A DNA stretch of 64,000 nt, from IMG/VR virus record IMGVR_UViG_3300037961_005106, positions 1-64,000 of that record. One strand, 5' to 3'. Source of the stretch: a virus. The translations under genes and the position numbers were made by a program. Positions 1-64,000 of this stretch are shown in pieces. The number at the start of each line of letters is the position of its first letter. Positions within the stretch are counted from its first letter, which is position 1. Below the pieces are notes generated by a model. The model made no database searches and had not been told where the DNA came from. It worked only from the letters and a program-made list of their open reading frames with translations.

Positions 1-2
1 CT

Positions 3-1898
3 TCACCTGGATATAAACTTTCAGTCTTAACAACAGGTACGACTGATACTTCTCTGCACCTAGCAACAACCGGTGGTGCTTCTGCCAATGGAGATGCAAC
101 TAACTCAGTTAGATTTACTGGTGGTACTAACACAAGATGGGCAAACGCAAAATACGAAGCTTTTAATCATATATTTCATGCAAATGGCGTAGAGAAGATG
201 CGCCTCGACAGCTCTGGAGCGTTATTGGTTGGGACGACCAGTAAACCTGATGTTGGCGCTACTAAAAGTGTTCAGGTGGTGAATACAAGTACAGCAACTT
301 TGAGCCTAGGGCGAGATGACGCAACAATTAGCGCAGGGAACGATATTGGAGCCATAAGGTTTTGGGGTAATGCCGGTAGTTCGTATCAACAATGCGCTGA
401 AATTCTTGCAGAAGCGGACGGAACGCACGCAAACAACGACAAACCTTCACGCCTAGTCTTCTCCACTACTGCGGATGGAGGTAGCAGCCCAACCGAGCGA
501 CTGCGTATCGACAGCGCGGGACGAGTTGGTATCGGAACCACAACTGCTGAAAGTGACTTACATGTAAAAAAGGCTTCTGCTGGTTCATCTGCTATTCGTA
601 TTCAAAGGAACGGTTCAGCTTCATCTAATGGAGATGAATATGGGGCGTTACTTTTTGAAGGCACCAGCTACAGTGGTGCAAAAATTTCATCTCATAGAGA
701 TCATGGTACTTGGGATGATAGAGGTGATCTGAGATTTAGCACTGGATATGGAAATGAAGTCTTTACAGAGCGGATGCGCATCGACAATACTGGTGTCGTA
801 AGGATTGGAGGTACAGATACTTATAACGGTTCTGACAAACTAACTCTTGTGAATAATAGTGGAAATTGCAGCCTAACCATTGACTCAACATCTTCAGGAG
901 AGTCATCAATTTTCTTGGCTGATGGAACTTCTGGCACAGAGGCTTATAGAGGATATCTACAGTACAAACATAATACTGATGCTTTATGTTTTGGCACGTC
1001 AGGAAACGAGGGGATGCGATTGCATTACAATGGAACGCTATCTATTGGCAAATCTACATCATCTGACCCTAATAGATATGTTCAAATCCATAATGCAGGT
1101 GCAGCATCCTCTGCTTATTTCCAGTCAACAAATACAGGCACAGGCTCTGGCGCTTCTGACGGTATTGTCATGGGAATGGGCAGCGGTACTGATGCCTACT
1201 TCTGGAATTATGAAGGTGGCTTCATCGCTATGGCTACTTATGGAACTGAGCGAGTACGTATCACTGCTAACGGATTCCATAAACGTACTTGCACAAACGA
1301 TTATTATGGGGTTACCTCTAACTACCACGAAGATCGGCAAAGTACTGCAAACTGGACTACCTGTGTGACGAATACACATCAAACTTCGCCATATGGTGTT
1401 TTAATTGCTTATCCCAATTCTGCTCCTAACAATACAACAAATCAATTTTTATATTGCGCAGACAGTAGTGCACTTCGAGCTACTATTTATGCGAACGGAG
1501 GTCTTGTTAACTATCAAAGCAATAATGGCAATTTATGTGATGAACGCGAAAAGAAAAATATCGTTTCCAGCAATTCAAAGTGGAATGCTGTAAAGCAATG
1601 GAACATTAAAGAATTTCATTACAATGAAGATACTGACAGTGATGATAAGCGTCTTGGCGTTATTGCTCAAGAAGTAGAGCAAGCATCTCCAGAGCTTATT
1701 GTTGATTGGGTAAAGCAAAGAGCTGAAGAAGCTGAACTTGACGAAGATGGCATTGTTGTAAAGCCTGCAAAGGAAGAGATTCTGCGCAAAGGCGTTAAAG
1801 AGCAGCAGATGATGTGGATGGCAATCAAAGCATTGCAGGAAGCACAAGATCGTATTGAAACCCTAGAAGCCGAAGTCGCGATATTAAAAAATAAATAA
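3..1898 (+). CDS. Tail fibre/spike protein with C-terminal S74-type chaperone (5' end outside window)
   Basis: The reading frame is open from base 3, so the start lies before the window. The visible part has several copies of the phage fibre repeat ERMRIDSSGxLLVG separated by Gly/Ser/Thr-rich beta segments, typical of trimeric receptor-binding fibres. The last ~130 residues match the peptidase S74 intramolecular chaperone, which folds the trimer and is then cut off: CDEREKKNI, then GVIAQEVEQ and a C-terminal coiled coil. At the usual cleavage Ser (SDxRxK) this protein has Cys (codon 1536-1538), so self-cleavage may be altered. It heads the fibre cluster. Confidence 0.88.
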   Translation, partial: SPGYKLSVLTTGTTDTSLHLATTGGASANGDATNSVRFTGGTNTRWANAKYEAFNHIFHANGVEKMRLDSSGALLVGTTSKPDVGATKSVQVVNTSTATLSLGRDDATISAGNDIGAIRFWGNAGSSYQQCAEILAEADGTHANNDKPSRLVFSTTADGGSSPTERLRIDSAGRVGIGTTTAESDLHVKKASAGSSAIRIQRNGSASSNGDEYGALLFEGTSYSGAKISSHRDHGTWDDRGDLRFSTGYGNEVFTERMRIDNTGVVRIGGTDTYNGSDKLTLVNNSGNCSLTIDSTSSGESSIFLADGTSGTEAYRGYLQYKHNTDALCFGTSGNEGMRLHYNGTLSIGKSTSSDPNRYVQIHNAGAASSAYFQSTNTGTGSGASDGIVMGMGSGTDAYFWNYEGGFIAMATYGTERVRITANGFHKRTCTNDYYGVTSNYHEDRQSTANWTTCVTNTHQTSPYGVLIAYPNSAPNNTTNQFLYCADSSALRATIYANGGLVNYQSNNGNLCDEREKKNIVSSNSKWNAVKQWNIKEFHYNEDTDSDDKRLGVIAQEVEQASPELIVDWVKQRAEEAELDEDGIVVKPAKEEILRKGVKEQQMMWMAIKALQEAQDRIETLEAEVAILKNK

Positions 1899-1930
1899 TA
1901 CTGTTAAACTAGTAAAAAAGATTTAGTTAA

Positions 1931-2263
1931 ATGGCTGACACTTATACCTGGTCTATTAATACTTTAGACCGTAAACTTTCTGATGGTGTTGTTTACACTG
2001 TTCATTGGAATCTTTCTGCATCACGTCCTAGTAAAGAAGTAAGTGGTGAACCTTATACTGCAGGCGTTTATGGTACACAAGGATATTCAGCAGATCCTTC
2101 TGATCCAGGATTTATTCCTTACGAAGATCTTACGGAATCTGATTGTATCGGCTGGGTACAAGATTCTTTAGGCGAAGAAAGTGTTGAGTCTTTAGAAGCA
2201 TATCTTTCAGCTAATCTTGATGAACAAGAAAACCCTACAGAAGCTGCAGGTGTACCTTGGTAA
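1931..2263 (+). CDS. Small conserved fibre-cluster protein
   Basis: A 110-residue acidic protein with no signal peptide or membrane segment. It opens MADTYTWSINTLDRKLSDG and has a Trp-rich, beta-like N-terminal half and an acidic helical C-terminal half (DSLGEESVESLEAYLSANL). I recognise the general type: small proteins placed between fibre genes in cyanophages. I cannot assign a function. It sits 32 nt after one fibre and 50 nt before the next, so a fibre accessory or chaperone role is plausible but inferred. Confidence 0.8.
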   Translation: MADTYTWSINTLDRKLSDGVVYTVHWNLSASRPSKEVSGEPYTAGVYGTQGYSADPSDPGFIPYEDLTESDCIGWVQDSLGEESVESLEAYLSANLDEQENPTEAAGVPW

Positions 2264-2283
2264 TAAACCATAGTTTTTAGGCG

Positions 2284-2291
2284 TTAAAATA
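2284..2291 (+). promoter_or_regulatory. Candidate late promoter motif TTAAAATA
   Basis: GCGTTAAAATAG lies 23 nt before the start of the next fibre gene. Similar A/T boxes precede plus-strand genes at 15737, 39966 and 62562. It could be the -10 part of a phage late promoter; no clear -35 box is seen. Confidence 0.3.
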
Positions 2292-2313
2292 GAAGATATT
2301 AGACTGCGTAGAA

Positions 2314-4038
2314 ATGAGTACCATCAGAGTTGTTAATCTCCAGCACACAGATGCAACGGAGCCAAATATCGTATTGCAATCTGATGGTACTTCTGTTTTT
2401 GCCAGCGGTATTACGATTTCAGGCGGAACTAATTTAACTGTTAGTGGCACAGCAGAGTTTGCTTCAGGAACAGTTAGTGCTCCAAGTATTACATTTATTG
2501 ATGATAACAATACTGGTATTTATGAACCTGCAGCAGATACAGTAGCAATTACAACTGCAGCAACTGAGCGTTTACGTGTTGATAGCTCGGGAAATCTCCT
2601 TGTTGGTTTAACTACAGCAGTAGGCATTGGCGGAACTCCTGCTGATCTCAACAGTACTGAAATAGGCAGAGGCTATATCAACATTAGTCGTGATGATACG
2701 CAAGCTGCTGATCATATTCGATTCGGCAAGAATGGAAGCGTTGCTAGCTCTATTGGCACAAGTACAACAAACTCGTTAACGTTTAAGATTGGCACAACCG
2801 AGAGACTCAGAATAGACAGCTCGGGAAATGTAATAATTGGCAGTACTACAGCAGCATCTAATTGCCAGTTAACAGTTAGAAACGCTAATGCTCAACTTGC
2901 TCTGTATTCGACTCCTGGTGGCCTTAGTGTGCTTCATATGGGAGACACTGACAACCATTCTGATGGACAAATTTTATACGACAACAGTAGCGGTTACATG
3001 AAATTTGTTACAAGAGACAGTGAGCAGATGCGTATCGACAGCTCGGGTCGGTTGCTGGTGGGAGCAACAGGCGCAACTCAGTCATACATGACTCTTAGTT
3101 TGAAAGGCAACGGCGCATCATCTACTAATCAAGCCACCATTGGGCTCTCAAAAGGAGCAACTCCAAGCGGTACTGATCAAGAACTTGGTCGAATTGAGTT
3201 TTTTGATCCAGGTGGTAATCCAGGTGGCCATATTGTTGCTATTTCAGAAGCAGCATGGACAGCTGGATCTAGTCATCCAACTGGGTTGAAATTTGCTACC
3301 ACAGCAAGTAGCGCCGCGTCATCAACCGAGCGGATGCGCATCAGGTCAAATGGTGATGTAATTGTTGGTCCATACAGAGCACCTGGAACTTACGGCACTG
3401 TCGCTCAAAATATCCCGTATTCAATTAAGGCAGCACCTTACGGATGGGCAAATGGAAGCGAAATTGCAGCCATAAGTATGGGTTCTCATAATGGAACTGG
3501 ACAAGATGATGGGCAGATTGTATTTAAAACAGCCGCAGACGTACACTCAAGTTCTACTGGCCTACAAGAACGTGTTCGCATTCTTTCAACTGGAGGAATG
3601 ACATTCAACGGTGATACTGCACAAGCCAATGCACTAGACGATTACGAAGAAGGTACTTTTACTCCAAATGCCTTTGGTGCAACAACAATTGGAAATACAA
3701 CTTACGGTCTTCAATTTGGCGCTTATGTAAAAGTAGGCCAATTATGCCATATTCAGATTCGTCTTCAAGTGAATAGCATGACTGGGACCGGAAACTTACG
3801 TATTGGAGGTTTACCTTTCACAGCTATGAATGACCTTCAAAGAGGGTATGGATCTATGGCTATCTCATACGTAGATAATTTAACCATGCCAGGATCAGGT
3901 ACTCAATATGGCGGATTTACAGAATATAATCAAACATATATTAGAATGATGGGCATTACGCCAACCTCAAATATTGCCCCCATCCTTACTGATAGTTCTT
4001 TTGTTATCCTTATGAGCGGAACTTATAAAACTACTTAA
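2314..4038 (+). CDS. Tail fibre protein
   Basis: A 574-residue fibre. The N-terminus (MSTIRVVNLQHTDATEPNIVL) is the virion-attachment type seen in cyanophage fibres. It is followed by at least four ERLRIDSSGN-type repeats (near residues 87, 165, 239 and 340). The C-terminal ~140 residues start at EEGTFTPNAFG and form a beta-rich knob-like domain rather than an S74 chaperone, so this fibre probably matures without that cleavage. Part of a run of three fibre genes on the plus strand. Confidence 0.85.
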   Translation: MSTIRVVNLQHTDATEPNIVLQSDGTSVFASGITISGGTNLTVSGTAEFASGTVSAPSITFIDDNNTGIYEPAADTVAITTAATERLRVDSSGNLLVGLTTAVGIGGTPADLNSTEIGRGYINISRDDTQAADHIRFGKNGSVASSIGTSTTNSLTFKIGTTERLRIDSSGNVIIGSTTAASNCQLTVRNANAQLALYSTPGGLSVLHMGDTDNHSDGQILYDNSSGYMKFVTRDSEQMRIDSSGRLLVGATGATQSYMTLSLKGNGASSTNQATIGLSKGATPSGTDQELGRIEFFDPGGNPGGHIVAISEAAWTAGSSHPTGLKFATTASSAASSTERMRIRSNGDVIVGPYRAPGTYGTVAQNIPYSIKAAPYGWANGSEIAAISMGSHNGTGQDDGQIVFKTAADVHSSSTGLQERVRILSTGGMTFNGDTAQANALDDYEEGTFTPNAFGATTIGNTTYGLQFGAYVKVGQLCHIQIRLQVNSMTGTGNLRIGGLPFTAMNDLQRGYGSMAISYVDNLTMPGSGTQYGGFTEYNQTYIRMMGITPTSNIAPILTDSSFVILMSGTYKTT

Positions 4039-4095
4039 GCCCGCGACTGGCTTTAAACTAAAACCTAAACCTGTTTTTATCGGAGATAAATCCTA

Positions 4096-4344
4096 ATGGC
4101 TTTTACAGAATCTTTTGAATACAAACTAGAAATCATTCCTCCTTCCAGCATTATTCAATGCCGCCGCGCTGACATCATTAAAAAAGATGGTGTTGAGGTA
4201 GCACGTTCATATCACCGGACAGTTTATAGTCCTGGCGATGATGTGTCTGAAGCGCCGCAAGAAGTGAAAGATGTTGCTGGTGCTCTTTGGACAGCTGAAT
4301 TAATTGAAGCTTACAAAGAAAGCCAACAAGAAAGCTCTGTATAA
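4096..4344 (+). CDS. Small conserved fibre-cluster protein
   Basis: An 82-residue protein, MAFTESFEYKLEIIPP..., with the segment RRADIIKKDGVEVARSYHR and a helical acidic tail. Small proteins of this pattern accompany fibre genes in cyanophages; function unknown. A purine-rich CGGAGATAA lies upstream of the ATG at a rather long spacing. Placed between two large fibre genes, so a structural or assembly role is likely. Confidence 0.78.
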   Translation: MAFTESFEYKLEIIPPSSIIQCRRADIIKKDGVEVARSYHRTVYSPGDDVSEAPQEVKDVAGALWTAELIEAYKESQQESSV

Positions 4345-4392
4345 AAAGCTGCGGAAACCTGATTTATAATTAGGAAAAAGTAACGTAGTAAA

Positions 4393-6651
4393 ATGTCGGG
4401 TACCTTAAGGCTTCGTGGTGCAACTTCTGGTTATTCTGAACTGCAAGCTCCTGCGGTAGCAGCAGATCAAACCTTTGTTTTGCCTTCTACAGGTGGTACC
4501 CTTCTTACTACGGATTCACCTGTTCCTAAATTAACTTTACAATTAGGTTCTGCATCTCAGCCTTCTCTTACTTTTCAAGGTGATACAGATACTGGTTTAT
4601 TTTCTGCTGGTGCTAATACTCTTAATTTAGTTACAGGCGGTAGTAATCGTTTAGTTATCGATAGTTCAGGACGAGTTGGCGTAGGCACCTCGTCTCCAGG
4701 CACTAAGTTACAAGTCAATGGTGACGTAAAAGTAGTTAATACAGGAATTACTTATCTACAGCCTAATACAGTTTCTGCTTTCCAGACGTATGAATCATCT
4801 GGCCCAGTAAAAATCGAGCTACTTAATAACGGCAGCATCAATGCGGCTGGTGATTTATTCAAACTCTATTCAAATGGCTCAATCGACTTATATAGGCAAA
4901 CCACTACAGGCACCAATGGACTGCTGACCTTTCACTCTGATCTTGGTGGAACGCGTACTCAAAAAGCAATTATTAAAGCCGACGGCTCGGCAGAGTTTGC
5001 TGGTCCTATCACTATCTATGATGCTTTAGCCGTCGCAGCGTCTGATTCATCATTTATTATACGAAATCCAGGTAACACAGCTGATGTAGCGACCATTGAT
5101 GGAGCAGGTTCGGCAGAGTTTGCTGCAGACGCCAAAATCAACACCTTAACAGTTGGCCTTGGTGCAAGTGGTGTTACAAACAACACAGCCCTTGGATATA
5201 ACGCTCTCGCTGCAAATGTCAATGGCGGAGGTAATCTGGCCTTAGGATATGCAGCTCTTGCACAGAATACTAGTGGCGGAAATAATACAGCCGCAGGTTA
5301 TGGTGCATTAAATAGCAACAGTAGCGGCGCTAATAACGTAGCTATTGGTTTAGCGGCATTAGAAAGAAATACTTCTGCAAGTAACAATACCGCTGTAGGA
5401 TTATCTTCATTAGCAAATAATACTACAGGCGCTAATAATACTGCAGTTGGATATTATGCAGGTTACACCAATACAACCGGCACCTTAAACACTTTTATTG
5501 GCCGAAGCGCTGCCGCTTTTAATACTACTGGCACTCAAAACACTGCATTAGGTTATCAGGCGTTATACACCAATAGCACTGGCGGCAATAATGTAGCTAT
5601 TGGATTACACGCTTTATATTCAAGTACCACAGTAAATGCAAATGTTGCCATTGGCACTAACTGCATGAAGTCAGCTACAACTGCCATATACAATACTGCC
5701 ATAGGTTATAAAGCACTTGAATCAATTACGACTAGTAGTTATCACACTGCAGTTGGTTACGAGGCTCTTCTTAATAACGGCAGTGGCCAGATTAATACTG
5801 TGGTTGGCTTCCACGCAATGCGTGCAAATACTTCAGGCAGCTTTAACACAGGCTTGGGTTACGCTGCACTGGTTAGTAACCATACAGGCCAGAGAAATAC
5901 TGCCGTTGGATATCAAGCACTAAATGATAATACTAGTGGCAGTTACAACACCGCTGTTGGAATGTATTCCCATTACTACGCCACTACCGGTGATGGCAAT
6001 ACGGCCCTGGGATACACTTCATTGCACAACTGCACAACATCTAATTACAACACAGCAATAGGTTATCAAGCTCTTTATCAAACAACGACTGGCTCACAAA
6101 ATACTGCTATTGGACTTAGCGCCGGTTATGCAGTCACAACGGGAAGCTGCAATACTCTCATTGGTAGATCGGCACTAGAAGGTCTCACCACCGGCTCTGG
6201 CAATATTGGATTGGGTAATACTGATGCAGGAGGCAGTTATAACCCAACATTTTATGTAACTACAGAGAGCAATCGTCTTGTCTTAGGACACAACGGGATT
6301 ACCAATGCTTACGTTAAAGTCTCCTGGACAGTTACATCAGACGAACGCGATAAGATGAACTTCGCTTCAGTTCCTCATGGACTGGACTTTGTTAATCAAC
6401 TCAAGCCAACTGCTTTCCAATTCAAGGTTGATCGTGATACTGAAGAGCCAAGCGGTGATGTTCGTTATGGCTTCAAAGCGCAAGACATCCTTGCATTAGA
6501 AGGAGACAATCCTGTTATAATTGATGCAGAAGATCCTGATCACCTAAAATATAAAGGTGAGCATCTTGTACCTGTATTAGTCAATGCTGTACAGGAACTG
6601 ACTAAAATGGTCAAAGAGCTACAAACTGAAATTGAATCACTTAAAGGTTAA
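4393..6651 (+). CDS. Large tail fibre with 20 tandem beta-roll repeats and S74 chaperone
   Basis: A 752-residue fibre. An N-terminal attachment region (LRGATSGYSELQAPA) and one fibre repeat (NRLVIDSSGRVGVG) are followed by twenty tandem 17-residue repeats of the form GYxALxxNTTGxNNTAI (residues ~268-607), resembling the left-handed beta-roll of YadA-type heads. The C-terminus is an S74 chaperone with the expected SDERDK start (Ser codon 6337-6339, Lys five residues later), YGFKAQDIL and a final coiled coil. Likely a trimeric receptor-binding spike that self-cleaves after folding. Confidence 0.9.
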   Translation: MSGTLRLRGATSGYSELQAPAVAADQTFVLPSTGGTLLTTDSPVPKLTLQLGSASQPSLTFQGDTDTGLFSAGANTLNLVTGGSNRLVIDSSGRVGVGTSSPGTKLQVNGDVKVVNTGITYLQPNTVSAFQTYESSGPVKIELLNNGSINAAGDLFKLYSNGSIDLYRQTTTGTNGLLTFHSDLGGTRTQKAIIKADGSAEFAGPITIYDALAVAASDSSFIIRNPGNTADVATIDGAGSAEFAADAKINTLTVGLGASGVTNNTALGYNALAANVNGGGNLALGYAALAQNTSGGNNTAAGYGALNSNSSGANNVAIGLAALERNTSASNNTAVGLSSLANNTTGANNTAVGYYAGYTNTTGTLNTFIGRSAAAFNTTGTQNTALGYQALYTNSTGGNNVAIGLHALYSSTTVNANVAIGTNCMKSATTAIYNTAIGYKALESITTSSYHTAVGYEALLNNGSGQINTVVGFHAMRANTSGSFNTGLGYAALVSNHTGQRNTAVGYQALNDNTSGSYNTAVGMYSHYYATTGDGNTALGYTSLHNCTTSNYNTAIGYQALYQTTTGSQNTAIGLSAGYAVTTGSCNTLIGRSALEGLTTGSGNIGLGNTDAGGSYNPTFYVTTESNRLVLGHNGITNAYVKVSWTVTSDERDKMNFASVPHGLDFVNQLKPTAFQFKVDRDTEEPSGDVRYGFKAQDILALEGDNPVIIDAEDPDHLKYKGEHLVPVLVNAVQELTKMVKELQTEIESLKG
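5194..6213 (+). repeat. Twenty 51-bp coding repeats in fibre gene
   Basis: Twenty consecutive units of 51 bp encode 17-residue beta-roll turns (GYxALxxNTTGxNNTAI). DNA identity between units is low although protein period is strict, so the array is old and under protein-level selection rather than a recent expansion. Confidence 0.85.
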
Positions 6652-6653
6652 TC

Positions 6654-6881
6654 ATGGATGAGATGGAACTGACTGCTGAACAGATCGCTCAACATTACTC
6701 TGCTGCTTTGGATAGCGTGGATTTAATCAATGAGCTGATGGCTCTTGAATCACGTGATGAAGAAGAGACAGCAACAGTAGATCGTAATGTCGAACATCTA
6801 GAAATTATGGTTGCAAAAGATTATTGGACGACAGAGGACTTAACTCCTTTCAATGATGCTATTGCAGCGGGCAAAGGTTAA
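6654..6881 (+). CDS. Small acidic protein of unknown function
   Basis: 75 residues, strongly acidic and mostly helical (MDEMELTAEQIAQHYSAALD). The ATG starts 2 nt after the fibre gene stop, so the two are translationally coupled. The C-terminus WTTEDLTPFNDAIAAGKG resembles small proteins following fibre genes in other phages. No known domain seen; fibre accessory role inferred from position. Confidence 0.7.
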   Translation: MDEMELTAEQIAQHYSAALDSVDLINELMALESRDEEETATVDRNVEHLEIMVAKDYWTTEDLTPFNDAIAAGKG

Positions 6882-6950
6882 ACATCAGTGATAACCGTAT
6901 TGCAACTTTAGAAAATAACTGATATATTGTTTAGGTAATAACTACTGACT

Positions 6951-7136
6951 ATGGCCTGCAAACAATCTGAATTGGTGTCTGCTATTAATTCTTTTGGTGC
7001 TGCACGTTCAACCGGAGACGCAAATCTTGTTGCATTTTCTGGACGACTTATTGGCGAACTTCTGGAAACTCTTACGTTTGAACCAGAAAGTGACCCCACT
7101 GAAGAAGGAGAAACCAGTGACGATCAATCTGAATAA
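6951..7136 (+). CDS. Small protein before the endolysin
   Basis: 61 residues (MACKQSELVSAINSFGAARSTGD...), helical with an acidic tail ESDPTEEGETSDDQSE. Its last 20 nt overlap the proposed GTG start of the endolysin gene, indicating coupled translation. Unknown function; small size and position suggest a lysis or late accessory protein. Confidence 0.65.
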   Translation: MACKQSELVSAINSFGAARSTGDANLVAFSGRLIGELLETLTFEPESDPTEEGETSDDQSE

Positions 7137-7797
7137 AGCAGCAAAATACTACAAGGAATTATCTCATCAGATCGCAGCTTGGAACTATTTAGAATCCAAG
7201 ATTCCTGATGAGATCCTTGATGAGTTTGCAGAAATTTATCGTGCTGGGCCAGCTAATCCCAGTACTAAAGTCATTACGCCACAAATTTGTCAGCAGTTAA
7301 CAGGCTATGCTGCGAATAAATTTGACCATACTTTTTGTGGCGACTTTAATAAGCTACTAATGGCTTCTGGCTTTGATAAGCATACAGAAGCAATGTGTAT
7401 GCTTATTGCCAACCTTCTCCATGAGACAGGTAATTTTCGCTGGATGTCTGAAATAGCAGACGGAACAGCCTACAACAATCGTTCTGACTTAGGTAATGGC
7501 CCTAATGACGGACCAAAATATAAAGGAGCAGGTGTACTAATGCTAACCGGTAGGTACAATTACTCACGGGCAGCAGAAGAGTTACATGACCCTTTAATTC
7601 TTGAACGCGGATGTGAATATGTCACTGCACATTACCCATTCCGTTCTGCTTTACCTTGGATTAAAGATAATAACCTGCTAAACATTTGCCTTACAAAAGG
7701 CTTTGATGAGTGTTGCTATAGAATTAATGGGGGTTGGAACGGTAAAGCTGACCGTGACAAAAAATATGAAATCACCAAAAACGTCTTCGGAATTTAA
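7117..7797 (+). CDS. Endolysin, GH19 chitinase-like
   Basis: A peptidoglycan hydrolase of the phage GH19 (chitinase-like lysozyme) type. Signatures include ANLLHETGNFRWMSEI (first catalytic Glu in HETG, second acid in SEI), a short form of the DLGN motif, and YKGAGVLMLTGRYNYSRAA, the GH19 substrate-groove signature. I chose the GTG at 7117 because AAGGAG lies 6 nt upstream and protein homology begins there (VTINLNKAAKYY); the frame is open further upstream but out of register with the previous gene. Length 226 residues fits phage endolysins. A small membrane protein overlaps its end. Confidence 0.87.
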   Translation: MTINLNKAAKYYKELSHQIAAWNYLESKIPDEILDEFAEIYRAGPANPSTKVITPQICQQLTGYAANKFDHTFCGDFNKLLMASGFDKHTEAMCMLIANLLHETGNFRWMSEIADGTAYNNRSDLGNGPNDGPKYKGAGVLMLTGRYNYSRAAEELHDPLILERGCEYVTAHYPFRSALPWIKDNNLLNICLTKGFDECCYRINGGWNGKADRDKKYEITKNVFGI

Positions 7798-7873
7798 CAC
7801 AGCAATTGTTTTCTTCCTGGCGCAATGGGCTTTAATTTCAATTGCCCTCCTCTTTAACGCTATGATTAAATGA
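7766..7873 (+). CDS. Tiny single-pass membrane protein, candidate holin
   Basis: 35 residues, overlapping the endolysin end by 32 nt in another frame. It has one hydrophobic segment, AIVFFLAQWALISIALLF, with charged residues on each side. Overlap with the endolysin suggests a lysis partner, but a single short TM is only weak support. Its stop overlaps the next ATG (ATGA). Confidence 0.5.
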   Translation: MKSPKTSSEFNTAIVFFLAQWALISIALLFNAMIK

Positions 7874-8025
7874 AAAAAGAATATAAAAAAAGAGTTAATG
7901 TTTGCTGGGAGATTGGAAAAGAAAGAAAATGTGAGACAATGTCTAAAGAAGACGCTTATGCACTACGTGACTGGCTAGACAAAAACAATGGTTTTTGTTT
8001 CTGGTTTCAGGCACTAGAAGATTAA
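7870..8025 (+). CDS. Small protein of unknown function
   Basis: 51 residues: MKKEYKKRVNVCWEIGKERK followed by an acidic, aromatic-rich end (NNGFCFWFQALED). Starts in an ATGA overlap with the preceding membrane peptide. No domain recognised. Confidence 0.55.
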   Translation: MKKEYKKRVNVCWEIGKERKCETMSKEDAYALRDWLDKNNGFCFWFQALED

Positions 8026-8031
8026 TTACCC

Positions 8032-8193
8032 ATGGACAACGAAACTTTTCAAGAGTTATACGAATTACTAGAGGATACCCTTGGGTATTTTGCAGATGAA
8101 AACACTACATCTGAAAAACTTAATTGGTTAGCAGTCGAAGCAATTGCTAAAACAAAAAGGATTGAATTAGGAGTCACTCATCCTTGCGATTAA
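8032..8193 (+). CDS. Small acidic protein of unknown function
   Basis: 53 residues, helical and acidic (MDNETFQELYELLEDTLGYF). Six nt after the previous stop; last gene of the plus-strand fibre-lysis group. Its 3' end overlaps in antisense the end of the frameshifted minus-strand gene at 8174-8553. Confidence 0.55.
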   Translation: MDNETFQELYELLEDTLGYFADENTTSEKLNWLAVEAIAKTKRIELGVTHPCD

Positions 8194-8553
8194 AAAGTCC
8201 ATAAGGATCTTCTACTGATCCAGTCGGACCTTTAAGTTCTACTGGTTTCCAATTGGTTTGGTTTTTATATTGATCAACAGACTTTGTAATACGATGATTT
8301 GTCAGCGCTAAATTTTTTCTGCGCTCAAGCTCATCTTTAATTCTTTGTTTATCACTCCGTAATGACCACTGTGCAATAAAGACAGCATCATCAGGAGTGA
8401 TTCCTTTTACTTTTTTACTGACGGCTTAAGGTTTAATACAGCCTTAAGTGCAAGTTGAATAATGCTGTTATCTTTTAAAGGAGATAACGCAATGATTTCA
8501 GATGCAGCAGCAACAACGATCCAAGTAATAGGATTAGAGAGAAGTTCGTGCAT
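8174..8553 (-). CDS. Holin-like membrane protein with predicted -1 frameshift extension
   Basis: The zero frame (8407-8553) encodes 48 residues: a hydrophobic N-terminus (NPITWIVVAAASEIIALSPL) and a basic end KPSVKK, then TAA. Its last codons are GTA AAA AAG, which contain the classic slippery heptamer A AAA AAG directly before the stop. A -1 slip continues into a 78-codon frame ending at 8174 that has no ATG, GTG or TTG start of its own but encodes a typical charged helical domain (SLRSDKQRIKDELERRKN). Products of 48 and about 126 residues are therefore predicted. Family unknown; the short form resembles small cyanophage holin-like proteins. Confidence 0.6.
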
Positions 8554-8578
8554 GTTTACTTCTGTAAGTAATTACATT

Positions 8579-9313
8579 CTACCTGTCAAATTTTTCCTGA
8601 TCATCAACAGGTTTAAATAATTTCCAATTATATTTTTTTTGTTGTTCAGTCTTTGTTTCCCAAAAATATTCTTCTGACTCACCGAGTCGTCCCCACTTTG
8701 CATTAGGAGATTCAACTTGTAAGTAGCGAGTTGAAACTAAAAAGTCTGGTGTTTTAAGAGCTTCAGGTGACAAAGAAGGGTCAGTGATACGGCATCTGTT
8801 GTTTGGGTAGAGAGCGATCTGACCGGTTTGCAATGCAATAACGTTAAAGGACTTGTGTTCATCCGGGGTTTCGGCGAAAGATAAATCAACCCTAGAGCGG
8901 TCCCCATTAAAGCTGTCAATAGTAAACAAGTATTCCCCAGGGAAAGACCCGTTTGTTTTGGTTCTGATTTCCCAGCCCATTGTGTAGGGAAGATTTTTTT
9001 CCAGCGTGGTAATGTCATAACTAAAACAATTCCAAAATTGAAGTTCTTCTAAGGGTAAATCAGGAAGAGGTGCTTGTGGTTCTTCTGGTGAATCGGAATC
9101 CCACAATAAAAAAGCAGAGATAGGAAGCTTGTCATACAAAGCTCCGTACTCTGGAAGAAAAGTTTCAAAGTAAAAAACACGGCCAGGGAGAGACTTAATT
9201 GATGTCCAATAGCCCAGGACATATTCTCCGTGCCCGTCTCTAAGATCTCGTAAATACTCCTTACGAACCCAAACTTTAACTGGGGGTACATTCGTAATTA
9301 AAGAAGCCACCAA
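8579..9313 (-). CDS. Conserved phage protein of unknown function
   Basis: About 244 residues, beginning TTG (9313) or GTG (9310), 1 nt after the previous stop; no ATG is available nearby. Rich in aromatic residues and Pro with beta character (VPPVKVWVRKEYLRD, SLPGRVFYFETFLPEYGALYDKLPI). No membrane segment. I do not recognise a domain, though the opening resembles conserved cyanophage virion-associated proteins. Co-directional with the CP12-like small gene upstream and the frameshift gene downstream. Confidence 0.75.
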   Translation of the reverse strand: MVASLITNVPPVKVWVRKEYLRDLRDGHGEYVLGYWTSIKSLPGRVFYFETFLPEYGALYDKLPISAFLLWDSDSPEEPQAPLPDLPLEELQFWNCFSYDITTLEKNLPYTMGWEIRTKTNGSFPGEYLFTIDSFNGDRSRVDLSFAETPDEHKSFNVIALQTGQIALYPNNRCRITDPSLSPEALKTPDFLVSTRYLQVESPNAKWGRLGESEEYFWETKTEQQKKYNWKLFKPVDDQEKFDR

Positions 9314-9469
9314 CTAGACATCGTATTCTTTGCATTCTACCTGCCAAGGTTCCTTTTCGCAGTATTTTTTAAACAAAGTAGTAGGATTTTCTTTTTTTTC
9401 TTTTGCTTTTCCCTTCCAATAATCACCAATTAAGTCTGTAGGTTGCTTTACTAAAGGCTCAGTAGTCAT
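9314..9469 (-). CDS. Small protein with CP12-like C-terminal motif
   Basis: 51 residues. The end YCEKEPWQVECKEYDV keeps the C-x8-C spacing and following acidic/Tyr pattern of the CP12 C-terminal loop (CxxNPxxxECxxYD), which in cyanobacteria binds GAPDH. The N-terminal CP12 AWD-VEEL motif is absent; instead there is a Lys-rich helix. It may be a shortened CP12 mimic or an unrelated small protein with two Cys. Stop abuts the next gene's start. Confidence 0.6.
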   Translation of the reverse strand: MTTEPLVKQPTDLIGDYWKGKAKEKKENPTTLFKKYCEKEPWQVECKEYDV

Positions 9470-9498
9470 AATTAAAAAGACACAATTACATTGTAATG

Positions 9499-10476
9499 CT
9501 AAGCAACATTTGTATAGGTAGCAAATATTGCAGGAAATTTATCATCCATTGAGTGGTCTCGTTGCCATGCTTCTTTCCATTGTGTTAGTGAATGTTCGTG
9601 AGTGGTATCAATCCAATTTTCTGTTGCATCTAATAAAACACGACCAATTGCAATGTCCCCTGGATCAGGACCAATCAACCAAGACAAAGGGTTACCATCT
9701 GTATTAGCATAATCAACTTGCACTACACCATTAGGATCGACAATTGTACATAAATCTTCTGTAAAACCATTTAAAGTACTTAAAGTAATTCCTGATGTAA
9801 CAGTATTAGGTACAAATTCAACAACAGCAGAATTAAGATCGTTCTCTGTAATTAGATAAGTAATTTCTGAAGTGTCTTCACAAAGGAAAAATAATTCATC
9901 TTGTGGTGTTTGAAATTCAACAACAAGACCTACACCGTATTGAAAAGCTTCATTTCGTTCTGCTGAAACACAAATAAGATAATTACCAGCACCCAAAGGG
10001 AAGTATCGATCATCCCCTTCATCAGCCCGTGTTGCACTAGATGTATTGTATAAATCACTCTGGGCAGCCATAACTTGGCCGGTATAGCTATTACTAAATG
10101 AAGTATGAAAGCCATCACGACTAGCTGAAACTAAAGCTGAATCCGCTTGAAAAATATTCCTTCCTTGTATGGGATTTTTATTTTGATCATAAACACTAAT
10201 AGAATAACGAGTCGTAAGAGGAGACTTCCTAGTAGATAAAGTTGAATTACCTGTTGTTAAAGCAGAAGATGCTTTAAACAAAATAATCCATGCTTCTGAA
10301 GCAAGTGTTACTTGAAACCAATGGTTATATGTTTCTCGACCATAACCTCCTGTAATAATTTCATTCTTAGCACCAAGGCTTCCTTTTAGCATCCGTAAAG
10401 ATGTAGTACTAAAAGTCCCTAGATTTAAGGGGTTGTTTTGTGAACGTTCTCTTTGAGGTATGTTTGTATTGGCCAT
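9499..10476 (-). CDS. Predicted virion-associated beta protein
   Basis: 325 residues, beta-rich, opening MANTNIPQRERSQNNPLNLGTF. Features include GGYGRETYNHWFQVTL, ASEAWIILF, FPLGAGNYLICVSAERNEAFQYGVGLVVEF, which look like a jelly-roll or pre-peptidase-like sandwich, and a Trp-rich helical end. Known phage proteins of this style are structural, but I cannot name the family. It lies 15 nt downstream of the HNH-like gene on the same strand. Confidence 0.7.
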   Translation of the reverse strand: MANTNIPQRERSQNNPLNLGTFSTTSLRMLKGSLGAKNEIITGGYGRETYNHWFQVTLASEAWIILFKASSALTTGNSTLSTRKSPLTTRYSISVYDQNKNPIQGRNIFQADSALVSASRDGFHTSFSNSYTGQVMAAQSDLYNTSSATRADEGDDRYFPLGAGNYLICVSAERNEAFQYGVGLVVEFQTPQDELFFLCEDTSEITYLITENDLNSAVVEFVPNTVTSGITLSTLNGFTEDLCTIVDPNGVVQVDYANTDGNPLSWLIGPDPGDIAIGRVLLDATENWIDTTHEHSLTQWKEAWQRDHSMDDKFPAIFATYTNVA

Positions 10477-10491
10477 CCACCCATGCAGGCT

Positions 10492-11196
10492 TTATTCTCC
10501 ATTGTACTTCTGGGAAATGTCTACATCTTGAGGATTTAAAATAGTAGGACGATAAGACATTGCAATTAAGTCTTCAATAGGAAGATTATGCCGATGACGC
10601 TTTGCCATGAGTAATAATTTCTTTGGGTTTAATTCAAGATCTAAATAATGAAAGTCTTTTAATACATCTGCTCGATTCCAGCTGGAGCACATATGCAATG
10701 GATTACCACACCATTTATTACGACACCGCCGACTCACTCGCATACTACCAACATCACCCCAGGTAAATGTATAAATTGCTTTATGGATACTGACACGATC
10801 AGTGCGGCGATCCATTTGACCAGTGCGATAAGAAGGAAAATTAATTCTTTTTGGTGTTTTATATTCCCTGTAAAGATCATCTTCTAAATGAATGGGCCAA
10901 CACTCTGTTGGTTTTTTAATTTCTACAAGACTTAAAACTTCTCTTGCATCTTGTTGGTAAATGTTATGTAAGTAATTAATGTCTAAACCACAGATGTTCC
11001 CCTGGATGCGGCGCACACAGTGGTAACACCAATGCTCTTGTTTATCTCTAATTTGATGCCCCAAAGGACAAGAGAAACCTCTGTAATAACCCAAAGCCTC
11101 CAGGGTCTCGTCCTCTTCATCAGGAAGGTACCTAAAATTCAGGCCATCCAGGATGCTTTTAGCTCTGTATTTGCGGTTGGTGAGGGTGTTTGCCAT
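10492..11196 (-). CDS. HNH-like zinc-binding protein
   Basis: 234 residues from the ATG at 11196 (the frame is open further upstream into repeats). Contains a zinc pair HWCYHCVRRI and, near residue 180, CRNKWCGNPLHMCSS, the CxNPxH signature of phage HNH endonucleases. RCRN...CGNPLH with upstream His residues suggests a nicking or homing-type nuclease, but the complete HNH triad cannot be fixed by eye. It lies beside the gene-free repeat region 11197-11573. Confidence 0.65.
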   Translation of the reverse strand: MANTLTNRKYRAKSILDGLNFRYLPDEEDETLEALGYYRGFSCPLGHQIRDKQEHWCYHCVRRIQGNICGLDINYLHNIYQQDAREVLSLVEIKKPTECWPIHLEDDLYREYKTPKRINFPSYRTGQMDRRTDRVSIHKAIYTFTWGDVGSMRVSRRCRNKWCGNPLHMCSSWNRADVLKDFHYLDLELNPKKLLLMAKRHRHNLPIEDLIAMSYRPTILNPQDVDISQKYNGE

Positions 11197-11573
11197 GGTT
11201 AGGGCGGACTTTGGTGTCTCAGGGCGGACTTTGTTTTCGATGTAAATCGACTGCGGCGCAGTGGATCTCACGTGAGTCTTATCATTCTCACCCCCTATTT
11301 ACTCTTATTATAGTAAAAACGACCTTTTTGGGCGACAGTTTTGGGCGACAGTTTTGGGCGACAACTTTAAAGCCCATTCACCCCAAAGTGTCACCCATTA
11401 ATGTACCCCAAAAAGGTCGTTACACTAAGACTAAGAGGTTTAGGGGGGTCGAGATCCGCCCTAATAGCTGGAACCCCTTTTCTCGCAATGGATTACAGCA
11501 GGGCTGAGATTGAAATGAGACAATCAAACTCCGCCCACCCAAAAAAATTGGGACCCAAAAGGCCCCAAAAAGT
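11197..11573. repeat. Gene-free region with tandem and inverted repeats
   Basis: No convincing gene in 377 bp. It holds a 13-nt direct repeat AGGGCGGACTTTG at 11201 and 11221 (inverse partial copy TCCGCCCT at 11456), and three head-to-tail 13-mers TTTTGGGCGACAG at 11326, 11339 and 11352 (third with one change). The tandem array lies inside a perfect 15-bp inverted repeat, AACGACCTTTTTGGG at 11318-11332 and its complement at 11407-11421. CCCCAAA motifs at 11381 and 11406 echo those at 39.6 kb. Likely a regulatory or replication site. Confidence 0.75.
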
Positions 11574-12824
11574 TCACGCTGTTACCGGAGTTTTCTTTCG
11601 CCGCTTGGGTTTACGTACAACAGGCTTATCCACCTCCACAGGATCCTTTAACGTTTCCTCAAACACCTCGTTGAACTGTTCTGCGATGGTGTCCCATTGG
11701 TATTTGGGATCTGTAGCACGTTCATAACAAGCTTGACCAACGTCACTTAACTTTTGACGGTCTTCGTATAGCTCAACCAAGATTTCAGTCAAGTGCTCAG
11801 CGCTAGGCACTGGCATGTCTCGGTTGTAGTTCATGTCTACATCAATGAAGCAGTTGTCAATCAGAGGTGCTGCTCCCTCGAAGATCTCCTTACAAGACGT
11901 GTGATTAGGCACCACCTGAGCCACACCACAGGAAGCATGCTCATGGTTAACTAGACCATGACCTTCTCCTTTGCAGGTGTTTACACCAACATCACAGGCG
12001 TTATAGATGATATTGAGTAAGCCAACGTCAACAGAAGGAGGCTGAGCAGTATCAGTGGTCATGATGATACGTCCATTAGGATCAAGCCCACGCTTTCTCA
12101 TCTCACGACCAAAGAGATTCATGACATCCCAACCTTGGTCTTTTTTACCCATATGCAAGTAGAGCTTGGTATCAGGACGCCCAATAGCAAACTCAGCAAA
12201 AGCATCAATGGTAATGTCGATCCGTTTGCGAGCCTGGTTCCGATTGCCATTAAAAACAATAAAACCTTCTTCTGCCAGATTTAATTTCTTACGACACTCA
12301 ACCGTATCCATAGGGAAGAACTGACCGTCCGTAACACCATGTGGGATAACAGTAACAGGCTTCGCAATCCCAGCCGAATGAAATTCGTGAGCACCGAATT
12401 CTGTGTAAACAACAATGCCATCCCAACTATTAGCGTAATCAGTTAAGCAACCAGTCCAGCCATAGCTGTCCATTGGCATATAAGCAACAAACTTAAACTT
12501 GCCAGCATCGTGATAGTCCTTGATTTTGCTATAGATCTGGTTAACAATCCATGCATCATTGTTAACGAAAATCAAATCAGGCTGTTCTTTCTCAGCTACT
12601 TCACGAATGCGCTGCACACCAAACGGTTCTGTTTGGAAACGGTTAGATGAAGGATACATTTTGAATTCTGATTGGAATTCATTAGCATCACCCCACCAGT
12701 TATTACCTAAGATGACAATCTCATAGCGATCTTTAAGCCTGGTAATCAGGTTCTCAGTTACCCGTGCAAAACCAGTGCGGGCAACGATGTCACCCGACCA
12801 TAAGATCTTAGGTTTTTTAGACAT
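11574..12824 (-). CDS. Glycosyltransferase, GT4 family (GT-B fold)
   Basis: 416 residues. N-terminal Rossmann half begins KILWSGDIVARTGFARVTENL; the C-terminal half has the typical GNRNQARKRIDITIDAFAEF and the nucleotide-sugar binding E-x7-E region in GEGHGLVNHEHASCGV, as in retaining GT4 enzymes. The C-terminus is basic (KPKRRKKTPVTA). It transfers a sugar from a nucleotide donor, target unknown: DNA base, virion glycan or host surface are all possible. Lies between the primase gene and the repeat region. Confidence 0.88.
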   Translation of the reverse strand: MSKKPKILWSGDIVARTGFARVTENLITRLKDRYEIVILGNNWWGDANEFQSEFKMYPSSNRFQTEPFGVQRIREVAEKEQPDLIFVNNDAWIVNQIYSKIKDYHDAGKFKFVAYMPMDSYGWTGCLTDYANSWDGIVVYTEFGAHEFHSAGIAKPVTVIPHGVTDGQFFPMDTVECRKKLNLAEEGFIVFNGNRNQARKRIDITIDAFAEFAIGRPDTKLYLHMGKKDQGWDVMNLFGREMRKRGLDPNGRIIMTTDTAQPPSVDVGLLNIIYNACDVGVNTCKGEGHGLVNHEHASCGVAQVVPNHTSCKEIFEGAAPLIDNCFIDVDMNYNRDMPVPSAEHLTEILVELYEDRQKLSDVGQACYERATDPKYQWDTIAEQFNEVFEETLKDPVEVDKPVVRKPKRRKKTPVTA

Positions 12825-12855
12825 TAGATCAATAAAACTGACCTAACTATAACAA

Positions 12856-15468
12856 TTATTCTGGTTTATTTGGTAAGTGTTGTTTATACCCAACGTCAAT
12901 TTGCCCATAAAAATCTTTATACCGATCAGGATTTTCCCCTAGATCAATCAAAGAAGGGTAACTTTCAAAACGTTGATTGCCACTACGAATAGCAATATTA
13001 AAGATGCGTAATCCTTTTGTATTGCGTTTGGCGTACACATTAAGGTGTAGTTGATGATTGAAGATGTCCATCAACAATGACTCGAAACGAGAGCGAGACA
13101 TGATGTTGTTATTGGAATTCATACAGAACTCGCAATAGCTGGCGTACAACCATTCACTTGTTTTGGCATAATGCGTAGAGCTTCCTTGAGGAGCAAATTT
13201 CTTAAAACCAATTTGAGCTGAGGTATTTAATTCAAATACCAAGCAATGATGCATCCAATCTTTAACAGGATTGGACTTAAGTTGCTGATCAATAGTGTAA
13301 TCAGCGAAGAACTCCACATTTTTATTTGTCTCCATCAGGTATTCACGCATCTGATCATGGGACATATCAAGCAACCAGTTCACCAAACCAGGGAGCAATG
13401 GAGCGAACTCACCGAAAGCATTACCTTGATCATCCATGTCGATCAAAGTTTTTTGTTGTTTTGCTGTGCCTCTAAACGGATTGTTAAAAGGAATTGTTAA
13501 GCGACGACGTGCCAATCCAGAAGTTGGATCAGTTGTCTGAATAGGTTCGTTAGCAGTGATCATGCAAAGACCATCAAATTTAAATGGTTTCTGCTTACCA
13601 ACCTGGTATTTATGCTCATTACGCAGGAGGTCACGACCAGTCAAAGCTTTCAAAATAGAAACACTTCCGCCATAACGTTCAACGTCATTGAACAAAAGTA
13701 GTTTCTTTTTATACAGGTTTGCCGTTTCAAATCTATTTTTCTCAAGGTGTTCCAAGGTTGAGATCGTGGTGTTTTCGTCCCCCACTAGTGCATTACATAA
13801 GTTGGCATAGGTAGATTTACCTGATTTACCAGGACCCACAATCTCGACAAACTTTTGGATATCAGATGCTCCCATTAAGACAGCACGTAACCAAGCACGA
13901 AGAACTTGCACTCGTCCCCAGTCTCCATCTTGTGTGAACTTCAACCATTTAATAATTGCCTCACAATCTGCTGTCGGATTGTAGTCATAAGGGAGCAGTT
14001 GAATTAAGTAATACTCCCTTTGGAAAGGCATCAAAGCAAGACTACCTGCATCTAAGACACCATTTTTAAATAGTAAAAGATTTTTATTTTCATTCCATTC
14101 ATCGAAAGAAAGCTGCATCTTCAACATGGAATACATGTCGTTGATCAGCCGAGGACCAAAACCCCGTGGCAAATGCTCTTCTTTAATCAGATCAAGTTTA
14201 TTGTAAATATCTGCCTTTGCCTCTAGTTCATTTAAAGGTGACCAAAGACCAGGAGATTTGATCCCATACATAAAGAATTCATCATGCCCTTGAGAAAACA
14301 AAAAGTTTCCCTGGTACATACCCATGAGAATACTGATGAGAAAATCATCAGATTTATTTCGTTTTGCCTTCTTGTCTTCTTTTGTTTCTTGAATTGGTGT
14401 GTTGAGTTGTCGTTTACGTGATGGAGCCTTAGGCGTAAAAGATGATTGCATTGCTTGCTTTTCAAATTGTTCTAATTGTTGAACGGCAAATTCAAGAAGA
14501 GTATCGTCAACATTCAATCCTTTATAGGCTTGATCAGGAGTCCAACCGTTTTCTTTTGCCAGATGGAAGAGAGAACCAATCCCTCGACCACCGGCTTTTG
14601 AAAACGACAACCAACGACGATGGCATTCACCTTCTTTGTATTTACTAGATTGTTTAGACCAGTCATCCCAAGGATCTAGAAGTGTATCATCAACAGAATG
14701 TAAAGATTGTCCGATCGTAATCCAGATATCGTAGTCATCAGCAGCCTCTGGAGGCATTGCCCACATTGCTTCAACTGCTTCTTGAATCGTACGTTCGATT
14801 GAAATAAAAGAATTGATAGCAAAATTTGGCCCAAAAACACGGGTCGTTTCTTCTTGAGGAGCCCCTTGTTTTTTGTTCTTAGCTTTGATTTCAGAAAGGA
14901 TCCAAGCTGGCAGCTCGGTAATCTGGTTAACAAACGTAAAATCTTCTTGCTCTTTTGTGTAATAACCTTCAGTGTCTGGGTGCGAACCCATCAAAACACC
15001 TTGATGACGCTTCCAAAGTATTTCAAGTTTTTCGCGATTACCCTCTGCATGCCAGCAATATTTATTGCGGATGAAATGATCCCATGTGTCTTTGGATACT
15101 TTGTAGAGTTTACGCTCACGACCTTCACGACCAGAACAGATTGTCAGAGTTGCAGGCAGTGCTTCATTTACAGGGCACCCGGCTAGCTCCTCAATTTTTT
15201 TATAAACGGTAGGACCATCAATATCAACCCAAACAAAACCGTAAGGTTCGTTATAAACCGGACCACCTAATAGGCCAACAGCTTTGCAAAGACCTTCTTC
15301 GATTTCATGAGCAATGTCATTGACTGTAAATGGTTTGTTTTGCCAGCCTGTTTTGTATGGGTTTTTATTTTCTCCTAAAGGGGTCAACGGCCAGTCAACA
15401 GGTATTAAGGAAAGATTAATTTCGCCGGGCTTAAGCGCATTGAAATTTTGATTTGACATCAGGCTCAT
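12856..15468 (-). CDS. Primase-helicase: prim-pol domain fused to D5-type SF3 helicase
   Basis: 870 residues. The N-terminal ~200 residues form an archaeo-eukaryotic type prim-pol (VWVDIDGP metal site; GSHPDTEGYY). A PriCT-2 like region follows (DYDIWITIGQSLHS ... WLSFSKAGGRGIGSLFHLAKENGW). From ~residue 390 comes a D5-like region with the SF3 helicase: Walker A GPGKSGKST, Walker B in LLLFNDVE, and motif C in CMITANEP with the Arg-rich GLARRRL. It primes and unwinds DNA at the fork with the family A polymerase and SSB encoded upstream. Starts in an ATGA overlap with a 57-residue gene. Confidence 0.92.
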   Translation of the reverse strand: MSLMSNQNFNALKPGEINLSLIPVDWPLTPLGENKNPYKTGWQNKPFTVNDIAHEIEEGLCKAVGLLGGPVYNEPYGFVWVDIDGPTVYKKIEELAGCPVNEALPATLTICSGREGRERKLYKVSKDTWDHFIRNKYCWHAEGNREKLEILWKRHQGVLMGSHPDTEGYYTKEQEDFTFVNQITELPAWILSEIKAKNKKQGAPQEETTRVFGPNFAINSFISIERTIQEAVEAMWAMPPEAADDYDIWITIGQSLHSVDDTLLDPWDDWSKQSSKYKEGECHRRWLSFSKAGGRGIGSLFHLAKENGWTPDQAYKGLNVDDTLLEFAVQQLEQFEKQAMQSSFTPKAPSRKRQLNTPIQETKEDKKAKRNKSDDFLISILMGMYQGNFLFSQGHDEFFMYGIKSPGLWSPLNELEAKADIYNKLDLIKEEHLPRGFGPRLINDMYSMLKMQLSFDEWNENKNLLLFKNGVLDAGSLALMPFQREYYLIQLLPYDYNPTADCEAIIKWLKFTQDGDWGRVQVLRAWLRAVLMGASDIQKFVEIVGPGKSGKSTYANLCNALVGDENTTISTLEHLEKNRFETANLYKKKLLLFNDVERYGGSVSILKALTGRDLLRNEHKYQVGKQKPFKFDGLCMITANEPIQTTDPTSGLARRRLTIPFNNPFRGTAKQQKTLIDMDDQGNAFGEFAPLLPGLVNWLLDMSHDQMREYLMETNKNVEFFADYTIDQQLKSNPVKDWMHHCLVFELNTSAQIGFKKFAPQGSSTHYAKTSEWLYASYCEFCMNSNNNIMSRSRFESLLMDIFNHQLHLNVYAKRNTKGLRIFNIAIRSGNQRFESYPSLIDLGENPDRYKDFYGQIDVGYKQHLPNKPE

Positions 15469-15638
15469 TGTTCGATCTTTACTCTAAAACTTTTTGAAGA
15501 ATTTGTTGTAGTTTTTGCTATTTCATAAGCATGTAGATGTGCTTCAGTAGGCAGCAGAAAGCAGTCACCATCACTAGCCGAAGCCATGGTGTGAAGGATA
15601 TGAGCAATCCACTGGCCCATTTGGATCTTGTGGACCAT
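15465..15638 (-). CDS. Small protein coupled to the primase gene
   Basis: 57 residues (MVHKIQMGQWIAHILHTMAS ... FRVKIEQ). Its TGA overlaps the primase ATG, giving ATGA coupling. Alternating hydrophobic helix at the N-terminus; no domain recognised. Confidence 0.6.
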   Translation of the reverse strand: MVHKIQMGQWIAHILHTMASASDGDCFLLPTEAHLHAYEIAKTTTNSSKSFRVKIEQ

Positions 15639-15736
15639 GAGATAGATTGTTTTTGTGTTTCCTTATCTTAGTTGAATGAAATCCAAAAAGACCTGTAAAT
15701 ATTTTGTCTTAAAATAAGGATAAAGAATGACAAGTT
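15639..15736. promoter_or_regulatory. Divergent promoter region with CTTAAAATAAG
   Basis: Separates the minus-strand primase operon from the plus-strand gene at 15737. CTTAAAATAAG at 15708-15718 is identical over 11 nt to the sequence at 39922-39932, before the first gene of the late module, so the plus-strand gene is probably controlled as a late gene. Confidence 0.45.
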
Positions 15737-17029
15737 ATGGCTTACAATCCCAATCCTCCCTTTAATCCTTCTGATTATGGCAATAGGCCAGGGGGTATTG
15801 ATTATGACAAAATGAAAGAAAGTTTACAAGATGTAAGAGATCAAATTGCTAGTCTTAATACACCAATTAGAGATACAGGTGCAGCATTAGAAGGACGTTT
15901 GCACGGTCAACCTACTTATGGAGAGGGAGTACCTGGCTATCAGTCAAGAGTGAAAGATAAAAGTGAATATGCAGCTAAAGGAAACTATAGTTTGCCAGAC
16001 TATGCACAAAAAGCATTAGATGAAAATACTGCTTATGTGGATATGTATAGACAAAGTCTCGCCGGAGTAGGCGACGATGACAGTAGTGGAGGTTCCCCTG
16101 GAGGTGGAAATAACGAAGGCAACCAAGATGACAAAGGAGGCAAAGGCGGTAAAGGCGGTAAAGATGGTTTGAAATTACCTGACTTAGATGAAACTGGTGA
16201 AGTTCCTTCTTTTAATACACCAAAACGTTTTTTAGAGGGAAAAAGCGGAGGGAAGGATACGCCTGACTTTAATAAGAAACCTAGTTTTGATGGAAGAAGT
16301 TTTGACGAATTTTTAAAATTAGCCAAAGGAGAAGGAGGGCATTATGGAAAAGATGGGCAAACAGTAAATGAACTTATGGGTGCAAGTAATAACCCAGAAT
16401 TAACTAAGCTATATAGCAAACTAAAAGATAAAGGCATGTCAGAAGATGACATGTTTAAAGCAGCTCAATATGCTGGCTTAACCAATATTAGAACTGGTAA
16501 AGAAGGAAAGAGTGATTATAAACAAATGGTTAAAGCTTTTGAAAATGATTTTTATCAAAATCAAAAATCAGGAGGAGGAGATAGACCCGGAGCAAGTAAG
16601 AAAAATATGTATCAGTGGTATTTAGATGAAGGAGGAGAAGACAAAGGTATGAACAAAATGTTAAGGCGTTCAGGTGTTAAAGATTTTGATTCAGGTAAAG
16701 ATGGAGCAACATTTGCTACTTATTTAACTGAACAATTAAATCGTAATGCTACAGCTCCAAACATTGGGATGGATAAAGCAAGAGAAGCCTTTGGTAAAGG
16801 GTTTGGCAAAAAGGATTATAAAGCTGCTCTGGACTATGAAGGGCAAGATAAAAAATATATTAAAAAGTATTTAAAAGATTATGCAGAACGAGGAGGAAAA
16901 GTCTCGAACAAAGTACAAGCTTTATTCCCCAAAGCATTTCCAAATAGCCCATCAAACCTAAGCAATCTCTTTGGGGTAAGCCTGGGAGATTTTGGGAACC
17001 AAAGCAACATGGGACCTTTTGCCCCTTAA
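15737..17029 (+). CDS. Glycine-rich virion-like protein in the replication block
   Basis: 430 residues, low complexity and Lys/Gly/Asp-rich, with a flexible centre (SSGGSPGGGNNEGNQ then GGKGGKGGKDG at ~128-145). The C-terminal half repeats a helical charged pattern. No enzyme motif. In composition it resembles the many Gly-rich proteins of the structural module at 43-54 kb, not its early-gene neighbours, and shares their promoter-like motif. Function unknown; internal or minor virion protein inferred. Confidence 0.75.
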   Translation: MAYNPNPPFNPSDYGNRPGGIDYDKMKESLQDVRDQIASLNTPIRDTGAALEGRLHGQPTYGEGVPGYQSRVKDKSEYAAKGNYSLPDYAQKALDENTAYVDMYRQSLAGVGDDDSSGGSPGGGNNEGNQDDKGGKGGKGGKDGLKLPDLDETGEVPSFNTPKRFLEGKSGGKDTPDFNKKPSFDGRSFDEFLKLAKGEGGHYGKDGQTVNELMGASNNPELTKLYSKLKDKGMSEDDMFKAAQYAGLTNIRTGKEGKSDYKQMVKAFENDFYQNQKSGGGDRPGASKKNMYQWYLDEGGEDKGMNKMLRRSGVKDFDSGKDGATFATYLTEQLNRNATAPNIGMDKAREAFGKGFGKKDYKAALDYEGQDKKYIKKYLKDYAERGGKVSNKVQALFPKAFPNSPSNLSNLFGVSLGDFGNQSNMGPFAP

Positions 17030-17032
17030 GAA

Positions 17033-17881
17033 TTAAATATTATCAATGTCGTAAACAATACAGTTGTCGATCTGGTTGTAGTATTCAGCTACAACCTTTA
17101 ACCATTTCTGTTGGCAGCTATCAAGATGACGACGCGAGATTTTAAACAATTGCGTGTCTTCGGGTGTCGAGACAATGATAGCGGCTTGCTGTACTTTCAT
17201 ATTAAGTGTCTGCTCGATTCCGAGAGCATAAGCTCCGAGTTGAAGACAGCACTTTTGGAATTTCATATAACCACCGAGTCTGGCCCTCCATTCGGGGGAA
17301 CCCTTTTCTAATTCTTTAGGCCACCAACGACAGTAAGGTTTCACACTAGTCTTAAGATCAGCAAGCGTTAGTTTGTTGCCAGCAACTCCAATGATGTCAG
17401 GGCTACCAACCCATGGTCTCTCTTCCTCGTCCCGCCCCCACACACGCCCAATACCATCTTCGGATAAAGCGAACTGGTGGTCATCCCTCAAGGGTGTTTC
17501 TGCCCAAAGGACTTCTTGAAATTGTCCGAGAATCTCAGGCATACCAGTCCAAAATTCTTGATACTCCTGAGGAACGTCAACGTCTTCTTTCTTCAGGAAC
17601 ATCTCCATACAGCTATGTATCGCAGTACCACGTTCTGCTGCAGCTTCTTTCACGCCAGGGTTCTGTTTTGCCCACATCTCTAACTTCTTCTTATTGGCTT
17701 CAGACGCTGTCTCAGAAATAATTGTAGTAACAGAAGCGGCTGGGCCTGTTTGAAATGGGGTTTCGTAATGACGTTTACCGTTAATTGAAACCCTAGCTGG
17801 CTTTGAATTTAAATCAAGAAAAGTTTCTGGATCTTCGTTGAATAGTTCGTAGACAGTTGCAGATTTATCCGTATCAACCAC
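17033..17881 (-). CDS. PD-(D/E)XK exonuclease
   Basis: 282 residues. Motifs of the RecB/Cas4-like phage exonuclease fold are clear: RGTAIHSCMEMFL (Glu in helix 1), GSPDIIGV with Asp, LTLADLKTS (the E/DxK core as DLK), and QLGAYALGI (Gln-Tyr motif). Such enzymes degrade host DNA or process phage ends during recombination, like T7 gp6 in function. It is convergent with 15737-17029 (3 nt gap) and divergent from the sugar cassette. Confidence 0.85.
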   Translation of the reverse strand: MVDTDKSATVYELFNEDPETFLDLNSKPARVSINGKRHYETPFQTGPAASVTTIISETASEANKKKLEMWAKQNPGVKEAAAERGTAIHSCMEMFLKKEDVDVPQEYQEFWTGMPEILGQFQEVLWAETPLRDDHQFALSEDGIGRVWGRDEEERPWVGSPDIIGVAGNKLTLADLKTSVKPYCRWWPKELEKGSPEWRARLGGYMKFQKCCLQLGAYALGIEQTLNMKVQQAAIIVSTPEDTQLFKISRRHLDSCQQKWLKVVAEYYNQIDNCIVYDIDNI

Positions 17882-17921
17882 GGTAAGTTGTGTATATTAA
17901 TTTAATTGTAGCTTGAAAATC

Positions 17922-18647
17922 ATGGAGTGCTTGGATCTTATTGCTGTGCCAGTTATGGTTCAGGGTGAGAAATTAGTACGTCATTTCAAGACCATTGATG
18001 TTCCTACAAAGCGCTATTACGTCCTAGATAATTCAATGGGACTAGATCCGTCCGTAGATGAAGCCATCGATTGGATTTGTGATAACAAGCCAGAACACAT
18101 TAAAGAAATCGTTGTCGTTAGTAACAATCAAAACTCTGGGTACCCTGGTGCGGTGAACCAAATCATACGTGACAATACTGATTGTGACCACTGGATTGTC
18201 ACAGGCTTTGATTGGTGGGTAGCTAAAAACCAATATAAAACCCTACTAGAGGTGGATTTTAAAGAGGGGGTATTTTTAGGAGTAGGTATTGACGACATGT
18301 GCGGGTTTATTTTTACGCCAGCCCTTATTGAGAAAGTCGGACTGCTTGATGAGAATTTCTTTCCTGGTTACTTTGAAGACAATGATTACAAACGTCGGAT
18401 TCAGTTAGCTAAAGCCGACGTCATACACCTGCCTTTATTCAATACACACGACAGATCGAGCACTTTAAATAGCTCAAGCAAATTCAAAAAGAAAAATCAA
18501 TATACATTTCAAGAAAATTATATGTATTATGTAAACAAATGGGGCGGAAAACCCGGCCAAGAAAAGTATGAAACTCCCTTCAACAAAGGATTACCCATCA
18601 ACTACTGGGCGTTCAATCCCGCACGTCGAGAAAAACTCCGTTGGTGA
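17922..18647 (+). CDS. Glycosyltransferase, GT2-like (GT-A fold)
   Basis: 241 residues from ATG 17922 (a TTG at 17913 is less likely). N-terminal Rossmann-like segment (DLIAVPVMVQGEKLVRHF, RYYVLDNSMG), then NQNSGYPGAVNQIIRD typical of GT2 enzymes, the Asp-containing VTGFDWWV in place of a canonical DxD, and the acceptor-site FFPGYFEDNDYKRR, a signature of rhamnosyl/GT2 transferases. First gene of a three-gene plus-strand sugar cassette that interrupts the minus-strand block. Target glycan unknown. Confidence 0.85.
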   Translation: MECLDLIAVPVMVQGEKLVRHFKTIDVPTKRYYVLDNSMGLDPSVDEAIDWICDNKPEHIKEIVVVSNNQNSGYPGAVNQIIRDNTDCDHWIVTGFDWWVAKNQYKTLLEVDFKEGVFLGVGIDDMCGFIFTPALIEKVGLLDENFFPGYFEDNDYKRRIQLAKADVIHLPLFNTHDRSSTLNSSSKFKKKNQYTFQENYMYYVNKWGGKPGQEKYETPFNKGLPINYWAFNPARREKLRW

Positions 18648-18648
18648 A

Positions 18649-19791
18649 ATGATTTTATTAAACTTAGGTGTTCAACCTTTGGTTAATAACCTTTGTAAAT
18701 CAAAAGAAGCTGCGCTTAACGCCAAACAATATCAGCTTTGCGCCACAATTGATGATGATCTTTTGGTCAAACTAGATACAACAGTACCTAGTGATGAACT
18801 ATACAAAGATTATTTGTATCACTCTGGCGTAAGCATGCCTTATACCTATCATTGCCGGGAACTGTGGCATGATATTAAACACCTACGACATCAGACCATT
18901 ATTGACATCGGTGGCAATGACGGTACGTTGCTTAGTGCTTTTCAGTCACAAACAAAAGAAAAATTAAATTTATATAATGTAGACGCTAGCGCTTCGTTTA
19001 AAAAAGAAAACGAAACAAAGGGTATTACTTACGTCAACGATTACTTTAATAAGGATACAGACGTACCTAAAGCAGACCTTATTACATCAACAAATGTTTT
19101 TCAGCACACTCCCAATGCTGAAAAGTTTGTTGAAGGCATTGCTGAAAAGCTTGACGGCACCTGGATTCTTGAGTTTCCTTATACATTACGTACGATTCAA
19201 ACACTTCAGTTTGATCAGTTCTACCACGAACATTATTACTACTGGATGGTCAAACCTCTAAAAAAATTATTATCCCAATTTGGTCTTAATATCTATCATG
19301 CAGAAGAAGTAGATATCCATGGGGGATCAATGCGTTTATGGATTACTAACAAAGAATTTTATGCTGATACAGAAGCAGCAGAAAAATTTATTGCACAAGA
19401 AGAAGCCTACGATTATAAATCTTTTTACAGCCAGTCCTATCGAAAAATTATTGATGACAGTGTTTTCTTAAACAAACTAGAAGGCAAGACAGTTTTCTTT
19501 GGGGCAGCAGCAAAAGGTTGTGTCTATTTGAATGCACTGCAAAAGACAGCAGAGAATGGTGAGTATGTTGTTGACGACACACCAGAGAAGCAAGGTAAAT
19601 TTGTACCTGGTACTGGCATGAAAATCCATAGCCGTACGTTCATGCTGGAAGATGAGCCAGATAATGTTGTGATTTTGGCACACAATTTTGCCGGTTACAT
19701 TACAACAAAGTTACGCCACGATGGATATAAAGGTAAGATCATTACAATGATGCCGGACATTTACATCGACGAAGTACAGGATCACCAATGA
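18649..19791 (+). CDS. SAM-dependent C-methyltransferase-like protein
   Basis: 380 residues from the ATG at 18649, which overlaps the end of the GT2 region by a 1-nt gap. The opening LLNLGVQPLVNNLC matches sugar C-methyltransferases; the SAM site is TIIDIGGNDGTLLSAF (DIGxNDG), followed by FQHTPNAEKFVEGI and FDQFYHEHYYYW, also typical. The usual N-terminal zinc-binding Cys cluster is missing. The C-terminal Rossmann-like domain (VFFGAAAKGCVYLNAL) is present. It probably methylates a nucleotide sugar used by neighbouring transferases. Confidence 0.85.
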   Translation: MILLNLGVQPLVNNLCKSKEAALNAKQYQLCATIDDDLLVKLDTTVPSDELYKDYLYHSGVSMPYTYHCRELWHDIKHLRHQTIIDIGGNDGTLLSAFQSQTKEKLNLYNVDASASFKKENETKGITYVNDYFNKDTDVPKADLITSTNVFQHTPNAEKFVEGIAEKLDGTWILEFPYTLRTIQTLQFDQFYHEHYYYWMVKPLKKLLSQFGLNIYHAEEVDIHGGSMRLWITNKEFYADTEAAEKFIAQEEAYDYKSFYSQSYRKIIDDSVFLNKLEGKTVFFGAAAKGCVYLNALQKTAENGEYVVDDTPEKQGKFVPGTGMKIHSRTFMLEDEPDNVVILAHNFAGYITTKLRHDGYKGKIITMMPDIYIDEVQDHQ

Positions 19792-21095
19792 AATATGCAG
19801 TGTTTTATCATGTCTTCCCAGGTGATAACTGGGAGGACATGTATCTAGAACAATTAGGTGCCCTCCTTGCAAGTAAGCTTTATGAACAACTGGATCATTT
19901 CTACATTGGGTTTAACGGCAGCCTTGACTTATTGTCTCTTCCAGGTAAAGCTATTGCGTGCGAGAATCAGAATAAGCAGGAGGAGACTGAGACGTTAGAA
20001 GCACTACATCAATGGTGCAAAGAGAATGATGATGCCGCTGTGCTGTATATGCACACTAAAGGTGTATCACGTCGAACACAATACACTGATGACTGGCGTC
20101 ATCTAATGGAATTTTTCTGTATTCATCAATGGGAAGAATGTCTCAATCGTCTTGTTTTAGGTGATACTGCATTGAAACCACCGTCAGATGTAGTCGGTGT
20201 TAACTGGCAAGAACAAACATCAATGGGTTATCACCCTCATTTCTCTGGTGGTTTTTGGTGGGCTAAGTCTAGTTATGTAGCTGGGTTATCAGATGAATAT
20301 CTAAAGCATCCCAATCGTTATTGGCGAGAGTTTTGGATTGGTACAGGAGAACCTATTGCTAGTAATTTGTGGGAAAGTAATTTAAATCGTATTGATAAAG
20401 CGATGCATTACACACAACCTTATGAGAAAAAATTGTATAGTAATAGATATTTAAACGAACAAGTGATGAAACAAAGAAACAAGTGGGAGGAACCTGATAC
20501 TGGCCTTGTCAAACTGATTGACAATTTAAATGTTAACGGATTTGAAGTAGCTGGAGGAACAGATAAAAATACAATCCATAACTACACAGGTATTTATGCA
20601 GAATTGTTAAAGCCTTATCGTGAGAAACAACGAGGCACTCTGTTAGAAATTGGCGTACAACATGGAGGATCTTCCTTGTTGTGGCATGAATATCTACCCC
20701 AGTTTTATTTGTTCCTTTCAGATATCCAGGATATTGTTCCTGATTCTATCTGGGATCAAATGGACCCTGATCGTTATGACTTCTATCAAGGTGATGCATA
20801 CAACGGAGGCAGCTTAAAAATGTTTTCTGATGAATGCGCAGAAGGATTTGATGTGATTATTGATGATGGACCACATACATTACAGTCACAAGTATTTGCT
20901 GTTGAGCATTATTACCCAATGGTTAAACCTGGTGGTGTTCTAATCATTGAAGATATCCAAGATATTAATCATGTCGATGTATTAACCGAAGCTGTACCAG
21001 AAGAAGAACGTAACAACATAAGAGTTTATGACAACCGCCCTAGTCGTGGTCGTTACGATGACATTATTTGGGCTATAGTTGCACCAGCCCGATAG
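19788..21095 (+). CDS. Fusion: GT-like domain plus class I methyltransferase
   Basis: 435 residues, starting in an ATGA overlap with the previous gene. Residues 1-~230 carry LYMHTKGVSRR, DVVGVNWQEQ and HFSGGFWWAKSSYV, a domain seen in polysaccharide-related proteins of viruses and bacteria. Residues ~270-435 are a macrocin O-methyltransferase or cephalosporin-hydroxylase-like SAM domain: LLEIGVQHGGSSLLW, FDVIIDDGPHTLQSQ, YYPMVKPGGVLIIEDI. It likely couples transfer and methylation on one glycan. Ends just before a strong terminator. Confidence 0.82.
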   Translation: MKYAVFYHVFPGDNWEDMYLEQLGALLASKLYEQLDHFYIGFNGSLDLLSLPGKAIACENQNKQEETETLEALHQWCKENDDAAVLYMHTKGVSRRTQYTDDWRHLMEFFCIHQWEECLNRLVLGDTALKPPSDVVGVNWQEQTSMGYHPHFSGGFWWAKSSYVAGLSDEYLKHPNRYWREFWIGTGEPIASNLWESNLNRIDKAMHYTQPYEKKLYSNRYLNEQVMKQRNKWEEPDTGLVKLIDNLNVNGFEVAGGTDKNTIHNYTGIYAELLKPYREKQRGTLLEIGVQHGGSSLLWHEYLPQFYLFLSDIQDIVPDSIWDQMDPDRYDFYQGDAYNGGSLKMFSDECAEGFDVIIDDGPHTLQSQVFAVEHYYPMVKPGGVLIIEDIQDINHVDVLTEAVPEEERNNIRVYDNRPSRGRYDDIIWAIVAPAR

Positions 21096-21153
21096 TCGAA
21101 GGGCTTTAACTTCTAGTACAAGATGTTCAAGACGGGACGGTTAAGGAATAAAT

Positions 21154-21177
21154 AGCGGGCTAGTCACCCGCTTTTTT
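21154..21177 (+). terminator. Rho-independent terminator after sugar cassette
   Basis: GCGGG and CCCGC pair around a 7-nt loop and are followed by six T. It ends the plus-strand cassette 17922-21095, which therefore behaves as an autonomous transcription unit. Confidence 0.85.
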
Positions 21178-21206
21178 GTTATCATTTAGAAAAGTAAATA
21201 CTTTTA

Positions 21207-21467
21207 GTGTCTTCTCGTAAACGTAATCTTAAACATCGGTATGGGATTACAGAACAAGAATATGATGAAATGGCAGCCGCACAAAATCATTGCTGCAAGA
21301 TTTGTAAGTGTAAACCAATTAAATCTTTGTACGTAGACCATTGCCATAGCACTAATAAAGTGCGTGGTCTTTTATGTCACAATTGCAACGTAGCTTTGGG
21401 CCATATGAATGATGACCCAAAACAATTATTAAATGCAGTGGAGTATCTTAGTTCTTGCGTAGCGTAG
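21207..21467 (+). CDS. Recombination endonuclease VII-like HNH nuclease
   Basis: 86 residues with a GTG start. All EndoVII landmarks are present: YGITEQEYDEM, the zinc pair CCKICKC, VDHCHSTNKVRGLLCHNCN (DHxH plus second CxxC) and the helical end LNAVEYLSS. T4 EndoVII resolves branched DNA before packaging. It lacks the long C-terminal region of T4 gp49, like many small phage versions. Converges on the Dps-like gene with a 20-bp overlap. Confidence 0.88.
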   Translation: MSSRKRNLKHRYGITEQEYDEMAAAQNHCCKICKCKPIKSLYVDHCHSTNKVRGLLCHNCNVALGHMNDDPKQLLNAVEYLSSCVA

Positions 21468-21987
21468 CTTTAATCATCCAAGAAGATTTGAATGCATCTT
21501 CGATAAGTTCCCCACAATAATTTTCAATGTCGTAAGCTTCTTGCTTAGCCGCTAGCTTGGCAACCTTTTTGCAGTTCATTCCAAACTCTTCAAGGTTCTT
21601 ATAATAGACATAGAGCATTGATCCACCAGCATATGAATCAATATGATCAAATTTTTTATACGCACTAAACAAACCTTTGCAACACATTGGCATCATGAAA
21701 TCAAGAGAGCGCACCAATTCGCCAAGGCGATCCAGTTGTTCCTGGTGCTTCTCATATTGTTTCTTGGTGAACTTATGCACACCAAAAAAATTAGCTGCTT
21801 CGTAGTTGAAGTGTATCAAATGAGATTGCAACATGAGGTGCGCCACCTCACTAGAAAGATTGATGAGTTCATTGGCAAGTCTTCCTACGGGTTCACGCTT
21901 ACTCTTGGGCTGTGGATCATTGGATACTGGATCCTCTTGCCGCTCTACAGTTTGTTCAGGTTGTTCCAAAGGGATTCCACTATACAT
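21448..21987 (-). CDS. Dps-like ferritin-family protein
   Basis: 179 residues. After a ~40-residue Pro/Lys tail, the four-helix region aligns with bacterial Dps: HFNYEAANFFGVHKF matches the HWNxRGANFxAVHEM helix, and QLDRLGELV matches HLDTMAERA. Thus the ferroxidase residues His51, His63, Asp78 and Glu82 (E. coli numbering) are kept and Asp67 is Lys. The C-terminal helices (VAKLAAKQEAYDIENYC ... SSWMIKATL) also fit. Dps binds DNA and oxidises iron to prevent peroxide damage; a phage copy could protect or compact DNA. Confidence 0.75.
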   Translation of the reverse strand: MYSGIPLEQPEQTVERQEDPVSNDPQPKSKREPVGRLANELINLSSEVAHLMLQSHLIHFNYEAANFFGVHKFTKKQYEKHQEQLDRLGELVRSLDFMMPMCCKGLFSAYKKFDHIDSYAGGSMLYVYYKNLEEFGMNCKKVAKLAAKQEAYDIENYCGELIEDAFKSSWMIKATLRKN

Positions 21988-22031
21988 AGCCCAGCTATTA
22001 TATTGTTGTTTTCTATTCTACTAAGATAGAT

Positions 22032-22202
22032 ATGGAGGAGTTACGTGAGTTATTAGAAAAGAATGAAGACGATTACTTTCTTCTTCCACACTATGGATTA
22101 ATAGCTGATTGGTACCAAAGATATTGGCAGCTACATGAAGTTGTAGCAAAACATATAGAATATAATGAATATTACATACCAGACAATATAGAAAGAGATT
22201 GA
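22032..22202 (+). CDS. Small Tyr/Trp-rich protein
   Basis: 56 residues, MEELRELLEKNEDDYF then aromatic-rich (LIADWYQRYWQLHE, YNEYYIPD). First of a coupled set of small plus-strand genes (22032-22717). No domain recognised. Confidence 0.55.
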   Translation: MEELRELLEKNEDDYFLLPHYGLIADWYQRYWQLHEVVAKHIEYNEYYIPDNIERD

Positions 22203-22420
22203 ATCTATCGCAAAAAGAAAAGGTACTTTTAAGTTTTTTAGGAGTAATTTTTGCGTCTCAATTATTTTTCTTGGGTCATTCTTTGTTCTATTGCATGGAC
22301 CATGGCGGTCTAAAGGCATGCCCAGAAATGGGTAAAAGATTAGAGATGACATTTGCTGGACAAGTGGCTACTGTGTTAGCTCTCATTACAAACATCGGAA
22401 CCGGGAGGTCTAGTAAATGA
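22199..22420 (+). CDS. Small membrane protein
   Basis: About 73 residues with a TTG start overlapping the previous TGA. Hydrophobic segment KVLLSFLGVIFASQLFFLGHSLF and a second weaker one (QVATVLALITNIG), suggesting two membrane passes with Cys residues between. Unknown function; coupled to its neighbours by 4-nt overlaps. Confidence 0.55.
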   Translation: MNLSQKEKVLLSFLGVIFASQLFFLGHSLFYCMDHGGLKACPEMGKRLEMTFAGQVATVLALITNIGTGRSSK

Positions 22421-22590
22421 AACCATTAAAACAATATAAAAAATTACAAACACTTAATGTAAAAGCTGAGCGTTGTTTATCGAGAGAAGAAGCTCAACGG
22501 CTTATTCGTAAAGCAGACAAGGCTCAACGTAAACTTGACTTTGCTAATTACTGTGGATCAATACACAAGGGACAATTGGGAGAAAATTAA
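22417..22590 (+). CDS. Small basic protein
   Basis: 57 residues, Lys/Arg/Gln-rich and helical (SREEAQRLIRKADKAQRKLD). Starts in an ATGA overlap with the membrane protein gene. No domain recognised. Confidence 0.5.
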   Translation: MKPLKQYKKLQTLNVKAERCLSREEAQRLIRKADKAQRKLDFANYCGSIHKGQLGEN

Positions 22591-22717
22591 AACCCACCTT
22601 GAAGCGGTGGGTCAAACAAACAATATGTTTTATAAAAGAGCACAAGCTATTATTAATGATCAGTCTGATCCTTTGAAGCACCCGTCACTAACCACTGAAG
22701 ATCAAGAAGAGTCCTAA
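22553..22717 (+). CDS. Small protein, start uncertain
   Basis: Possible 54-residue product from GTG 22553 (TTG 22541 and 22535 are alternatives): DQYTRDNWEKIKTHLEAVGQ and a polar tail. It overlaps the previous gene by 38 nt and the convergent minus gene by 65 nt, so it is the least certain of this small set. Confidence 0.4.
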   Translation: MDQYTRDNWEKIKTHLEAVGQTNNMFYKRAQAIINDQSDPLKHPSLTTEDQEES

Positions 22718-22850
22718 GTTCAGCGTTGTGCCAGGCAATTTGTTTAACAATAGCTTCATTTAAAGCATCATAAATTTCTTGTGCGGTAAACATTTCTGTT
22801 GCCCCACAGATGATGTCTTCAAAGTCAGAGACAAGATCATTATTAATCAT
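22653..22850 (-). CDS. Small acidic helical protein
   Basis: 65 residues (MINNDLVSDFEDIICGATEMFTAQEIYDALNEAI). ATG overlaps the end of the upstream gene by 8 nt. No domain recognised; cotranscribed with the genes at 22843-23306. Confidence 0.6.
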   Translation of the reverse strand: MINNDLVSDFEDIICGATEMFTAQEIYDALNEAIVKQIAWHNAELRTLLDLQWLVTGASKDQTDH

Positions 22851-23115
22851 GGAGGGTAGCCATAAACTGCTCTCCTTTTTTTAATTCCTCCATGTTAATG
22901 AATTGTTCAATCGCATTTAAACGATCGAAATACATTTGACGACAAGTAGGACCAGCTTCTTTTAAACAGAAGTCTTGCCAAAGTCCAGTGTAAACACCAT
23001 GAAGAGGATGGTCTTTTGACTCACGCCCAGAGCACTTGTACATGTGTGCCATAAATGTTACTCTTTGCTGTTGCTCAGTAACATTCCAGCCCTGAAGGTA
23101 GGAAGTGTCCATCAT
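22843..23115 (-). CDS. Conserved small phage protein
   Basis: 90 residues with the pattern MYKCSGRESKDHPLHGVYTGLWQDFC, which I recognise as a recurring cyanophage small-protein motif without known function. Starts in an ATGA overlap with the next upstream gene. Confidence 0.65.
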   Translation of the reverse strand: MMDTSYLQGWNVTEQQQRVTFMAHMYKCSGRESKDHPLHGVYTGLWQDFCLKEAGPTCRQMYFDRLNAIEQFINMEELKKGEQFMATLHD

Positions 23116-23306
23116 TCACCAATTACTTCAACTGATTTTACATCGGTGAACAAGCCTTGCACGGTACCATTTCGCATTTCCCATAAAGAATCAATTAAAT
23201 CATCATGGACAATCTCTGCAAATTCTTTAGCGGTACGTCCTTGAAAAGGATCGTATTCAATTTCAATATCAACAGAGAATGTAATCTGAGCGATAGGTTT
23301 GGTCAC
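23112..23306 (-). CDS. Small acidic protein
   Basis: 64 residues, beta then helical: ITFSVDIEIEYDPFQGRTAKEFAEIVHDDLID. No domain recognised. First gene of a coupled minus-strand trio ending at 22653. Confidence 0.6.
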   Translation of the reverse strand: MTKPIAQITFSVDIEIEYDPFQGRTAKEFAEIVHDDLIDSLWEMRNGTVQGLFTDVKSVEVIGE

Positions 23307-23335
23307 TGATCAGTAAGTTACTTTTTAAAATTATA

Positions 23336-23608
23336 TTACTTATCTAGTAAATGTTCTAGGTTATTTACCTTGGAATCTTGATAGTAACCTAAACGTGATT
23401 GAATGATGTTGACATAGTTAATAGCAGCATCAACAAGGTCTTCAGCATCAAGAGAAGAAGAGACGTGCTCATTAGCAAGCAGGCCAGCCACTAACGTGGT
23501 GACCTGCCATTCAAGCTTGTTACCAATTAAAGCCGGGAGAGGAGTGCCACCTTTCGTAAAATGATCGAGGATGTAGTAAATATGTTCCTCGTAATTTTTT
23601 GAATTCAT
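23336..23608 (-). CDS. Small protein of unknown function
   Basis: 90 residues, mainly helical (MNSKNYEEHIYYILDHFTKGG, LDAEDLVDAAINYVNIIQS). AGGAGT precedes the ATG, one of the few clear Shine-Dalgarno sites in this block. No domain recognised. Confidence 0.6.
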   Translation of the reverse strand: MNSKNYEEHIYYILDHFTKGGTPLPALIGNKLEWQVTTLVAGLLANEHVSSSLDAEDLVDAAINYVNIIQSRLGYYQDSKVNNLEHLLDK

Positions 23609-23623
23609 GACACTCCTTTTCGA

Positions 23624-23944
23624 CTATCCTACCGCAACTTGCATGTAATACCAGTAAGCATTAGCTGCATTGTTGTGATAGCGCTTGGCCTTCATTAGCT
23701 TTAGTTTGTGTTCTCGAAAGTCATCTACCTTACTGTCGTTGTAAGGAACTTCCTGTTCGTTTTCCAAAGCAATTTCTTGATCAACAATTGTAAGTTGAAG
23801 ATCAATATCTTCTACTGCTTGGCGTGAACACTGCATACGCAACTCAGCATCTTTAATGTTTTTAGGTACATCAAGATTTTGATAGAAGCTTGCTTGTAGA
23901 TTTGGATGGTGTTTGATCCAGGATGATTCGAGTTCTGATGGCAT
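23624..23944 (-). CDS. Conserved small phage protein
   Basis: 106 residues from the ATG at 23944 (MPSELESSWIKHHPNL). The segment LDVPKNIKDAELRMQCSRQAVEDIDLQL has the look of a conserved helical phage protein that follows Gp157-like genes. It overlaps the upstream gene's end by 74 nt, so the true start may be somewhat later. Confidence 0.65.
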   Translation of the reverse strand: MPSELESSWIKHHPNLQASFYQNLDVPKNIKDAELRMQCSRQAVEDIDLQLTIVDQEIALENEQEVPYNDSKVDDFREHKLKLMKAKRYHNNAANAYWYYMQVAVG

Positions 23945-24542
23945 AGTTTGGTACGATTTTGACTCCCGTGGGAAGTAGTTCACCTTTTTCGTAGGCGTTG
24001 AAAATGGCATCTGGATTAGGTATGGTTTCAAATTTAACCTTTTCGTCAGTGTACAAAACATCCCCATCAATGTTTGTACAATCAGTTAAGGTTGTGGTCT
24101 TCTTCACCATAGCGTACTTGGTACGTTCGTCAGCAGACCAGTCATCAACAGCACTAGAAATTTCTAATTTATCTTTGACGGGTGAAATAGTAAATTCATA
24201 ATCTTTACCTATGAGCTTATTGTCTTTTGCAAAACCTCTACGCCTTAACTCCATAAGCATGGAACGCATAGAGTTAACTTGTGCTTGATGATGTTTGATT
24301 GCATCATCAATTTCCTTTTTAATTTCTTTGCCACGTTCTACTGCAGCTTCATTCTTTTTGATTTGATAGTAAAGACCATCAATTTTTCTAGAACGAAGAA
24401 GAGAACAAGCTTCTAGTTCAGCAAGAACTAACTCTTGAGATTCAGGTGTAAGAAAATCAAAGCTACTTTTTAATGCAGCATGATGTTGATACAACTCAAA
24501 TGTATTGAGCTTATCAAGTTTGGTTGAAGTGATCTGAGTCAT
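23871..24542 (-). CDS. Coiled-coil protein, possibly Gp157-like
   Basis: 223 residues. Long central coiled coil (IKKNEAAVERGKEIKKEIDDAIKHHQAQVNSMRSML) then a beta region DYEFTISPVKDKLEISS and a C-terminal segment where an ageing pattern KGELLPTGVKIVPNYAIR resembles the end of siphovirus Gp157/Gam-like proteins. Such proteins are linked to phage recombination; assignment here is tentative. Start overlaps the 37-residue gene upstream (ATGA). Confidence 0.6.
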   Translation of the reverse strand: MTQITSTKLDKLNTFELYQHHAALKSSFDFLTPESQELVLAELEACSLLRSRKIDGLYYQIKKNEAAVERGKEIKKEIDDAIKHHQAQVNSMRSMLMELRRRGFAKDNKLIGKDYEFTISPVKDKLEISSAVDDWSADERTKYAMVKKTTTLTDCTNIDGDVLYTDEKVKFETIPNPDAIFNAYEKGELLPTGVKIVPNYAIRTRIILDQTPSKSTSKLLSKS

Positions 24543-24652
24543 GAGAAGAAAGAAGTGACATAGTTAATAGCAAAAGCACAAGCTGCTCCCATAGCTGCAT
24601 ACGCAACTTCACGGAACAAATCTGTAGCTACACCAAGAACGAAACCAAACAT
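24539..24652 (-). CDS. Tiny hydrophobic protein
   Basis: 37 residues (MFGFVLGVATDLFREVAYAAMG then ACAFAINYVTSFFS), amphipathic to hydrophobic throughout and probably membrane bound. Its TGA overlaps the next ATG. It lies 25 nt downstream of leader element L1 copy 1, the same distance seen for other L1-led genes, which supports it as a real gene. Confidence 0.55.
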   Translation of the reverse strand: MFGFVLGVATDLFREVAYAAMGAACAFAINYVTSFFS

Positions 24653-24677
24653 TGAATGAAATGATAAAGGGTTGACG

Positions 24678-24702
24678 CTAGGGCTTACGCAAAGCTGCCT
24701 AG
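24678..24702 (-). promoter_or_regulatory. Leader element L1, copy 1
   Basis: Minus-strand reading: CTAGGCA ... GTAAGCCCTAG with a 5-bp outer stem. It contains the TAG stop of the upstream gene and lies 25 nt before the 37-residue gene's ATG. On the plus strand the stem is followed by eight T, so it might also terminate plus-strand readthrough. Confidence 0.65.
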
Positions 24703-25634
24703 TTTTTTTTATTGAAGAAAGGTTTAAGTTGAGTTAATGCTGGAGCAGGGAAAGGAATGAATTCGTTTTCAAGCATAGCTTCAAACAAAGACCAAGCATC
24801 GTGTTGGCTATACCTTGTATCTTTGCGATACAGCTTCCACTTATTAAGAGGAGCCATTTGGCCAGACGTTGTGTAGAGAACTTGGAACTGACCAAGCTCT
24901 TGTCCTTCCCCTGGAGGAGCATACGACCAAGCTGTTGCCTTCTGACTCATCGTGCCACGTGCTGAATCAAATAGAGCAGCCCGTTTAGAAAGGAGTTCTC
25001 GCCAACGATTGATCCAAGTCAAGTGTTTACATGTAGGCTCATAGCCAGGGATTTCGGCTTGGATTTCTTTTAGGTGTAACTTTTGTTGCAAGAAAGAACC
25101 ACAAGAACATTGAGGAGAATGATCTGGTTCAGTGGCAACTTCATCTGAATCATCAATACTTAAGGGAGGATTTGGATATAAGACACCATCAGGTGCAACC
25201 AAATAGCCAAAAGAATAATCAGGATTTTCTAAGAAAGCTTTCATGCCTTCTTCGTTTTGAATGTGATCAAGTTTATCTCCCCAACGTTGTTGCATAATTG
25301 ATTGAGGTAAACGATATGATCCTTGAAATTGATAGTTCCAACCTTTGAATAAGACATAACAGTTGTTACGCCAAAAGCTTGGCCCCTTTAAATCAGGCCC
25401 AAGATATGAAAAGAAGTCAGGACAACGTGAACGAAAATCTTTGAAAGAATCTTTTACTTTTTGTTTGTCATATTCTTTTTCGGTTCCATCATTGTAAACA
25501 ACAACCAAGTTGTTATCAACCATACAAATAGCAGAGATATCTGTATCATCAAAGTCATCAAAGGCTCTTCTAATATTTGAACGGGAATAAATAATAGATT
25601 GACCAGAATTAAGTTGTTCAATAGTTGAAGTCAT
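24699..25634 (-). CDS. SWIM-type zinc-finger protein
   Basis: 311 residues. The centre holds CSCGSFLQQ ... PTCKHLTW, a CxC-xn-CxH SWIM zinc finger (~residues 180-210), known for DNA or protein binding. The N-terminal half has YNDGTEKEYDKQKVKDSFKDF and GWNYQFQGSYRLP; the C-terminal half FQVLYTTSGQMAPLNKWKLY. The rest matches nothing I know. Divergent from a small plus-strand gene with a 31-bp AT-rich gap; sits in the replication block. Confidence 0.7.
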   Translation of the reverse strand: MTSTIEQLNSGQSIIYSRSNIRRAFDDFDDTDISAICMVDNNLVVVYNDGTEKEYDKQKVKDSFKDFRSRCPDFFSYLGPDLKGPSFWRNNCYVLFKGWNYQFQGSYRLPQSIMQQRWGDKLDHIQNEEGMKAFLENPDYSFGYLVAPDGVLYPNPPLSIDDSDEVATEPDHSPQCSCGSFLQQKLHLKEIQAEIPGYEPTCKHLTWINRWRELLSKRAALFDSARGTMSQKATAWSYAPPGEGQELGQFQVLYTTSGQMAPLNKWKLYRKDTRYSQHDAWSLFEAMLENEFIPFPAPALTQLKPFFNKKN

Positions 25635-25665
25635 GGTTAGAATGAGTTAAATTAAATTAGATTAA

Positions 25666-25872
25666 ATGGCACTGAGCTTTGAATCAAGTCCAGAAGAAGA
25701 GTTCTGGAGTGTACGAATGAATCGTCACATTGAAGACTGTAGCTCAGTCAGTGAATTAAAGCAGATCGCTACGTTGCTTGTCAAGCTTGCAGCGACCCGC
25801 CAGTGCGTGATCAAAGGTCTAGTAAAAGAATCACTAGACCGTATGGAATCAGAATTTATTATCGGCTCCTAG
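25666..25872 (+). CDS. Small helical protein of cyanobacterial type
   Basis: 68 residues, MALSFESSPEEEFWSVRMNRHIEDCSSVSELKQIA then LLVKLAATRQCVIKGLVKESL. The helix pair resembles a short conserved protein common in cyanobacteria and cyanophages. A lone plus-strand gene; its end overlaps the convergent minus gene by 24 bp. Confidence 0.6.
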   Translation: MALSFESSPEEEFWSVRMNRHIEDCSSVSELKQIATLLVKLAATRQCVIKGLVKESLDRMESEFIIGS

Positions 25873-26838
25873 ATCATCACGAGATGAACTAAGAACTTGA
25901 ACTTCTGTTACTCCAGCACGAGATTCAGGAAGAATGTTTACTCCTTCCTTAATCCCATACGCCCCATTAAGACGACTAGCATCTTGCTTGGCATGTTGGT
26001 TAATGTAGTCATAGTACATCTCTTGGAATTTCCAAGTCGATTCACGATCTTCATCAGGAATGGAAAGCTTATCGAGAGAAGATAAAGCTACTTCCTGATT
26101 CTGATATTCAGGAATGTCAAATGATTCAACAGCGCAAATTTCAACGTTGTTGTTACCACGCATATCACCAGCAAGAGTGGGGCAAAAGACAGTTGTTGCG
26201 TGAAACTTCTCATTGAAATTTAAAGGCACTTCAGAATCCATGGCACGAGAAAGACACTTTGACATTTCTTTCTCATACAGTTTGATCTTCTCAGATAAAT
26301 CTGTACCATTAAGACCTTTAAGCGTTAAGACCATAGGGATCTTATGCGCACGTTTATTTTCTTTGGTAAGAATGTAAACAAGGTATTTAGTACGTACTGC
26401 ATACTTACGCTTGTACATTTCATTCTTACTATTAGCAAGATCAGAAGCAGTTTTATCTGCATCCCAAAGTTCTTTAACGTCAGGATCGTTAAAGATTCCA
26501 ATTATCTGACGCATGCCAGATGTTTCTTCGATCATTAATGGTGAACGAAGGAGGATTTGGAGTCGTGGTGATTGGAGGTTGAGGCCGAGTTCTTTGCTGG
26601 TGTTTGGTGGCATGCCAAATGCATGCTCGTAGTCAAAGATAATGGAGCCTTTGTCAAAGTCACTGGGATCTGCAGTCCAACTGCAAGAGTCAAGATCTGT
26701 GTTGCGAATAAACCAACCACGTTTCTTTGATTTGTTGAGAGGTTGAATAGTAATTAAATTTTGGTATCCAGAAACAAATTTTTTGTCGCTGAATAAAGCA
26801 AACGAATCAATGTTGCGTTTAGCAAGAGCGCTTGTCAT
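25849..26838 (-). CDS. Replication-block protein, possibly DUF5895-like
   Basis: 329 residues. Features: NLITIQPLNKSKKRGWFIRN, FDYEHAFGMPPNT, SPRLQILLRSPLMIEE, TKYLVYILTKENKRAHKIPMVLTLKG, then a conserved-looking FQEMYYDYINQ. The layout resembles a cyanobacterial protein family of unknown role (DUF5895), but I cannot confirm it. Placed next to SSB, it may act in replication or recombination. Preceded by L1 copy 2. Confidence 0.65.
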   Translation of the reverse strand: MTSALAKRNIDSFALFSDKKFVSGYQNLITIQPLNKSKKRGWFIRNTDLDSCSWTADPSDFDKGSIIFDYEHAFGMPPNTSKELGLNLQSPRLQILLRSPLMIEETSGMRQIIGIFNDPDVKELWDADKTASDLANSKNEMYKRKYAVRTKYLVYILTKENKRAHKIPMVLTLKGLNGTDLSEKIKLYEKEMSKCLSRAMDSEVPLNFNEKFHATTVFCPTLAGDMRGNNNVEICAVESFDIPEYQNQEVALSSLDKLSIPDEDRESTWKFQEMYYDYINQHAKQDASRLNGAYGIKEGVNILPESRAGVTEVQVLSSSRDDLGADNKF

Positions 26839-26868
26839 AGTGAATTCGTAGTGTGTTCGGTGTGTGAA

Positions 26869-26900
26869 ATCTGGGCCTTACCTCTATAGAGTGCCCAGAT
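26869..26900 (-). promoter_or_regulatory. Leader element L1, copy 2 (variant)
   Basis: Minus reading ATCTGGGCA ... GTAAGGCCCAGAT; an outer stem of 8 bp and an inner CTCTATAGAG palindrome. It keeps the GGCA and GTAAG blocks, and lies 30 nt before the start at 26838. Confidence 0.65.
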
Positions 26901-26914
26901 GTGTGTAGCTTAGC

Positions 26915-27778
26915 TCAGAATGGTTCCTTTGAGTCGTTGATGTTTAGATTGTTGTCGGGCAAAGGAGGTAAACCATTTGTGTTTGCTCCCCATGGCTCAG
27001 CAATTGCCATTGGTTCTTTAGGTTCCGCAATAGCTGCCTGATGAGGTGACTCAGGTGTTGTTGATTCTGCAGTGCGTCCACCCCATAAAGATTTAGGTGC
27101 AGAGTCATTAGCAATTGTTGTTGTTGATTTGATTGCGTTAGAAGTAACATCAGTCTTAGGTGCCAATGTCATTTGTTTCATTTGAATCTTTGTGTTGTAC
27201 CGTTGTTGTTTTGAATTGTGATCAAACCAACTATCAGTTACAAGCTGCCCCTGGATGGTAATACCAGTTCCTTTCTTGCAAAGATTAACCAAAAGCTCTG
27301 CCGGTTTAAAAGCATCATCAACTTTATTCATTGATGTGAAGTTAAACAAGTCAGCAGCCATTTTGCCCTTGGTAACAGTCATACTCATATTGGCAATCAT
27401 CAAACCACTGTCAGTTGTTTTGAATGTCATTGGATTAGTAACATCAGGATCTTTTGCAATCCGGCCTGTCAAGATAACTGAGTTATAAATAGGGAATGAA
27501 TCATCAACAACAGCAGGGTTACCACTGTGTAAAGAATGCTCACGTGCTTCTAAATCATGATGCAGTTTTGCACCATAGATAAACAAACAAGTTCCTGCTT
27601 TGATTAGTGAACGCCAGCGAGCCTGGTCCTGATAGATGTGATAGTACACCTCTGTTGGTGCTTTATTTGCACTAACAGGAGGCAGTTGTACTTTTACTTT
27701 CAAAGCAGTACGAGAGGAATCCAAATAGATTTCTTTCGGTTCTTCAGTCGCTTGAGCACAAACAAAAACTTGATTCAT
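26915..27778 (-). CDS. ssb: Single-stranded DNA-binding protein
   Basis: 287 residues. An OB fold spans ~residues 95-205 (NSVILTGRIAKDPDV, ANMSMTV, LVNLCKKGTGITIQGQL, RYNTKIQMKQMTL). A first, diverged OB-like region may occupy residues 1-90. A Pro/Ala-rich linker leads to an acidic tip NINDSKEPF, like the C-terminal peptide by which SSBs recruit polymerase and helicase. Encoded directly downstream of DNA polymerase and behind L1 copy 3. Confidence 0.85.
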   Translation of the reverse strand: MNQVFVCAQATEEPKEIYLDSSRTALKVKVQLPPVSANKAPTEVYYHIYQDQARWRSLIKAGTCLFIYGAKLHHDLEAREHSLHSGNPAVVDDSFPIYNSVILTGRIAKDPDVTNPMTFKTTDSGLMIANMSMTVTKGKMAADLFNFTSMNKVDDAFKPAELLVNLCKKGTGITIQGQLVTDSWFDHNSKQQRYNTKIQMKQMTLAPKTDVTSNAIKSTTTIANDSAPKSLWGGRTAESTTPESPHQAAIAEPKEPMAIAEPWGANTNGLPPLPDNNLNINDSKEPF

Positions 27779-27802
27779 GATTTTAAAGTTGGATCAGAAA
27801 AG

Positions 27803-27830
27803 CTAGGACTTACATCGTAAGAATGCCTAG
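27803..27830 (-). promoter_or_regulatory. Leader element L1, copy 3
   Basis: Minus reading CTAGGCATTC ... TGTAAGTCCTAG. Outer stem CTAGG/CCTAG, inner CAT/ATG pairing. Positioned between the polymerase stop and the ssb start (24 nt from ATG). Confidence 0.72.
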
Positions 27831-27833
27831 TAA

Positions 27834-29696
27834 TCAGTGTGTATCGTACCAGGTATAACCAGTCTTGGCATCACCTTCAATCTTGCATTGAAAGTTAAAT
27901 GCTTCACCAGCAGCAGGAAAAGCATTCAAAGCAAGACGAATAATTTCATTTTCAATGCCTGGTCTACAGCTCAATTGAATTTCGTCATGAATCATTCCGT
28001 GTTGATGCCAGTCTTGTCCATAGACTAAGCCAGCACTACTGAGATTCTTATGGATATTAATGACAACTTGTTTCATTAAAATTGCACCACAAGATTGCAA
28101 CAAAACATTTAAAGCTTTGAAATCAGAGCGACAATAAAGAGGACGCTTATCTAAACCAAGAAGATAACCACGACCAATTAAATTCTCAGCAAGTTTATTC
28201 TTTAGTTTTTGTAATGCTGGCACACCATTCATGAACGATTGGATAGCAGCTTTGCCTAATTGTTTAAGGGCATCAGGATCCTTTTCATTAGGATCCACGA
28301 TGCTACCTGCCTTAAGAAATCCAGCTCCATAAAGAACTGCATAAAGAAGTCGCTTGCTAATATCTCTAGTTTCAACACCAAACTTTTCTTGGTTATAAGT
28401 ATGGATGTCTACTGAATCATCAGTAACCATTTGTCCATACTCTCCATCATCCCAGAATGCTAAATACCCAGCAAGACAACGTAATTCCAAGGCTTTAGCA
28501 TCAGAACCAATAAGGATCCAATCGTCAGGAGCATGAAATAATGAACGGCATTCCTTTCCATATGGACTATAAGCTGCGGGAATTTGAGCAGTATTTGGGT
28601 TGCGGTGGCTACACCGGCCAGTAATACAACCATTAGTAACCACGTCGCCGTGAATATAACCATCGGGAGAGACAAGCTTGATCCAAGCGTTGTTGCCATC
28701 TTTAATTTGACCTAACCGTTTCTTAAGTAACATGTATTCTGCCAGAGGTTTAGCTTCTGGATATGGAAGTTTTTCTAAGACATCGTCATTTAATACAGGG
28801 TTACCCTTCTCAGTTCTTGTCTCAGGAATCCAACCGTATTTATTCTTTAAACGCTGAACAATTTGTTGACGTGATCCTGGATTAAACTTCTCTATTCTTT
28901 TCTTACAAAAGGGTACGTCTTTTACATAGCCACGGGAAGCATTGTTTACCTTGGGAGTAAACCATTCCTCATGTTCAATTGGTGGAAAAAGATTAACTAA
29001 TTCTGTTTCGAGTTTTGTTTTGAGATGCTCAAGTTCATCCACAAAAGCAAGAGCTGCATCAATATCAAAAGGAAAACCTGATCGAATTTGTCTCTCAATA
29101 CATGATGCAAAGGTGTGTTCAAGTTCGAGACAAGTTGTTGCGATTGTTTGCTTTTGGATGTGCTCAAGTAGTTTTGTTGTGACATTGACGTCTTGAATAC
29201 AGTAGGACAACATCTCTTCAGAAAAAGCCGAGAAATCTTTAAAGTCGATCTTGTAGTCGGATAACCTGTAACCCCAAGCTTTGAGTGAAGCTGACCCTTT
29301 GAGTCCACCAGGCACACGTGTGTATGAATTTGTATCTGACTCAAGTAACTTTTCTTTCGGCCAAATGAGTCGTGTGCAGATGAGTGTGTCGATGACATGC
29401 TGTGTGTTTAGTTTGAAGTTGGGAGCTAGCTTTTGTAAGACAGGAATGTCGTAGAAAATTATATTGTGTCCGATAAGAGCATCGGCGCTATTGAGAGAAT
29501 CAATAGCATCATTAATAGTATCAGGCCCGTAAGTAAAAGTTTGTTGTCGTGTGACATCGTAGATAACGATGCAGAAGATTTTAGTAACATCATCATAGAG
29601 TCCGTCAGTTTCTATATCGAATACATACCATTTATCATTTAAAGAATTTGGCTTCAGGCTGAACTGATAACTCTTTTGAAGCGAGGTTACTGTCAT
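27834..29696 (-). CDS. DNA polymerase, family A
   Basis: 620 residues. The 3'-5' exonuclease has Exo I YVFDIETDG, Exo II LIGHNIIFYDIP and Exo III YCIQDVNVT. The polymerase core has motif A GSDAKALELRCLAG, motif B KRLLYAVLYGAG and motif C GMIHDEIQL. This matches T7-like replicative polymerases, slightly shorter than T7 gp5. Together with the prim-pol helicase and SSB it forms the phage replisome. Its start overlaps a small membrane protein gene by 62 nt. Confidence 0.95.
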   Translation of the reverse strand: MTVTSLQKSYQFSLKPNSLNDKWYVFDIETDGLYDDVTKIFCIVIYDVTRQQTFTYGPDTINDAIDSLNSADALIGHNIIFYDIPVLQKLAPNFKLNTQHVIDTLICTRLIWPKEKLLESDTNSYTRVPGGLKGSASLKAWGYRLSDYKIDFKDFSAFSEEMLSYCIQDVNVTTKLLEHIQKQTIATTCLELEHTFASCIERQIRSGFPFDIDAALAFVDELEHLKTKLETELVNLFPPIEHEEWFTPKVNNASRGYVKDVPFCKKRIEKFNPGSRQQIVQRLKNKYGWIPETRTEKGNPVLNDDVLEKLPYPEAKPLAEYMLLKKRLGQIKDGNNAWIKLVSPDGYIHGDVVTNGCITGRCSHRNPNTAQIPAAYSPYGKECRSLFHAPDDWILIGSDAKALELRCLAGYLAFWDDGEYGQMVTDDSVDIHTYNQEKFGVETRDISKRLLYAVLYGAGFLKAGSIVDPNEKDPDALKQLGKAAIQSFMNGVPALQKLKNKLAENLIGRGYLLGLDKRPLYCRSDFKALNVLLQSCGAILMKQVVINIHKNLSSAGLVYGQDWHQHGMIHDEIQLSCRPGIENEIIRLALNAFPAAGEAFNFQCKIEGDAKTGYTWYDTH

Positions 29697-29889
29697 TTTT
29701 GTTAATCCAATTGAGTATATTCATAGCACCTGTCTTGGTTGGAGAACAAAATGCTTTTGAAATTTGAGAGTCTTTTGTTATTGGAATTAACTCAAAGACT
29801 TTGGCATCAACGTTGGGAGTGATTGCATGAGGTATCCCTTTCAAATATGTAGTAATTAAGTACGACACAAAAAGAATTGCAGGACACAT
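29635..29889 (-). CDS. Small membrane protein overlapping polymerase start
   Basis: 84 residues from the ATG at 29889 (TTG 29919 is an alternative). One N-terminal membrane segment (CPAILFVSYLITTYL), then a polar tail. It overlaps the polymerase start by 62 nt in another frame. Unknown function. Confidence 0.5.
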   Translation of the reverse strand: MCPAILFVSYLITTYLKGIPHAITPNVDAKVFELIPITKDSQISKAFCSPTKTGAMNILNWINKNDSNLASKELSVQPEAKFFK

Positions 29890-29923
29890 AAATAATACGC
29901 ATCCTGCAAAAAAGTGCAACTAA

Positions 29924-30694
29924 TTATTTTGAATATCCTGTCCAGGTTCCCTCACGTTTGCGTGCATTTAATGCAGCTTGCGCAGCAGATCCCTTGCGTT
30001 GAACACCATGAACAAGTAGAGCAAAGGGTTTATCACCAAAGCAATGACTATCATCATGGTCAATCTCTAAACCAAGATCAGCAGCTTCTTGTTCTGTATA
30101 AACTACATGAGCGATGCGCTTAAAGACATGCCCGTATCTGGAAAGGAGAGGATCGAGATTACCCCCAACTGAAGCAGTGAGAAACAGGTTAGAAGGAATG
30201 TCATCTTGATTGTTGAGCCAGTAGCTAAGTTGTTTTGTGTAGGCATAGAACTTAATTTCAGGGTGTTGACGAGCAACTTCGAGCCAAGCTTTGAAATAGA
30301 TTTCAGACCAGAAATCACCTGACTCATGGATGCGACACAAGTTATATTTAACTTTGTTTTTATTATGCTGCCATATGCCATATGCAATTGTATCTTCTAA
30401 TGCACCTTGAGGATTTTGTACGCCTTCGCCATAAAGAGTTTCTTTAATGGCATCCCAATTGTGCCAACGTGCATCGCGGCATGGTTTGCTACGTGCTTCA
30501 GACATTGCAGCAAAACATCTGTACTCCTCACCAGTAGCATGAGCTGATTGTGGCAAGTCACGAATCGTACCTGTAGTTCTGTCTGCAAAAGTTTTGCAAT
30601 GACCAGCATTAGGACAGGTGTAACCCGCTGGTAAAGAAAAGATTAGACGTTTACCAAGCTTGGCATTGCCTGTAGAGAACTTTAGGATGTGCAT
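29924..30694 (-). CDS. GP88-family phage protein
   Basis: 256 residues from the ATG at 30694; the frame is open to 30754 but that ATG lies inside leader element L1 copy 4, and the TTTCATCTC leader before 30694 fits other genes of the block. Matches the phage Gene product 88 family: FSTGNAKLG, FSLPAGYTCPNAGHCKTF (Cys cluster), CRIHESGDFWSEIYFKAW and KFYAYTK. Function of the family is unknown; the Cys cluster could bind metal. Confidence 0.8.
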   Translation of the reverse strand: MHILKFSTGNAKLGKRLIFSLPAGYTCPNAGHCKTFADRTTGTIRDLPQSAHATGEEYRCFAAMSEARSKPCRDARWHNWDAIKETLYGEGVQNPQGALEDTIAYGIWQHNKNKVKYNLCRIHESGDFWSEIYFKAWLEVARQHPEIKFYAYTKQLSYWLNNQDDIPSNLFLTASVGGNLDPLLSRYGHVFKRIAHVVYTEQEAADLGLEIDHDDSHCFGDKPFALLVHGVQRKGSAAQAALNARKREGTWTGYSK

Positions 30695-30716
30695 GAGATG
30701 AAATGAAGTGGATTGA

Positions 30717-30754
30717 ATGGGACTTACAACACACATTACTGTGTGTATGCCCAT
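30717..30754 (-). promoter_or_regulatory. Leader element L1, copy 4
   Basis: Minus reading ATGGGCATACACACA then TGTGTGTTGTAAGTCCCAT. The outer stem ATGGG/CCCAT differs from CTAGG/CCTAG yet still pairs, and the inner ACACACA/TGTGTGT stem is strong. 22 nt before the GP88 start. Confidence 0.72.
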
Positions 30755-30758
30755 GAGT

Positions 30759-31184
30759 TTAACTACAATACTCTGTATTTTGTTCTCTTTGGTATTGAGT
30801 CATAATTCTTTTTGCTTTCCAAACAGCAGCATCATTAATAAATTTATCAAGGGTGCAACCAATTAAAGCAGCAGCTTCTCTCATATCTTTTAACTCTTGT
30901 GCTTCAAACTTTACAGTAACTTTAGTCTTTATTTCTTTAGCTTTTACCCAATCAATATTCTCTTTTACCCAATCATCAACTTCTTTTTTAACGTAATAGT
31001 TTGAGCCTTTGGAACCAGGGTTAACAGGCGAAGGAAAGATACCTTCTTTTGTCTTACGAATCAAAGTGAATCGTGACATTAGTGTCAAGTCAAGTACTTG
31101 TTGCGTTGTGTAAAAATTCGATCGCTCTTTCCCCCTGGGTATGGTTGAAGAAACAGCAGCGTGAAATTGATTTTCTGGAAGCAT
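30759..31184 (-). CDS. AlpA-like DNA-binding regulator with RHH-like tail
   Basis: 141 residues. Residues ~22-75 read like an AlpA/MerR-type winged helix (FYTTQQVLDLTLMSRFTLIRKTKEG, then SNYYVKKEVDDWVKENIDW). Residues ~88-130 read like a ribbon-helix-helix (VTVKFEAQELKDMREAAALIG then FINDAAVWKAKRIM). Combination of both folds in one protein is uncommon; it is the only obvious transcription regulator in this block and could act on the nearby promoters. Confidence 0.65.
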   Translation of the reverse strand: MLPENQFHAAVSSTIPRGKERSNFYTTQQVLDLTLMSRFTLIRKTKEGIFPSPVNPGSKGSNYYVKKEVDDWVKENIDWVKAKEIKTKVTVKFEAQELKDMREAAALIGCTLDKFINDAAVWKAKRIMTQYQREQNTEYCS

Positions 31185-31283
31185 GATGGATTGATTTGGT
31201 CTAGGATAAAGGAACGTTCACCTCAGTGCGAGGCGCAATTCACTAGGCAAGGAACGGGGCCTAGGCTTTAGCGGAGAACTCTC
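31185..31283. promoter_or_regulatory. Divergent regulatory region, L1-like variant
   Basis: Separates the AlpA-like gene (minus) from a DUF4278-like gene (plus). It has CTAGG-type ends (GTCTAGG near 31199, CCTAGGC near 31260) and a direct repeat TAGGATAAAGGAAC / TAGGCAAGGAAC, but lacks the GTAAGTCC block, so I treat it as a possible relative of L1 or an operator for the AlpA-like protein. Confidence 0.4.
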
Positions 31284-31427
31284 ATGCAACTCACCTACCG
31301 TGGGGTTAAGTACCAGGCACAGACTGGTTTGATGGCTCATCTTCTCAAAAAACATGAGGAAGAGTTACGTGCAAAAAAAGAATTAGCACGTGACAAAGAG
31401 TCCATGAAAGCAACCTCAGTCTTTTAA
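31284..31427 (+). CDS. DUF4278-like small protein
   Basis: 47 residues. MQLTYRGVKYQAQ matches the start of DUF4278, a family found mostly in cyanobacteria and their phages. The tail is a charged helix (KKHEEELRAKKELARDKESM). Function unknown. It is a lone plus-strand gene converging on 31424-31621 with a 4-bp overlap. Confidence 0.65.
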   Translation: MQLTYRGVKYQAQTGLMAHLLKKHEEELRAKKELARDKESMKATSVF

Positions 31428-31621
31428 GACCAAGGCCAGCTTAACTCAACGTCAGCTTGCCAGACATCTGGATCAATCTGACGTTCACTAACATATTGAT
31501 TGAATAGGCGTTTCATTTCTTCTAATGAGATGCCTATTTCTTTTGCTTTAACGGCTACATTAGTTTGCCCACGGTAGATAAGATCAAGAGCATCTTCCAA
31601 AGAGGTTACAGTCTTGTGCAT
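31424..31621 (-). CDS. Small HTH-like protein
   Basis: 65 residues: SLEDALDLIYRGQTNVAVKAKEIGISLEEMKRLFNQYV looks like a helix-turn-helix of the resolvase/sigma type, followed by a short tail ending SWPWS. A regulator is possible but unproved. Overlaps the upstream zinc-ribbon gene by 38 nt. Confidence 0.6.
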   Translation of the reverse strand: MHKTVTSLEDALDLIYRGQTNVAVKAKEIGISLEEMKRLFNQYVSERQIDPDVWQADVELSWPWS

Positions 31622-32078
31622 CAGGAGTCATGTACTCAGGAATATCAAAATCACAACAGTCATTCTCTTGGTGATAATGCTTACAGTTTAAACATATAAT
31701 TGCTTTCTTGTTTAAATATTTTCCAGCATCTGCTTCAGGAAGTTCAATCGTTGTAATGCGATAATCACAAGCCTGGCATTGCTTTTGTCGTCGTCGATAA
31801 CCACTACCATTTAATCTGCTTTCAATAACTTTTAGAAAACGCCTCCCACAATTGGGACACTTTTCCATGATGGATGCTCTTGCTGCTTTGAGTTGATCTG
31901 CTGTTGGCATTACAAAAGGTTTACGAGAAAAAATACCTGAGCATTGTCGTGAACAAAAAATTTTAAGACGCCCACGTTTTATGTTTGCTTTATGCAACCA
32001 CTTTGAACGTTTAAAAAGTTTTCCACAACACTCACATTTCAGTTGAAGCTCACTTTTATTTAACAGAGTGTGTTCCAC
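31584..32078 (-). CDS. Multi-zinc protein with NrdR-like ribbon
   Basis: 164 residues, GTG start. Three Cys clusters: CECCGKLFKRSKW...FCSRQC (1); KCPNCGRRFLKVIESRLN, GYRRRQKQCQACDYRITTIE (2); ICLNCKHYHQENDCCDF (3). Cluster 2 matches the N-terminal DNA-binding zinc ribbon of NrdR (CPxC, KVxxSR, RRRxxC, C..RxTT.E). The ATP-cone of NrdR is absent, so nucleotide sensing is not expected. It overlaps thyX by 19 nt, consistent with a role in dNTP gene control or DNA binding. Confidence 0.7.
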   Translation of the reverse strand: MEHTLLNKSELQLKCECCGKLFKRSKWLHKANIKRGRLKIFCSRQCSGIFSRKPFVMPTADQLKAARASIMEKCPNCGRRFLKVIESRLNGSGYRRRQKQCQACDYRITTIELPEADAGKYLNKKAIICLNCKHYHQENDCCDFDIPEYMTPDAQDCNLFGRCS

Positions 32079-32722
32079 ATTGCCTCCGAAATAATTGGAA
32101 ACTGCTGCATAAAAATTGTTTTACATTTTTGAGCAATCTCTTTGTGTTCTTCTTGCGTACCGTTGGCGGTGCGAAGATCAATGTAATGAAGCCAAGAACG
32201 AAGAGTACCATTCATGTACATTTTTGTAGGGGCATTAGGCAAGACAGAACGAGCACATTCTTTTGCAATGCCGTCACTTAACATCTCTTGGTATAGATGT
32301 TCAGCATCTTCAAAGAGAACGCCAATGCGACGGTAATACTCAGAGACTTTAGGTTTACCTAAACGTTCTTCTAAATCATCAAATGATTTTTGACGATTCT
32401 TCAGATCTTGTGAGCGTAAATGTGGAATCAATGGACGACCAATTTCATTTGTATTGGCATAGCGTTGTGAAAATTCCTGGAATGAAAATGATCTGTGCCT
32501 TAATATTTGAGGACTAATTGTCCGTGTAGTGTGTACTTCTAAGCACATGTTGGCCATTTCAAAAGGAGACCAATGGCCATGTTTAATTAAATAACGTAAG
32601 AGCTTTGGACCTGTGTCCATGTTGTCTTCGTTTCTTGGAGCTGAGACTCTTGCAGTACGTACGATCATACGCTCTGCTTCATCAGTACGCCAAACTAATG
32701 AGACGGTGTGAGGTGAGAACAT
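32060..32722 (-). CDS. thyX: Flavin-dependent thymidylate synthase
   Basis: 220 residues from ATG 32722 (TTG 32734 also possible, in a TGA overlap with the upstream gene). The ThyX signature RHRSFSFQEFSQRY (RHRxxSxxxxSxR) is complete; GHWSPFEMANM and SWLHYIDLRTA fit substrate and FAD sites. It makes dTMP from dUMP with methylene-THF and NAD(P)H, supplying nucleotides for phage replication. Common in cyanophages. Confidence 0.94.
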   Translation of the reverse strand: MFSPHTVSLVWRTDEAERMIVRTARVSAPRNEDNMDTGPKLLRYLIKHGHWSPFEMANMCLEVHTTRTISPQILRHRSFSFQEFSQRYANTNEIGRPLIPHLRSQDLKNRQKSFDDLEERLGKPKVSEYYRRIGVLFEDAEHLYQEMLSDGIAKECARSVLPNAPTKMYMNGTLRSWLHYIDLRTANGTQEEHKEIAQKCKTIFMQQFPIISEAMWNTLC

Positions 32723-32730
32723 AGCGGATG

Positions 32731-33018
32731 TCAATTGATTTTCTCTCGTTCATTCTTAACAACTGCGTCGATTGCTGCCTGATTAGGAGCTAAAGCAATA
32801 CGCATTGTCATATGCCATTCAGAAGAGGATGAACCATCCCATTGAATGAGGAGCCAAGGCATAAGAGTGCCCCTTGCATTTGATTTGTATTGAACTTCGT
32901 GGACAGTACCTAGCTTTGTTCTTGGAGGAAGAGCGCCTTTAATGTTGCTCATCATTGATCTAGGTTTGTGGATGACTCGGTCACCAACATTGAATTGAAC
33001 TTGTTTGCGTTTAGTCAT
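32731..33018 (-). CDS. SH3-like small protein upstream of thyX
   Basis: 95 residues. VGDRVIHKP, RTKLGTVHEVQY and LIQWDGSSSSEWHM suggest a small SH3-like or KOW-type beta barrel. TGA overlaps the possible TTG start of thyX. Function unknown. Confidence 0.65.
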   Translation of the reverse strand: MTKRKQVQFNVGDRVIHKPRSMMSNIKGALPPRTKLGTVHEVQYKSNARGTLMPWLLIQWDGSSSSEWHMTMRIALAPNQAAIDAVVKNEREKIN

Positions 33019-33174
33019 TGAGAATTAGTATGCAGAGAAATACCCGGCTGCAGCAACAACCGGGTAAGTAGTACACGCCCCTACCGAAGGATAGATCAGG
33101 TGCTAAGGCTGATCTGGACGTATCTTAGTGAGTGCAATTAGGTGGGTCAAGTTGAAAAGTATTAAGTTAATTGT
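33019..33174 (-). other. Leader between tRNA-Leu and next operon, two hairpins
   Basis: No gene. In minus reading it has a 7-bp hairpin AGATCAG/CTGATCT (33091-33114 region) and a 7-bp TACCCGG/CCGGGTA hairpin (33047-33066 region) followed by ATTTCTCTGCA, a string similar to the end of leader family L2. It may be the 5' leader of the thyX operon. Confidence 0.4.
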
Positions 33175-33262
33175 TGGTAGGAGTGGCGAGACTTGAACTC
33201 GCACGGCCATAGTGGCCCACAGATTTTAAGTCTGATGTGTCTACCGATTCCACCACACTCCC
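33175..33262 (-). tRNA. tRNA-Leu (anticodon UAA)
   Basis: 88 nt on the minus strand including an encoded CCA. Acceptor GGGAGTG pairs with CACTCCT (first pair G-U), the D arm, anticodon loop CTTAAAA (anticodon TAA), a long variable arm as expected for Leu, and a T arm with GTTCAAGTC. The anticodon reads UUA codons (UUG by wobble), frequent in AT-rich phage genes. It is the only tRNA seen and lies 3 nt downstream of an L1 element. Confidence 0.93.
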
Positions 33263-33265
33263 AGG

Positions 33266-33302
33266 CTAGGACTTACACCAAAACTTTGTATTGGATGCCT
33301 AG
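33266..33302 (-). promoter_or_regulatory. Leader element L1, copy 5, abutting tRNA
   Basis: Minus reading CTAGGCATCCAA then TTGGTGTAAGTCCTAG, ending 3 nt before the tRNA 5' end. Its inner stem CCAA/TTGG and outer stem CTAGG/CCTAG are intact. The location before a tRNA rather than a start codon argues against a purely translational role. Confidence 0.75.
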
Positions 33303-33316
33303 ACGGTTACCTTTGT

Positions 33317-33598
33317 TTACTCATCGAGTTGCCAGTCAAGATCTAATTCTTCTAAGAATTGAATCTTGTCATAGTCAGTACCATCAATAGGTGGTGGTAG
33401 ATCATCATGTTCTAGTGAAAAGCATGCACTACAAATCCCTGGGCCATACTCTGCAGGATGTGCAAGCTCTGGTGGATTGTAACAAGGAGCAAGTGTTTGC
33501 ACCATGTTATCAATTTGGGCAGTAGCAATCCAGTGAGTAGTTCCATTAGAGTCTGTTTGATCTAAATCAATGTCGTAAACAAGAAGAATAAGTTTCAT
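33317..33598 (-). CDS. Small acidic protein of unknown function
   Basis: 93 residues, acidic, with two Cys in GICSACFSLEHDDLPPP (possible zinc site) and an N-terminal beta strand KLILLVYDIDLDQ. ATG overlaps the end of the previous gene (33595). Confidence 0.6.
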   Translation of the reverse strand: MKLILLVYDIDLDQTDSNGTTHWIATAQIDNMVQTLAPCYNPPELAHPAEYGPGICSACFSLEHDDLPPPIDGTDYDKIQFLEELDLDWQLDE

Positions 33599-33834
33599 TT
33601 GCGCACCGTAAGATGTTTAACCATGGTGTAACCCATAGATTTGATGTCAGTAGCTTTAGAAGCAAAGATTCCATTAGGCCCGTACTCCTCAAAGAGTTCG
33701 GGCCATGTGGTTAAGATCTTTTGCTGGTTACGTAAATCAGATCTACGGTAGAGAGCAGCAAGTCCTTTGACAAAACCGCCACCATAGGTTTCCATTCGAT
33801 CAAGAGTTTGATCAAGGTGTTGAGTAGTAATCAT
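33595..33834 (-). CDS. Small helical protein
   Basis: 79 residues (MITTQHLDQTLDRMETYGGGFVKGLAALYRRSDL). I see no domain. Leader is L1 copy 6 plus TTCATTCAATTCAATTC directly before the ATG. Confidence 0.62.
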   Translation of the reverse strand: MITTQHLDQTLDRMETYGGGFVKGLAALYRRSDLRNQQKILTTWPELFEEYGPNGIFASKATDIKSMGYTMVKHLTVRK

Positions 33835-33861
33835 GAATTGAATTGAATGAACAGTGAGAGT

Positions 33862-33894
33862 CTAGGACTTACATGTTGGGGATACAATGCCTAG
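33862..33894 (-). promoter_or_regulatory. Leader element L1, copy 6
   Basis: Minus reading CTAGGCATTGTA then ACATGTAAGTCCTAG. 27 nt before the ATG at 33834. Outer stem perfect. Confidence 0.73.
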
Positions 33895-33957
33895 TAATAA
33901 GTATTTACTTAAAGGTATATAAGTATTCTTGGTGGCCCTCCGGGGGTGCAGGGGGCT

Positions 33958-34149
33958 TTATTGTTCCTTAATGTTTGCCAAGTATCTAGCATATGCTCCC
34001 CTCTTTGGGGCACGATACTTTCTATTCTGTGGCTGTGGCTTCTTAGTTACATAGACACGCTGTCCGTTTCGCATGTAGTAAAGACCTCCGCGTTTACCTT
34101 CGATGAGCTCAACGTTAGTAGGCAATGCGCTTACATGATTCAACGTCAT
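33958..34149 (-). CDS. Small basic protein, PBCV basic adaptor-like
   Basis: 63 residues. LIEGKRGGLYYMRNGQRVYVTKK matches the short GxRGGxYY...GxxVYV pattern of the PBCV-type basic adaptor domain, found in viral proteins attached to diverse partners. The tail is Lys/Arg-rich. Starts in an ATGA overlap with the DUF4236-like gene. Confidence 0.65.
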   Translation of the reverse strand: MTLNHVSALPTNVELIEGKRGGLYYMRNGQRVYVTKKPQPQNRKYRAPKRGAYARYLANIKEQ

Positions 34150-34418
34150 TCGTTGTCAGACCACATGTCAGGTTTAGAGTTGTGCTCCGGCAGATCAGGA
34201 GTCCTGAAGTCTGGGAGCTCAGTCGATACTACATTACGGAAGCTGATTCCGGTACCGGGGAGCCCTAAAGATCCCCGGATGCCGTGTTCGCTAAGGTTTG
34301 CTGTGACTTGGAAGGGACCAACCTTGATTGTCTTGGAGTAGGACTTAACACCACGTTCAGTGATGTTGATGCCTGCAATAGTTTTGTCAAAGTTGATCAG
34401 TGATTTCTTTCGTGCCAT
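34146..34418 (-). CDS. DUF4236-like protein
   Basis: 90 residues from ATG 34418 (MARKKSLINFDKTIAG). The repeat-like beta pattern IKVGPFQVTANLSEHGIRGSLGLPGTGISFRN is that of DUF4236 (ending in PGTGxSxR). Family role unknown. A longer start at 34445 is possible. Confidence 0.7.
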   Translation of the reverse strand: MARKKSLINFDKTIAGINITERGVKSYSKTIKVGPFQVTANLSEHGIRGSLGLPGTGISFRNVVSTELPDFRTPDLPEHNSKPDMWSDNE

Positions 34419-34575
34419 GGTTTGTGTGTTGGAGTGAAGTGACAAAGAAGTAACTAGCTGTATCTCTATGATGTTTGATATGTACGTCAGTCTTGGAGCA
34501 TCTGATTCTTAACTCAGTGCCATCCGGTAAGATAACAAAGAGTGTTTGCTCAGGTAGTGCATCAATTGTTGGCAT
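34387..34575 (-). CDS. Small protein of unknown function
   Basis: 62 residues from ATG 34575 (PTIDALPEQTLFVILPDGTELRIRC). Beta-rich N-terminus. Overlaps the next gene's start by 32 nt in another frame; the last ~15 residues are therefore less certain. Confidence 0.5.
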   Translation of the reverse strand: MPTIDALPEQTLFVILPDGTELRIRCSKTDVHIKHHRDTASYFFVTSLQHTNHGTKEITDQL

Positions 34576-34615
34576 AGAATACAATGAATGATAAGGTTTG
34601 CTTATGTCCTGGATG

Positions 34616-34867
34616 TTATTTCCAGTACATTTGACGGATGTAATACCAAAGTACTTCTTCAGTTAAGCTGCACCCTGGGTTCTCCGCCAATAACTTAACT
34701 GCTTCGTCAAGTTCTTTTTGTGAACCATTGGCATAAGTAACGGACCATGCAACATCTTCCATGCGTTCCCATAAAGCTGTAGCTTCTGGGGTTAACTTGG
34801 AATGACGAGGTAGATCACGTCCTTTTGCTTCATAATGTTCACCATAAATGTCTTTAACTGTGTCCAT
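34616..34867 (-). CDS. Small helical protein
   Basis: 83 residues (MDTVKDIYGEHYEAKGRDLPRH), helical with ALWERMEDVAWSVTYANGS. No domain recognised. Led by L1 copy 7. Confidence 0.6.
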   Translation of the reverse strand: MDTVKDIYGEHYEAKGRDLPRHSKLTPEATALWERMEDVAWSVTYANGSQKELDEAVKLLAENPGCSLTEEVLWYYIRQMYWK

Positions 34868-34895
34868 AAATTAAGTTAAGTTGACATGAAAAAGC

Positions 34896-34923
34896 CTGGG
34901 ACTTACGCATGATAGCTGCCCAG
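34896..34923 (-). promoter_or_regulatory. Leader element L1, copy 7
   Basis: Minus reading CTGGGCAGC ... GCGTAAGTCCCAG; outer stem CTGGG/CCCAG replaces CTAGG/CCTAG, a paired compensatory change. 28 nt before ATG 34867. Confidence 0.73.
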
Positions 34924-34950
34924 AAGTGAGTTAGAGTCTGTTGTTAGTAT

Positions 34951-35319
34951 CTAGCAATAGTGAGGCCGCTCGGTGGGATAGTGTGTTGCATACCCTGAGC
35001 CGAGGGTGGCCTGAGTTGCGGAAAGATTTCGACTGTCACAGATGCTTCCTTGGTTGAATAGGTCGTAATGTTTCGTGAGTTCGAGGCAACGTCTGATGCA
35101 TTGCTTTTTGGAGAAGATGCAGTGGGTGGCGATGGCTTGACCAACTTCGTACCACCATCCTCCTTCTTCTGGCCCACCGTACGCTTGGTAGACTTCGTGG
35201 ATTTTGATTGTCTTTGGGGCTTCACCACTAAAGCTTTCTGCCCAGTTGTATTGGTCAATCCAATATCTTGTTGCGCCTGTACGGGGGTAACGTTTGAGGT
35301 AGGCGTTTGCGAGGGCCAT
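34951..35319 (-). CDS. Conserved small phage protein
   Basis: 122 residues. HEVYQAYGGPEEGGWWYEVGQAI is a recognisable conserved stretch in phage proteins of unknown role; a Cys-rich centre CIFSKKQCIRRCLEL follows. I preferred this frame over a longer overlapping one (to 35504), which is low-complexity and basic. Confidence 0.65.
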   Translation of the reverse strand: MALANAYLKRYPRTGATRYWIDQYNWAESFSGEAPKTIKIHEVYQAYGGPEEGGWWYEVGQAIATHCIFSKKQCIRRCLELTKHYDLFNQGSICDSRNLSATQATLGSGYATHYPTERPHYC

Positions 35320-35373
35320 AGAAGAAGTGATAGAAGAGCAAGAATGTGATCGATGATGTGGTATTCAGTTGTG

Positions 35374-35553
35374 TTAGAACTTCCCATCAGGATGCTGTGA
35401 GATAAAGTTTTCGTAGTCAGGATCAATGCCTTCGGGAGGATCCATTTCCTCTCGCATTGCTTGCTCCTGTTGATAGGCGATGTCAGCAAGGATGTCAATC
35501 TCATCCTGCTTAATTTGTTTAGTGAGGCGGTCGAGTTCAGACATGGTTGACAT
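35374..35553 (-). CDS. Small acidic protein
   Basis: 59 residues from ATG 35553 (MSTMSELDRLTKQIKQDE). An upstream ATG in frame lies inside the L1 element and is unlikely to be used. Acidic helical; ends QHPDGKF. No domain recognised. Confidence 0.55.
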   Translation of the reverse strand: MSTMSELDRLTKQIKQDEIDILADIAYQQEQAMREEMDPPEGIDPDYENFISQHPDGKF

Positions 35554-35580
35554 GATGTTAAATTGAATGGGTATTAAAGA

Positions 35581-35643
35581 CTGGGACTTACGTTGTTGAG
35601 GTACTCCAGGTATTGGCCTGATGTAATTCGACATACTGCCCAG
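35581..35643 (-). promoter_or_regulatory. Leader element L1, copy 8 (long insert)
   Basis: Minus reading starts CTGGGCAGTATG and ends ACGTAAGTCCCAG with 38 nt between, longer than other copies. Outer stem kept. 27 nt before ATG 35553. Confidence 0.68.
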
Positions 35644-35649
35644 TGCATT

Positions 35650-36009
35650 TTACTGAGGTGGACTACATGCATCAGCGTAGAGAAAACTACCGCTCCAGTC
35701 AGCCTTATGTAACGCAGCCGCATAAGAACTGTCGTTTAATAAGTTGTAACGTACTTGACGTATTGGAGAACAATAGGAGGCAGGCTTGTAAACATTCCCT
35801 TTGCTATCAATGAAGCACCATGTTTCAGTAGTAGGACCACCCAACATGTTCTTCCATGAGATTGTTAGCTCAAGTCTGATGTACTTTCTACCTTGGTATT
35901 GACGGAATGTAAGAGATTTCTCACGTTCCTTAACACCTTTTCGATAGTACTTACTGATGGCAGACTCAGTAAGGTTGTTGATGCGTTCTTGAAGGATTGA
36001 TGTTGTCAT
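35650..36009 (-). CDS. Conserved small phage protein
   Basis: 119 residues. A helical N-terminus then beta-rich RKYIRLELTISWKNMLGGPTT, ETWCFIDSKGNVYKPASY and SYAAALHKADWSGSFLYA. Conserved-looking cyanophage small protein without assigned function. Confidence 0.65.
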   Translation of the reverse strand: MTTSILQERINNLTESAISKYYRKGVKEREKSLTFRQYQGRKYIRLELTISWKNMLGGPTTETWCFIDSKGNVYKPASYCSPIRQVRYNLLNDSSYAAALHKADWSGSFLYADACSPPQ

Positions 36010-36011
36010 GA

Positions 36012-36209
36012 TTAACAGGCAGGTCCATAGTATTTCTCCAGCCCCCTGGGACAGACCGGTGACTCATAGTTGAGTGCATAAGTGCCTGCACCTATCAGTG
36101 CTAGGCATGTAATGACACCAACAATGATGGGCGCTGTGAGAGGGGGACGGGAGTATGAATCGAGTGTGACGTACTTGTTCTTGCCAAGACGTACTGTGTG
36201 AATTGCCAT
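36012..36209 (-). CDS. Small single-pass membrane protein
   Basis: 65 residues from ATG 36209, 1 nt after the upstream stop. One membrane segment (APIIVGVITCLALIGAGTYAL) and a Cys-containing outer tail (CPRGLEKYYGPAC) that could form a disulfide. Unknown function. Confidence 0.62.
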   Translation of the reverse strand: MAIHTVRLGKNKYVTLDSYSRPPLTAPIIVGVITCLALIGAGTYALNYESPVCPRGLEKYYGPAC

Positions 36210-36210
36210 G

Positions 36211-36474
36211 TCAAGTCTGCGTATTGAGTTTGAAGGTGTCAAGATGTTTAGTAATGAAACCAGAATCCCAGATAGTAGGTAAGCATTGCTCACTTACTGT
36301 TTCTTGGATGCCATCGACAATGGTCATGACACGACACCAATTAGTGTTCTTGTCAGGATGATGTGCGATAACGCAGGCAGTATAGTCATCTCCTTCTGAG
36401 AAGACCATCCACTTAAGTTCCTGGGCTTGTTTGATTGCCCATTCCCTAAGCTCACTAGTCGTTGGTGAAGTCAT
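36211..36474 (-). CDS. Small protein of unknown function
   Basis: 87 residues, helical N-terminus (ELREWAIKQAQELKW), then a beta sheet region with ACVIAHHPDKNTNWCRVM. No domain recognised. Led by L1 copy 9. Confidence 0.6.
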   Translation of the reverse strand: MTSPTTSELREWAIKQAQELKWMVFSEGDDYTACVIAHHPDKNTNWCRVMTIVDGIQETVSEQCLPTIWDSGFITKHLDTFKLNTQT

Positions 36475-36493
36475 TTGGAATTGAATGAGGTGT

Positions 36494-36529
36494 ACCCTGG
36501 GACTTATACACTGATGTGATGCCCAGGGT
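36494..36529 (-). promoter_or_regulatory. Leader element L1, copy 9
   Basis: Minus reading ACCCTGGGCATCACA then GTATAAGTCCCAGGGT. Outer stem extends to 8 bp; the G of GTAAGT is replaced (TATAAGT). 19 nt before ATG 36474. Confidence 0.72.
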
Positions 36530-36592
36530 GTAGTTATAGTTACAATTTAGTTGTAAAGAGATGCATACAATTACTACAGTTGAATTAATAGA

Positions 36593-36673
36593 ATGGCAGT
36601 AGCAACAGTTGTATGCATGCTCGGGATGAGTGCGTTAGGTGCTTGGTTATTTACACCGCGTACTCGTATGTGA
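36593..36673 (+). CDS. Possible 26-residue membrane peptide
   Basis: MAVATVVCMLGMSALGAWLF then TPRTRM: a short hydrophobic peptide with a basic end on the plus strand. Its end overlaps the convergent membrane-protein gene. Weak evidence: size and hydrophobicity only. Confidence 0.3.
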   Translation: MAVATVVCMLGMSALGAWLFTPRTRM

Positions 36674-37010
36674 ACTGACGCTCTAGTTGATGCCAAGCAT
36701 TACGACAAGCGTCATAGATCTCCTTGCGATTCTTATACACAATCACTGCTCCTTCCCAGGTAAGCTGAGTTAGCAGAATGATTAATGCAATCGCATGGAT
36801 AATTAACCACCGTAGTGGTTTATGTAGATGTCTACGGTAGAACTTACCTACCTGGTAGCCAGCATTGTATGTGTGACGAACGAGGTTCGCCATGAAGTTG
36901 AGGCAGAACAGAATAGCTGTGATGCTAAACAGTTCGCCGCCGATAGCGTAAAGACGTACGGCAGCAGTGATGAAGCTGTCAACATGAGACAGCAGATGAA
37001 GAGTAGTCAT
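36651..37010 (-). CDS. Small two-pass membrane protein
   Basis: 119 residues. Two hydrophobic segments (LFSITAILFCLNFMANLV; WLIIHAIALIILLTQLTW) separated by a basic loop YRRHLHKPLRW. Unknown function. Led by L2 copy 1. Confidence 0.65.
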   Translation of the reverse strand: MTTLHLLSHVDSFITAAVRLYAIGGELFSITAILFCLNFMANLVRHTYNAGYQVGKFYRRHLHKPLRWLIIHAIALIILLTQLTWEGAVIVYKNRKEIYDACRNAWHQLERQFTYEYAV

Positions 37011-37033
37011 GAGTTTGAATTGAATAAAGGATT

Positions 37034-37085
37034 GTGCAGGAGTGAGTCCTGCAGAAAACCCCCGAAGGGGCTTAGTGCAGAAGTC
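37034..37085 (-). promoter_or_regulatory. Leader element L2, copy 1
   Basis: Minus reading: TTCTGCACTAAG, a CCCCTTCGGGG hairpin, TTTTCTGCAGGACTC and a TGCAGGA/TCCTGCA stem. Begins just after the upstream stop (37084). Confidence 0.65.
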
Positions 37086-37410
37086 ATTTAGACATAAGAC
37101 TTTCTAGGTATTCACGTTCAAGGCAAATACCGTAGTTGTAGTAGTCTTTCATCTCTTCCCATAGATCTTTAACCCTGGTAGGCATCTCCATCAATGTACG
37201 AACATCGATGTCAATCCATTCATAGTTACCATCGAAGTTTGGCGTTGCAACGATGCCCCACTTTTGGAAGTGAAGCTGTGTTGATTCACCACCGTACCAA
37301 GCGATACGATAGATACGTTTGTCAGCATCGACAGGACGATCAGGTTGATAGATAAGAAGATCACGTTTGATAGACGGCCAGGTGGATGGGTCGTCAGTGT
37401 ATTCAGTCAT
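37084..37410 (-). CDS. Conserved small phage protein
   Basis: 108 residues. RIYRIAWYGGESTQLHFQKWG then WIDIDVRTLMEMPTRVKDLWEEM. Beta-then-helix; acidic. No domain recognised. Led by L2 copy 2. Confidence 0.62.
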   Translation of the reverse strand: MTEYTDDPSTWPSIKRDLLIYQPDRPVDADKRIYRIAWYGGESTQLHFQKWGIVATPNFDGNYEWIDIDVRTLMEMPTRVKDLWEEMKDYYNYGICLEREYLESLMSK

Positions 37411-37435
37411 TGGTTTGACTTAAGTTGAGTTGAAC

Positions 37436-37487
37436 ACAGGATGTAGAGTCCTGCAGAGAAGGGCCGAAGCCCCTCAGTGCAGAAGTC
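37436..37487 (-). promoter_or_regulatory. Leader element L2, copy 2
   Basis: Minus reading: CTTCTGCACTGAG, then GGGGCTTCGGCCC hairpin (the stem is inverted relative to copy 1 but still pairs around TTCG), then TTCTCTGCAGGACTC. Lies between the stop at 37491 and ATG 37410. Confidence 0.65.
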
Positions 37488-37490
37488 AGG

Positions 37491-37637
37491 TTACTTCCTT
37501 CTACCTTGATAGATTTTGAAAGCAAGGAAAGCACATGCAGCACCAACTGGTAGGCCGACTAAAGCAGCCATACCAATAATGCCAGCACTTGTTCCATAAG
37601 ATACAAGATCATCGGTAGATTTAGAGAGTTTGGTCAT
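37491..37637 (-). CDS. Small membrane protein
   Basis: 48 residues; membrane segment GIIGMAALVGLPVGAACAFLAF and a basic end KIYQGRRK. Overlaps the upstream gene's stop by 4 nt (ATGA). Confidence 0.58.
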   Translation of the reverse strand: MTKLSKSTDDLVSYGTSAGIIGMAALVGLPVGAACAFLAFKIYQGRRK

Positions 37638-37828
37638 TGACCTAGATAGCGAATGTGCATACAAGCTTTAGCATCACCTACCCACGATGTTAACGTGACT
37701 ATGCGATGGTAATCAGGTTGAGCTCTGCAAGTCTCTATTGCACGTTGGTTCAGATGCTTCTGACCAGCAACAGATAGAAGACCTCCTAAACCTATGCCTA
37801 GAATTACAGCAAGGTACGACTTAGCCAT
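37634..37828 (-). CDS. Small membrane-anchored protein
   Basis: 64 residues; N-terminal hydrophobic anchor (YLAVILGIGLGGLLSVAG) and a soluble tail with two Cys. Could be a signal-anchored periplasmic protein. Coupled to the next gene. Confidence 0.6.
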   Translation of the reverse strand: MAKSYLAVILGIGLGGLLSVAGQKHLNQRAIETCRAQPDYHRIVTLTSWVGDAKACMHIRYLGQ

Positions 37829-37846
37829 AGTTACAAATAAGAATGA

Positions 37847-37872
37847 AGAAAAAAGGGGACTTTACAGCCCCC
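37847..37872 (-). terminator. Candidate minus-strand terminator
   Basis: Minus reading GGGGCTGTAAAGTCCCC followed by six T, just after the stop of the gene at 37881-38246. The loop and flank (GTAAAGTCCCC) resemble L1, so it may be a terminator-like relative. Confidence 0.55.
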
Positions 37873-37880
37873 TGGTTTGG

Positions 37881-38246
37881 TCAGGAAACAATAGATGCTT
37901 CAACAACTACTGCTTCAACATCTGGAGCACCATGGTGGCGTGTGTGTGCTTGTTGATACTTCACTTCACGCTCATCACGTGAGCGCTTATAGGTATCACC
38001 CTGTTCTGCTGAGCAGGTATGCACGTTGCCACGGGCACTGACATAGATGTAACAGTTATGTTCTTGTGACCACTGACCTTGATGATAAGCAAGGGCTTCA
38101 TCGTTGTACTCATAACCGAACTTGACGGTATGAGTTTTCTTGAAGCCATCCTCATCTGTCCAACAGGCTGAGAGCCTGGTGAGACGATCAGCTTCTTCTT
38201 CGATCATCTGGATGGAAGGAACCATCAGTCGCAATGCGTTAAGCAT
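37881..38246 (-). CDS. Protein of unknown function in L3 operon
   Basis: 121 residues from ATG 38246 (MLNALRLMVPSIQMIEEEADR); longer frames run into the leader element. Beta region CWTDEDGFKKTHTVKFGYEY, HNCYIYVSARGNVHTCSA and a basic helix. Last gene of a four-gene set linked by L3 elements. Confidence 0.6.
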   Translation of the reverse strand: MLNALRLMVPSIQMIEEEADRLTRLSACWTDEDGFKKTHTVKFGYEYNDEALAYHQGQWSQEHNCYIYVSARGNVHTCSAEQGDTYKRSRDEREVKYQQAHTRHHGAPDVEAVVVEASIVS

Positions 38247-38265
38247 GAGTTGCGTTGAGTTGTGT

Positions 38266-38340
38266 GGTGCCCATCTCCACTGAGGGCAATAACTGGACCA
38301 GGGTTTGCACCTGGTCACCCGCTTTAACGGATCAGCTAAG
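38266..38340 (-). promoter_or_regulatory. Leader element L3, copy 1
   Basis: Three adjacent hairpins: TGCCC/GGGCA (38268-38288), ACCAGG/CCTGGT around a 7-nt loop (38297-38315), CCG/CGG around CTTTAA (38319-38330). It fills the gap between the stop at 38332 and ATG 38246. Confidence 0.68.
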
Positions 38341-38565
38341 CAGCTTGATTGCATACTTGGCAATCTCTGCTGCATGTTCCCTGGTTAGTACCTGGGAGTG
38401 TCCGTCCTCCATCAGATTTCTAATCTGTTGGAAGACAATCTCGCCAGACTCTTCACGAGTAGGAACGTGAGTTTCCTCACGAAGGCGAGTGGGTAACCCC
38501 ATCTCTTGTGCTGCCATCGCATCAGGCGATGTAGCGTAAAGAGCGGAGTTGGTGTAGTTGGTCAC
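38332..38565 (-). CDS. Small protein with GLPTR motif
   Basis: 77 residues from GTG 38565, chosen because AGGAG lies 7 nt upstream and because upstream in-frame ATG lies inside element L3 copy 2. Contains EMGLPTRLREE and a helical, acidic C-terminal half ending EIAKYAIKLLS. Shares GLPTR with the next gene. Confidence 0.58.
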   Translation of the reverse strand: MTNYTNSALYATSPDAMAAQEMGLPTRLREETHVPTREESGEIVFQQIRNLMEDGHSQVLTREHAAEIAKYAIKLLS

Positions 38566-38585
38566 AGGTATTCTCCTGTGTGTGC

Positions 38586-38661
38586 AGTGCCTATCTCTGC
38601 TGGAGGCAATAACTGTCAGGGGCATTGAACCCCTGATGCCAGCCTTTACTGGTCAGCTAAG
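38586..38661 (-). promoter_or_regulatory. Leader element L3, copy 2
   Basis: Hairpins TGCCT/AGGCA (38588-38608), TCAGGGG/CCCCTGA around CATTGAA (38616-38636), CCAG/CTGG around CCTTTA (38639-38652). Stems differ in sequence from copy 1 but keep pairing. Confidence 0.68.
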
Positions 38662-38837
38662 GCAGCTAACTCTGCACGAGTTGGCAGTCCGGCTTCAATG
38701 TCAATTAAATCCTGTTCGCATTCAATGACAGTGTCACCCCCGTAGACGTACGGAGGCTGACCATCTTTCTCAGCCATCTCATTGAGAGTGGTTGGAAAGG
38801 TAAGGTCATAACCGGGAACCTTGTTGTTGGTGCTCAC
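38646..38837 (-). CDS. Small acidic protein with GLPTR motif
   Basis: 63 residues from GTG 38837, with AGGAG upstream. YVYGGDTVIECEQDLIDIEAGLPTRAELAALADQ is acidic and helical. Function unknown. Third gene of the L3 set in map order. Confidence 0.58.
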   Translation of the reverse strand: MSTNNKVPGYDLTFPTTLNEMAEKDGQPPYVYGGDTVIECEQDLIDIEAGLPTRAELAALADQ

Positions 38838-38856
38838 AGGTAACTCCTGCGTGTGC

Positions 38857-38930
38857 GGTACCCATCTCCGCTGTGGGTAAGAAGTGCCAGGGGGATTGCA
38901 CCCCTGGTCCCGCTTTAACGGATCACTTGT
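38857..38930 (-). promoter_or_regulatory. Leader element L3, copy 3
   Basis: Hairpins TACCCA/TGGGTA (38859-38879), CCAGGGG/CCCCTGG around GATTGCA (38887-38907), CCG/CGG around CTTTAA (38910-38921). It follows the stop at 38923 and precedes GTG 38837. Confidence 0.68.
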
Positions 38931-39090
38931 TAAGCAGTTGCTGGTACCAACGGCGAGCCATAGCAACACTGCAACGTGCTTGTTGATCTCTTCCTTGCTG
39001 TCCTTTACGGACAAGCTTGGATACAAGTGCTTGATCTCCTTTGATCTCAAAGAAGTAAACAGCTTGTTTAGTCTCAAGTGCGTAAGACAT
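38923..39090 (-). CDS. Small basic protein, first gene of L3 operon
   Basis: 55 residues (MSYALETKQAVYFFEIKGDQ ... ARCSVAMARRWYQQLLNK). Basic, helical C-terminus. Preceded by TTCCATTCACTTCAACATC, the pyrimidine/CAA leader typical of this block. No domain recognised. Confidence 0.58.
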   Translation of the reverse strand: MSYALETKQAVYFFEIKGDQALVSKLVRKGQQGRDQQARCSVAMARRWYQQLLNK

Positions 39091-39633
39091 GATGTTGAAG
39101 TGAATGGAACGTTGCTACGTTTAACGTCCAGCTTGACGGTTGTTGATCGCTACAATCTTTCTTGGACTTCAGCGCTAGAGAGCGCGAAATAACGAGTAAA
39201 AGGCGGCAAACAACAGATGGAAAGACTGTTTTCCACAGGATTGTGGATTAATTACTGAGTTTTCCACATGACAATTGAATTATTGTCTGTGAAATTCACA
39301 CTGTCCTCCTGACTTCCCACCCAATTCATTCCTTTCATATATACAAAGGCCCACCCTTATTTTTTTTCTATACGCATTCGCAGTCGGACAACGTGTGTGA
39401 GGAGTGTTAGGTAATTATTAACCCATTTCGGGTAAAAAGTTGGCGTTTTAAACAAAAAATAGGTTGCACAAAAAGTCGTCGTTTAGGTATCCCCCTGGTA
39501 ATAATTAGCCCAAACTTTTGTTATTAAAAACTATTGTTTTAATTTACTAATATAACTTTTCATATAAAATTTTGTAGCCCAAAACGTCGTCAAAACTGAC
39601 GTTTACCCCAAACAATTACCCCAAAGTTGCGGG
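39091..39633. other. Gene-free region, candidate replication origin
   Basis: 543 bp without a supported gene. It holds two perfect TTTTCCACA boxes (39229-39237, 39260-39268) and an inverse TGTGGATTA (39242-39250) between them, matching the cyanobacterial DnaA box. AT-rich DNA follows (39340-39570). Repeats on the minus strand: GTTTTGGGCTAC (39574-39585), GTTTGGGCTAA (39505-39515) and two TTTGGGGTAA 13 nt apart (39603-39625), related to the array at 11.3 kb. Origin and/or early promoter region inferred. Confidence 0.65.
39229..39268. other. Cluster of three DnaA boxes
   Basis: TTTTCCACA, TGTGGATTA (inverse, TAATCCACA) and TTTTCCACA within 40 bp. Suggests recruitment of host DnaA. Confidence 0.65.
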
Positions 39634-39873
39634 TTACTTCCGTGCTAAATCTTTATATGCTTTAGCTGCTTTAGCTGCTTCTCCCATTTTTCCGGTATCA
39701 CCAATTTCACGGGCTAATTCACGCTTAGCACCCTGGGCAAAAGTCTGTACTTCTAGGGGTGTAGCCCCTTTATCAGCCATATCCTGCGCTGCAGTAGCAA
39801 TACCTTCCAGTGCAACACCGCGTTGTAGGTTTTGTTCTTTTGTAAGCGGGGCTTCTAACATGTTATCTGCCAC
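39634..39873 (-). CDS. Small helical protein before late module
   Basis: 79 residues, all helical (LTKEQNLQRGVALEGIATAAQDMADKG). Ends KMGEAAKAAKAYKDLARK, similar in style to the Lys/Ala-rich small proteins of the virion module (for example 49526-49687). Divergent from the first late gene. Confidence 0.6.
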   Translation of the reverse strand: MADNMLEAPLTKEQNLQRGVALEGIATAAQDMADKGATPLEVQTFAQGAKRELAREIGDTGKMGEAAKAAKAYKDLARK

Positions 39874-39965
39874 TTTTTATAGATATAGTCTATCTTAAGT
39901 ACAATTTTCTAAATTTTTCGGCTTAAAATAAGTTTATTAGTCAATAATTAGTTGATATTAAGTAA
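39874..39965. promoter_or_regulatory. Divergent late/early promoter region
   Basis: 92 bp AT-rich gap. CTTAAAATAAG at 39922-39932 points to the plus-strand late module and equals the motif at 15708. An imperfect palindrome TATAGATATAGTCTATC lies near the minus gene start. Confidence 0.5.
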
Positions 39966-42329
39966 ATGGCTCTTTCTCCTGCTGATTTTGCCGCATATAG
40001 CCGTGCAACCGGTACTTCTTACCCTGAATCACCGGAAGAACGGGCTCAATTAGTTCCTGAAGTCCGTGCATTCCGTCAAAGGCAACTTCAACCGCCTGAA
40101 AAACAGGAATCAAACTCTCTTGCCTTAGGTCTTGGCATTGGATTAGGTCTTGCAGGGGTTGGTGGAGGTTTAATGACCCTGCGTGGACGGGCTAAGAAAG
40201 GAATTAAAGCAGATACTGCTGGTAAAAGTAGTGTAAAAATGACTGATCTTAGTGATCAGCAAGTACCAAAGTCTAAAACGCAAGTATATAGAGATGTAGC
40301 AGCTAAAGCTGAAGAAGATCTACCGCAAGTAACTCGTCCTTCTGGTGGTGTAGATGAATCAATGTTAGTTACTGATCCTGAAACGGGAGAAGTATATCGT
40401 CGTGGTGGAGATGCTTCGATTCGATCAAAACAAGCACAAGAAAATTTAAGTGATCGTGTTGATGAGCTTTTAGCAGAAGTCAGTGTTGGTGAAGCAGGTC
40501 AAATGCTTGCCGGACGTGAAGTAGCAGCAGAAGCTGGTCAAATGATGGGGACTGAATCAAGTCGTCAGTCAAACGTTGTCCGTCGCTTAGAAAAGGAAGA
40601 AGAAAGACAGGCAAAAAATATATTATCCGAATTGGCCCAAGAAACTCTGAGTCAAGCAGACTCCGAAAAAGCTGCTCGTATTGCACGTAATCAAGCAAAA
40701 GATAGAGCGCAAGTTTCTGACTATATGTCAGATGTACTTGAATCAGTTATTGATGAAAATTATCAGTACCCAGAAGAAGTTCCAAGTAACTTAATGGGTT
40801 TAGCACGTCGTGCCAAGCAAAATAAACTTACAGATAGCGATTTTAGTTCTATTCAGCAGTGGGCTCAGACTGAGTTTAAGAATGATCCAACTGTCTTAGG
40901 TGAAATAAATGAAAATTTATCTTCTCTTCCTAAAACATCAACCCTTACAGAAACGTATGAAGCTTTTGGTGAACCTGCAGCACAAGTACAAAACATTGAA
41001 GCTCTAAATACTGCTTCTGATCAAGCTGCTGCACCTATTGAACGTGCGGTACAAAGAAATGAAGATATTGATGTTAGTGCTGCTCAGTCTTTCTTGAATC
41101 AACAACGTGATAAGTTGCAAGCTAAAGGTTTATCTCCTACACGTGTTGAACGTGTTCTTGCTTCTAACCCTGAATTAATTGAAGCAGCAGAGTTATATGC
41201 AAGTACAGGTGATGAAGCAGTGTTATCTCGTTTTTCAGAACAACCTGCATCTCCTGTAACAGTTAAACCTAAGTCTGTACTGTCTTTAGATTCAGACGAA
41301 CTAGCAACAGGTTCTTTGTTTAAATCAGGAACTTTTGGTGAATTTGTAGATGACCTTGAAGGTAAAGACGTAGATTTAACAAATCGTATTTCTTCTCTTG
41401 GTGCAGAGCAGCAACAGCTTGCCGGACGCCGTAAACAATTAGAAGAAGATTCATTAATGATTAAATCTGCAATGGATCGTGAGCCTATTGATAAAGATGA
41501 TTACAGCCGTATGTATGGTCAGATGCAATATGAAATGCAGAATATGCCTGATCCCGCAAGTTTAAATGTAGACATTGGTGATGCAATGGCAGAACGAGAT
41601 CATGTACGCGCTCAATTAAAAGGTTTAAAAGAAGTAGGTGCTCAACAATTTTTAATTGATCAAACAGAAGGATCACGTGCATTTTATGAAGTTAATCCAG
41701 CCACTAATGAAATTATTCCTGAAACACTGGAAGTACGTGGTGGACGTAAATCAATCGAACAGAAAAAAGGTGGAGGTGGTCGGAATATAGCGGAGTATTC
41801 CGCTGGTGATCGTATAGCAGAAGAAGTGCGCAGTATTCAACAAGGAGGTCGTTTACGTGACTATGACGACACAGGTGCTGCTAAGCAAGTTTTTGAAGGA
41901 GATCGCACACAAACTGGTGGTCGCCTTGGTTTATACGGTTCAGAACGTACCGAGCGCAAAGGAGAACGTGCTACTGCAGGTCAACGTCCTACGCAAGTAA
42001 CAGAAGACGAATTAATTAATCAAGCATTAATGGATTCAAGAGCTGATGAACTAGGAATTCCCACTCCACCAGATCGCGATTTAGTTTTTGTTGATGAACA
42101 AAAATATCAAAAGCCTGACAGACAGAACCGTTTGTTAGATTCTGAAATTCTGCGTCGGACTGCTATTGAAGGTCGTAATCCACAATCTTCATTAGCAGGA
42201 AGAGCACAACGGCAAAGTCGTCCTAGAATTGCAGCATTACGTCAGGAAGCAACACGCAGAAAAGCTGCTGGTGAGCCTTTAATGTCTAAAGCAGAAGCTT
42301 TTAATTTCCTCAGTAACTACGCTAAATAA
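39966..42329 (+). CDS. Large predicted virion protein, first late gene
   Basis: 787 residues. An N-terminal Gly-rich hydrophobic segment (LALGLGIGLGLAGVGGGLMTL, ~52-72) precedes a long charged, Gln/Glu-rich helical region with several coiled coils (EKEEERQAKNILSELAQE; EQQQLAGRRKQLEED). No enzyme domain. Long helical proteins with a membrane-like segment early in late operons are often internal or ejected virion proteins; that role is inferred. Confidence 0.75.
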   Translation: MALSPADFAAYSRATGTSYPESPEERAQLVPEVRAFRQRQLQPPEKQESNSLALGLGIGLGLAGVGGGLMTLRGRAKKGIKADTAGKSSVKMTDLSDQQVPKSKTQVYRDVAAKAEEDLPQVTRPSGGVDESMLVTDPETGEVYRRGGDASIRSKQAQENLSDRVDELLAEVSVGEAGQMLAGREVAAEAGQMMGTESSRQSNVVRRLEKEEERQAKNILSELAQETLSQADSEKAARIARNQAKDRAQVSDYMSDVLESVIDENYQYPEEVPSNLMGLARRAKQNKLTDSDFSSIQQWAQTEFKNDPTVLGEINENLSSLPKTSTLTETYEAFGEPAAQVQNIEALNTASDQAAAPIERAVQRNEDIDVSAAQSFLNQQRDKLQAKGLSPTRVERVLASNPELIEAAELYASTGDEAVLSRFSEQPASPVTVKPKSVLSLDSDELATGSLFKSGTFGEFVDDLEGKDVDLTNRISSLGAEQQQLAGRRKQLEEDSLMIKSAMDREPIDKDDYSRMYGQMQYEMQNMPDPASLNVDIGDAMAERDHVRAQLKGLKEVGAQQFLIDQTEGSRAFYEVNPATNEIIPETLEVRGGRKSIEQKKGGGGRNIAEYSAGDRIAEEVRSIQQGGRLRDYDDTGAAKQVFEGDRTQTGGRLGLYGSERTERKGERATAGQRPTQVTEDELINQALMDSRADELGIPTPPDRDLVFVDEQKYQKPDRQNRLLDSEILRRTAIEGRNPQSSLAGRAQRQSRPRIAALRQEATRRKAAGEPLMSKAEAFNFLSNYAK

Positions 42330-42331
42330 TC

Positions 42332-42559
42332 ATGACTGAAAAGAAAAAGAAAACTAAGAAAGATAAGAAGTGGATTCAATCCGCAATCAAACGCCCTGGA
42401 ACGTTTACCGCTAAAGCAAAGAAGAAAGGAATTACTTCTGCACAGCTTCAAGCGAATGTGGAAAAGAATCCTGATGATTATGATGAGAAGACACGGAAGC
42501 AAGCACAGCTTCGTGAAACTCTTGTAAAATTAAACAAGAAGAAAAAAACTAAGAAATAG
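42332..42559 (+). CDS. Small very basic protein
   Basis: 75 residues, about one third Lys/Arg, with Lys-rich ends and a core KRPGTFTAKAKKKGITSAQLQ similar to short viral DNA-associated or virion proteins. Starts 2 nt after the previous stop. A DNA-binding internal protein is plausible. Confidence 0.65.
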   Translation: MTEKKKKTKKDKKWIQSAIKRPGTFTAKAKKKGITSAQLQANVEKNPDDYDEKTRKQAQLRETLVKLNKKKKTKK

Positions 42560-42561
42560 TT

Positions 42562-43164
42562 ATGCCACGCGATAGTCGCTTAAGTCGTCCTGAAGATTAT
42601 TTAGACGAAGTTTCTCTTTTCTTTCGTAAAGGAAGAAGAGGACCACGTAAGATTGATTATGAAGAATCTTTTCGTGCTAAATCAGATAAACCTCCTTTTG
42701 CTTTTAATCGTTTTGGTGTAGACGAGCTTAGAAATAAATTAGTTAGTAAGAAACCAATTCTTAATGCACGACTAGATTTTGTAAATGAAAATCCTGCTAA
42801 CTTTGAATTGTTTACAGGCTTGGGTCGTTTTGATGTAGGACGAACTAATAAAGAAGATCCTGCAGCTAGTCTTTATAGTTTTGATGAAGGCCGTGGTAAT
42901 ACAAAGTTAGATTTTAGACAATCACCAGAGTTTCAAGCAATTGGTGAAATGTGGCGTGAAAGATATAACTTAAGTCCTACTATTTCTCCTGGTGATCGAA
43001 TTAAAAACCCGATGCCACGTGCAACTAATCCTGACCCTAAAGGTTATTTGATGGCAACAGCAGAACAACGTGCAGAAAACGAAATGGAAGGCAACATGAA
43101 TATTGCACAGTTGTTATCTGCATCTAAAGGAGAGATCGCAGAAGCTGAAAGTAAAGGGGCTTAG
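42562..43164 (+). CDS. Virion-module protein of unknown function
   Basis: 200 residues, MPRDSRLSRPEDYLDEVSLFF, basic N-terminal half, then KGYLMATAEQRAENEMEGN. No domain recognised. Starts 2 nt after the upstream stop. Confidence 0.65.
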   Translation: MPRDSRLSRPEDYLDEVSLFFRKGRRGPRKIDYEESFRAKSDKPPFAFNRFGVDELRNKLVSKKPILNARLDFVNENPANFELFTGLGRFDVGRTNKEDPAASLYSFDEGRGNTKLDFRQSPEFQAIGEMWRERYNLSPTISPGDRIKNPMPRATNPDPKGYLMATAEQRAENEMEGNMNIAQLLSASKGEIAEAESKGA

Positions 43165-43189
43165 AATTAGAAATAATAGTTATGAGTAG

Positions 43190-43747
43190 ATGGCAGGCGG
43201 ATTACTAAAATTAGCAGGAAGTCTTTTAAAAAACAAAGGCTTAATGAAAGGTATTCGTAATGAAGCTTTAGTTAGTGGAGGACTTAATACTGGCGTTAAT
43301 CTTTTAACAGGTGCAGATCCTCTTACTGCATTAGCTTATGGTTTGTCTGACACGGTTCTTTCAGGAACAGCACAAGGAGCAGTCCGTGGTTTAAGAGGAA
43401 AAAAATCACGTTTAGAGTTACCAGCTAACGTTGCAGGTTCTGTTCTATCTGGGATACCCGTAGCAGCTATTGATCCTCGTATGAAACAAGAAGTAGGTAC
43501 ACCACCGCCCCTTATGGTTCCTGCTGACGCAGTCATTAACGATAATCAGGCTGCACAAATTGAACAACAAAATATTCAAAGAATGTTGTTAAATAATGAT
43601 TTGCTAGCAGGACAATATATGCCTGGGACAATGTTTCAGCAAATGGGTGGAAGCAATACGAGAGCAACTTTACAACAGTATTTAAATGATAAAGGGCCAA
43701 CTATAGAAATGGATCCTAGAGCAATGGCATCAATCGTGGGGCTTTAA
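43190..43747 (+). CDS. Gly/Ala-rich virion-module protein
   Basis: 185 residues. N-terminal amphipathic region LLKLAGSLLKNKGLMKG, small-residue-rich centre (VSGGLNTGVNLLTGADPLTALAYGL), Gln/Asn-rich tail. May associate with membranes or assemble in the capsid interior. Unknown family. Confidence 0.65.
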   Translation: MAGGLLKLAGSLLKNKGLMKGIRNEALVSGGLNTGVNLLTGADPLTALAYGLSDTVLSGTAQGAVRGLRGKKSRLELPANVAGSVLSGIPVAAIDPRMKQEVGTPPPLMVPADAVINDNQAAQIEQQNIQRMLLNNDLLAGQYMPGTMFQQMGGSNTRATLQQYLNDKGPTIEMDPRAMASIVGL

Positions 43748-43749
43748 TT

Positions 43750-44829
43750 ATGGGACTCCGTACAGACTATTTAAAAGGCTGGCAGAAAGCTGTCAGTGAA
43801 ATGGGAACAAGAGGAGATCGTGGCCATAGTGTTCTACCTATTACACAAGGAGCAAGAAAGTTTTACAAAGGTTTAGCTGATCAAGGGGTAACAACAGAAA
43901 CACCTGTTCAGCTTGCTGGTGCAATGGGTGCAAGGCTGTTAACTGATGTTGGAGAAGATGCAACGAGGCATTTATATTGGCGGTACAATCACCCAATGGC
44001 GCTTGCAGATAAATTAGCAGAACAAGCAATAGGCGATCGTCTTCTCAATTACACACCAACACAACGAGCAGCAATTTCTTTAGCTGCAGTTGGTGTTCCT
44101 GTTAGTGCTTCTTTAGGAACGTTTGATGCAACTAATATTGGTGAGTTAGGTCGTCCTAAAGGTTTTGCACAGACTTATGCAGAGCAAGGTTCAGAAGATC
44201 GACGACAAACAGGACAAATTGCACCAGAACTGTTAGATCGTTTTGTTTTAGGTCGTCAAGGTCGTCCTTTAAAGTTTGAAACAGCTAAAGAAGATATTCC
44301 AGATTTAACAAAACAACGGTATGCAAATTATATGGATTTCTTGTATAACGAAAAAGGACCTTTAGGTGTTGGCATTATTAAAGGAACGATGGAAAATTTA
44401 CAGGGAGAACCTGAAGCACGTATTGTTGGTTTTCCTGTTGGTCTTCAAGCTGTAGGAGCTTTAACGGGTGGAGCACTTGCCACCGGCGCTGCACTAAGGC
44501 AACAGACTCCAGAAACAGTCCCTGGAGGAATTGGGCCTAAACAACCAAGAACAATTAAAACCGAAGATACTTCTGAATCAGTTCCAGGTAAAAAATATGT
44601 AGATAAACAAGTGTATAGAGAAGGAGATACAAAAGTAAAAAGAGGCAAGAGTGTTACGAACAGAATGGGAAGCCGAACTGATTACATTGGTCCCAAGACA
44701 CGTACTCTTGCTCTTATGGGAGGAGCAGGAGCCCTTACAGGTGCTTTAGCCGGTAAGTTAGCCAATACTTTATTAGCTTCAACTGGTCAATCTGATTTAC
44801 CAACAACACAAGAGTATGGTATTAGTTGA
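43750..44829 (+). CDS. Virion-module protein with Gly/Ala segments
   Basis: 359 residues. Two hydrophobic Gly/Ala-rich stretches (AVGALTGGALATGAAL ~239-255 and LALMGGAGALTGALAGKLAN ~322-342) resemble membrane-active or oligomerising segments. N-terminal part helical and basic. Likely internal virion protein; family unknown. Confidence 0.65.
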   Translation: MGLRTDYLKGWQKAVSEMGTRGDRGHSVLPITQGARKFYKGLADQGVTTETPVQLAGAMGARLLTDVGEDATRHLYWRYNHPMALADKLAEQAIGDRLLNYTPTQRAAISLAAVGVPVSASLGTFDATNIGELGRPKGFAQTYAEQGSEDRRQTGQIAPELLDRFVLGRQGRPLKFETAKEDIPDLTKQRYANYMDFLYNEKGPLGVGIIKGTMENLQGEPEARIVGFPVGLQAVGALTGGALATGAALRQQTPETVPGGIGPKQPRTIKTEDTSESVPGKKYVDKQVYREGDTKVKRGKSVTNRMGSRTDYIGPKTRTLALMGGAGALTGALAGKLANTLLASTGQSDLPTTQEYGIS

Positions 44830-44866
44830 GATAGAATTTAAGTAATAAAGATATTTGTTATTAAAG

Positions 44867-45715
44867 ATGGTTGCCGGTAGAACAGATCCCAATCGTATCG
44901 CACAAGGAATGCCTTTAGCCATCGATGATCCGATGCTGCGTTTGCAAGGTGCATTTCGTAATCCACAACAGTTTGCTGATTATTATCGGAACACTGTTCA
45001 AAATGTAATGGAGCCTACTGCTAAACGGGCTCAAGTTATTCAAAATAGTCTTGTCAATAATCCTGGCCGTTATGGTGTAATGGCAGGAGCACTGCTCCCT
45101 GGTGTTGGCACTGCTATTGGTGAACTACAAGCTGAACGTCCTGTAGGAGCTGCAGGCGCTGTTGTTGGTGCTGGAGTCGGTGCTGGTCTTGGTTATGGTC
45201 TTGCCAGCATGTTGCCAGGTGGTTATGGAAAAGTAGCCAAGGCAGCGTTACCTGTAATTGGTGGTCTAATTGGAGCCCCCTCTGGTGCGCAGGGAGCCGA
45301 ATATGCTAAGCGTAAAATTACAAACCAACCGACAAAAGGTAAAGAAACTGAATTAGGCAGTCAACTTGCAGCGCGAGAAAAAATTTTTGGTCAAAATCTC
45401 AGTCAACTTGAGCGCACTTTAGGTGTTAATACTTCCAGTCTTAAAGATTTAACTCAGTTCTATATGCAAGCAGAACTAGAGCAGTTGCAAAAAATGAATC
45501 CAACGATTCAGAAGATGAAGAATGCTGAGATGATTCGTCAACAGGCGTTGATGAATACTCAAGCTAGTAACTACGCAATGCTGGGCACAGTAGCTACAGC
45601 AGGCCGTCTAGCAACTGGCGCACAGGCAGAAGCAGGTGCAAATCTACGCACTGCGTTAACTGCCGCTCCTTATGCTGGCAGTGTGCTGCAAGCACCCAAC
45701 ATTAGCTTTGGTTGA
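44867..45715 (+). CDS. Virion-module protein with glycine-zipper
   Basis: 282 residues from ATG 44867 (MVAGRTDPNRIAQGMPLAI). Long Gly/Ala zipper (VGAAGAVVGAGVGAGLGYGLASMLPGG in three parts, ~90-120) then a coiled-coil C-terminal half (QLEQLQKMNPTIQKMKNAEM). A TTG 12 nt upstream in frame is less likely as start. Glycine zippers often mark membrane-inserting or pore-forming ejection proteins. Confidence 0.65.
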   Translation: MVAGRTDPNRIAQGMPLAIDDPMLRLQGAFRNPQQFADYYRNTVQNVMEPTAKRAQVIQNSLVNNPGRYGVMAGALLPGVGTAIGELQAERPVGAAGAVVGAGVGAGLGYGLASMLPGGYGKVAKAALPVIGGLIGAPSGAQGAEYAKRKITNQPTKGKETELGSQLAAREKIFGQNLSQLERTLGVNTSSLKDLTQFYMQAELEQLQKMNPTIQKMKNAEMIRQQALMNTQASNYAMLGTVATAGRLATGAQAEAGANLRTALTAAPYAGSVLQAPNISFG

Positions 45716-45723
45716 GGTTAACA

Positions 45724-46233
45724 ATGACAAAATCAAGTTCTAGTTTTTACAACCCGTCAATGCTTGCAAACCCTTTATTTGAAGGGATTGATATGAACTT
45801 GGGTCTTCCTCAATTAGCAGGACAATATATAGATTTTCCTTTTAACAGTGAAGAAGATGATGACGATGATAATGAAAAAACTACAAATAAACAACGAACT
45901 CCAATGGAAGAGCTTCTCTATAAAATGTATGGAGATGCCCAAGAGGAAAAAAAATACTATCGTTCTCCAGAATATTTAGATGATATGTATAAACGAGCAG
46001 ATGATTTGAACGCAAAGCAAATGGCCCGTGCTCAGAAGTACGGTAAAGAATCTGCTTTCTATGGCTTTATGTACCAGGGTCTACCTAAGTTAATGGCTCA
46101 AGCAGCCTTCTCAAAATATGCGTTTGCACCAGAAATGGTCAAAGGTGTACGGGATGCTTATAGTCGTATCCAAGCAACTCCTGCTGGATCCACTCAATAC
46201 ATGGCAGTTAATCCAATGGGAGGTATTGGATAA
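45724..46233 (+). CDS. Virion-module protein
   Basis: 169 residues from ATG 45724. Contains an acidic run (NSEEDDDDDNEKT) and a helical domain with YYRSPEYLDDMYKRADDLNAKQ. No domain recognised. Its stop overlaps the next ATG. Confidence 0.65.
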   Translation: MTKSSSSFYNPSMLANPLFEGIDMNLGLPQLAGQYIDFPFNSEEDDDDDNEKTTNKQRTPMEELLYKMYGDAQEEKKYYRSPEYLDDMYKRADDLNAKQMARAQKYGKESAFYGFMYQGLPKLMAQAAFSKYAFAPEMVKGVRDAYSRIQATPAGSTQYMAVNPMGGIG

Positions 46234-46787
46234 TGAATTTAAATCTTGATGCTATTGGTAGTTATTCAGGAATTGGTGCTAACACCAATTTAGGTGCAGG
46301 TTTTGGTGGAGGTTCTGGTATTGGTTTTGATACCGGAGGTTTTACTTTTGGAGATCCTCTTCCATCCGTAACAGGGGCTTTTGGAGGCGGCTCTGGAACA
46401 GGAGGAGGCGGCGGCTTTTTACAAGGTCTTGGTAACTTTTTTGGTGGCAATAACCTTGGTTCTAGTCTAGCTGGGCCTTTGTTATCAGGAGCTTTATCTC
46501 GTGATTATATTAATCAAGCAGCTAGAGGATATGGACAAAGTGCATATCAAGCAACAGGGATAGGAGCATTAGCAGGTAAGAATGCAGCCATCATGGACTT
46601 TGCCTTTGGCAATAAAAATGCAGATCGTGCACAACAACGTCGTTACGATGATTCTATATTTCAACTTAATCTGCAAAAAAGTAAGCCATTCCAAGATTTA
46701 GTTAATAAAGGAGTATTTTTGAATATAGCTTCGCAAGATGCCCCAGGAGCAATTCAACGTGCAAGTCGAGTTAGTCTATTTGGTTGA
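46233..46787 (+). CDS. Gly-rich virion-module protein
   Basis: 184 residues. The first 80 are Gly/Phe/Asn-rich (GGGSGTGGGGGFLQGLGNFFGG); the rest is helical (NQAARGYGQSAYQATGIGAL). Starts in a 1-nt overlap with the preceding stop. Low-complexity N-terminus suggests a flexible virion component. Confidence 0.65.
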   Translation: MNLNLDAIGSYSGIGANTNLGAGFGGGSGIGFDTGGFTFGDPLPSVTGAFGGGSGTGGGGGFLQGLGNFFGGNNLGSSLAGPLLSGALSRDYINQAARGYGQSAYQATGIGALAGKNAAIMDFAFGNKNADRAQQRRYDDSIFQLNLQKSKPFQDLVNKGVFLNIASQDAPGAIQRASRVSLFG

Positions 46788-46829
46788 CTTGGGTCTGCGA
46801 TAATTAGTAAATAATAAGATGTTAGTTAA

Positions 46830-47552
46830 ATGGTTTTCGACTTTATAAAAGGAGCGATAGGAGGAGCGGGAGCAGGTTCGGTTTTTGGCCCCTGGGGAGC
46901 AGGTGTTGGAGCATTATTAGGTGGCGTTTCTTCCTTCGGAGGCGGCGGTGGTAGTGGTTCGTCAGGCGGAGGAGGAGGAGGAATTGATTTTGACGCTCTT
47001 CAAGACATCATTGCTCCCCCTGATTTTCTTTCTTCTTATACGGAAAATCAATTTAATGTTAAGCCTAGGCTTGGTCCAAAAGATCTGGAGAAATATGAAA
47101 AGGCAATGGATAAGGGAAAGATAGATAAATATTCGCTTTTAGGTTTGTATGATAGTGGCGGTTTAGATCCAAGTGATAAAGCTTATCGTAATATATTGAC
47201 AAGCACAATTGGTAGAGAACGTGGTGAAGAATTAGCGGACGTTATTGGTGGAACTATGCTTGGAGGAGGAACACCTTCTCGGGAACAAGTAAAAGACGCT
47301 TACAAGTATGCTTTAGTAACAGGTTCTACTGGTAGTCCAAAAGATGCGCAACAAGCTTTTGCATCTTATTTTGCACAAACTAATCCGGAACATAGAATGC
47401 CATCTTCTCAAGAACTTCTTGCTGGAATGAGGTATGGTCCTCTTGTCGGGACCAAAAGTGGAGTTAAGTTATTTGAAGGAACGCCAGGTATAGATAGAAT
47501 GTTTGATAGACAAGAATCAGCGCGAAGGTTCCGCGCTAATTCTTTAGCTTAA
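46830..47552 (+). CDS. Gly-rich virion-module protein
   Basis: 240 residues. Opens MVFDFIKGAIGGAGAGSVFG with a glycine zipper, Gly/Ser linker, and a soluble helical region with ASYFAQTNPEHRMPSSQELLAG. N-terminal architecture parallels the previous gene, suggesting related roles or duplication. Confidence 0.65.
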   Translation: MVFDFIKGAIGGAGAGSVFGPWGAGVGALLGGVSSFGGGGGSGSSGGGGGGIDFDALQDIIAPPDFLSSYTENQFNVKPRLGPKDLEKYEKAMDKGKIDKYSLLGLYDSGGLDPSDKAYRNILTSTIGRERGEELADVIGGTMLGGGTPSREQVKDAYKYALVTGSTGSPKDAQQAFASYFAQTNPEHRMPSSQELLAGMRYGPLVGTKSGVKLFEGTPGIDRMFDRQESARRFRANSLA

Positions 47553-47570
47553 CACTCAAGGTAAGTAACA

Positions 47571-48290
47571 ATGAAGTTTCAAGATTTTATGGATAAATAT
47601 GGTGGTAAAGGGGGAACCAAAATCACCAGTAAAAGCATTAACAAAGCTAAAAAAGATGGTATTTCTGCTGATAAATTAAATAAATTTATTAATAAAGCAG
47701 AAAATAAAAACATCAAAACAAGTGTTCCCAAAGGACACAGTGGTGCGTATCTCACAGGAGGTGGAAGCTCTTCTTCTAGTGATGCTCAAGGGCGTACTTC
47801 TACAGAGATTGATTTAGGTGTTTATGAAGCAATGGCAGGTATTGATACTGCCAATCAAGACTTTTTAAATCAAGGTGCTTATAACAATGCTCAAATTATT
47901 GCTGGCATTCGTTCAGATGCGGATAAATATGTAGCTGATGCTCAAGCGGGTGCATCAATGTATGCATCAGACGCCAGTGTTGATATTGCAGGAATTACGT
48001 CATCAGCAGAAGAACGTTGGCGTAAGTATTTAGCTGACCAGCAACGACTTGGCGCAGAAAATGTAGCAACAATTCAAGGCGAATACAGCCTTTCTTTACA
48101 GAATATTGTTACTGCTGGTTTAAAAGACGTTGAAAAAATCCGTGGTGAGTTTGGTTTAGAAAGCGATAAAGTCCGTGGTGAATATGCACTTGAAGGAGAG
48201 CGCATCAAAGGTGATGCTGCACGTGATGTTGCATCAAGACAAAAAGATGCACAGATCTTCGGTTCTTTAATGTCAGGCTTCTGGGCTTGA
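47571..48290 (+). CDS. Helical virion-module protein
   Basis: 239 residues: Lys-rich N-terminal domain, Ser/Gly linker, and a C-terminal region of heptad-like repeats (GLKDVEKIRGEFGLESDKVRG, EYALEGERIKGDAARDV) that form a coiled coil. Possible tail or internal core protein. Confidence 0.65.
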   Translation: MKFQDFMDKYGGKGGTKITSKSINKAKKDGISADKLNKFINKAENKNIKTSVPKGHSGAYLTGGGSSSSSDAQGRTSTEIDLGVYEAMAGIDTANQDFLNQGAYNNAQIIAGIRSDADKYVADAQAGASMYASDASVDIAGITSSAEERWRKYLADQQRLGAENVATIQGEYSLSLQNIVTAGLKDVEKIRGEFGLESDKVRGEYALEGERIKGDAARDVASRQKDAQIFGSLMSGFWA

Positions 48291-48339
48291 TAGTATTGAG
48301 CTATATTATAATTTTTATAGTTAACTAAAGACTTTTACA

Positions 48340-48522
48340 ATGGCAAACGATCCGGGCGACTCAGGTTCCAATACACAGGATGCAGCGGTAGACCTGGAAA
48401 CGTTCCAGCAACTGCTTGACAAACTGGAAGGCTCTAAAAAGCGTCAACAACGTCAAAAGTCTGTTGAAGGACGCCGTGATATTTATTCACAGGGCTTAGC
48501 TTCAATGATGTCTAATTTCTGA
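48340..48522 (+). CDS. Small protein before terminase region
   Basis: 60 residues. Acidic start (MANDPGDSGSNTQDAAVDLE), then a basic helix FQQLLDKLEGSKKRQQRQ. A promoter-like TATATTATAATTTTTA lies 20-40 nt upstream. No domain recognised. Confidence 0.6.
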   Translation: MANDPGDSGSNTQDAAVDLETFQQLLDKLEGSKKRQQRQKSVEGRRDIYSQGLASMMSNF

Positions 48523-48544
48523 TCTACACTCATAGGTTATTTCA

Positions 48545-48787
48545 ATGGCTGCTGTCGATAGTACTTACGCAGAAGATGATTACTTTGATCTTGACAAATA
48601 TCGTCAAGCTGCAGGAGTAGCCTATGAATTTAGTAAGAAGAAAATGGAAGATGCTGGTGAGCAAGAACGTGCAACAATAGGTAAAGGAGCACAAGAAAAG
48701 CGCACGACTAATGAGCAAATGCAAAAGTTCTCAGAAAAGGACGAAGCAAGAGATTACAACCAAGCACAGAAAGCTTACCGATTCTGA
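48545..48787 (+). CDS. Small helical protein
   Basis: 80 residues, MAAVDSTYAEDDYFDLDKYRQ then a charged coiled helix of Glu/Lys/Gln. No domain recognised. Overlaps the next frame by up to 76 nt. Confidence 0.6.
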   Translation: MAAVDSTYAEDDYFDLDKYRQAAGVAYEFSKKKMEDAGEQERATIGKGAQEKRTTNEQMQKFSEKDEARDYNQAQKAYRF

Positions 48788-49286
48788 TATCGACATTGAA
48801 GTTTTTCAGTGTTGGGTTGACAATTTAGATAGCGCAACGAAAGAGTCCTTCTGTTCTTTTGCAGAAGAGACTTTTTCTGCTATTCAGGTTTATTTGTATG
48901 CAAAATTTTTAGGGTATAACAGCAGTATTGTTGCTGTTGATTTATGGTTAAAAGATAATTTTTCCAAACCCGATCACTTAAAAGTTTTGTTAAACGAAAT
49001 TGAAGAGATGCAAGACGATATTAGAAAATTAAGAATTGATATTGAAAATTTTGTTATTAAAAGGGATGTCGGTGTAGCTCGAATTGCTGCAATGCAAAAA
49101 GAACTCCGTGGAACTATTTCCCAAGTTGATTCTTTTGTTTCTTCTCGTGACCGCAAAGGTTTATTAATGGCAGGAGCTGATCGTGCATTAAGAGAATTAG
49201 CTTCTATTTTTAAAGATGATCCTATCGAAGGTCCATTACAAGAAGCTTCAATGAGTGTGTGGGCTAGAATGCAGTTTGAAGATTAA
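48711..49286 (+). CDS. Candidate small terminase subunit or related protein
   Basis: 191 residues if it starts at ATG 48711, but the protein-like part begins at LTDSDIDIEVFQCWVDNLD (~residue 22), so the true start may be near 48780 at a non-ATG codon. It has a helical N-terminal domain, a coiled coil (EIEEMQDDIRKLRIDIENF) and C-terminal helices, a layout seen in small terminase subunits, and it lies ~430 bp before the large terminase gene. Assignment tentative. Confidence 0.55.
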   Translation: MSKCKSSQKRTKQEITTKHRKLTDSDIDIEVFQCWVDNLDSATKESFCSFAEETFSAIQVYLYAKFLGYNSSIVAVDLWLKDNFSKPDHLKVLLNEIEEMQDDIRKLRIDIENFVIKRDVGVARIAAMQKELRGTISQVDSFVSSRDRKGLLMAGADRALRELASIFKDDPIEGPLQEASMSVWARMQFED

Positions 49287-49290
49287 TATT

Positions 49291-49533
49291 ATGGAAGTAA
49301 ACACGCCCCCTTTTGATAAACAATCCGTCAACAATATGTTGGCTGAGATTGCTAAAAACAGGAGGTATAGTCCTGAGCTACCTTCTGCTCCCCCTCGACA
49401 AGCAGATCAAGAGGCTTTTCAGGATTTAATGAATAACTCTCCTGAGCAAACAGAAGGTCCTGGACCACAACCGTTTCAGAATTTATTAAACGAACAACCA
49501 CCTACACCTGAACAAGAAGAAGACGATGTCTAA
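49291..49533 (+). CDS. Small Pro-rich protein
   Basis: 80 residues from ATG 49291; Pro/Gln-rich with a repeated motif EAFQDLMNNSPEQ / QPFQNLLNEQPPTPEQ and an acidic tail. Overlaps the next gene (ATG 49526). Possibly a scaffold-binding or linker peptide; unknown. Confidence 0.55.
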   Translation: MEVNTPPFDKQSVNNMLAEIAKNRRYSPELPSAPPRQADQEAFQDLMNNSPEQTEGPGPQPFQNLLNEQPPTPEQEEDDV

Positions 49534-49687
49534 AAAGAAAATGCCTCCACAATTACTGGAGCACTTTAAGAAAAAGAATGAATCAAAAGAAGGGAAAAAA
49601 GCAGAGGAATCTGCTGAGAAAGGATTGAAAGCAGCTAAAGCAGCTAAGAAATACAAAGACAAAGATAAAGACGAAGATAAAAAATAA
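49526..49687 (+). CDS. Small Lys-rich protein
   Basis: 53 residues, mainly Lys/Ala/Glu/Asp (KGLKAAKAAKKYKDKDK). ATG overlaps the previous coding region. Likely nucleic-acid or protein-binding helix; unknown. Confidence 0.55.
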   Translation: MSKKKMPPQLLEHFKKKNESKEGKKAEESAEKGLKAAKAAKKYKDKDKDEDKK

Positions 49688-49717
49688 GGTAGTATTTAAA
49701 CAGTAATAGTTTAAATA

Positions 49718-51244
49718 GTGCCTTCTCATCGTCACCTTGCTTATAGACGTAATGCTCAAGCTGCTGCTAAAAAGCATAAAGTACGCAAGAGTGACAAAGA
49801 ACAATTATTTGAAAAAGCTAGAGATGATTTTGGTTTCTTTTGTGAATATGTAGCGGATAAACCTCCAGCAGCACACCACAAAGAATGGCATCGTCAACTA
49901 GTAACAAATAACGATAGTTCGTGTCTTCTTAAGATTGCAGGACCGAACATTGACCTATTAGGCCCTAGAGGGTCTGCTAAATCGACTGTACTTGGCTTGT
50001 TTACTGCCTGGGCAATAGGTATTCATACGCAAGCCAAGAAGCCCTTACAGATCCTTTATCTAAGCTATACAGTTGATATCGCACGTTCTAAATCAGCAAC
50101 CATTAAACGTATTATTGAATCAAAAAAATATCAAGAAGTTTTCCCTACAGTTAAGTTGCTCAAAAATGTTACGAGTAATGAGTACTGGTCAATCGACCAT
50201 AAATTTGCTGGTATTGATGTTACAGGTGAAGAACAATTTACTTTATGTGCAGCAGGACTTAAAGGATCGGTGACTTCCAAACGTTCTCAACTTGTGATAA
50301 TTGATGACCCGATAAAATCTGCTTCAGATATTGGCAACCCAGACATCCGAAAGATGATGCAGGATAACTGGAATGCTGTGATTGCTCCAACAATGTTTGA
50401 GGGTGGTCGTGCAATTTGTCTTGGTACTCGCTTCCGTCATGATGACATTCATTCGACCACGTTCTGTCAGCAAAATAATTGGATGCAGATTGTTCTTTCT
50501 GCCATTTTAAATAACGAGGTGACCGGCGAGGAAGAGTCATATTGGCCTGAGATGTGGTCCCTAGACTATCTAAAAGAGAAGAAAAGGCAAGCCCCTATTG
50601 CTTTTTCTTTTCAATATATGAATCAAATTGTTAGGCAAAACGAACTTTCACTGGCACCAGAGCTTTTAGTTAAAGCAGAAATTGCTACTGAATTTGACAC
50701 TCTTGGAATTGGTGTTGACCTTTCTGCTGGCACTAAAGAAAAGAATGACTACACCGTAATGGTTCTTGGTGGTCGAATTGGCGATAAAATACATATTATT
50801 GATTACCGTAGGTTACGTGTAATGGGTAACCTAGAAAAATTAGATGCATTAAAAGAGCTTTTAAATGATTGGTCTGTGATCGGTCAACAACAAGATGGTG
50901 TTTACTTTCCTACATATTCAACTTGTGATATTTGGTCAGAAGCTGTGCAGTATCAAGCTTCTTTAGAGGCTGACTTTAAACGTATTTGCTTAAATAATGA
51001 GGGGCTTTATAATTTAATCTGGCATCCTGTTAAAGGTTTCCGTGCAGATAAATTAGCCAGGTTTAGAGGCATCATGGGAATGTTTGAGGATCGTAAAATA
51101 GTTTTTAACAGGTACCGTAACTTTACGACAATGTTTGAAGAGCTAACTAATTTTGGTGTTAGCAGTCACGATGATTGTGTTGATGCTTTAGTTTGGCTTG
51201 TAACAGGCTTAACACGCAAAGGAAAATTGCAATTGGATTACTGA
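49718..51244 (+). CDS. Terminase large subunit
   Basis: 508 residues, GTG start. ATPase: Walker A GPRGSAKST (~residues 82-90), Walker B LVIIDDPI, and the coupling motif LGTRFRHDDIH. Nuclease: GVDLSAGTKEKNDYTVMV (first Asp), and C-terminal SHDDCVDALVWL (catalytic Asp pair). It cuts and pumps DNA into the procapsid through the portal encoded 3 kb downstream. Resembles podovirus-type large terminases. Confidence 0.93.
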   Translation: MPSHRHLAYRRNAQAAAKKHKVRKSDKEQLFEKARDDFGFFCEYVADKPPAAHHKEWHRQLVTNNDSSCLLKIAGPNIDLLGPRGSAKSTVLGLFTAWAIGIHTQAKKPLQILYLSYTVDIARSKSATIKRIIESKKYQEVFPTVKLLKNVTSNEYWSIDHKFAGIDVTGEEQFTLCAAGLKGSVTSKRSQLVIIDDPIKSASDIGNPDIRKMMQDNWNAVIAPTMFEGGRAICLGTRFRHDDIHSTTFCQQNNWMQIVLSAILNNEVTGEEESYWPEMWSLDYLKEKKRQAPIAFSFQYMNQIVRQNELSLAPELLVKAEIATEFDTLGIGVDLSAGTKEKNDYTVMVLGGRIGDKIHIIDYRRLRVMGNLEKLDALKELLNDWSVIGQQQDGVYFPTYSTCDIWSEAVQYQASLEADFKRICLNNEGLYNLIWHPVKGFRADKLARFRGIMGMFEDRKIVFNRYRNFTTMFEELTNFGVSSHDDCVDALVWLVTGLTRKGKLQLDY

Positions 51245-51468
51245 TGGAACAACTTATAGCACTAGGCATTGCAGCCGTATCAGGCGGCGGTTGGTTTGTG
51301 GGAAAAGTCTTTAGCAGAATGCGATCACTAGAAGATCGTATTGACCGTTTACCTCTTGAATATGTTTTAAAACAAGATTATATTCGAGAGATGGAAAGAA
51401 TGAATGATGAATTCAGTGAAATCAACACTAAGCTTGATAAACTTGTGGAAAAGATTCTTTCCAAATGA
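51244..51468 (+). CDS. Small membrane-anchored coiled-coil protein
   Basis: 74 residues from ATG 51244 (overlapping the terminase stop). Hydrophobic N-terminus LIALGIAAVSGGGWFVGKV then a charged coiled coil (SRMRSLEDRIDRL, NTKLDKLVEKIL). Small proteins of this layout follow terminase genes in cyanophages. A spanin- or holin-like role is conceivable, not shown. Confidence 0.65.
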   Translation: MEQLIALGIAAVSGGGWFVGKVFSRMRSLEDRIDRLPLEYVLKQDYIREMERMNDEFSEINTKLDKLVEKILSK

Positions 51469-51644
51469 GTTACTTTATTGAGGTTGAAGAACTGGAAAAT
51501 GGTGATTTATACATCCAAATTCCTGAAGAAGTTATTGAAACTTTAGGCTGGGAGCCTGAAACACTATTGTCTTGGGATATTAAAGGTGACGGGATTATTG
51601 TTCAACGTTTGAATGGGGAATCAGGTTACGAACAGGTAGAATAA
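51465..51644 (+). CDS. AbrB/SpoVT-like small protein
   Basis: 59 residues. GDLYIQIPEEVIETLGWEPETLLSWDIKGDGIIVQRL matches the swapped-hairpin AbrB DNA-binding fold (IPxxVxxxLGW...). Such proteins are usually transcription regulators or antitoxins. Starts in an ATGA overlap; small versions are common in cyanophage genomes. Confidence 0.65.
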   Translation: MSYFIEVEELENGDLYIQIPEEVIETLGWEPETLLSWDIKGDGIIVQRLNGESGYEQVE

Positions 51645-51662
51645 TTAAAAAGTTCTTAGCCA

Positions 51663-51854
51663 ATGGAATTAGCTTATAAATATATGAGTCAAATTCCCCC
51701 TAGAGGAAAGAAGAAGTTTGACGAAGAATTTATGTACACCTCAGAAGGTAACATCAGTTCTCCCCGTCCTTCTCGTAATGTCGCACCTGCGTCTTTTTTA
51801 GGACCAGGAAGTAAAGGTGCTGGCTTTGGTAATGTTTCTACCAGAGGTATCTAA
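51663..51854 (+). CDS. Small basic protein
   Basis: 63 residues (MELAYKYMSQIPPRGKKKFD), Gly/Ser/Pro-rich tail FLGPGSKGAGFGNVSTRG. Stop overlaps the next ATG. Likely minor virion protein; unknown. Confidence 0.58.
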   Translation: MELAYKYMSQIPPRGKKKFDEEFMYTSEGNISSPRPSRNVAPASFLGPGSKGAGFGNVSTRGI

Positions 51855-52294
51855 TGAATAGTTTAGTAGCGCAGCAGCAAGGATACACTTTTCCGATGGA
51901 TGAAATTCCTAGAACGTATTATCCTGGGCGAGGCTTTTTAAGTGATCAAGAAGCTTATCCAGAAAATCCTTTTTATCGACCACCCACGTATGGTGGCGGA
52001 ATGAATATTCCTGGTGCCCCTGGTAATGTTGCAGGAACAGGTGGGTTTACAAAGCTTCCTTATTATGGCGGCCCTACTAATCCAATGCTAATGCCTTATT
52101 ATCCAGGGCAAGATTATGGTGGTGTGCAACAGTTAACAGCCGATCCTAGTTATGCAATTCCGGGAGGACAAACGCCTTATAGAAGAGGGCCTTATCTTCC
52201 CTTTGAAGACATTCCAGAAGATAATGCACCTTTTATTCCAATCCCCAGGGCGCAAGGACTTCCTATGGGATTTCAAAATAAATTTGTAAGCTAA
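51854..52294 (+). CDS. Pro/Tyr/Gly-rich virion protein
   Basis: 146 residues, low complexity, rich in Pro, Tyr and Gly (FYRPPTYGGGMNIPGAPGN; RRGPYLPFEDIPEDN). Probably unstructured, possibly binding other virion proteins. Starts and ends in 1-nt overlaps. Confidence 0.6.
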   Translation: MNSLVAQQQGYTFPMDEIPRTYYPGRGFLSDQEAYPENPFYRPPTYGGGMNIPGAPGNVAGTGGFTKLPYYGGPTNPMLMPYYPGQDYGGVQQLTADPSYAIPGGQTPYRRGPYLPFEDIPEDNAPFIPIPRAQGLPMGFQNKFVS

Positions 52295-52584
52295 TGGCAC
52301 AAGACGACTCTAAATATACAAAGCCAGGACTGCGTGAATCCATCAAGAAACGCATTACGGCTGGCAGTAAAGGCGGTAAGCCTGGTCAGTGGTCTGCTCG
52401 GAAAGCACAAATGGTTGCTGCTGAGTACAAGAAGAAAGGAGGTGGGTATAAAGGTGGTGAAGGTAAGAAACAAAAAGATCTAAAGAAGTGGGGCAAAGAA
52501 GATTGGCAGACTAAAGATCAATACGAAAAAAGTAAAGCAAAGAAAGCAGTCACAGCAGCTAAAAAAGCTAAGGAGAAAAAATAG
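52294..52584 (+). CDS. Basic protein, DUF5872-like N-terminal part
   Basis: 96 residues. KPGLRESIKKRITAGSKGG then KPGQWSARKAQMVAAEYKKKGGGYKGG is the conserved GKPGQWSARKAQ motif of a Lys-rich viral protein family (DUF5872-like). In other viruses this is joined to a RYLPKKAW segment, here encoded separately at 54131. Likely DNA- or capsid-associated. Confidence 0.7.
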   Translation: MAQDDSKYTKPGLRESIKKRITAGSKGGKPGQWSARKAQMVAAEYKKKGGGYKGGEGKKQKDLKKWGKEDWQTKDQYEKSKAKKAVTAAKKAKEKK

Positions 52585-53273
52585 TGTCTTTATTTAATCT
52601 TGCTGGCAAATATAAAAGACTTTGGACTAAAGCAGATGAAGCGCTTGGCGGAATTTTACCCGGAGGAGGCGTACCAGTTAAATCAGAAATTTTGAATAAA
52701 CTAGATCCAAATGTAAACCTTGCCTATCGTTATATGACTGGTATGGGTATAGATGATTTGGAATTATCACCTGAGTTTAAACAAGGTGCTGTTAATTTAG
52801 CAATTAGTCCAGGTCCAGAAACAACTTACATAAATCTAGACGGTTCAATTGCTTACAAAGAAAGGGCAAATAAAACGCCGGGTGAAATACAACCAGGTGA
52901 AACAAGAGCTGTTAACTCATATAGAGCGGCAGGAATGCTTGCTCCTTATTGGGATACTTTAGGCGGGCCTTTTGGTGGGGTGCGTCCTTTAGACAGAGAG
53001 CGTGAAGCAGCACCTTATCGATACAGCTTGGGACGTTATAACGTAACAGGTAATCCTGATTCTTATACAGTTACTGATACATATGATTTTATTAATGAGT
53101 TTGAAAACCCTGAGCTAAGCACACCGGGCAGAAAACCTTGGAGAGCATTGGGAGAAACAGTAGCGGGTTTCATGGATCCAAGTCGTTTTGTGCGTGCTTA
53201 TTTATATTCAAGAGATCAACCACCTAAACCCATTCCTTTGGAATTCACTGTACCCAGGGAGAAAAGACCATGA
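52584..53273 (+). CDS. Virion-module protein of unknown function
   Basis: 229 residues, GTG start overlapping the previous TAG. Beta/loop-rich with INLDGSIAYKERANKTPGE and ILPGGGVPV. C-terminal part mentions RPLDREREAAPYRYSLG. No domain recognised. Confidence 0.62.
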   Translation: MSLFNLAGKYKRLWTKADEALGGILPGGGVPVKSEILNKLDPNVNLAYRYMTGMGIDDLELSPEFKQGAVNLAISPGPETTYINLDGSIAYKERANKTPGEIQPGETRAVNSYRAAGMLAPYWDTLGGPFGGVRPLDREREAAPYRYSLGRYNVTGNPDSYTVTDTYDFINEFENPELSTPGRKPWRALGETVAGFMDPSRFVRAYLYSRDQPPKPIPLEFTVPREKRP

Positions 53274-53401
53274 AAAAACAAATAAAGGACTTAAAAAAAA
53301 TTAAAAAACAGTTGCATGGTAGCGCTAAAATGCATAAAGCACAAGCCAATAAGATTGACAGCGTTATTAAAGTCGCTGGCAAATACATGGAGAAAAACTA
53401 A
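53270..53401 (+). CDS. Small basic protein
   Basis: 43 residues, Lys-rich helix (MKKQIKDLKKIKKQLHGS ... VIKVAGKYMEKN). ATGA overlap at its start and TAATG at its end tie it into the operon. Confidence 0.55.
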   Translation: MKKQIKDLKKIKKQLHGSAKMHKAQANKIDSVIKVAGKYMEKN

Positions 53402-54114
53402 TGTCTTACTTATCTGAACTAGAGAAAATTTCTAAAATCCAAGACAAATTAAAAGACAACAAGGAAAGAGCAGATGATAATTTGCTCGTTGCTGGTTTTG
53501 TTAAGCAAATGAAACCAACAAAAGAAAATATCAAAAACGAGAAAGAAGCAAAAAATCTTTATAAAGATATTGATAATGCTCTTAACGATTTAAAAGATAC
53601 AAAAAAAGATATTAAAAAAGCACAAGGAGGAGGAAAAGAGTCAAAGAAGTTAGCGAAACGTTTTGAAGGATTTTTAAAATCAGGGAAATTAGATAGAGCT
53701 GAAAATCTTCTAGGGTATATTGACAACAAACAAGGTGTTGATATTTCTCCTTACTTATCTAAAAACTTTGGCAAGATTGCAGGCAAATCAGGCATTGATT
53801 TAAAAATGAATTTTGATATGCCGCAACAACAACTAATTGCACAAGCAGATTTAAGCAACCCGCAAAAAAATTATTTTGACGCTCTTTCAAACCCTGTCAA
53901 ATTTATTGACGACGTTAGGGGTTTAGTTGATAAGTTAAACCAACAAACTAGAGATAAAGAACAATTCATTCAAGATACTCTTGGACCAGGCAAGAAAGAT
54001 CAATCGGCAGCCTTTGGCGATTTGTTAGCAGGAGGCAGCTTTAATAATTTTTCTACTCCTACAGTAGATCCATCTTCCTTGGCAGGAATTAACTTTGATT
54101 TCTCTTATGCATAA
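53401..54114 (+). CDS. Coiled-coil virion-module protein
   Basis: 237 residues, largely charged helix (DKLKDNKERADDNLL, EAKNLYKDIDNALNDLKDTKK) with a more ordered C-terminal part rich in Asn/Phe. Could be a tail-adaptor or scaffold helper. Family unknown. Confidence 0.6.
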   Translation: MSYLSELEKISKIQDKLKDNKERADDNLLVAGFVKQMKPTKENIKNEKEAKNLYKDIDNALNDLKDTKKDIKKAQGGGKESKKLAKRFEGFLKSGKLDRAENLLGYIDNKQGVDISPYLSKNFGKIAGKSGIDLKMNFDMPQQQLIAQADLSNPQKNYFDALSNPVKFIDDVRGLVDKLNQQTRDKEQFIQDTLGPGKKDQSAAFGDLLAGGSFNNFSTPTVDPSSLAGINFDFSYA

Positions 54115-54130
54115 CGGAGACGTAACAAGG

Positions 54131-54340
54131 ATGGCAGATAAAGCAATTCAAAAAGACGGTACGACTAAACGCTATCTTCCTAAGAAAGCATGGGCCAAGC
54201 TTTCCAAAGAAGAAAGAGAAGATACTGATCGCAAGAAACGAGCCGGTTCTCGTAAAGGAAAACAGTTTATTCCTAACACAGATAAAGCTAAAAAAGCAGG
54301 CAGAGCTGCTAGGATGTATAAACAAAAGGGCAGTAAATAG
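54131..54340 (+). CDS. Basic protein, DUF5872-like C-terminal part
   Basis: 69 residues. KRYLPKKAWAKLSKEEREDTDRKKRAGSRKGKQF matches the second half of the viral family whose first half is encoded at 52294. Preceded by GGAGACGTAACAAGG as a possible ribosome site. Likely DNA-associated virion or adaptor protein. Confidence 0.68.
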   Translation: MADKAIQKDGTTKRYLPKKAWAKLSKEEREDTDRKKRAGSRKGKQFIPNTDKAKKAGRAARMYKQKGSK

Positions 54341-54344
54341 TTAA

Positions 54345-56669
54345 ATGGCTGACGCTAAAGCTCGTCTTAAAGAAATCATTGATGCTTACGTAGAGCGTGA
54401 TGGTGGAGCTGGTATCGATACCGGTATTGTTGCGTCACATATTGCCCAGATGAAACTCTTTGGTATCCGCCAAGGAGTTGAGTTTTTCCCGTCACAAGAT
54501 AACTTTGGTAATCAACGCAAAGACTTTATCGATAAAGTTGTCAAATATAACAAATTAGATACTCGTCTTGATTCAATATGGGATTATTTCCTGTGTGATG
54601 GAAAAGGACTTTTTTATATCCGGCCTACTGAGAATAATTATCGTCTCTATTATTTTCGTAGTCATGAGTATCGTTCTTATTACAACGTCGATGGTGAACT
54701 AGAAGAAGTTGTAATTATCTACAGTTATAAAGTCAAGAAACCAAACTCTGGTTTCCAAGATATTGGTACTTATAACTTAACTGGGGATCCAAACCAAACC
54801 CCTGGTCAGAAACGTTATATTCGTTTGTCAATTAAAGCAAACACAATTGAAGAGACACACTCAGAAGGCGAGATGTCTTTTGATAATGTCAATATTCAAA
54901 TGCCAGGCAAGACAGAAAAGTTTCCTAATACCTTGCGTTTTATTCCTTGTGTAGAAATCTTTAATAACCCGAAAGGGTTTTCTATGGAAGGCAGTGGAGA
55001 GTTTGATGCGTTAGCTAATCATATTGTTATTCACGATAGTCTTGTTCATAACATGCGAAAGAACTTACAGTTCTTTGGTAATCCAACATTACTATCTTCC
55101 CGTCCTAAAACTGACTTAATGGAGTCAGGTGGTGACGGTGCAGTACAGCGACCTTCTATTGCAGCAAACTCAGGCTTTACTAGTCCTGCAAATCTAAGTC
55201 GTTCTACCTTTAAACAAGATCCAATTAATCGTGGTGTAGATGGACAGATCCGCGTTCCACGGGTAATCGCCAACCTAGAACCGAATGATCGTGTGGGCTA
55301 TATAGTACCCGACGCCATCTCTGGTGACCAGAATGCATTTGTACGCCAATACAGAGAAGAGATAAGAACATCACTAGGCGGAGTTGATGAGCTGTCAATT
55401 TCAGCAGGTGTAACGGCAACAGAGTATAAGTCTCTTTTCGGTCGTGTGTCAGCAACTTCTAAAAAGAAAGCAAACGCAATTTATACCCATGGTTTATGCC
55501 GTTGTCTTGAATTAATTATTTATCAAGAGGAACAACTTTTTAAAGATACTCTTGCAGCAGCAGCAAAATTTGAAAAGCCTATTCCTCCACAAGAAGGAGC
55601 TTCTGCAGAAGAACTGCAAATGTATAACCAAGCATTAGCAGAATTTGACGCCCGCATGAAACAACTTATGATGGCGTGTGTACAAGCACAAATGATTCCC
55701 CCTGGTGTTAAAGGTTTAATTCCAGATGGTGATATTACAATGCTTTGGCGCTGGTTGGGTCCAGTTTATGAGGACTCAACACAAGATATCCTGAACAACT
55801 CTATTGTTGTAAGAAACTTACAGGAATTAGGAGTTGATAGCATAGAAGCACTGAAATATCTTTTCCCATCCAAAACAGATGAGGAAAGAGCGGAAATGCT
55901 TTCGGGCTTCCCGTTCAGGATGGTCAACGAATTACAGGGAGCTTATTCCCAGTTTTCTCGTTTAGTGGGGGGAATGATGCAGACCCCTCACCCACAAGCA
56001 CCAGATTTGCCCATGGCGGCAGATCCTCGTTTGGACTTAACTCCATATCTGTATCGAACCTTAGAAGCATTACAAAAGGAGATGAGTTATGCAGGACGCT
56101 ACCGTCCAATCGATCCCACAGACGAGCCCCCAAGCGGCAGTGGCTCCGAGCAACTACGTGGCGGCAGCACCGGCAGCACCGGCAGCTCCGACCCAAGTGG
56201 CTCCGACATCAGTGGGAACGTACTACCCCCAGGCAGTACCCCAGGCCGCACCGCAGGGACTTACCAGTTACCAACCAAGCCCGTCAGTATCCGCCCCCCA
56301 ATCCCAGGATTCGGCGGTACCCCAGGGCAATCCATGGGAGTCGGCATTCAACAAGGTGGTGAACCTGTTGGGAAGCCCGGTTCAATCCCCATTCCAGGGT
56401 CAACCGTCACAACCGACTCAGTACAGCCCGGCCAATTACGGAGCAACACAAGCCCAGGTACCGACCTCGGCACCATCGGCTCCGCAGACCTGGCAAACAA
56501 ACCAGACCTCATCCAGCAGCTCTTCCCAAACCTCCTCGATCAACTCCTTAGAGGACGTGGCGAATCTCCTGGAGTGGAGTCCGGAAAGCCGGATGGTGGT
56601 GGCGAATTACGGAACAGAGGCTCCGGCAATTCTAAATCAGTACGCCCTAAACCTGGAAGGAATGCTTGA
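54345..56669 (+). CDS. Portal protein, with long C-terminal extension
   Basis: 774 residues. The first ~560 fit a phage portal: MADAKARLKEIIDAYVERD, beta-rich wing (YYFRSHEYRSYYNVDGELEEVVIIYSYK), NHIVIHDSLVHNMRKNL, GVTATEYKSLFGRVSATSKKKANAIYTHGL and the C-terminal helical barrel near YLYRTLEALQKEM. It forms the dodecameric DNA channel. The last ~190 residues are Gly/Ser/Pro-rich, GC-rich and overlap a second gene in another frame (56089-57072), so part or all of this tail may be an accidental consequence of the overlap. Confidence 0.88.
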   Translation: MADAKARLKEIIDAYVERDGGAGIDTGIVASHIAQMKLFGIRQGVEFFPSQDNFGNQRKDFIDKVVKYNKLDTRLDSIWDYFLCDGKGLFYIRPTENNYRLYYFRSHEYRSYYNVDGELEEVVIIYSYKVKKPNSGFQDIGTYNLTGDPNQTPGQKRYIRLSIKANTIEETHSEGEMSFDNVNIQMPGKTEKFPNTLRFIPCVEIFNNPKGFSMEGSGEFDALANHIVIHDSLVHNMRKNLQFFGNPTLLSSRPKTDLMESGGDGAVQRPSIAANSGFTSPANLSRSTFKQDPINRGVDGQIRVPRVIANLEPNDRVGYIVPDAISGDQNAFVRQYREEIRTSLGGVDELSISAGVTATEYKSLFGRVSATSKKKANAIYTHGLCRCLELIIYQEEQLFKDTLAAAAKFEKPIPPQEGASAEELQMYNQALAEFDARMKQLMMACVQAQMIPPGVKGLIPDGDITMLWRWLGPVYEDSTQDILNNSIVVRNLQELGVDSIEALKYLFPSKTDEERAEMLSGFPFRMVNELQGAYSQFSRLVGGMMQTPHPQAPDLPMAADPRLDLTPYLYRTLEALQKEMSYAGRYRPIDPTDEPPSGSGSEQLRGGSTGSTGSSDPSGSDISGNVLPPGSTPGRTAGTYQLPTKPVSIRPPIPGFGGTPGQSMGVGIQQGGEPVGKPGSIPIPGSTVTTDSVQPGQLRSNTSPGTDLGTIGSADLANKPDLIQQLFPNLLDQLLRGRGESPGVESGKPDGGGELRNRGSGNSKSVRPKPGRNA

Positions 56670-57072
56670 TAGTGCAGTTGCTTGGGGACATGAAGCAACT
56701 GATACTCTCAAAGGTTATGCCAATTTTGCAGTGCAAGAGCACCAAGAAAATCTGGCTTACAACGAGATCCTGACCAATCCTGACGTTCTGTCTGATTACA
56801 CCTTGAAGTTCTTCGGTCCCGAAGGTCCTTATCCGGTGTATGAATCTGAGCAAGATTTGGAAACCCCTGGTTATCCTACCGCTCCTGTTCAACAGCCAGG
56901 CATGAATGTTGCTGGTCTTCCTGCTCCTCCAATGGCAGAAGCACCTCAAGCTCCCCAAGATTTCTGGGGTGCCTTTAAGCAACAAATGGATGTTGATCCC
57001 AGCCAAGCTTGGCGGATTATGAACCAGGCAGATCCTCGCGTCATGTCAAACAAACTGTTTGTTATGGAGTGA
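56089..57072 (+). CDS. Scaffold-like protein overlapping portal gene
   Basis: 327 residues, starting inside the portal frame at ATG 56089 with AAGGAG 7 nt upstream. N-terminal ~170 residues are Pro/Ala/Gln/Ser-rich and disordered; the C-terminal half is acidic and helical (LEDVANLLEWSPESRMVVANYG; LDSAVAWGHEATDTLKGYANF; EILTNPDVLSDYTLKFFG). Position between portal and capsid, and composition, fit a capsid scaffolding protein. The first 581 nt are read in two frames. Confidence 0.75.
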   Translation: MQDATVQSIPQTSPQAAVAPSNYVAAAPAAPAAPTQVAPTSVGTYYPQAVPQAAPQGLTSYQPSPSVSAPQSQDSAVPQGNPWESAFNKVVNLLGSPVQSPFQGQPSQPTQYSPANYGATQAQVPTSAPSAPQTWQTNQTSSSSSSQTSSINSLEDVANLLEWSPESRMVVANYGTEAPAILNQYALNLEGMLDSAVAWGHEATDTLKGYANFAVQEHQENLAYNEILTNPDVLSDYTLKFFGPEGPYPVYESEQDLETPGYPTAPVQQPGMNVAGLPAPPMAEAPQAPQDFWGAFKQQMDVDPSQAWRIMNQADPRVMSNKLFVME

Positions 57073-57076
57073 TCTA

Positions 57077-57652
57077 ATGCAATTGGCAGGAAAATATTTG
57101 CAAAAAGCAAATGAAAAAATTAAGCCTATGCTTAATGACCCTCGCCAAGCAGCAATGGCTGGCGGCGCTGCTGCTGCTGGCCTTGCAACTCTAGGTAATA
57201 TTACGTCTGGGGAAGCTTCTCAAGAAGGCCCCGGACGTTTATTATTTGAAGCTGGAAATGCTGCTCTTTTGGGCAGTATGGCTGGCGCTGCTATTCCTTC
57301 AATGCGTAGGCTTGTTTCAAAACGCACTATTGCGCAAAATTTACGAGCTGACGATATGGGCAAAAGGGCAACTGGACAAGGTGTTGAACTTGGCGCTCAA
57401 TTTAGTTCCCCCGAAGGAGCTAAAATGCGTGAAGCTGCAAATACCTATATGGCTGGCATACCTTATGCACAAGGAGCTTTAGGCGCAGGAATGATTACTG
57501 CAGCAGGAGGTCTAGGCGGCCTATCAGGTGGTGGTTCAGCAAACTTCTATCAATCCATGGGAGTCCCTGGATTCCAAGGTGCGATTGATCCTGAATTACC
57601 TGGTTCATCTAATACGATGAACTCACGCCTTAACATGCGAGGTTATGTTTAA
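57077..57652 (+). CDS. Gly/Ala-rich protein before capsid gene
   Basis: 191 residues from ATG 57077 (MQLAGKYLQKANEKIKPML). Glycine-zipper segments (AMAGGAAAAGLATLGN, GALGAGMITAAGGLGG) alternate with polar regions. Similar in style to the internal-protein candidates at 43-47 kb. Function unknown. Confidence 0.65.
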   Translation: MQLAGKYLQKANEKIKPMLNDPRQAAMAGGAAAAGLATLGNITSGEASQEGPGRLLFEAGNAALLGSMAGAAIPSMRRLVSKRTIAQNLRADDMGKRATGQGVELGAQFSSPEGAKMREAANTYMAGIPYAQGALGAGMITAAGGLGGLSGGGSANFYQSMGVPGFQGAIDPELPGSSNTMNSRLNMRGYV

Positions 57653-57763
57653 AACAGTCTAATAAATTACAGACTGCTAAAATTTTCTTTAGATAGGGCA
57701 ATAGACTGCCTGAATCTTTCACCCGATTACTTACTTTTCCGAATATCTGGAGGATAAAAGAAA
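57653..57763 (+). promoter_or_regulatory. Leader of major capsid gene
   Basis: 111 bp. Hairpin CAGTCT/AGACTG (57655-57676) just after the previous stop, then an AT-rich segment, and GGAGG (57750 region) before the GTG start of the capsid gene. Strong ribosome site plus own leader suggests separately boosted capsid expression. Confidence 0.5.
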
Positions 57764-58927
57764 GTGTTTCTTGATAACGATTTTCCTAAAATCTTAGGCG
57801 CGGAATTATACCGTCCGCATCCCGCCTATGTCTGTGAAATGGCAGTTGAACCTGTCGTTGTACATGACTTTACTTCCCAGCCAGGCCAAACGGTCCAGCT
57901 TGATCGCTACAAGTTTTGGGGAGCACCTGGTACAAAGGATAGCCGTGAGCGTATTGCGGATCAAACAATTGGTACTGCTAATAGCCGCAACATCACTAAA
58001 GAGAAAGTGTTGGTTGTGCTGAAAGAGTACACAGGCCCTGCAGATCCGGGTGATCCGACTCAGCCTTCTACTTTTAAGATTGCTCGTGAGACTCTGATTA
58101 CTGCTCAGCGTTTGCTGCTTGATACCGGCAACCTGAACATGTTCCACCAGAGCATTGGTTCACTGACTCTGTTAGACGACTATAGGCGTTGGCGCGACCG
58201 CGTCTTTATTGACGAGCTTGCTAAAGCTGAAGCCAATGGTGCCGCTTCTTCTAGCCAAGGTGGTTACTACTTTGCTGGTGGTAAAGAAAAAGATGCTACT
58301 GGCCGTGTTTCTTACACTGCTGCTGAGTATGCTGACCAAATTCAACAGTTCTCTGTTCGCACTGACCTGTTAGAAGTTGTTAAGGACTTGCGTAAGCGCA
58401 ACGTGCCTACTTTTGCTGATGGCCTGTATCGCTGTATTTGCGATCCTGTCTTCATGCTGCACCTGCGTCGTGATCCTGACTTCCGCGAGATCGCCCGTTA
58501 CGCAGGCAATCCTGGTCAAGGCATGTACATGGCTAACCCCATGATGCCTAACAACTCCAGCTTCTACATGGGTCCTCAAGCTGGTCAGGGCTACTTCCTG
58601 GCTGGTGAGCCTGTGATGCCAACTGGTGTGCAATTTGAAGGCGTTAAGTTCTTCGAGTCAACCAACTTCCCCAACAAGAACGTCACCGCTTCATTCGATG
58701 CTGGTGCTAACTATGCATCTAAAGAAGTTGCCCAAGGTTTCTTCTTCGGTCCTCAGTCTGTTGGTGTTGGTATTGGCGGCCCTAACGCTCAGGTGCTAAT
58801 TAACAACAATGATGACTTCTCACGATTCATCATTCTGATTTGGCAGCTCTATGCTGGTTTTGAGATCTTGAACAAAGATTTCATCACTAATGCATTCAGT
58901 TTCGTCCAAGATGACGGTTCTGTTTGA
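57764..58927 (+). CDS. Major capsid protein
   Basis: 387 residues, GTG start with GGAGG upstream. HK97-fold type features: long helix KIARETLITAQRLLLDTGNL, conserved GLYRCICDPVFMLHLRRDPDF, FEGVKFFESTNFP, and a terminal IWQLYAGFEILNKDFI. Resembles coat proteins annotated N4 gp56-like in other phages. Its codons are more GC-rich at third positions than those of neighbours, as expected for very high expression. Forms the icosahedral shell. Confidence 0.85.
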   Translation: MFLDNDFPKILGAELYRPHPAYVCEMAVEPVVVHDFTSQPGQTVQLDRYKFWGAPGTKDSRERIADQTIGTANSRNITKEKVLVVLKEYTGPADPGDPTQPSTFKIARETLITAQRLLLDTGNLNMFHQSIGSLTLLDDYRRWRDRVFIDELAKAEANGAASSSQGGYYFAGGKEKDATGRVSYTAAEYADQIQQFSVRTDLLEVVKDLRKRNVPTFADGLYRCICDPVFMLHLRRDPDFREIARYAGNPGQGMYMANPMMPNNSSFYMGPQAGQGYFLAGEPVMPTGVQFEGVKFFESTNFPNKNVTASFDAGANYASKEVAQGFFFGPQSVGVGIGGPNAQVLINNNDDFSRFIILIWQLYAGFEILNKDFITNAFSFVQDDGSV

Positions 58928-58965
58928 TAAGAATAAAAGTCAAAATTATTAATTTGGAGAAATAG

Positions 58966-59721
58966 ATGGCTTATTTATCTGCCAAGAAAATTTATCCGGG
59001 TAACTTCAACGAGCCTTTAAACGGTTGGTACAAAAACATTGATACCAACGACAGTGGCTCTAACGACGCTTCAAACGGTGGTCCTACTTCAGTTCTTGCT
59101 AACCCCGGTTGGCAGTTCTATCAACTGCGTGGTTATGTCCCTGTGACTACCACCGGTTACACCTCTTCTGCCAGCGTTATCATTCCTTCCCCTTATCGGA
59201 ATGATGATACTCGCACTGACATCACTGGCATGGTTGTCTCTGCTGACACCACTCGCCCTGCTTATGTCTATCGCACAAACCTTTCCGTGGCCCAAGGCTG
59301 GGGTGATGGTCGTGTTGCAGAAAGTGGCTTGATGACCTCTGGTGCTACTCAAGTCGTTGCTTTCGGCCCTGCAGGCCCCGTGAGCACGTCTGGTGTTGTC
59401 GAAGGTGCCAACCTTGTTGCTGCCTCTAACAACATCGCTGCAGGCTCCGCTGGTTATGGTACTAATCCTTTCCAGAACATCACTGGCATTGTTACCAAAG
59501 AGTGGCTGTATGAAGAGTTGACTACGGATACCACCTTCGAGGTGTATTCCAAGGCAACAACCAACGCAACTGCACTGAATGGCGGCTTCTCCATTCACGC
59601 TGATGATGTTGCTGCTGGACGTACTGGTTACATCCTGGTTGAAGTTTGCTACATCCGTCCTGATACGGCTGTTGCTTACGCCGACATGGAACAGTATCTG
59701 CCTAACCGTACTGTTAGCTGA
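58966..59721 (+). CDS. Abundant-type structural protein, capsid decoration candidate
   Basis: 251 residues, beta-rich with Gly/Thr/Ser (MAYLSAKKIYPGNFNEPLNGW; GWGDGRVAESGLMTSG). GGAG lies before the ATG. Same GC-rich codon style as the capsid gene, so likely highly expressed: decoration or major structural protein. Family unknown. Confidence 0.7.
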   Translation: MAYLSAKKIYPGNFNEPLNGWYKNIDTNDSGSNDASNGGPTSVLANPGWQFYQLRGYVPVTTTGYTSSASVIIPSPYRNDDTRTDITGMVVSADTTRPAYVYRTNLSVAQGWGDGRVAESGLMTSGATQVVAFGPAGPVSTSGVVEGANLVAASNNIAAGSAGYGTNPFQNITGIVTKEWLYEELTTDTTFEVYSKATTNATALNGGFSIHADDVAAGRTGYILVEVCYIRPDTAVAYADMEQYLPNRTVS

Positions 59722-59736
59722 TAATTAAGGTAATAT

Positions 59737-59762
59737 AGGACCAGAGAGTTAATCTGGTCCTT
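59737..59762 (+). terminator. Hairpin between capsid module and next gene
   Basis: AGGACCAGA and TCTGGTCCT pair perfectly over 9 bp with a 7-nt loop, followed by only TT before the ATG at 59763. It could partly terminate transcription after the capsid genes or reduce translation of the next gene, which has no other ribosome site. Confidence 0.5.
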
Positions 59763-60173
59763 ATGCTTTATCAGCACGTAAAAACAGGAGCGCGAGTTAA
59801 AGTTGTTAGTGAGTGGGATGATGGCGACTGGTTCATGATCGAAGATCAAGATGGTCGAGTCTTTACCGCTTACAAAACAGAAGTTGTACCAGACGAGAAG
59901 GCAACTAAAAAAGTTAAAACCCTTCAAGTCAAAGATGCAGCAGCGAAAGAAGAAGTTCGTAAGTTCCCTCCTGAGACACGCCTTAATATCAATTCAGCGA
60001 CCGCCCAAATGATTGCTGATCATATTAAAGGAATTGGTTTAAAGACTGCTCGCGAAATCAAGGATCTGCAACTTTCTTTGTCGGGTGAAAGATTCCATAG
60101 TTTGGATCAGTTAAAACAAATCAAACGTGTTGATTGGGATTCTGTTTTTGCGGCTGATTTGGTTAGAGTTTGA
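59763..60173 (+). CDS. SH3-like plus helix-hairpin-helix protein
   Basis: 136 residues. N-terminal SH3-like domain (GARVKVVSEWDDGDWFMIEDQDGRVFTAYK); C-terminal ComEA-like helix-hairpin-helix (RLNINSATAQMIADHIKGIGLKTAREI, FHSLDQLKQI). HhH motifs bind DNA backbone non-specifically. Position directly after capsid genes suggests a virion DNA-end or neck protein, unlike ComEA itself. Confidence 0.75.
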   Translation: MLYQHVKTGARVKVVSEWDDGDWFMIEDQDGRVFTAYKTEVVPDEKATKKVKTLQVKDAAAKEEVRKFPPETRLNINSATAQMIADHIKGIGLKTAREIKDLQLSLSGERFHSLDQLKQIKRVDWDSVFAADLVRV

Positions 60174-60175
60174 TT

Positions 60176-60197
60176 AAAGCCCTTCGGGGCTTTTTTT
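60176..60197 (+). terminator. Rho-independent terminator
   Basis: AGCCC TTCG GGGCT followed by seven T, just after the HhH gene stop. Ends the capsid transcription unit. Confidence 0.88.
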
Positions 60198-60237
60198 ATT
60201 AACGCAAAGTATAATAAAAAAATACTGGCGGCTTACA

Positions 60238-60717
60238 GTGCAACTATCTGATTTTAATAAAAGTCGTGTTCGATATCATTTGGGATACTACGTTGTTAGT
60301 GTTCCAGCAGGTGATTATGCACGCCTGGAAGAGTCATTAAACTCTGTTCCAGATGCAGTGTTTCACGACAAAATTATTCTTCAGATTGGTCGTTGTGATG
60401 CTGCAGAAAAGAAAACCCAACTTGCTTCGTTTGAGGACACGTTCCAAGTACCAAGTACTAGGGTTGAAGGAATTATTGGCGACGTTGATCGTACCATTCG
60501 TTCCAGCAGTATTAAAGAAGCCCTGAAGCTTTGGGACGAGGTCTACATGTATGAGACCAACCGTCTTGCTCAGATTCTTTATGTTCCTAACTATAAGGAT
60601 CCTATGCAAGCCCGGTATCGCTATGAGCGATCAGGAGCTGAATTTATCCAGGCATTACCTGGCCCTGCTGATACTGCAATCGGCGCAAACATCTACCTTC
60701 ACGCTACGACTAGATAA
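60238..60717 (+). CDS. Head-tail connector-like protein
   Basis: 159 residues, GTG start. Helical beginning (VRYHLGYYVVSVPAGDYARLEESLN), central IIGDVDRTIRSSSIKEALKLWDEV and C-terminal YKDPMQARYRYERSGAEFIQALPG. Arrangement after capsid genes and an alpha-helical/beta mix fits a gp6-like adaptor or connector. AGTATAATAAAA in the leader may be a promoter. Confidence 0.65.
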   Translation: MQLSDFNKSRVRYHLGYYVVSVPAGDYARLEESLNSVPDAVFHDKIILQIGRCDAAEKKTQLASFEDTFQVPSTRVEGIIGDVDRTIRSSSIKEALKLWDEVYMYETNRLAQILYVPNYKDPMQARYRYERSGAEFIQALPGPADTAIGANIYLHATTR

Positions 60718-60719
60718 TC

Positions 60720-61892
60720 ATGACTTCTTCTTATAATCCTATGCAATTTGGCGGAATTGGTGGACGACGTGTTCCAGCAGCACAGCCTTTTGTAATGCCT
60801 AGTTTCAACGCTCCCCCTGGGCCTTGGAACCAAGCTGTTCCTACTTCTGTTTCTCCTGCTTCCATTATTACTCGATCTGCACCTAAACAAGTAGTACAGC
60901 AAGGCGGTAAAACAGTATTAAAACAAGGAGCAAGAGGAGTAGGACGATTTCTTGGACCAGCAGTAGATCTTGGATATGGAGCATATGAAGCACAACAAGC
61001 AGCTAAAGAAGGTAGAAATCCTCTTCGACAATTAGCAAAAACAGCAACTGGAGCTGCCGCAGGAGGTCTTGCAGTAGCTGGAGGAGGAATGGTTGGGGTA
61101 CCCACTACTGGACCTGTTGGTGCGGCGGCTGCTATAGGTTTATACACACCTACTTCCCTGGGAGCAGAAGCTTTATTTGATGTTATGTTCCCAGAACAAG
61201 TTACTAAAAAAGATGATTTTGTATATGGAAGAACACCCGGAACATTCCAACCTAAAAAAAATGGGAAAGGTGTAGACTTCTTGCCCGGACAAGATGTTAT
61301 TGGGCCAGTACCACAACCACGCACAGGTAAAGGTGGTTTTGTAGTAGTACCTAAAAAAGAAGGTGGAGGAATTCGTTGGGATCCTAATTTTGATCAATCT
61401 TCTATTTATAAAAAAGAACCAGTTGTTCAAGAAACACTTCCTCCTTTTAATCCCAACCAAGACCTTCCTGCTTCTGCTGAACAGTCTGTTGATACTGCTC
61501 CTTTCCAGCATCAAATGGCTATTTATGAGCAAGGAAGGAATGCTGCTCAAACACAAGCAGAACGTAATCAAGTACGTGATTTAGGACTTGCTATTCATAA
61601 AGCACATAACCCACAGCTTTATAGCAACTTCCAAACACCAATGGCATCAGATCGAACCTTTAATCCTTTAATGGCTAATATGTTCCCTGATACTTATCCT
61701 CAAACAAGAGAAGCGTTTATTCAAGAACGTGGTGTACAAATGCCACAAACAATGACTAATGTTGATGCACGTAATGAACTTATTGAAGGTAATCGTTTAG
61801 AAGGAGAACGAATTGCTGGAGAGCTAGCTAGTAATTTAGAAGTACAAGATTTTATGAAGAAGTTCTTAAGCGCACAAACGGGGGCACAATAA
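60720..61892 (+). CDS. Predicted internal virion protein
   Basis: 390 residues. Contains Gly/Ala-rich zipper AKTATGAAAGGLAVAGGGMVG (~102-123) and a long Pro/Gln/Asn-rich middle, then charged helix end RLEGERIAGELASNLEVQDFMKKFL. Overlaps the transglycosylase gene by 1 nt (TAATG). Likely ejected with DNA, together with the SLT protein; inferred. Confidence 0.65.
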   Translation: MTSSYNPMQFGGIGGRRVPAAQPFVMPSFNAPPGPWNQAVPTSVSPASIITRSAPKQVVQQGGKTVLKQGARGVGRFLGPAVDLGYGAYEAQQAAKEGRNPLRQLAKTATGAAAGGLAVAGGGMVGVPTTGPVGAAAAIGLYTPTSLGAEALFDVMFPEQVTKKDDFVYGRTPGTFQPKKNGKGVDFLPGQDVIGPVPQPRTGKGGFVVVPKKEGGGIRWDPNFDQSSIYKKEPVVQETLPPFNPNQDLPASAEQSVDTAPFQHQMAIYEQGRNAAQTQAERNQVRDLGLAIHKAHNPQLYSNFQTPMASDRTFNPLMANMFPDTYPQTREAFIQERGVQMPQTMTNVDARNELIEGNRLEGERIAGELASNLEVQDFMKKFLSAQTGAQ

Positions 61893-62524
61893 TGTCTACA
61901 ACACTAAGTAAAAAACAACTAGCAAAACTTTTGTTGCAAGGTGGTTTTACTGAGCAACAAGTACCAGCAATGTTAGAAATTGCTAGGCGTGAATCGTCAT
62001 TAAACCCCTTGGCTTTAAATCCTAATGCTGATACAGGAGACTTAAGCTACGGTTTATTTCAAATTAATATGCTTGGAGGCATGGGGCCAGAAAGAAGGAA
62101 AGCATTAGGTTTAAAATCTAATGAAGAACTTTATGATCCAGCAACAAATGTAAGAGCTGCTAAATATATTTATGACATGCAAGGTCCGCAAGCATGGTCA
62201 GTATATGACGCAACAGACCCTGCTTTTACTAATTTAAATTTTAATGATGATACTTCATCAAGGCAGGGAAATACCTATAACATTAATGTTGAAGCTCCTA
62301 AAGAAAAACCCAAACAAAAAAAAGATCCTTTTGAACAGTTATTGCTAGGGCAATTCTTTAATAATCCTACTGGTACTACTGGTCACCCTTTTCAGCAAAT
62401 GTTGGGAGCAATTCAAAGGCAAGGACAAGGACCAGGAACTGTATTTAAACAACTTCAAGACCAAGGACAAAAACTTGCAGATAATTTGCTCAAACAGTAT
62501 CAAAGCTTTAGTGGATTTAATTAA
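61892..62524 (+). CDS. SLT-type lytic transglycosylase
   Basis: 210 residues. IARRESSLNPLALNPNADTGDLSYGLFQINMLGGMGP contains the catalytic Glu (RES) and the GLFQIN signature; ATNVRAAKYIYDMQGPQAWSVY completes the lysozyme-like fold. C-terminal part is Pro/Gln-rich. Located in the virion module it should open peptidoglycan during DNA entry, separate from the GH19 endolysin used at lysis. Confidence 0.88.
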   Translation: MSTTLSKKQLAKLLLQGGFTEQQVPAMLEIARRESSLNPLALNPNADTGDLSYGLFQINMLGGMGPERRKALGLKSNEELYDPATNVRAAKYIYDMQGPQAWSVYDATDPAFTNLNFNDDTSSRQGNTYNINVEAPKEKPKQKKDPFEQLLLGQFFNNPTGTTGHPFQQMLGAIQRQGQGPGTVFKQLQDQGQKLADNLLKQYQSFSGFN

Positions 62525-62530
62525 TAGTAG

Positions 62531-62540
62531 GATAAAATAG
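62531..62540 (+). promoter_or_regulatory. Candidate late promoter motif GATAAAATAG
   Basis: ATAAAATAG lies 23 nt before the ATG at 62562, the same spacing as TTAAAATAG before 2314. Short AT-rich box only. Confidence 0.3.
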
Positions 62541-62561
62541 ATAGATAAGACAGTAACGTAA

Positions 62562-63356
62562 ATGACAGCCACTAATACCAATAAGCAACCTGTGTTTGTT
62601 GATCGTCCGTTGCTGGCACGGACACGACTAACAAATCAAGTTGTTGGTAATAACACGGATCTTAATGTACAAGGTGGCCAAAGTCCTGGCTTACTTGTTG
62701 ACATGGATGCAACTTTAAGTTCAGACAACAATAGTGGCGGTGTTGTTGATTCAATTACGATTCTTCGTGATGATACTTCAAATGCTGTTCATACTGATTA
62801 CACCATTAATGCAGATACATCAGGCACCTTTATTGGTTTAACAAAGGGCCAAATTGTTTACGTAGAAAACACAGGTGTCTTAACAACTCCTGCAGAAAGT
62901 GGCCAAGGTTATTACACCTATACAGGTGACACAGCATTAAATGTTGTTAATACAGCTATTCATTTTTCTGGTGTTGCATCCCCCACTGCCTCAGGTTTTA
63001 CCTTTACTTCCTTAAGTGCAACGACTCTTCCCGCTGTTACATTCGTTGTCTACCACACTCGCGGTACAACAGTACCGATCCCTGGTGACGGTGACTATGT
63101 TCCTGTTTTTAGCAAAACTGTTCCTACTAATTCTGGTTTTGTTGATTGTTCGGATGTAATGCCTGAACTTGCAACACCGGTACCACAACAAGGTAATACC
63201 GGAGGTTTAGGACCGAGGACACCACTTAAGAATCGTGGTATTTATTTGCAGCGTGGAGATAGGCTTTATGTTGGTGTTCTTCAACGTGGTGTTTACAATA
63301 CTGCTTCTGGCTATATTCCTGGTGCTCACATTGTGGCGCAAGGCGGATACTATTGA
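62562..63356 (+). CDS. Structural protein, beta-rich
   Basis: 264 residues, Thr/Gly/Val-rich, beta predicted throughout (GGVVDSITILRDDTSNAVHTDYTIN; PGDGDYVPVFSKTVP). No known domain. Likely tail or neck component, since it precedes another structural gene at 63360. Confidence 0.68.
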   Translation: MTATNTNKQPVFVDRPLLARTRLTNQVVGNNTDLNVQGGQSPGLLVDMDATLSSDNNSGGVVDSITILRDDTSNAVHTDYTINADTSGTFIGLTKGQIVYVENTGVLTTPAESGQGYYTYTGDTALNVVNTAIHFSGVASPTASGFTFTSLSATTLPAVTFVVYHTRGTTVPIPGDGDYVPVFSKTVPTNSGFVDCSDVMPELATPVPQQGNTGGLGPRTPLKNRGIYLQRGDRLYVGVLQRGVYNTASGYIPGAHIVAQGGYY

Positions 63357-63359
63357 TCC

Positions 63360-64000
63360 ATGGCAAAAAAGAATAAAAACACATTCGGTGGAGGTAGTTC
63401 TTTTGGACGCTTCCAAGGATCTGTTTTTAGTGGAGGTACACCAGAAGTAAAAAAATATAAAGTAGAACCTGTTGAAGGTGTTTTTGGTGGTTCAATACCT
63501 AACTCTTTATACACTGTTGAACGAGAAGCTACCTGGTCACGATGGCGTCGGGGTTGGGAGTTAGGTGCAGCAAACCTTGCAAACACGGCTTATGAATATC
63601 CATTTGAATATATTATTCCAACGACAACAGGAGCAGTTGATCAAATTGGAGCAAGAGAACCATTGATGTCAGGTGTCTTTAGAGGATTCCCAACAAAAAA
63701 TAAAGAGTTAGGTATTCACTGGGCGGGAAAGATTGAGCCTGGGAACCTACGGTTCGATCGTTTAACCGATAGTTCAGGAACATTACTAGCGATTTCAGGA
63801 GAGGTAAACAAAAATACTTTGTATTTAGGAGTACCACAAGACAATGAAAACTATTGGTACATGCAGCTAAGTGGCACGTTTAATACAGTTAATCCTGTAC
63901 CACCTCCACTGTACGTAACCTTTTCTGGTACAAATCAAACATTAAAACCAATTGTTGGGGATATTCTTGAAGATAAAATTATTACTGCTTCAGGACAAGC
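63360..64000 (+). CDS. Structural/tail protein (3' end outside window)
   Basis: At least 213 residues, ATG 63360. Basic Gly-rich start MAKKNKNTFGGGSSFGRF, Trp-rich segment TWSRWRRGWELGAANLAN, then beta-rich NKNTLYLGVPQDNENYWYMQLSG. Reading frame runs off the window end. Probably a large tail protein of the same operon as the two previous genes. Confidence 0.7.
   Translation, partial: MAKKNKNTFGGGSSFGRFQGSVFSGGTPEVKKYKVEPVEGVFGGSIPNSLYTVEREATWSRWRRGWELGAANLANTAYEYPFEYIIPTTTGAVDQIGAREPLMSGVFRGFPTKNKELGIHWAGKIEPGNLRFDRLTDSSGTLLAISGEVNKNTLYLGVPQDNENYWYMQLSGTFNTVNPVPPPLYVTFSGTNQTLKPIVGDILEDKIITASGQ

Follow-up and report, generated by a model that had tools for sequence, protein, structure and literature searches.

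What does a short, apparently folded element do when it recurs nine times on one strand of a phage genome, ahead of eight reading frames and one tRNA? The question arises from the window, a stretch of 64,000 nucleotides (the opening part, from base 1 to base 64000, of a virus record 79,234 bp long) in which an initial annotation had listed nine minus-strand copies of a structured leader element. Among the gene products of the window are ThyX, a primase, a single-strand DNA-binding protein (SSB) and a DNA polymerase of family A, and in size and content the record is similar to S-EIVl, a 79,178-bp Synechococcus phage from fresh water.

Nine copies in the window phage

All nine copies were confirmed by model search of the record, every one on the minus strand within a block at 24.6-36.6 kb. 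Our first model, R1, was partly trained on the window copies and matched them with E-values of 2.7e-11 to 2.9e-6. R2 avoids this circularity, being an RNA model made from other viruses' copies only, with the window sequences excluded; against the full 79,234-bp record it gave exactly nine matches (E 2.5e-8 to 1.8e-4), the same nine that had been annotated, and zero further copies in the rest of the record. Since a model holding no window sequence returns these nine and nothing else, they are not chance matches. The copies and the tRNA are as follows:

Copy 1: 24676..24704, minus strand, before a 37-aa ORF (ATG 24652), R2 E 1.3e-5
Copy 2: 26869..26900, minus strand, 30 nt before the DUF5895 gene at 25849-26838 (Pfam), R2 E 9e-8
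Copy 3: 27801..27832, minus strand, before the SSB gene at 26915-27778 (PHROG), R2 E 2.5e-8
Copy 4: 30715..30756, minus strand, 20 nt before a GP88-family gene, ATG 30694 (Pfam), R2 E 1.8e-4
tRNA-Leu (TAA): 33175..33262, minus strand (ARAGORN, Rfam tRNA)
Copy 5: 33264..33304, minus strand, ending 1 nt before tRNA-Leu(TAA), R2 E 1.1e-7
Copy 6: 33860..33896, minus strand, before a 79-aa ORF at 33595-33834, R2 E 4.1e-6
Copy 7: 34894..34925, minus strand, before an 83-aa ORF at 34616-34867, R2 E 5.9e-8
Copy 8: 35579..35645, minus strand, with a 45-nt inner hairpin, before a 59-aa ORF (ATG 35553), R2 E 2.9e-5
Copy 9: 36495..36528, minus strand, ATAAG variant, before an 87-aa ORF at 36211-36474, R2 E 5.9e-8

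Eight copies had been placed shortly before a start codon and one at tRNA-Leu, and this is what we find: eight of the nine lie 20-30 nt from the next ATG and the ninth stops 1 nt short of the tRNA. The outer-stem pairs CTAGG/CCTAG, CTGGG/CCCAG and ATGGG/CCCAT also occur as had been described. As for the two blocks said to be shared, GGCA is present in all nine copies, but the second block, GTAAGTCC, holds in six only, the others carrying GTAAGCCC (copy 24676), GTAAGGCC (copy 26869) and ATAAGTCC (copy 36495); given these variants, the fixed part of the element is CA / RUAAGN, flanked by GG/CC. The description of the region as an early block stands in so far as the copies form one 12-kb minus-strand cluster with replication genes, the SSB gene itself being preceded by a copy; for the timing that the term implies, this clustering is the whole of the support.

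Two other features of the block deserve mention. The DUF5895 protein encoded after copy 2 (predicted structure, pLDDT 81) found no significant match in a fold search, the best being BRCA2-DSS1-ssDNA at E 7e-3 and TM 0.23, and we rejected it as an obvious RNA binder. A Glutamine-II riboswitch lies at 31212-31265 on the plus strand (Rfam, 43 bits), opposite to the surrounding genes, and the short ORF MQLTYRGVKYQAQ... directly after it resembles, by eye, the usual 'downstream peptide'.

Consensus, fold and spread among viruses

Four pattern scans of IMG/VR supplied loci for comparison. The first two were too loose and most of their loci are chance matches; model matches were counted at E<0.01. 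At this threshold at least 205 + 193 matches (about 400) were found in the 200 loci searched; the best 300, together with the window copies, represent 174 loci, and the matches listed come from at least well over 100 other viral contigs. The carriers are S-EIVl-like freshwater cyanophages, psbA-bearing T4-like cyanophages and other phages. Whole-record searches found 4-10 copies per S-EIVl-like contig, and many other contigs have one or two. Two are present in Synechococcus phage S-EIVl, the relative that has been isolated, and zero in seven marine T4-like cyanophage isolates (P-SSM2, P-SSM7, S-SSM7, ACG-2014f, S-BM3, P-HM2 and S-H25). Assignment to cyanophages probably holds for contigs with psbA or likeness to S-EIVl, the traits from which it was made; groups L299, L263, L361 and L371 and the phrog_4652 group stand outside it. 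One stringent pattern scan of 257 Gb of cellular genomes, using only the compact CATCC...GGTG form, returned three matches. L420 apparently lies within a gene. L421 (6764-7100, a Clostridia MAG) contains an element-like match in what by eye is a suspected group II intron region, and L422 (3542-3568, an Oscillospiraceae MAG) looks like a real copy directly after a stop codon.

The consensus reads, in order, N-C-U-R-G-G, C-A, inner hairpin, R-U-A-A-G-N, C-C-Y-A-G-N. An outer stem of 5-7 pairs, mostly CTRGG/CCYAG, encloses an internal loop with 'CA' facing 'RUAAGN'; the loop is bordered by two G-C pairs and by an inner hairpin, whose length ranges from 7 nt to about 50 nt. Across the 247 distinct rows that other viruses contribute (A2, 121; A3, 126), C8 and UAAG never vary, A9 is replaced in a single row, and the base 5' of UAA is G, rarely A, an invariance partly imposed by the patterns with which the copies were fetched. 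Forty-four distinct copies outside all fetch patterns nevertheless keep CA / RUAAGN with one exception (CG), and their outer pair 5 varies among G-C, U-A, A-U and G-U while remaining 100% paired.

The initial annotation had taken the coordinated changes in the outer stem as a mark of structured RNA and had proposed a covariance model as the check. Run on other viral genomes, that check finds covariation outside the window phage: two-sided changes occur in both stems, also among the 44 non-pattern copies, and stand well above shuffled and slid controls. The covariation scores of two alignments, in which 85-89% of the counted stem cells are paired, are 0.35 and 0.38 against 0.10 and 0.13 after shuffling and at most 0.13 for slid structures, and a hand-picked alignment gives 0.37; the alignments are model-fitted and their rows related, so these scores are supportive rather than exact. 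Inner pair 10/72 is Watson-Crick, G-U or U-U, with zero other mismatches in the 247 distinct rows, and this tolerance of U-U as the sole mismatch fits RNA pairing. Orthologues of the GP88, DUF5895 and other loci keep the core and its place and have the inner hairpin swapped for a completely different one that still pairs, and such replacement is the clearest sign of selection on the predicted structure.

A DNA element, that is, a promoter or DNA hairpin with transcription starting just after each copy, was among the roles originally offered. Its position ahead of each unit would suit a promoter, G-U pairs are rare at some positions, and GGGCA...GTAA loosely resembles the published Syn5 polymerase promoter ATTGGGCACCCGTAA. 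The likeness is limited to GGGCA and GTAA, however, and because the spacing is variable a Syn5-type single-subunit RNAP promoter failed the fixed-length test and was rejected. More generally, the conserved blocks lie anywhere from 7 to about 50 nt apart, the stop codon of the preceding gene is usually adjacent to the element, and the variant described below has a loop complementary to the start of the gene that follows, a pairing that is sensible only in RNA. We therefore consider a DNA element decidedly unlikely. An intrinsic terminator, which calls for an unbroken GC-rich stem and a U-run after it, was also rejected: the 5-7 bp outer stem is broken by the conserved internal loop, and no element appears in the terminator-scan list.

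Placement and candidate roles

The element is oriented with its neighbours, the downstream ORF being on the same strand in 200 cases versus 10 and the upstream ORF in 206 versus 11. Intercistronic copies usually begin 0-15 nt past the upstream stop codon and end 20-30 nt before an ATG. In 20 of 21 phages with a tRNA copy the gap to the tRNA is 1-3 nt, the tRNAs being different tRNA-Leu genes (1-2 nt, 19 phages including the window) and one tRNA-Asn (3 nt); the outlier is a tRNA-Leu copy at 33 nt. Some copies head noncoding tracts, and in L373-type contigs every one of 4-5 tandem noncoding units starts with the element. Still others directly follow psbA, or a small ORF behind psbA, and are succeeded by a terminator and an endonuclease-VII/HNH-like gene. 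This order of psbA region, element, intrinsic terminator and endonuclease-VII/HNH-like gene is seen in L386 (4091-4140), L396, L398, L400, L402 and L414, and since the terminator lies a few nucleotides before the start codon the endonuclease gene is apparently transcribed through it. What all contexts have in common is the boundary of an upstream ORF with the next RNA unit, not translation itself. The sense orientation, the U-U tolerance at pair 10/72 and the loop-leader pairing of the variant treated below together point to a function in RNA, and as judged by sequence comparison the copies represent a conserved RNA element situated where the upstream gene meets the next RNA unit.

The reading that we favour, tentatively and with somewhat less than even confidence, is that the element functions as a post-transcriptional processing or 5'-end-defining site. 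We prefer it because tRNAs and noncoding tracts are preceded as well, so that translation is not the shared feature. The element would be transcribed in sense within polycistronic phage RNAs, the next unit being a tRNA, a noncoding tract or an mRNA whose leader is unstructured and 20-30 nt long. CA / RUAAGN, the internal loop that does not vary, would be the putative recognition site for endonucleolytic processing or for shielding of the new 5' end, and a cut might fall at or just past the 3' base of the outer stem, which is U-rich in mRNA copies and 1-3 nt before the tRNA in the others. Each downstream unit would thereby be released as an RNA of its own, its 5' end defined. The acting factor is plausibly phage-encoded, given the almost complete lack of copies in cellular genomes by the stringent pattern scan. 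Leaders that follow the element contain 4.6% G and are U-rich in their first 3 nt, which would accord with processing; the preferred substrate of RNase E is single-stranded and AU-rich, RN|WUU (PMC10989929). Against processing, no RNase is known to act on this motif, the U-run is absent from the tRNA copies, and an intrinsic terminator follows the element in at least six psbA-bearing contigs, a setting in which a processing use is less obvious.

Those same six contigs bear on a role in antitermination or relief of polarity, exerted on RNA polymerase across the block. Their gene order would be explained by it, as would the copies ahead of untranslated RNAs, but nine copies at gene starts exceed the needs of one processive antiterminator and a terminator scan found few convincing terminators between the window copies. 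We think such a role quite unlikely.

The leaders themselves suggest a different role. With one leader taken per gene family they show a 5-nt period (lag-5 identity 0.44, z 14); leaders without the element at the same loci show it more weakly (0.33, z 10), so the period cannot be credited to the element alone. In noncoding leaders of the window and of L201-type contigs a nearly G-free TCAAC/TTCAA period is seen, strongest, though not exclusively, with the element. In T4 gene 32 the operator consists of a folded RNA of approximately 28 nt, after which an unstructured leader carrying UUAAA repeats extends as far as the RBS (PMC535899). By analogy, the fold could nucleate a cooperative SSB, for instance the one encoded just after copy 3, which would coat the leader and cover the start site. 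Here too a fold of about 30 nt is followed by a G-poor, unstructured, repeat-bearing leader of 20-30 nt up to the start codon, and copy 3 sits before the SSB gene itself. Not every copy precedes a coding sequence, however: those that precede a terminator, or a tRNA by 1-3 nt, are left unexplained, and the weaker period in element-free leaders detracts further. We regard a translational operator of this kind as the chief rival of processing, albeit a rather unlikely one.

In about 20 loci the element adjoins a gene of phrog_4652, in some as 4-5 tandem units, as in:

L139, 2986-3848
L373, 2242-3650
L431, 1477-2792
L432, 1486-2680
L434
L435

This family has no assigned function and occurs in 129 phage records, including Felix O1-like, Gordonia, Mycobacterium and Pseudomonas phages. 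Its predicted fold resembles the Csm3/Cas7 backbone subunits (Foldseek E 3e-5, prob 1.00, TM 0.46), a fold-level match of a predicted structure. In the isolates examined the phrog_4652 gene is followed by a second gene, with 60-85 nt noncoding tracts of strict 5-nt period (NGGYN) nearby, and the three may possibly form an unrecognised RNA-protein system. The adjoining Cas7/Csm3-like gene, with period-5 tracts of 65-75 nt following the element in several phages, would agree with the operator reading, but family and profile searches found no Cas7-like gene in the window phage and we rejected such a partner for the window copies. A broader idea, which we think unlikely, is a phage RNA-coating system with the element as its structured head: the element would seat a filament-forming RNA-binding protein, SSB-like in S-EIVl-type phages and Cas7/Csm3-like elsewhere, on a downstream period-5 tract, and the system would be put to use in translation control by some phages and in separate noncoding RNAs by others.

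A D-type variant, seen in L161, L204 and L241 and retrieved by pattern in 92 stretches, has an inner-hairpin loop that is a perfect 9-14 nt complement of the next gene's start in 53 of 55 distinct leaders, with 20 different paired segments. An TATAAATA-like late promoter lies between element and start in 47 leaders, and the genes that follow are, by eye, GIY-YIG (YTYAYLREDGTPYYIGKGK in L204) or other endonuclease-like genes. psbA/psbD occurs in the five largest D-type contigs tested and also in two smaller ones, which marks them as cyanophages. RBS sequestration by loop-leader pairing is thus evident in this variant, but common-type copies show no excess of such matches (mean longest match 4.8 nt versus 4.9 in controls). 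The six window copies evaluated match over 4-5 nt only, at control level, and sequestration by the loop was rejected for them; as an explanation of the window's elements we hold it to be extremely improbable. Of the roles first suggested, the best fits are protein binding and processing or marking of 5' ends, and a conventional promoter is disfavoured by the variable hairpin length and the abutting stop codon.

Relation to known phage RNAs

The initial annotation knew no described motif of this pattern, and Rfam 15 supports it: at the gathering cut-off the scanned sources gave only tRNA, Glutamine-II and ZMP-ZTP matches, none over an element, and E-value scans of the element regions found nothing over any element. 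The cyanophage and phage RNA-element literature describes other motifs; our coverage of it is partial, and an earlier description is possible. Structured RNAs of cyanophages are known in manA, wcaG and PhotoRC-II (PMC2864571), which are all in Rfam, but none of these matches the present element.

Other comparisons are with T4. As in the gene 32 operator, a fold of about 28-30 nt is followed by a weakly structured leader with a 5-nt repeat and a start site, and one copy precedes an SSB gene; the T4 operator, however, is a pseudoknot serving one gene, whereas the present fold is a stem-internal loop-hairpin found ahead of many genes, a tRNA and noncoding tracts, and protein binding is putative, drawn from sequence. 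Like the RegB and RNase E intercistronic cleavage sites (PMC3014915) the element would be a signal between genes that are putatively early, but RegB cuts unstructured GGAG and the element is a conserved fold without GGAG. In T4 homing endonuclease genes, the RBS is masked in the early read-through transcripts and accessible in the late ones (PMC2988022). The D-type variant shares with the I-TevI, mobE and segB hairpins an upstream structure, an internal late promoter and a paired start region (PMC2988022), and differs in that the pairing partner is the loop of a conserved element; the window copies have no such pairing.

These findings suggest a new structured-RNA family of a known kind, the phage cis-acting RNA element. 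Its use is unusual, with many copies per genome and one fold common to mRNA, tRNA and noncoding contexts, and suggests an unrecognised signal marking where the next RNA unit begins. The covariance model provides a sequence handle, and the signal is testable in S-EIVl. Cyanophages and some other phages would share a widespread structured RNA that had escaped cataloguing, with as many as about ten copies in a genome where genes, tRNAs and noncoding RNAs begin, and its partner, once found, would reveal how phages in which few regulators are recognised time or separate the products of long transcripts.

Follow-up and report, generated by a model that had tools for sequence, protein, structure and literature searches.

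The locus and its intergenic module

The locus lies within a virus record of 79,234 bases, of which the first 64,000 nucleotides were analysed (the window), and it covers the first four genes (g1 to g4) of a leftward operon. The genes, and the RNA of all three copies of the module described here, are on the minus strand (Table 1). No Pfam or PHROG family was matched by g1 or by g2; g3 gave only weak matches to families in these collections, at E 0.14 or worse, and g4, compared with both, only weak PHROG matches, at E 0.09 or worse.

An initial annotation of this DNA had described a three-hairpin module with copies in the three gaps of a four-gene operon. These positions are confirmed, each copy spanning its gap and also containing the stop codon of the upstream gene. 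The conserved loops reported there are real but were given as reverse complements, ATCTCYRCTG corresponding to CAGYRGAGAT in hairpin C, NTTGNA to the T-loop and CTTTAA to TTAAAG in hairpin A, and the paired C stems (TGCCC/GGGCA, TGCCT/AGGCA and TACCCA/TGGGTA) are correct. The hairpins themselves also exist, but A and B are better described as two arms of a tRNA-like three-way junction closed by a 5-bp helix, P1, which encloses both and which had not been recognised; the same applies to a second helix overlapping C and to a hairpin carrying an SD-like sequence and the start codon in copies 2 and 3.

Read 5' to 3' on the minus strand, the module consists of the 5' strand of P1, which contains or just precedes the upstream stop codon, a D-like hairpin, the T-arm (a stem of 7 bp closed by a loop of 7 nt), the 3' strand of P1 directly abutting the T-arm, N-U-U, the overlapping helices S1 and S2 and, in copies 2 and 3 but not in copy 1, the SD/start-codon hairpin. 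By coordinates, P1 ends 45, 46 and 45 nt before the following start codon in the window copies. Each downstream gene has a reading frame that extends back, without a stop, across most or all of the preceding module (minus strand, 38646-39077, 38332-38625 and 37881-38375), an arrangement that might permit a frameshift or fusion.

Table 1. Features of the locus in the window, with positions on the 64,000-nucleotide stretch
Feature	Positions	Strand	Details
g1	38923..39090	-	55 aa; TGA stop 38925-38923 inside copy 3
Copy 3, tRNA-like core with 1-nt and 6-nt flanks	38876..38929	-	Covariance model E 1.3e-22 (training-set member), pair covariation, fold
Copy 3, P1	38928-38924 / 38886-38882	-	
Copy 3, D-like arm	38921-38919 / 38912-38910	-	CCG, loop UUAAAG, CGG
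Copy 3, T-arm	38907-38901 / 38893-38887	-	7-nt T-loop UGCAAUC 38900-38894
Copy 3, overlapping helices	38855..38878	-	S1 ACCC 38878-38875 / GGGU 38863-38860; S2 GCGG 38871-38868 / CCGC 38858-38855
Hairpin D of g2	38835..38849	-	CAGG AGUUA CCUG; SD-like AGGAG in 5' arm and loop; GTG start 38837-38835 begins at last base of 3' arm
g2	38646..38837	-	63 aa; GTG start; TAA stop 38648-38646 in D-loop of copy 2
Copy 2, tRNA-like core, variant type	38605..38659	-	Covariance model E 1.5e-9 (outside training set), elbow comparison, fold
Copy 2, P1	38658-38654 / 38615-38611	-	
Copy 2, D-like arm		-	CCAG, loop UAAAGG, CUGG
Copy 2, T-arm	38636-38630 / 38622-38616	-	T-loop UUCAAUG
Copy 2, helices	38584..38607	-	S1 GCCU 38607-38604 / AGGC 38592-38589; S2 GCAG 38600-38597 / CUGC 38587-38584
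Hairpin D of g3	38563..38580	-	CACAGG AGAAUA CCUGUG; GTG start 38565-38563 paired in 3' arm
g3	38332..38565	-	77 aa; GTG start; TGA stop 38334-38332 inside copy 1
Copy 1, tRNA-like core	38285..38338	-	Covariance model E 4.7e-25 (training-set member), fold
Copy 1, P1	38337-38333 / 38295-38291	-	
Copy 1, D-like arm		-	CCG, loop UUAAAG, CGG
Copy 1, T-arm	38316-38310 / 38302-38296	-	T-loop UGCAAAC 38309-38303
Copy 1, helices	38264..38287	-	S1 GCCC 38287-38284 / GGGC 38272-38269; S2 GUGG 38280-38277 / CCAC 38267-38264
g4	37881..38246	-	121 aa; ATG start; comes after copy 1
tRNA-Leu (taa)	33175-33262	-	CCA encoded

Other motifs occur in the same region. An intergenic repeat, CTRGGC...GTAAGTCCYAG, is found between small genes on the minus strand of the window (near 36530, and at 35640-35580, 34925-34890, 33895-33855, 33300-33262 and 30750-30718), one copy lying directly before the tRNA-Leu gene, and also in the cyanophage S-EIV1 (L003, about 4030-3990 and 3340-3280); it is probably the repeat termed L1 in the initial annotation. 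A hairpin-like repeat, CTGCAC...GGGGCTTCGGCCC...CTGCAG, with two copies that are 81% alike (37446-37488 and 37044-37086, minus strand), is probably that termed L2. The Rfam Glutamine-II riboswitch is matched on the plus strand at 31212-31265, with 43.4 bits (gathering score 33), and the repeats TTTTCCACA and TGTGGATTA at 39228-39284, which look like DnaA boxes, adjoin the start of the leftward operon.

A tRNA-like core

A covariance-model search, of the kind that had been suggested for the repeat, located the module at exactly three places in the window (Table 1), copies 1 and 3 being in the training set of the model and copy 2 (38605-38659) outside it. A scan made without the model, for a 12-bp helix with a T-loop, gave four minus-strand matches, three of which are the window copies, and five shuffles per strand yielded 0-1. 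Folding energy alone is moderately unusual, with z values of -1.75 to -3.59 for the window copies.

Judged from sequence comparison, the core of the module is almost certainly a tRNA mimic that dispenses with the anticodon arm, in which P1 and the T-arm make up a stack of 12 bp, split as 5+7 or 6+6, accompanied by a D-like arm and by a T-loop resembling that of tRNA. The stack was assessed in 212 of 223 pattern elements, the other 11 lying too close to an end: 208 pair at 10 or more of the 12 positions, the remaining four being chance matches in bacterial genomes, and 138 fit the 5+7 and 61 the 6+6 arrangement. Because the split was optimised for each element this count is a favourable one, and the point at which pairing stops provides a fairer test. 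Pairing in the two classes (n = 103 and 29) stays at 98-100% over helix positions 1-11; at position 12 it drops to 81% and 45%, respectively, and one position further, at 13, to 18% and 3%. No pair of the stack is weaker than pair 12 (+1/72), which is usually A-U rather than G-C.

In a set of 68 distinct sequences, pairs are kept in 96.3% of cells, as against 33-51% when the partners are slid, and both partners are substituted in 11 of the 15 pairs, with a covariation score of 0.672 compared with at most 0.154 for slid partners. The three D-arm pairs are invariant in this set, being part of the search pattern. The same fold was returned by RNAalifold without any target structure. The choice between UGA and UAA as stop codon is compensated in P1, where the column pair 6-45 is G-C in 42 cases and A-U in 16. 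The main D-arm sequence, CCGUYAAAGCGG, varies much less than would be needed if shape alone were the signal, though it too belonged to the search pattern.

The common form has no anticodon arm. Only in rare long forms (L219, L227 and L040) does a third hairpin, variable in sequence or size, stand where tRNA has its anticodon arm, which suggests a continuum between tRNA and the mimic. ARAGORN, a tRNA gene finder, did not call the modules as tRNAs.

The elbow

The contact between D-loop and T-loop is usually thought to be almost fixed in tRNA, where it consists of G18-U55 and G19-C56; the modules co-vary at the equivalent nucleotides of the two loops. Among 25 distinct D-loop/T-loop classes, which are not independent lineages so that the shuffle figures are not exact probabilities, the 19-56 pair is Watson-Crick in 24 (G-C in 19, A-U in four and U-A in one), a result reached by one of 50,000 shuffles, and 18-55 is G-U or A-G in 20, reached by five of 50,000. 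These classes come from a second parse requiring Watson-Crick stems and loops beginning with U; a first parse, in which the D-stem could be extended by G-U, gave 23 of 31 for 19-56 and 22 of 31 for 18-55. Twelve of the 88 entries could not be parsed and stand outside the 25 classes. In most of them no hairpin could be parsed in the D segment, which in every such case contains GG and goes with a UUC T-loop; the others are a gut copy with an irregular stem (L214:1519) and misplaced P1 matches.

A T-loop with UGC goes with a D-loop mostly ending in AG or CG, and one with UUC goes with GG in the D segment. Window copies 1 and 3 are of the AG/UGC type and copy 2, with GG in its D-loop and UUC in its T-loop as in tRNA, of the GG/UUC type. 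Four rarer types alter both sides (UCAAAA with UGU, UUCAAAU with UGA, UCAAACA with UGU and UAAAGA with UUU). Moreover, D-arms have been exchanged wholesale, some replacements being stemless, with the T-arm and the GG/UUC pairing kept. The strongest evidence for the elbow is provided by the modules found by covariance model or by shape and not by the D-arm pattern. Natural variants of the contact (A19-U56, U19-A56 and A18-G55) thus become available.

Strong conservation of the D-arm and T-loop sequences would also be expected of a riboswitch aptamer for a small ligand, and the T-loop GGUGCAAACC resembles loops of cobalamin-type or other riboswitches. Such an aptamer is nevertheless highly improbable: an unrelated sequence can replace the D-arm at the same kind of site, several copies occupy consecutive gaps, the neighbouring genes differ and no Rfam riboswitch matched at the module in the loci searched. 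A cobalamin-type or other riboswitch was rejected as a candidate, since Rfam searches with thresholds of E 10 for the window and E 1 for seven distant loci returned no match at the module. The interchangeable D-arms that preserve the elbow speak for tRNA mimicry, as far as the compared sequences can tell, over a ligand-binding switch. The common RNA-level switch or processing signal proposed in the initial annotation is a fair reading and is partly supported: a covarying fold is common to the copies and recurs in unrelated phages.

Occurrence of the fold in phages

At the level of the locus, the cyanophage S-EIV1 (KJ410740, 79,178 bases) is the only named phage showing similarity; what matches there is the intergenic module, within a group of small genes that run leftward. 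Two modules are present in S-EIV1. Three further BLAST searches for named phages, with distant modules as queries, returned S-EIV1 alone or nothing. A 16-base pattern occurs in at least 119 stretches of viral contigs, and a T-arm with at least six of seven pairs accompanies 132 of 140 occurrences of TCCGTYAAAGCGGG among the matches listed, although the pattern itself is silent on the T-arm stem. Two of the eight misses, L127 and L131, carry the fold with the 6+6 split. A second class, with one extra base between the arms, occurs mostly in short contigs of cyanophage type, and further scans gave copies with a UAA stop and the matching change in P1. The spacing between arm A and the T-loop is strict, since alternative spacings are nearly matchless (0 matches for 4-7 nt, one for 10-13 nt and 0 for a 6-N pattern). 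Swapping the hairpin-A stem, with H/D replacing G/C, also gave 0 matches. The covariance model R1 matches, at E <= 0.01, 38 of 38 records with one to four copies each, the records having been chosen since they had yielded loci.

S-EIV1-like, T7-like and phi29-like phages all have the fold, as does a gut phage-like contig. The last (G033) carries four copies in about 1.7 kb, with anti-repressor and reverse-transcriptase phage families nearby; a contig from a Clostridia bin encodes a phi29-type terminase and DNA polymerase, another (G024) encodes a T7-like RNA polymerase, and the cyanopodovirus S-CBP2 has one copy. A weak and doubtful model match (L221 2016-2071, minus strand, E 0.014) shows the D-loop UUCAAG and an odd T-loop. 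A motif, GGGGCTGCGCATC...CGCAG, common to L003 (about 6650-6600) and L217 (about 340-360) and located upstream of early genes, is possibly a decayed tRNA-like piece.

A scan of genome contigs gave eight stretches, of which L125, L127, L128 and L131 have the fold and L126, L129, L130 and L132 do not. Scans of 398 and 292 genomes yielded only the two centre genomes and three weak matches without a proper T-arm that were judged false. Host genomes seem to lack the module, according to these two scans, in which stricter filters and a model built on the commoner type were applied to sets other than a cyanobacterial one.

Recent duplication without structure, under which related phages would not conserve the fold, is ruled out by the covariation and the distant homologues, and the fold, whose presence in relatives had been named beforehand as support for the module, recurs in unrelated phages. 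Near-identical modules could also serve as linkers that permit gene exchange by homologous recombination, the RNA fold being secondary, and one identical 47-nt core does precede 12 different predicted N-termini (from crude start calls, some of them false, representing at least five different genes). This explanation is quite improbable, given that the stems are often altered, which would hinder recombination, and that the compensatory changes and the elbow pair point to selection at the RNA level.

The stop codon and the downstream part

When the end of the longest upstream ORF (30 aa or more) was located for 140 distinct modules, the stop codon was found immediately ahead of UCC in 80, one position before that in seven, in the D-loop in 23, mostly of one cyanopodovirus-like family, and elsewhere in 23, with none found in seven; 110 of the 140 thus have it within P1 or the D-loop. 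In the gut copies it is outside the mimic. In the copies compared, therefore, the overlap is a strong habit of cyanophage modules and not required by the fold.

The bases that follow the stack are a near-invariant A-U-U (A73 in 119, U74 in 135 and U75 in 137 of 138 modules), a few distant copies having other bases there, and none of the 138 has CC at positions 74-75. Downstream, among 37 distinct type I copies of fixed length, S1 is fully paired in 36 and S2 in 37, and 0 of 5,000 shuffles reach either figure. As the two helices overlap they must be alternatives or form a strained pseudoknot; the latter, with both present simultaneously, is unlikely, as S1 would have to be spanned by only 0-1 nt. 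Of 82 type I copies, 45 possess a perfect hairpin that holds an SD-like sequence together with the start codon and whose pairing follows the codon, GUG meeting CAC and AUG meeting CAU; the other 37, including window copy 1, lack it. In types II and III, which keep the mimic, a plain hairpin takes the place of S2 and the SD hairpin. A small upstream ORF in hairpin C was considered and dropped, many copies having AUA instead of AUG.

These features could belong to a translation element, the bacterial counterpart of intergenic-region IRES logic, in which the mimic would act on the just-terminated ribosome, either binding to a tRNA site or refolding once the ribosome has passed, and would determine, together with the S1/S2 switch and the SD/start hairpin, whether the next gene is re-initiated or insulated. 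The stop codon in P1 or the D-loop, the compensation of the UGA/UAA choice, the covariation of both overlapping helices and the sequestering of SD and start codon in over half of the type I copies all agree with it. We nevertheless consider it rather unlikely, given that types II and III retain the mimic without S2 and the SD hairpin, that the gut copies have their stop codons outside the mimic and that genome compaction would also predict the overlap. Our preferred reading is that the mimic directs cleavage of the message.

A proposed role in message processing

The fold at phage gene ends is probably a signal telling the tRNA-processing enzymes of the host where to cut the message. RNase P prefers a G1-C72 pair, which is rare in the modules, position +1 being G in 15 of 105 of the first class and one of 33 of the second. 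Enzymes that read tRNA by shape have been described as measuring from the elbow along the acceptor/T stack, and RNase P as measuring this stack and cleaving tRNA-like non-tRNAs (PMC4919913). RNase Z is reported to contact the T-arm and acceptor stem, with D-arm and anticodon loop dispensable, and to cut just after the discriminator, where cytidines repress it (PMC7479834). The modules have the form of such a substrate: after the acceptor/T-arm minihelix comes a single unpaired base, and CC does not follow it. The absence of CCA is not the habit of this genome, since the phage's own tRNA-Leu encodes it.

On this basis, the mimic would fold when the ribosome leaves the stop codon and would then bind those host enzymes that gauge tRNA along the acceptor/T stack, starting at the elbow. 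RNase Z is the most likely of these and would cut after the discriminator-like A, between A and UU. The upstream message would keep its stop codon and gain a tRNA-like 3' end, and the downstream message would begin with a short 5' tail and a hairpin (S1 or S2), followed by its own SD/start hairpin. RNase P might cut on the 5' side of P1; since this would often remove the upstream stop codon, the enzyme is ranked second. The spread of the module over different phage types is as expected if a universal host enzyme reads it. The A-U-U, directly preceding hairpin S1, could also be part of another signal.

Instead of marking a cut, the compact fold might protect mRNA, by blocking exonucleases or by forming a protected 3' end after cleavage elsewhere, and so set the stability of each early message. 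All three gaps do contain a stable fold followed by a further hairpin, but a plain hairpin would be enough and a tRNA elbow would be a needless constraint, making this explanation improbable. For cleavage, the whole chain of argument, in which the mimic punctuates polycistronic phage mRNA and is cut by host tRNA enzymes, RNase Z being the likeliest, is put forward tentatively and falls just short of an even chance. Somewhat more doubtfully, the modules may represent a phage-specific, host-independent class of mimics that embeds the stop codon and uses host tRNA maturation to split early mRNA into single-gene messages, in full a tRNA punctuation of DNA phages, coupled to termination and a start-codon hairpin, in several unrelated phage types. 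The module therefore raises testable questions as to whether host RNase Z or RNase P processes phage messages and whether ribosome termination gates the cut.

Relationship to known systems

No match at the module was found in Rfam 15 for the window or the other loci searched, the covariance models of YrlA and tmRNA included, and no description of the module was found among open-licence PMC papers, although one elsewhere is possible. T4-type PeSL cassettes are recurrent intergenic hairpins linked with gene shuffling, combining an early promoter with a stem-loop; they resemble the module as recurrent intergenic cassettes, whereas the module is an RNA tRNA mimic at stop codons. The SAS and ESAS elements of cluster K mycobacteriophages are likewise short repeats upstream of translation starts in phage operons, SAS being a 13-bp sequence and ESAS an imperfect 17-bp inverted repeat, and as described there they have neither a tRNA-like fold nor an embedded stop codon, unlike the module (PMC3203893). 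The 13-bp cluster K sequence GGGATAGGAGCCC at the start site was not found in the module sequences inspected.

The module shares with the tRNAs that punctuate mitochondrial transcripts its 12-bp acceptor/T stack, T-loop, 18-55 and 19-56 contacts and intergenic location, but differs in its length of about 47 nt, in the lack of an anticodon arm in the common form and in having no encoded CCA. The RNA mascRNA, derived from MALAT1, belongs among non-tRNAs read by tRNA enzymes. Others are the phage C4 antisense RNA, which is cleaved by RNase P, and plant-virus tRNA-like structures (PMC11143913, PMC4919913). All of these are single elements, whereas the modules form arrays between consecutive phage genes and their cleavage is putative. 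The tRNA-like domains of YrlA, a bacterial Y RNA, and of tmRNA are likewise described as mimicking tRNA with D, T and acceptor-like parts (PMC8394870), but YrlA is an Rsr-binding RNA and tmRNA the product of a gene of its own, while the module is a repeated part of mRNA that overlaps stop codons. Mimicry of tRNA, well known from eukaryotic RNA viruses, tmRNA and Y RNAs, recurs here as a repeated module of phage mRNA.
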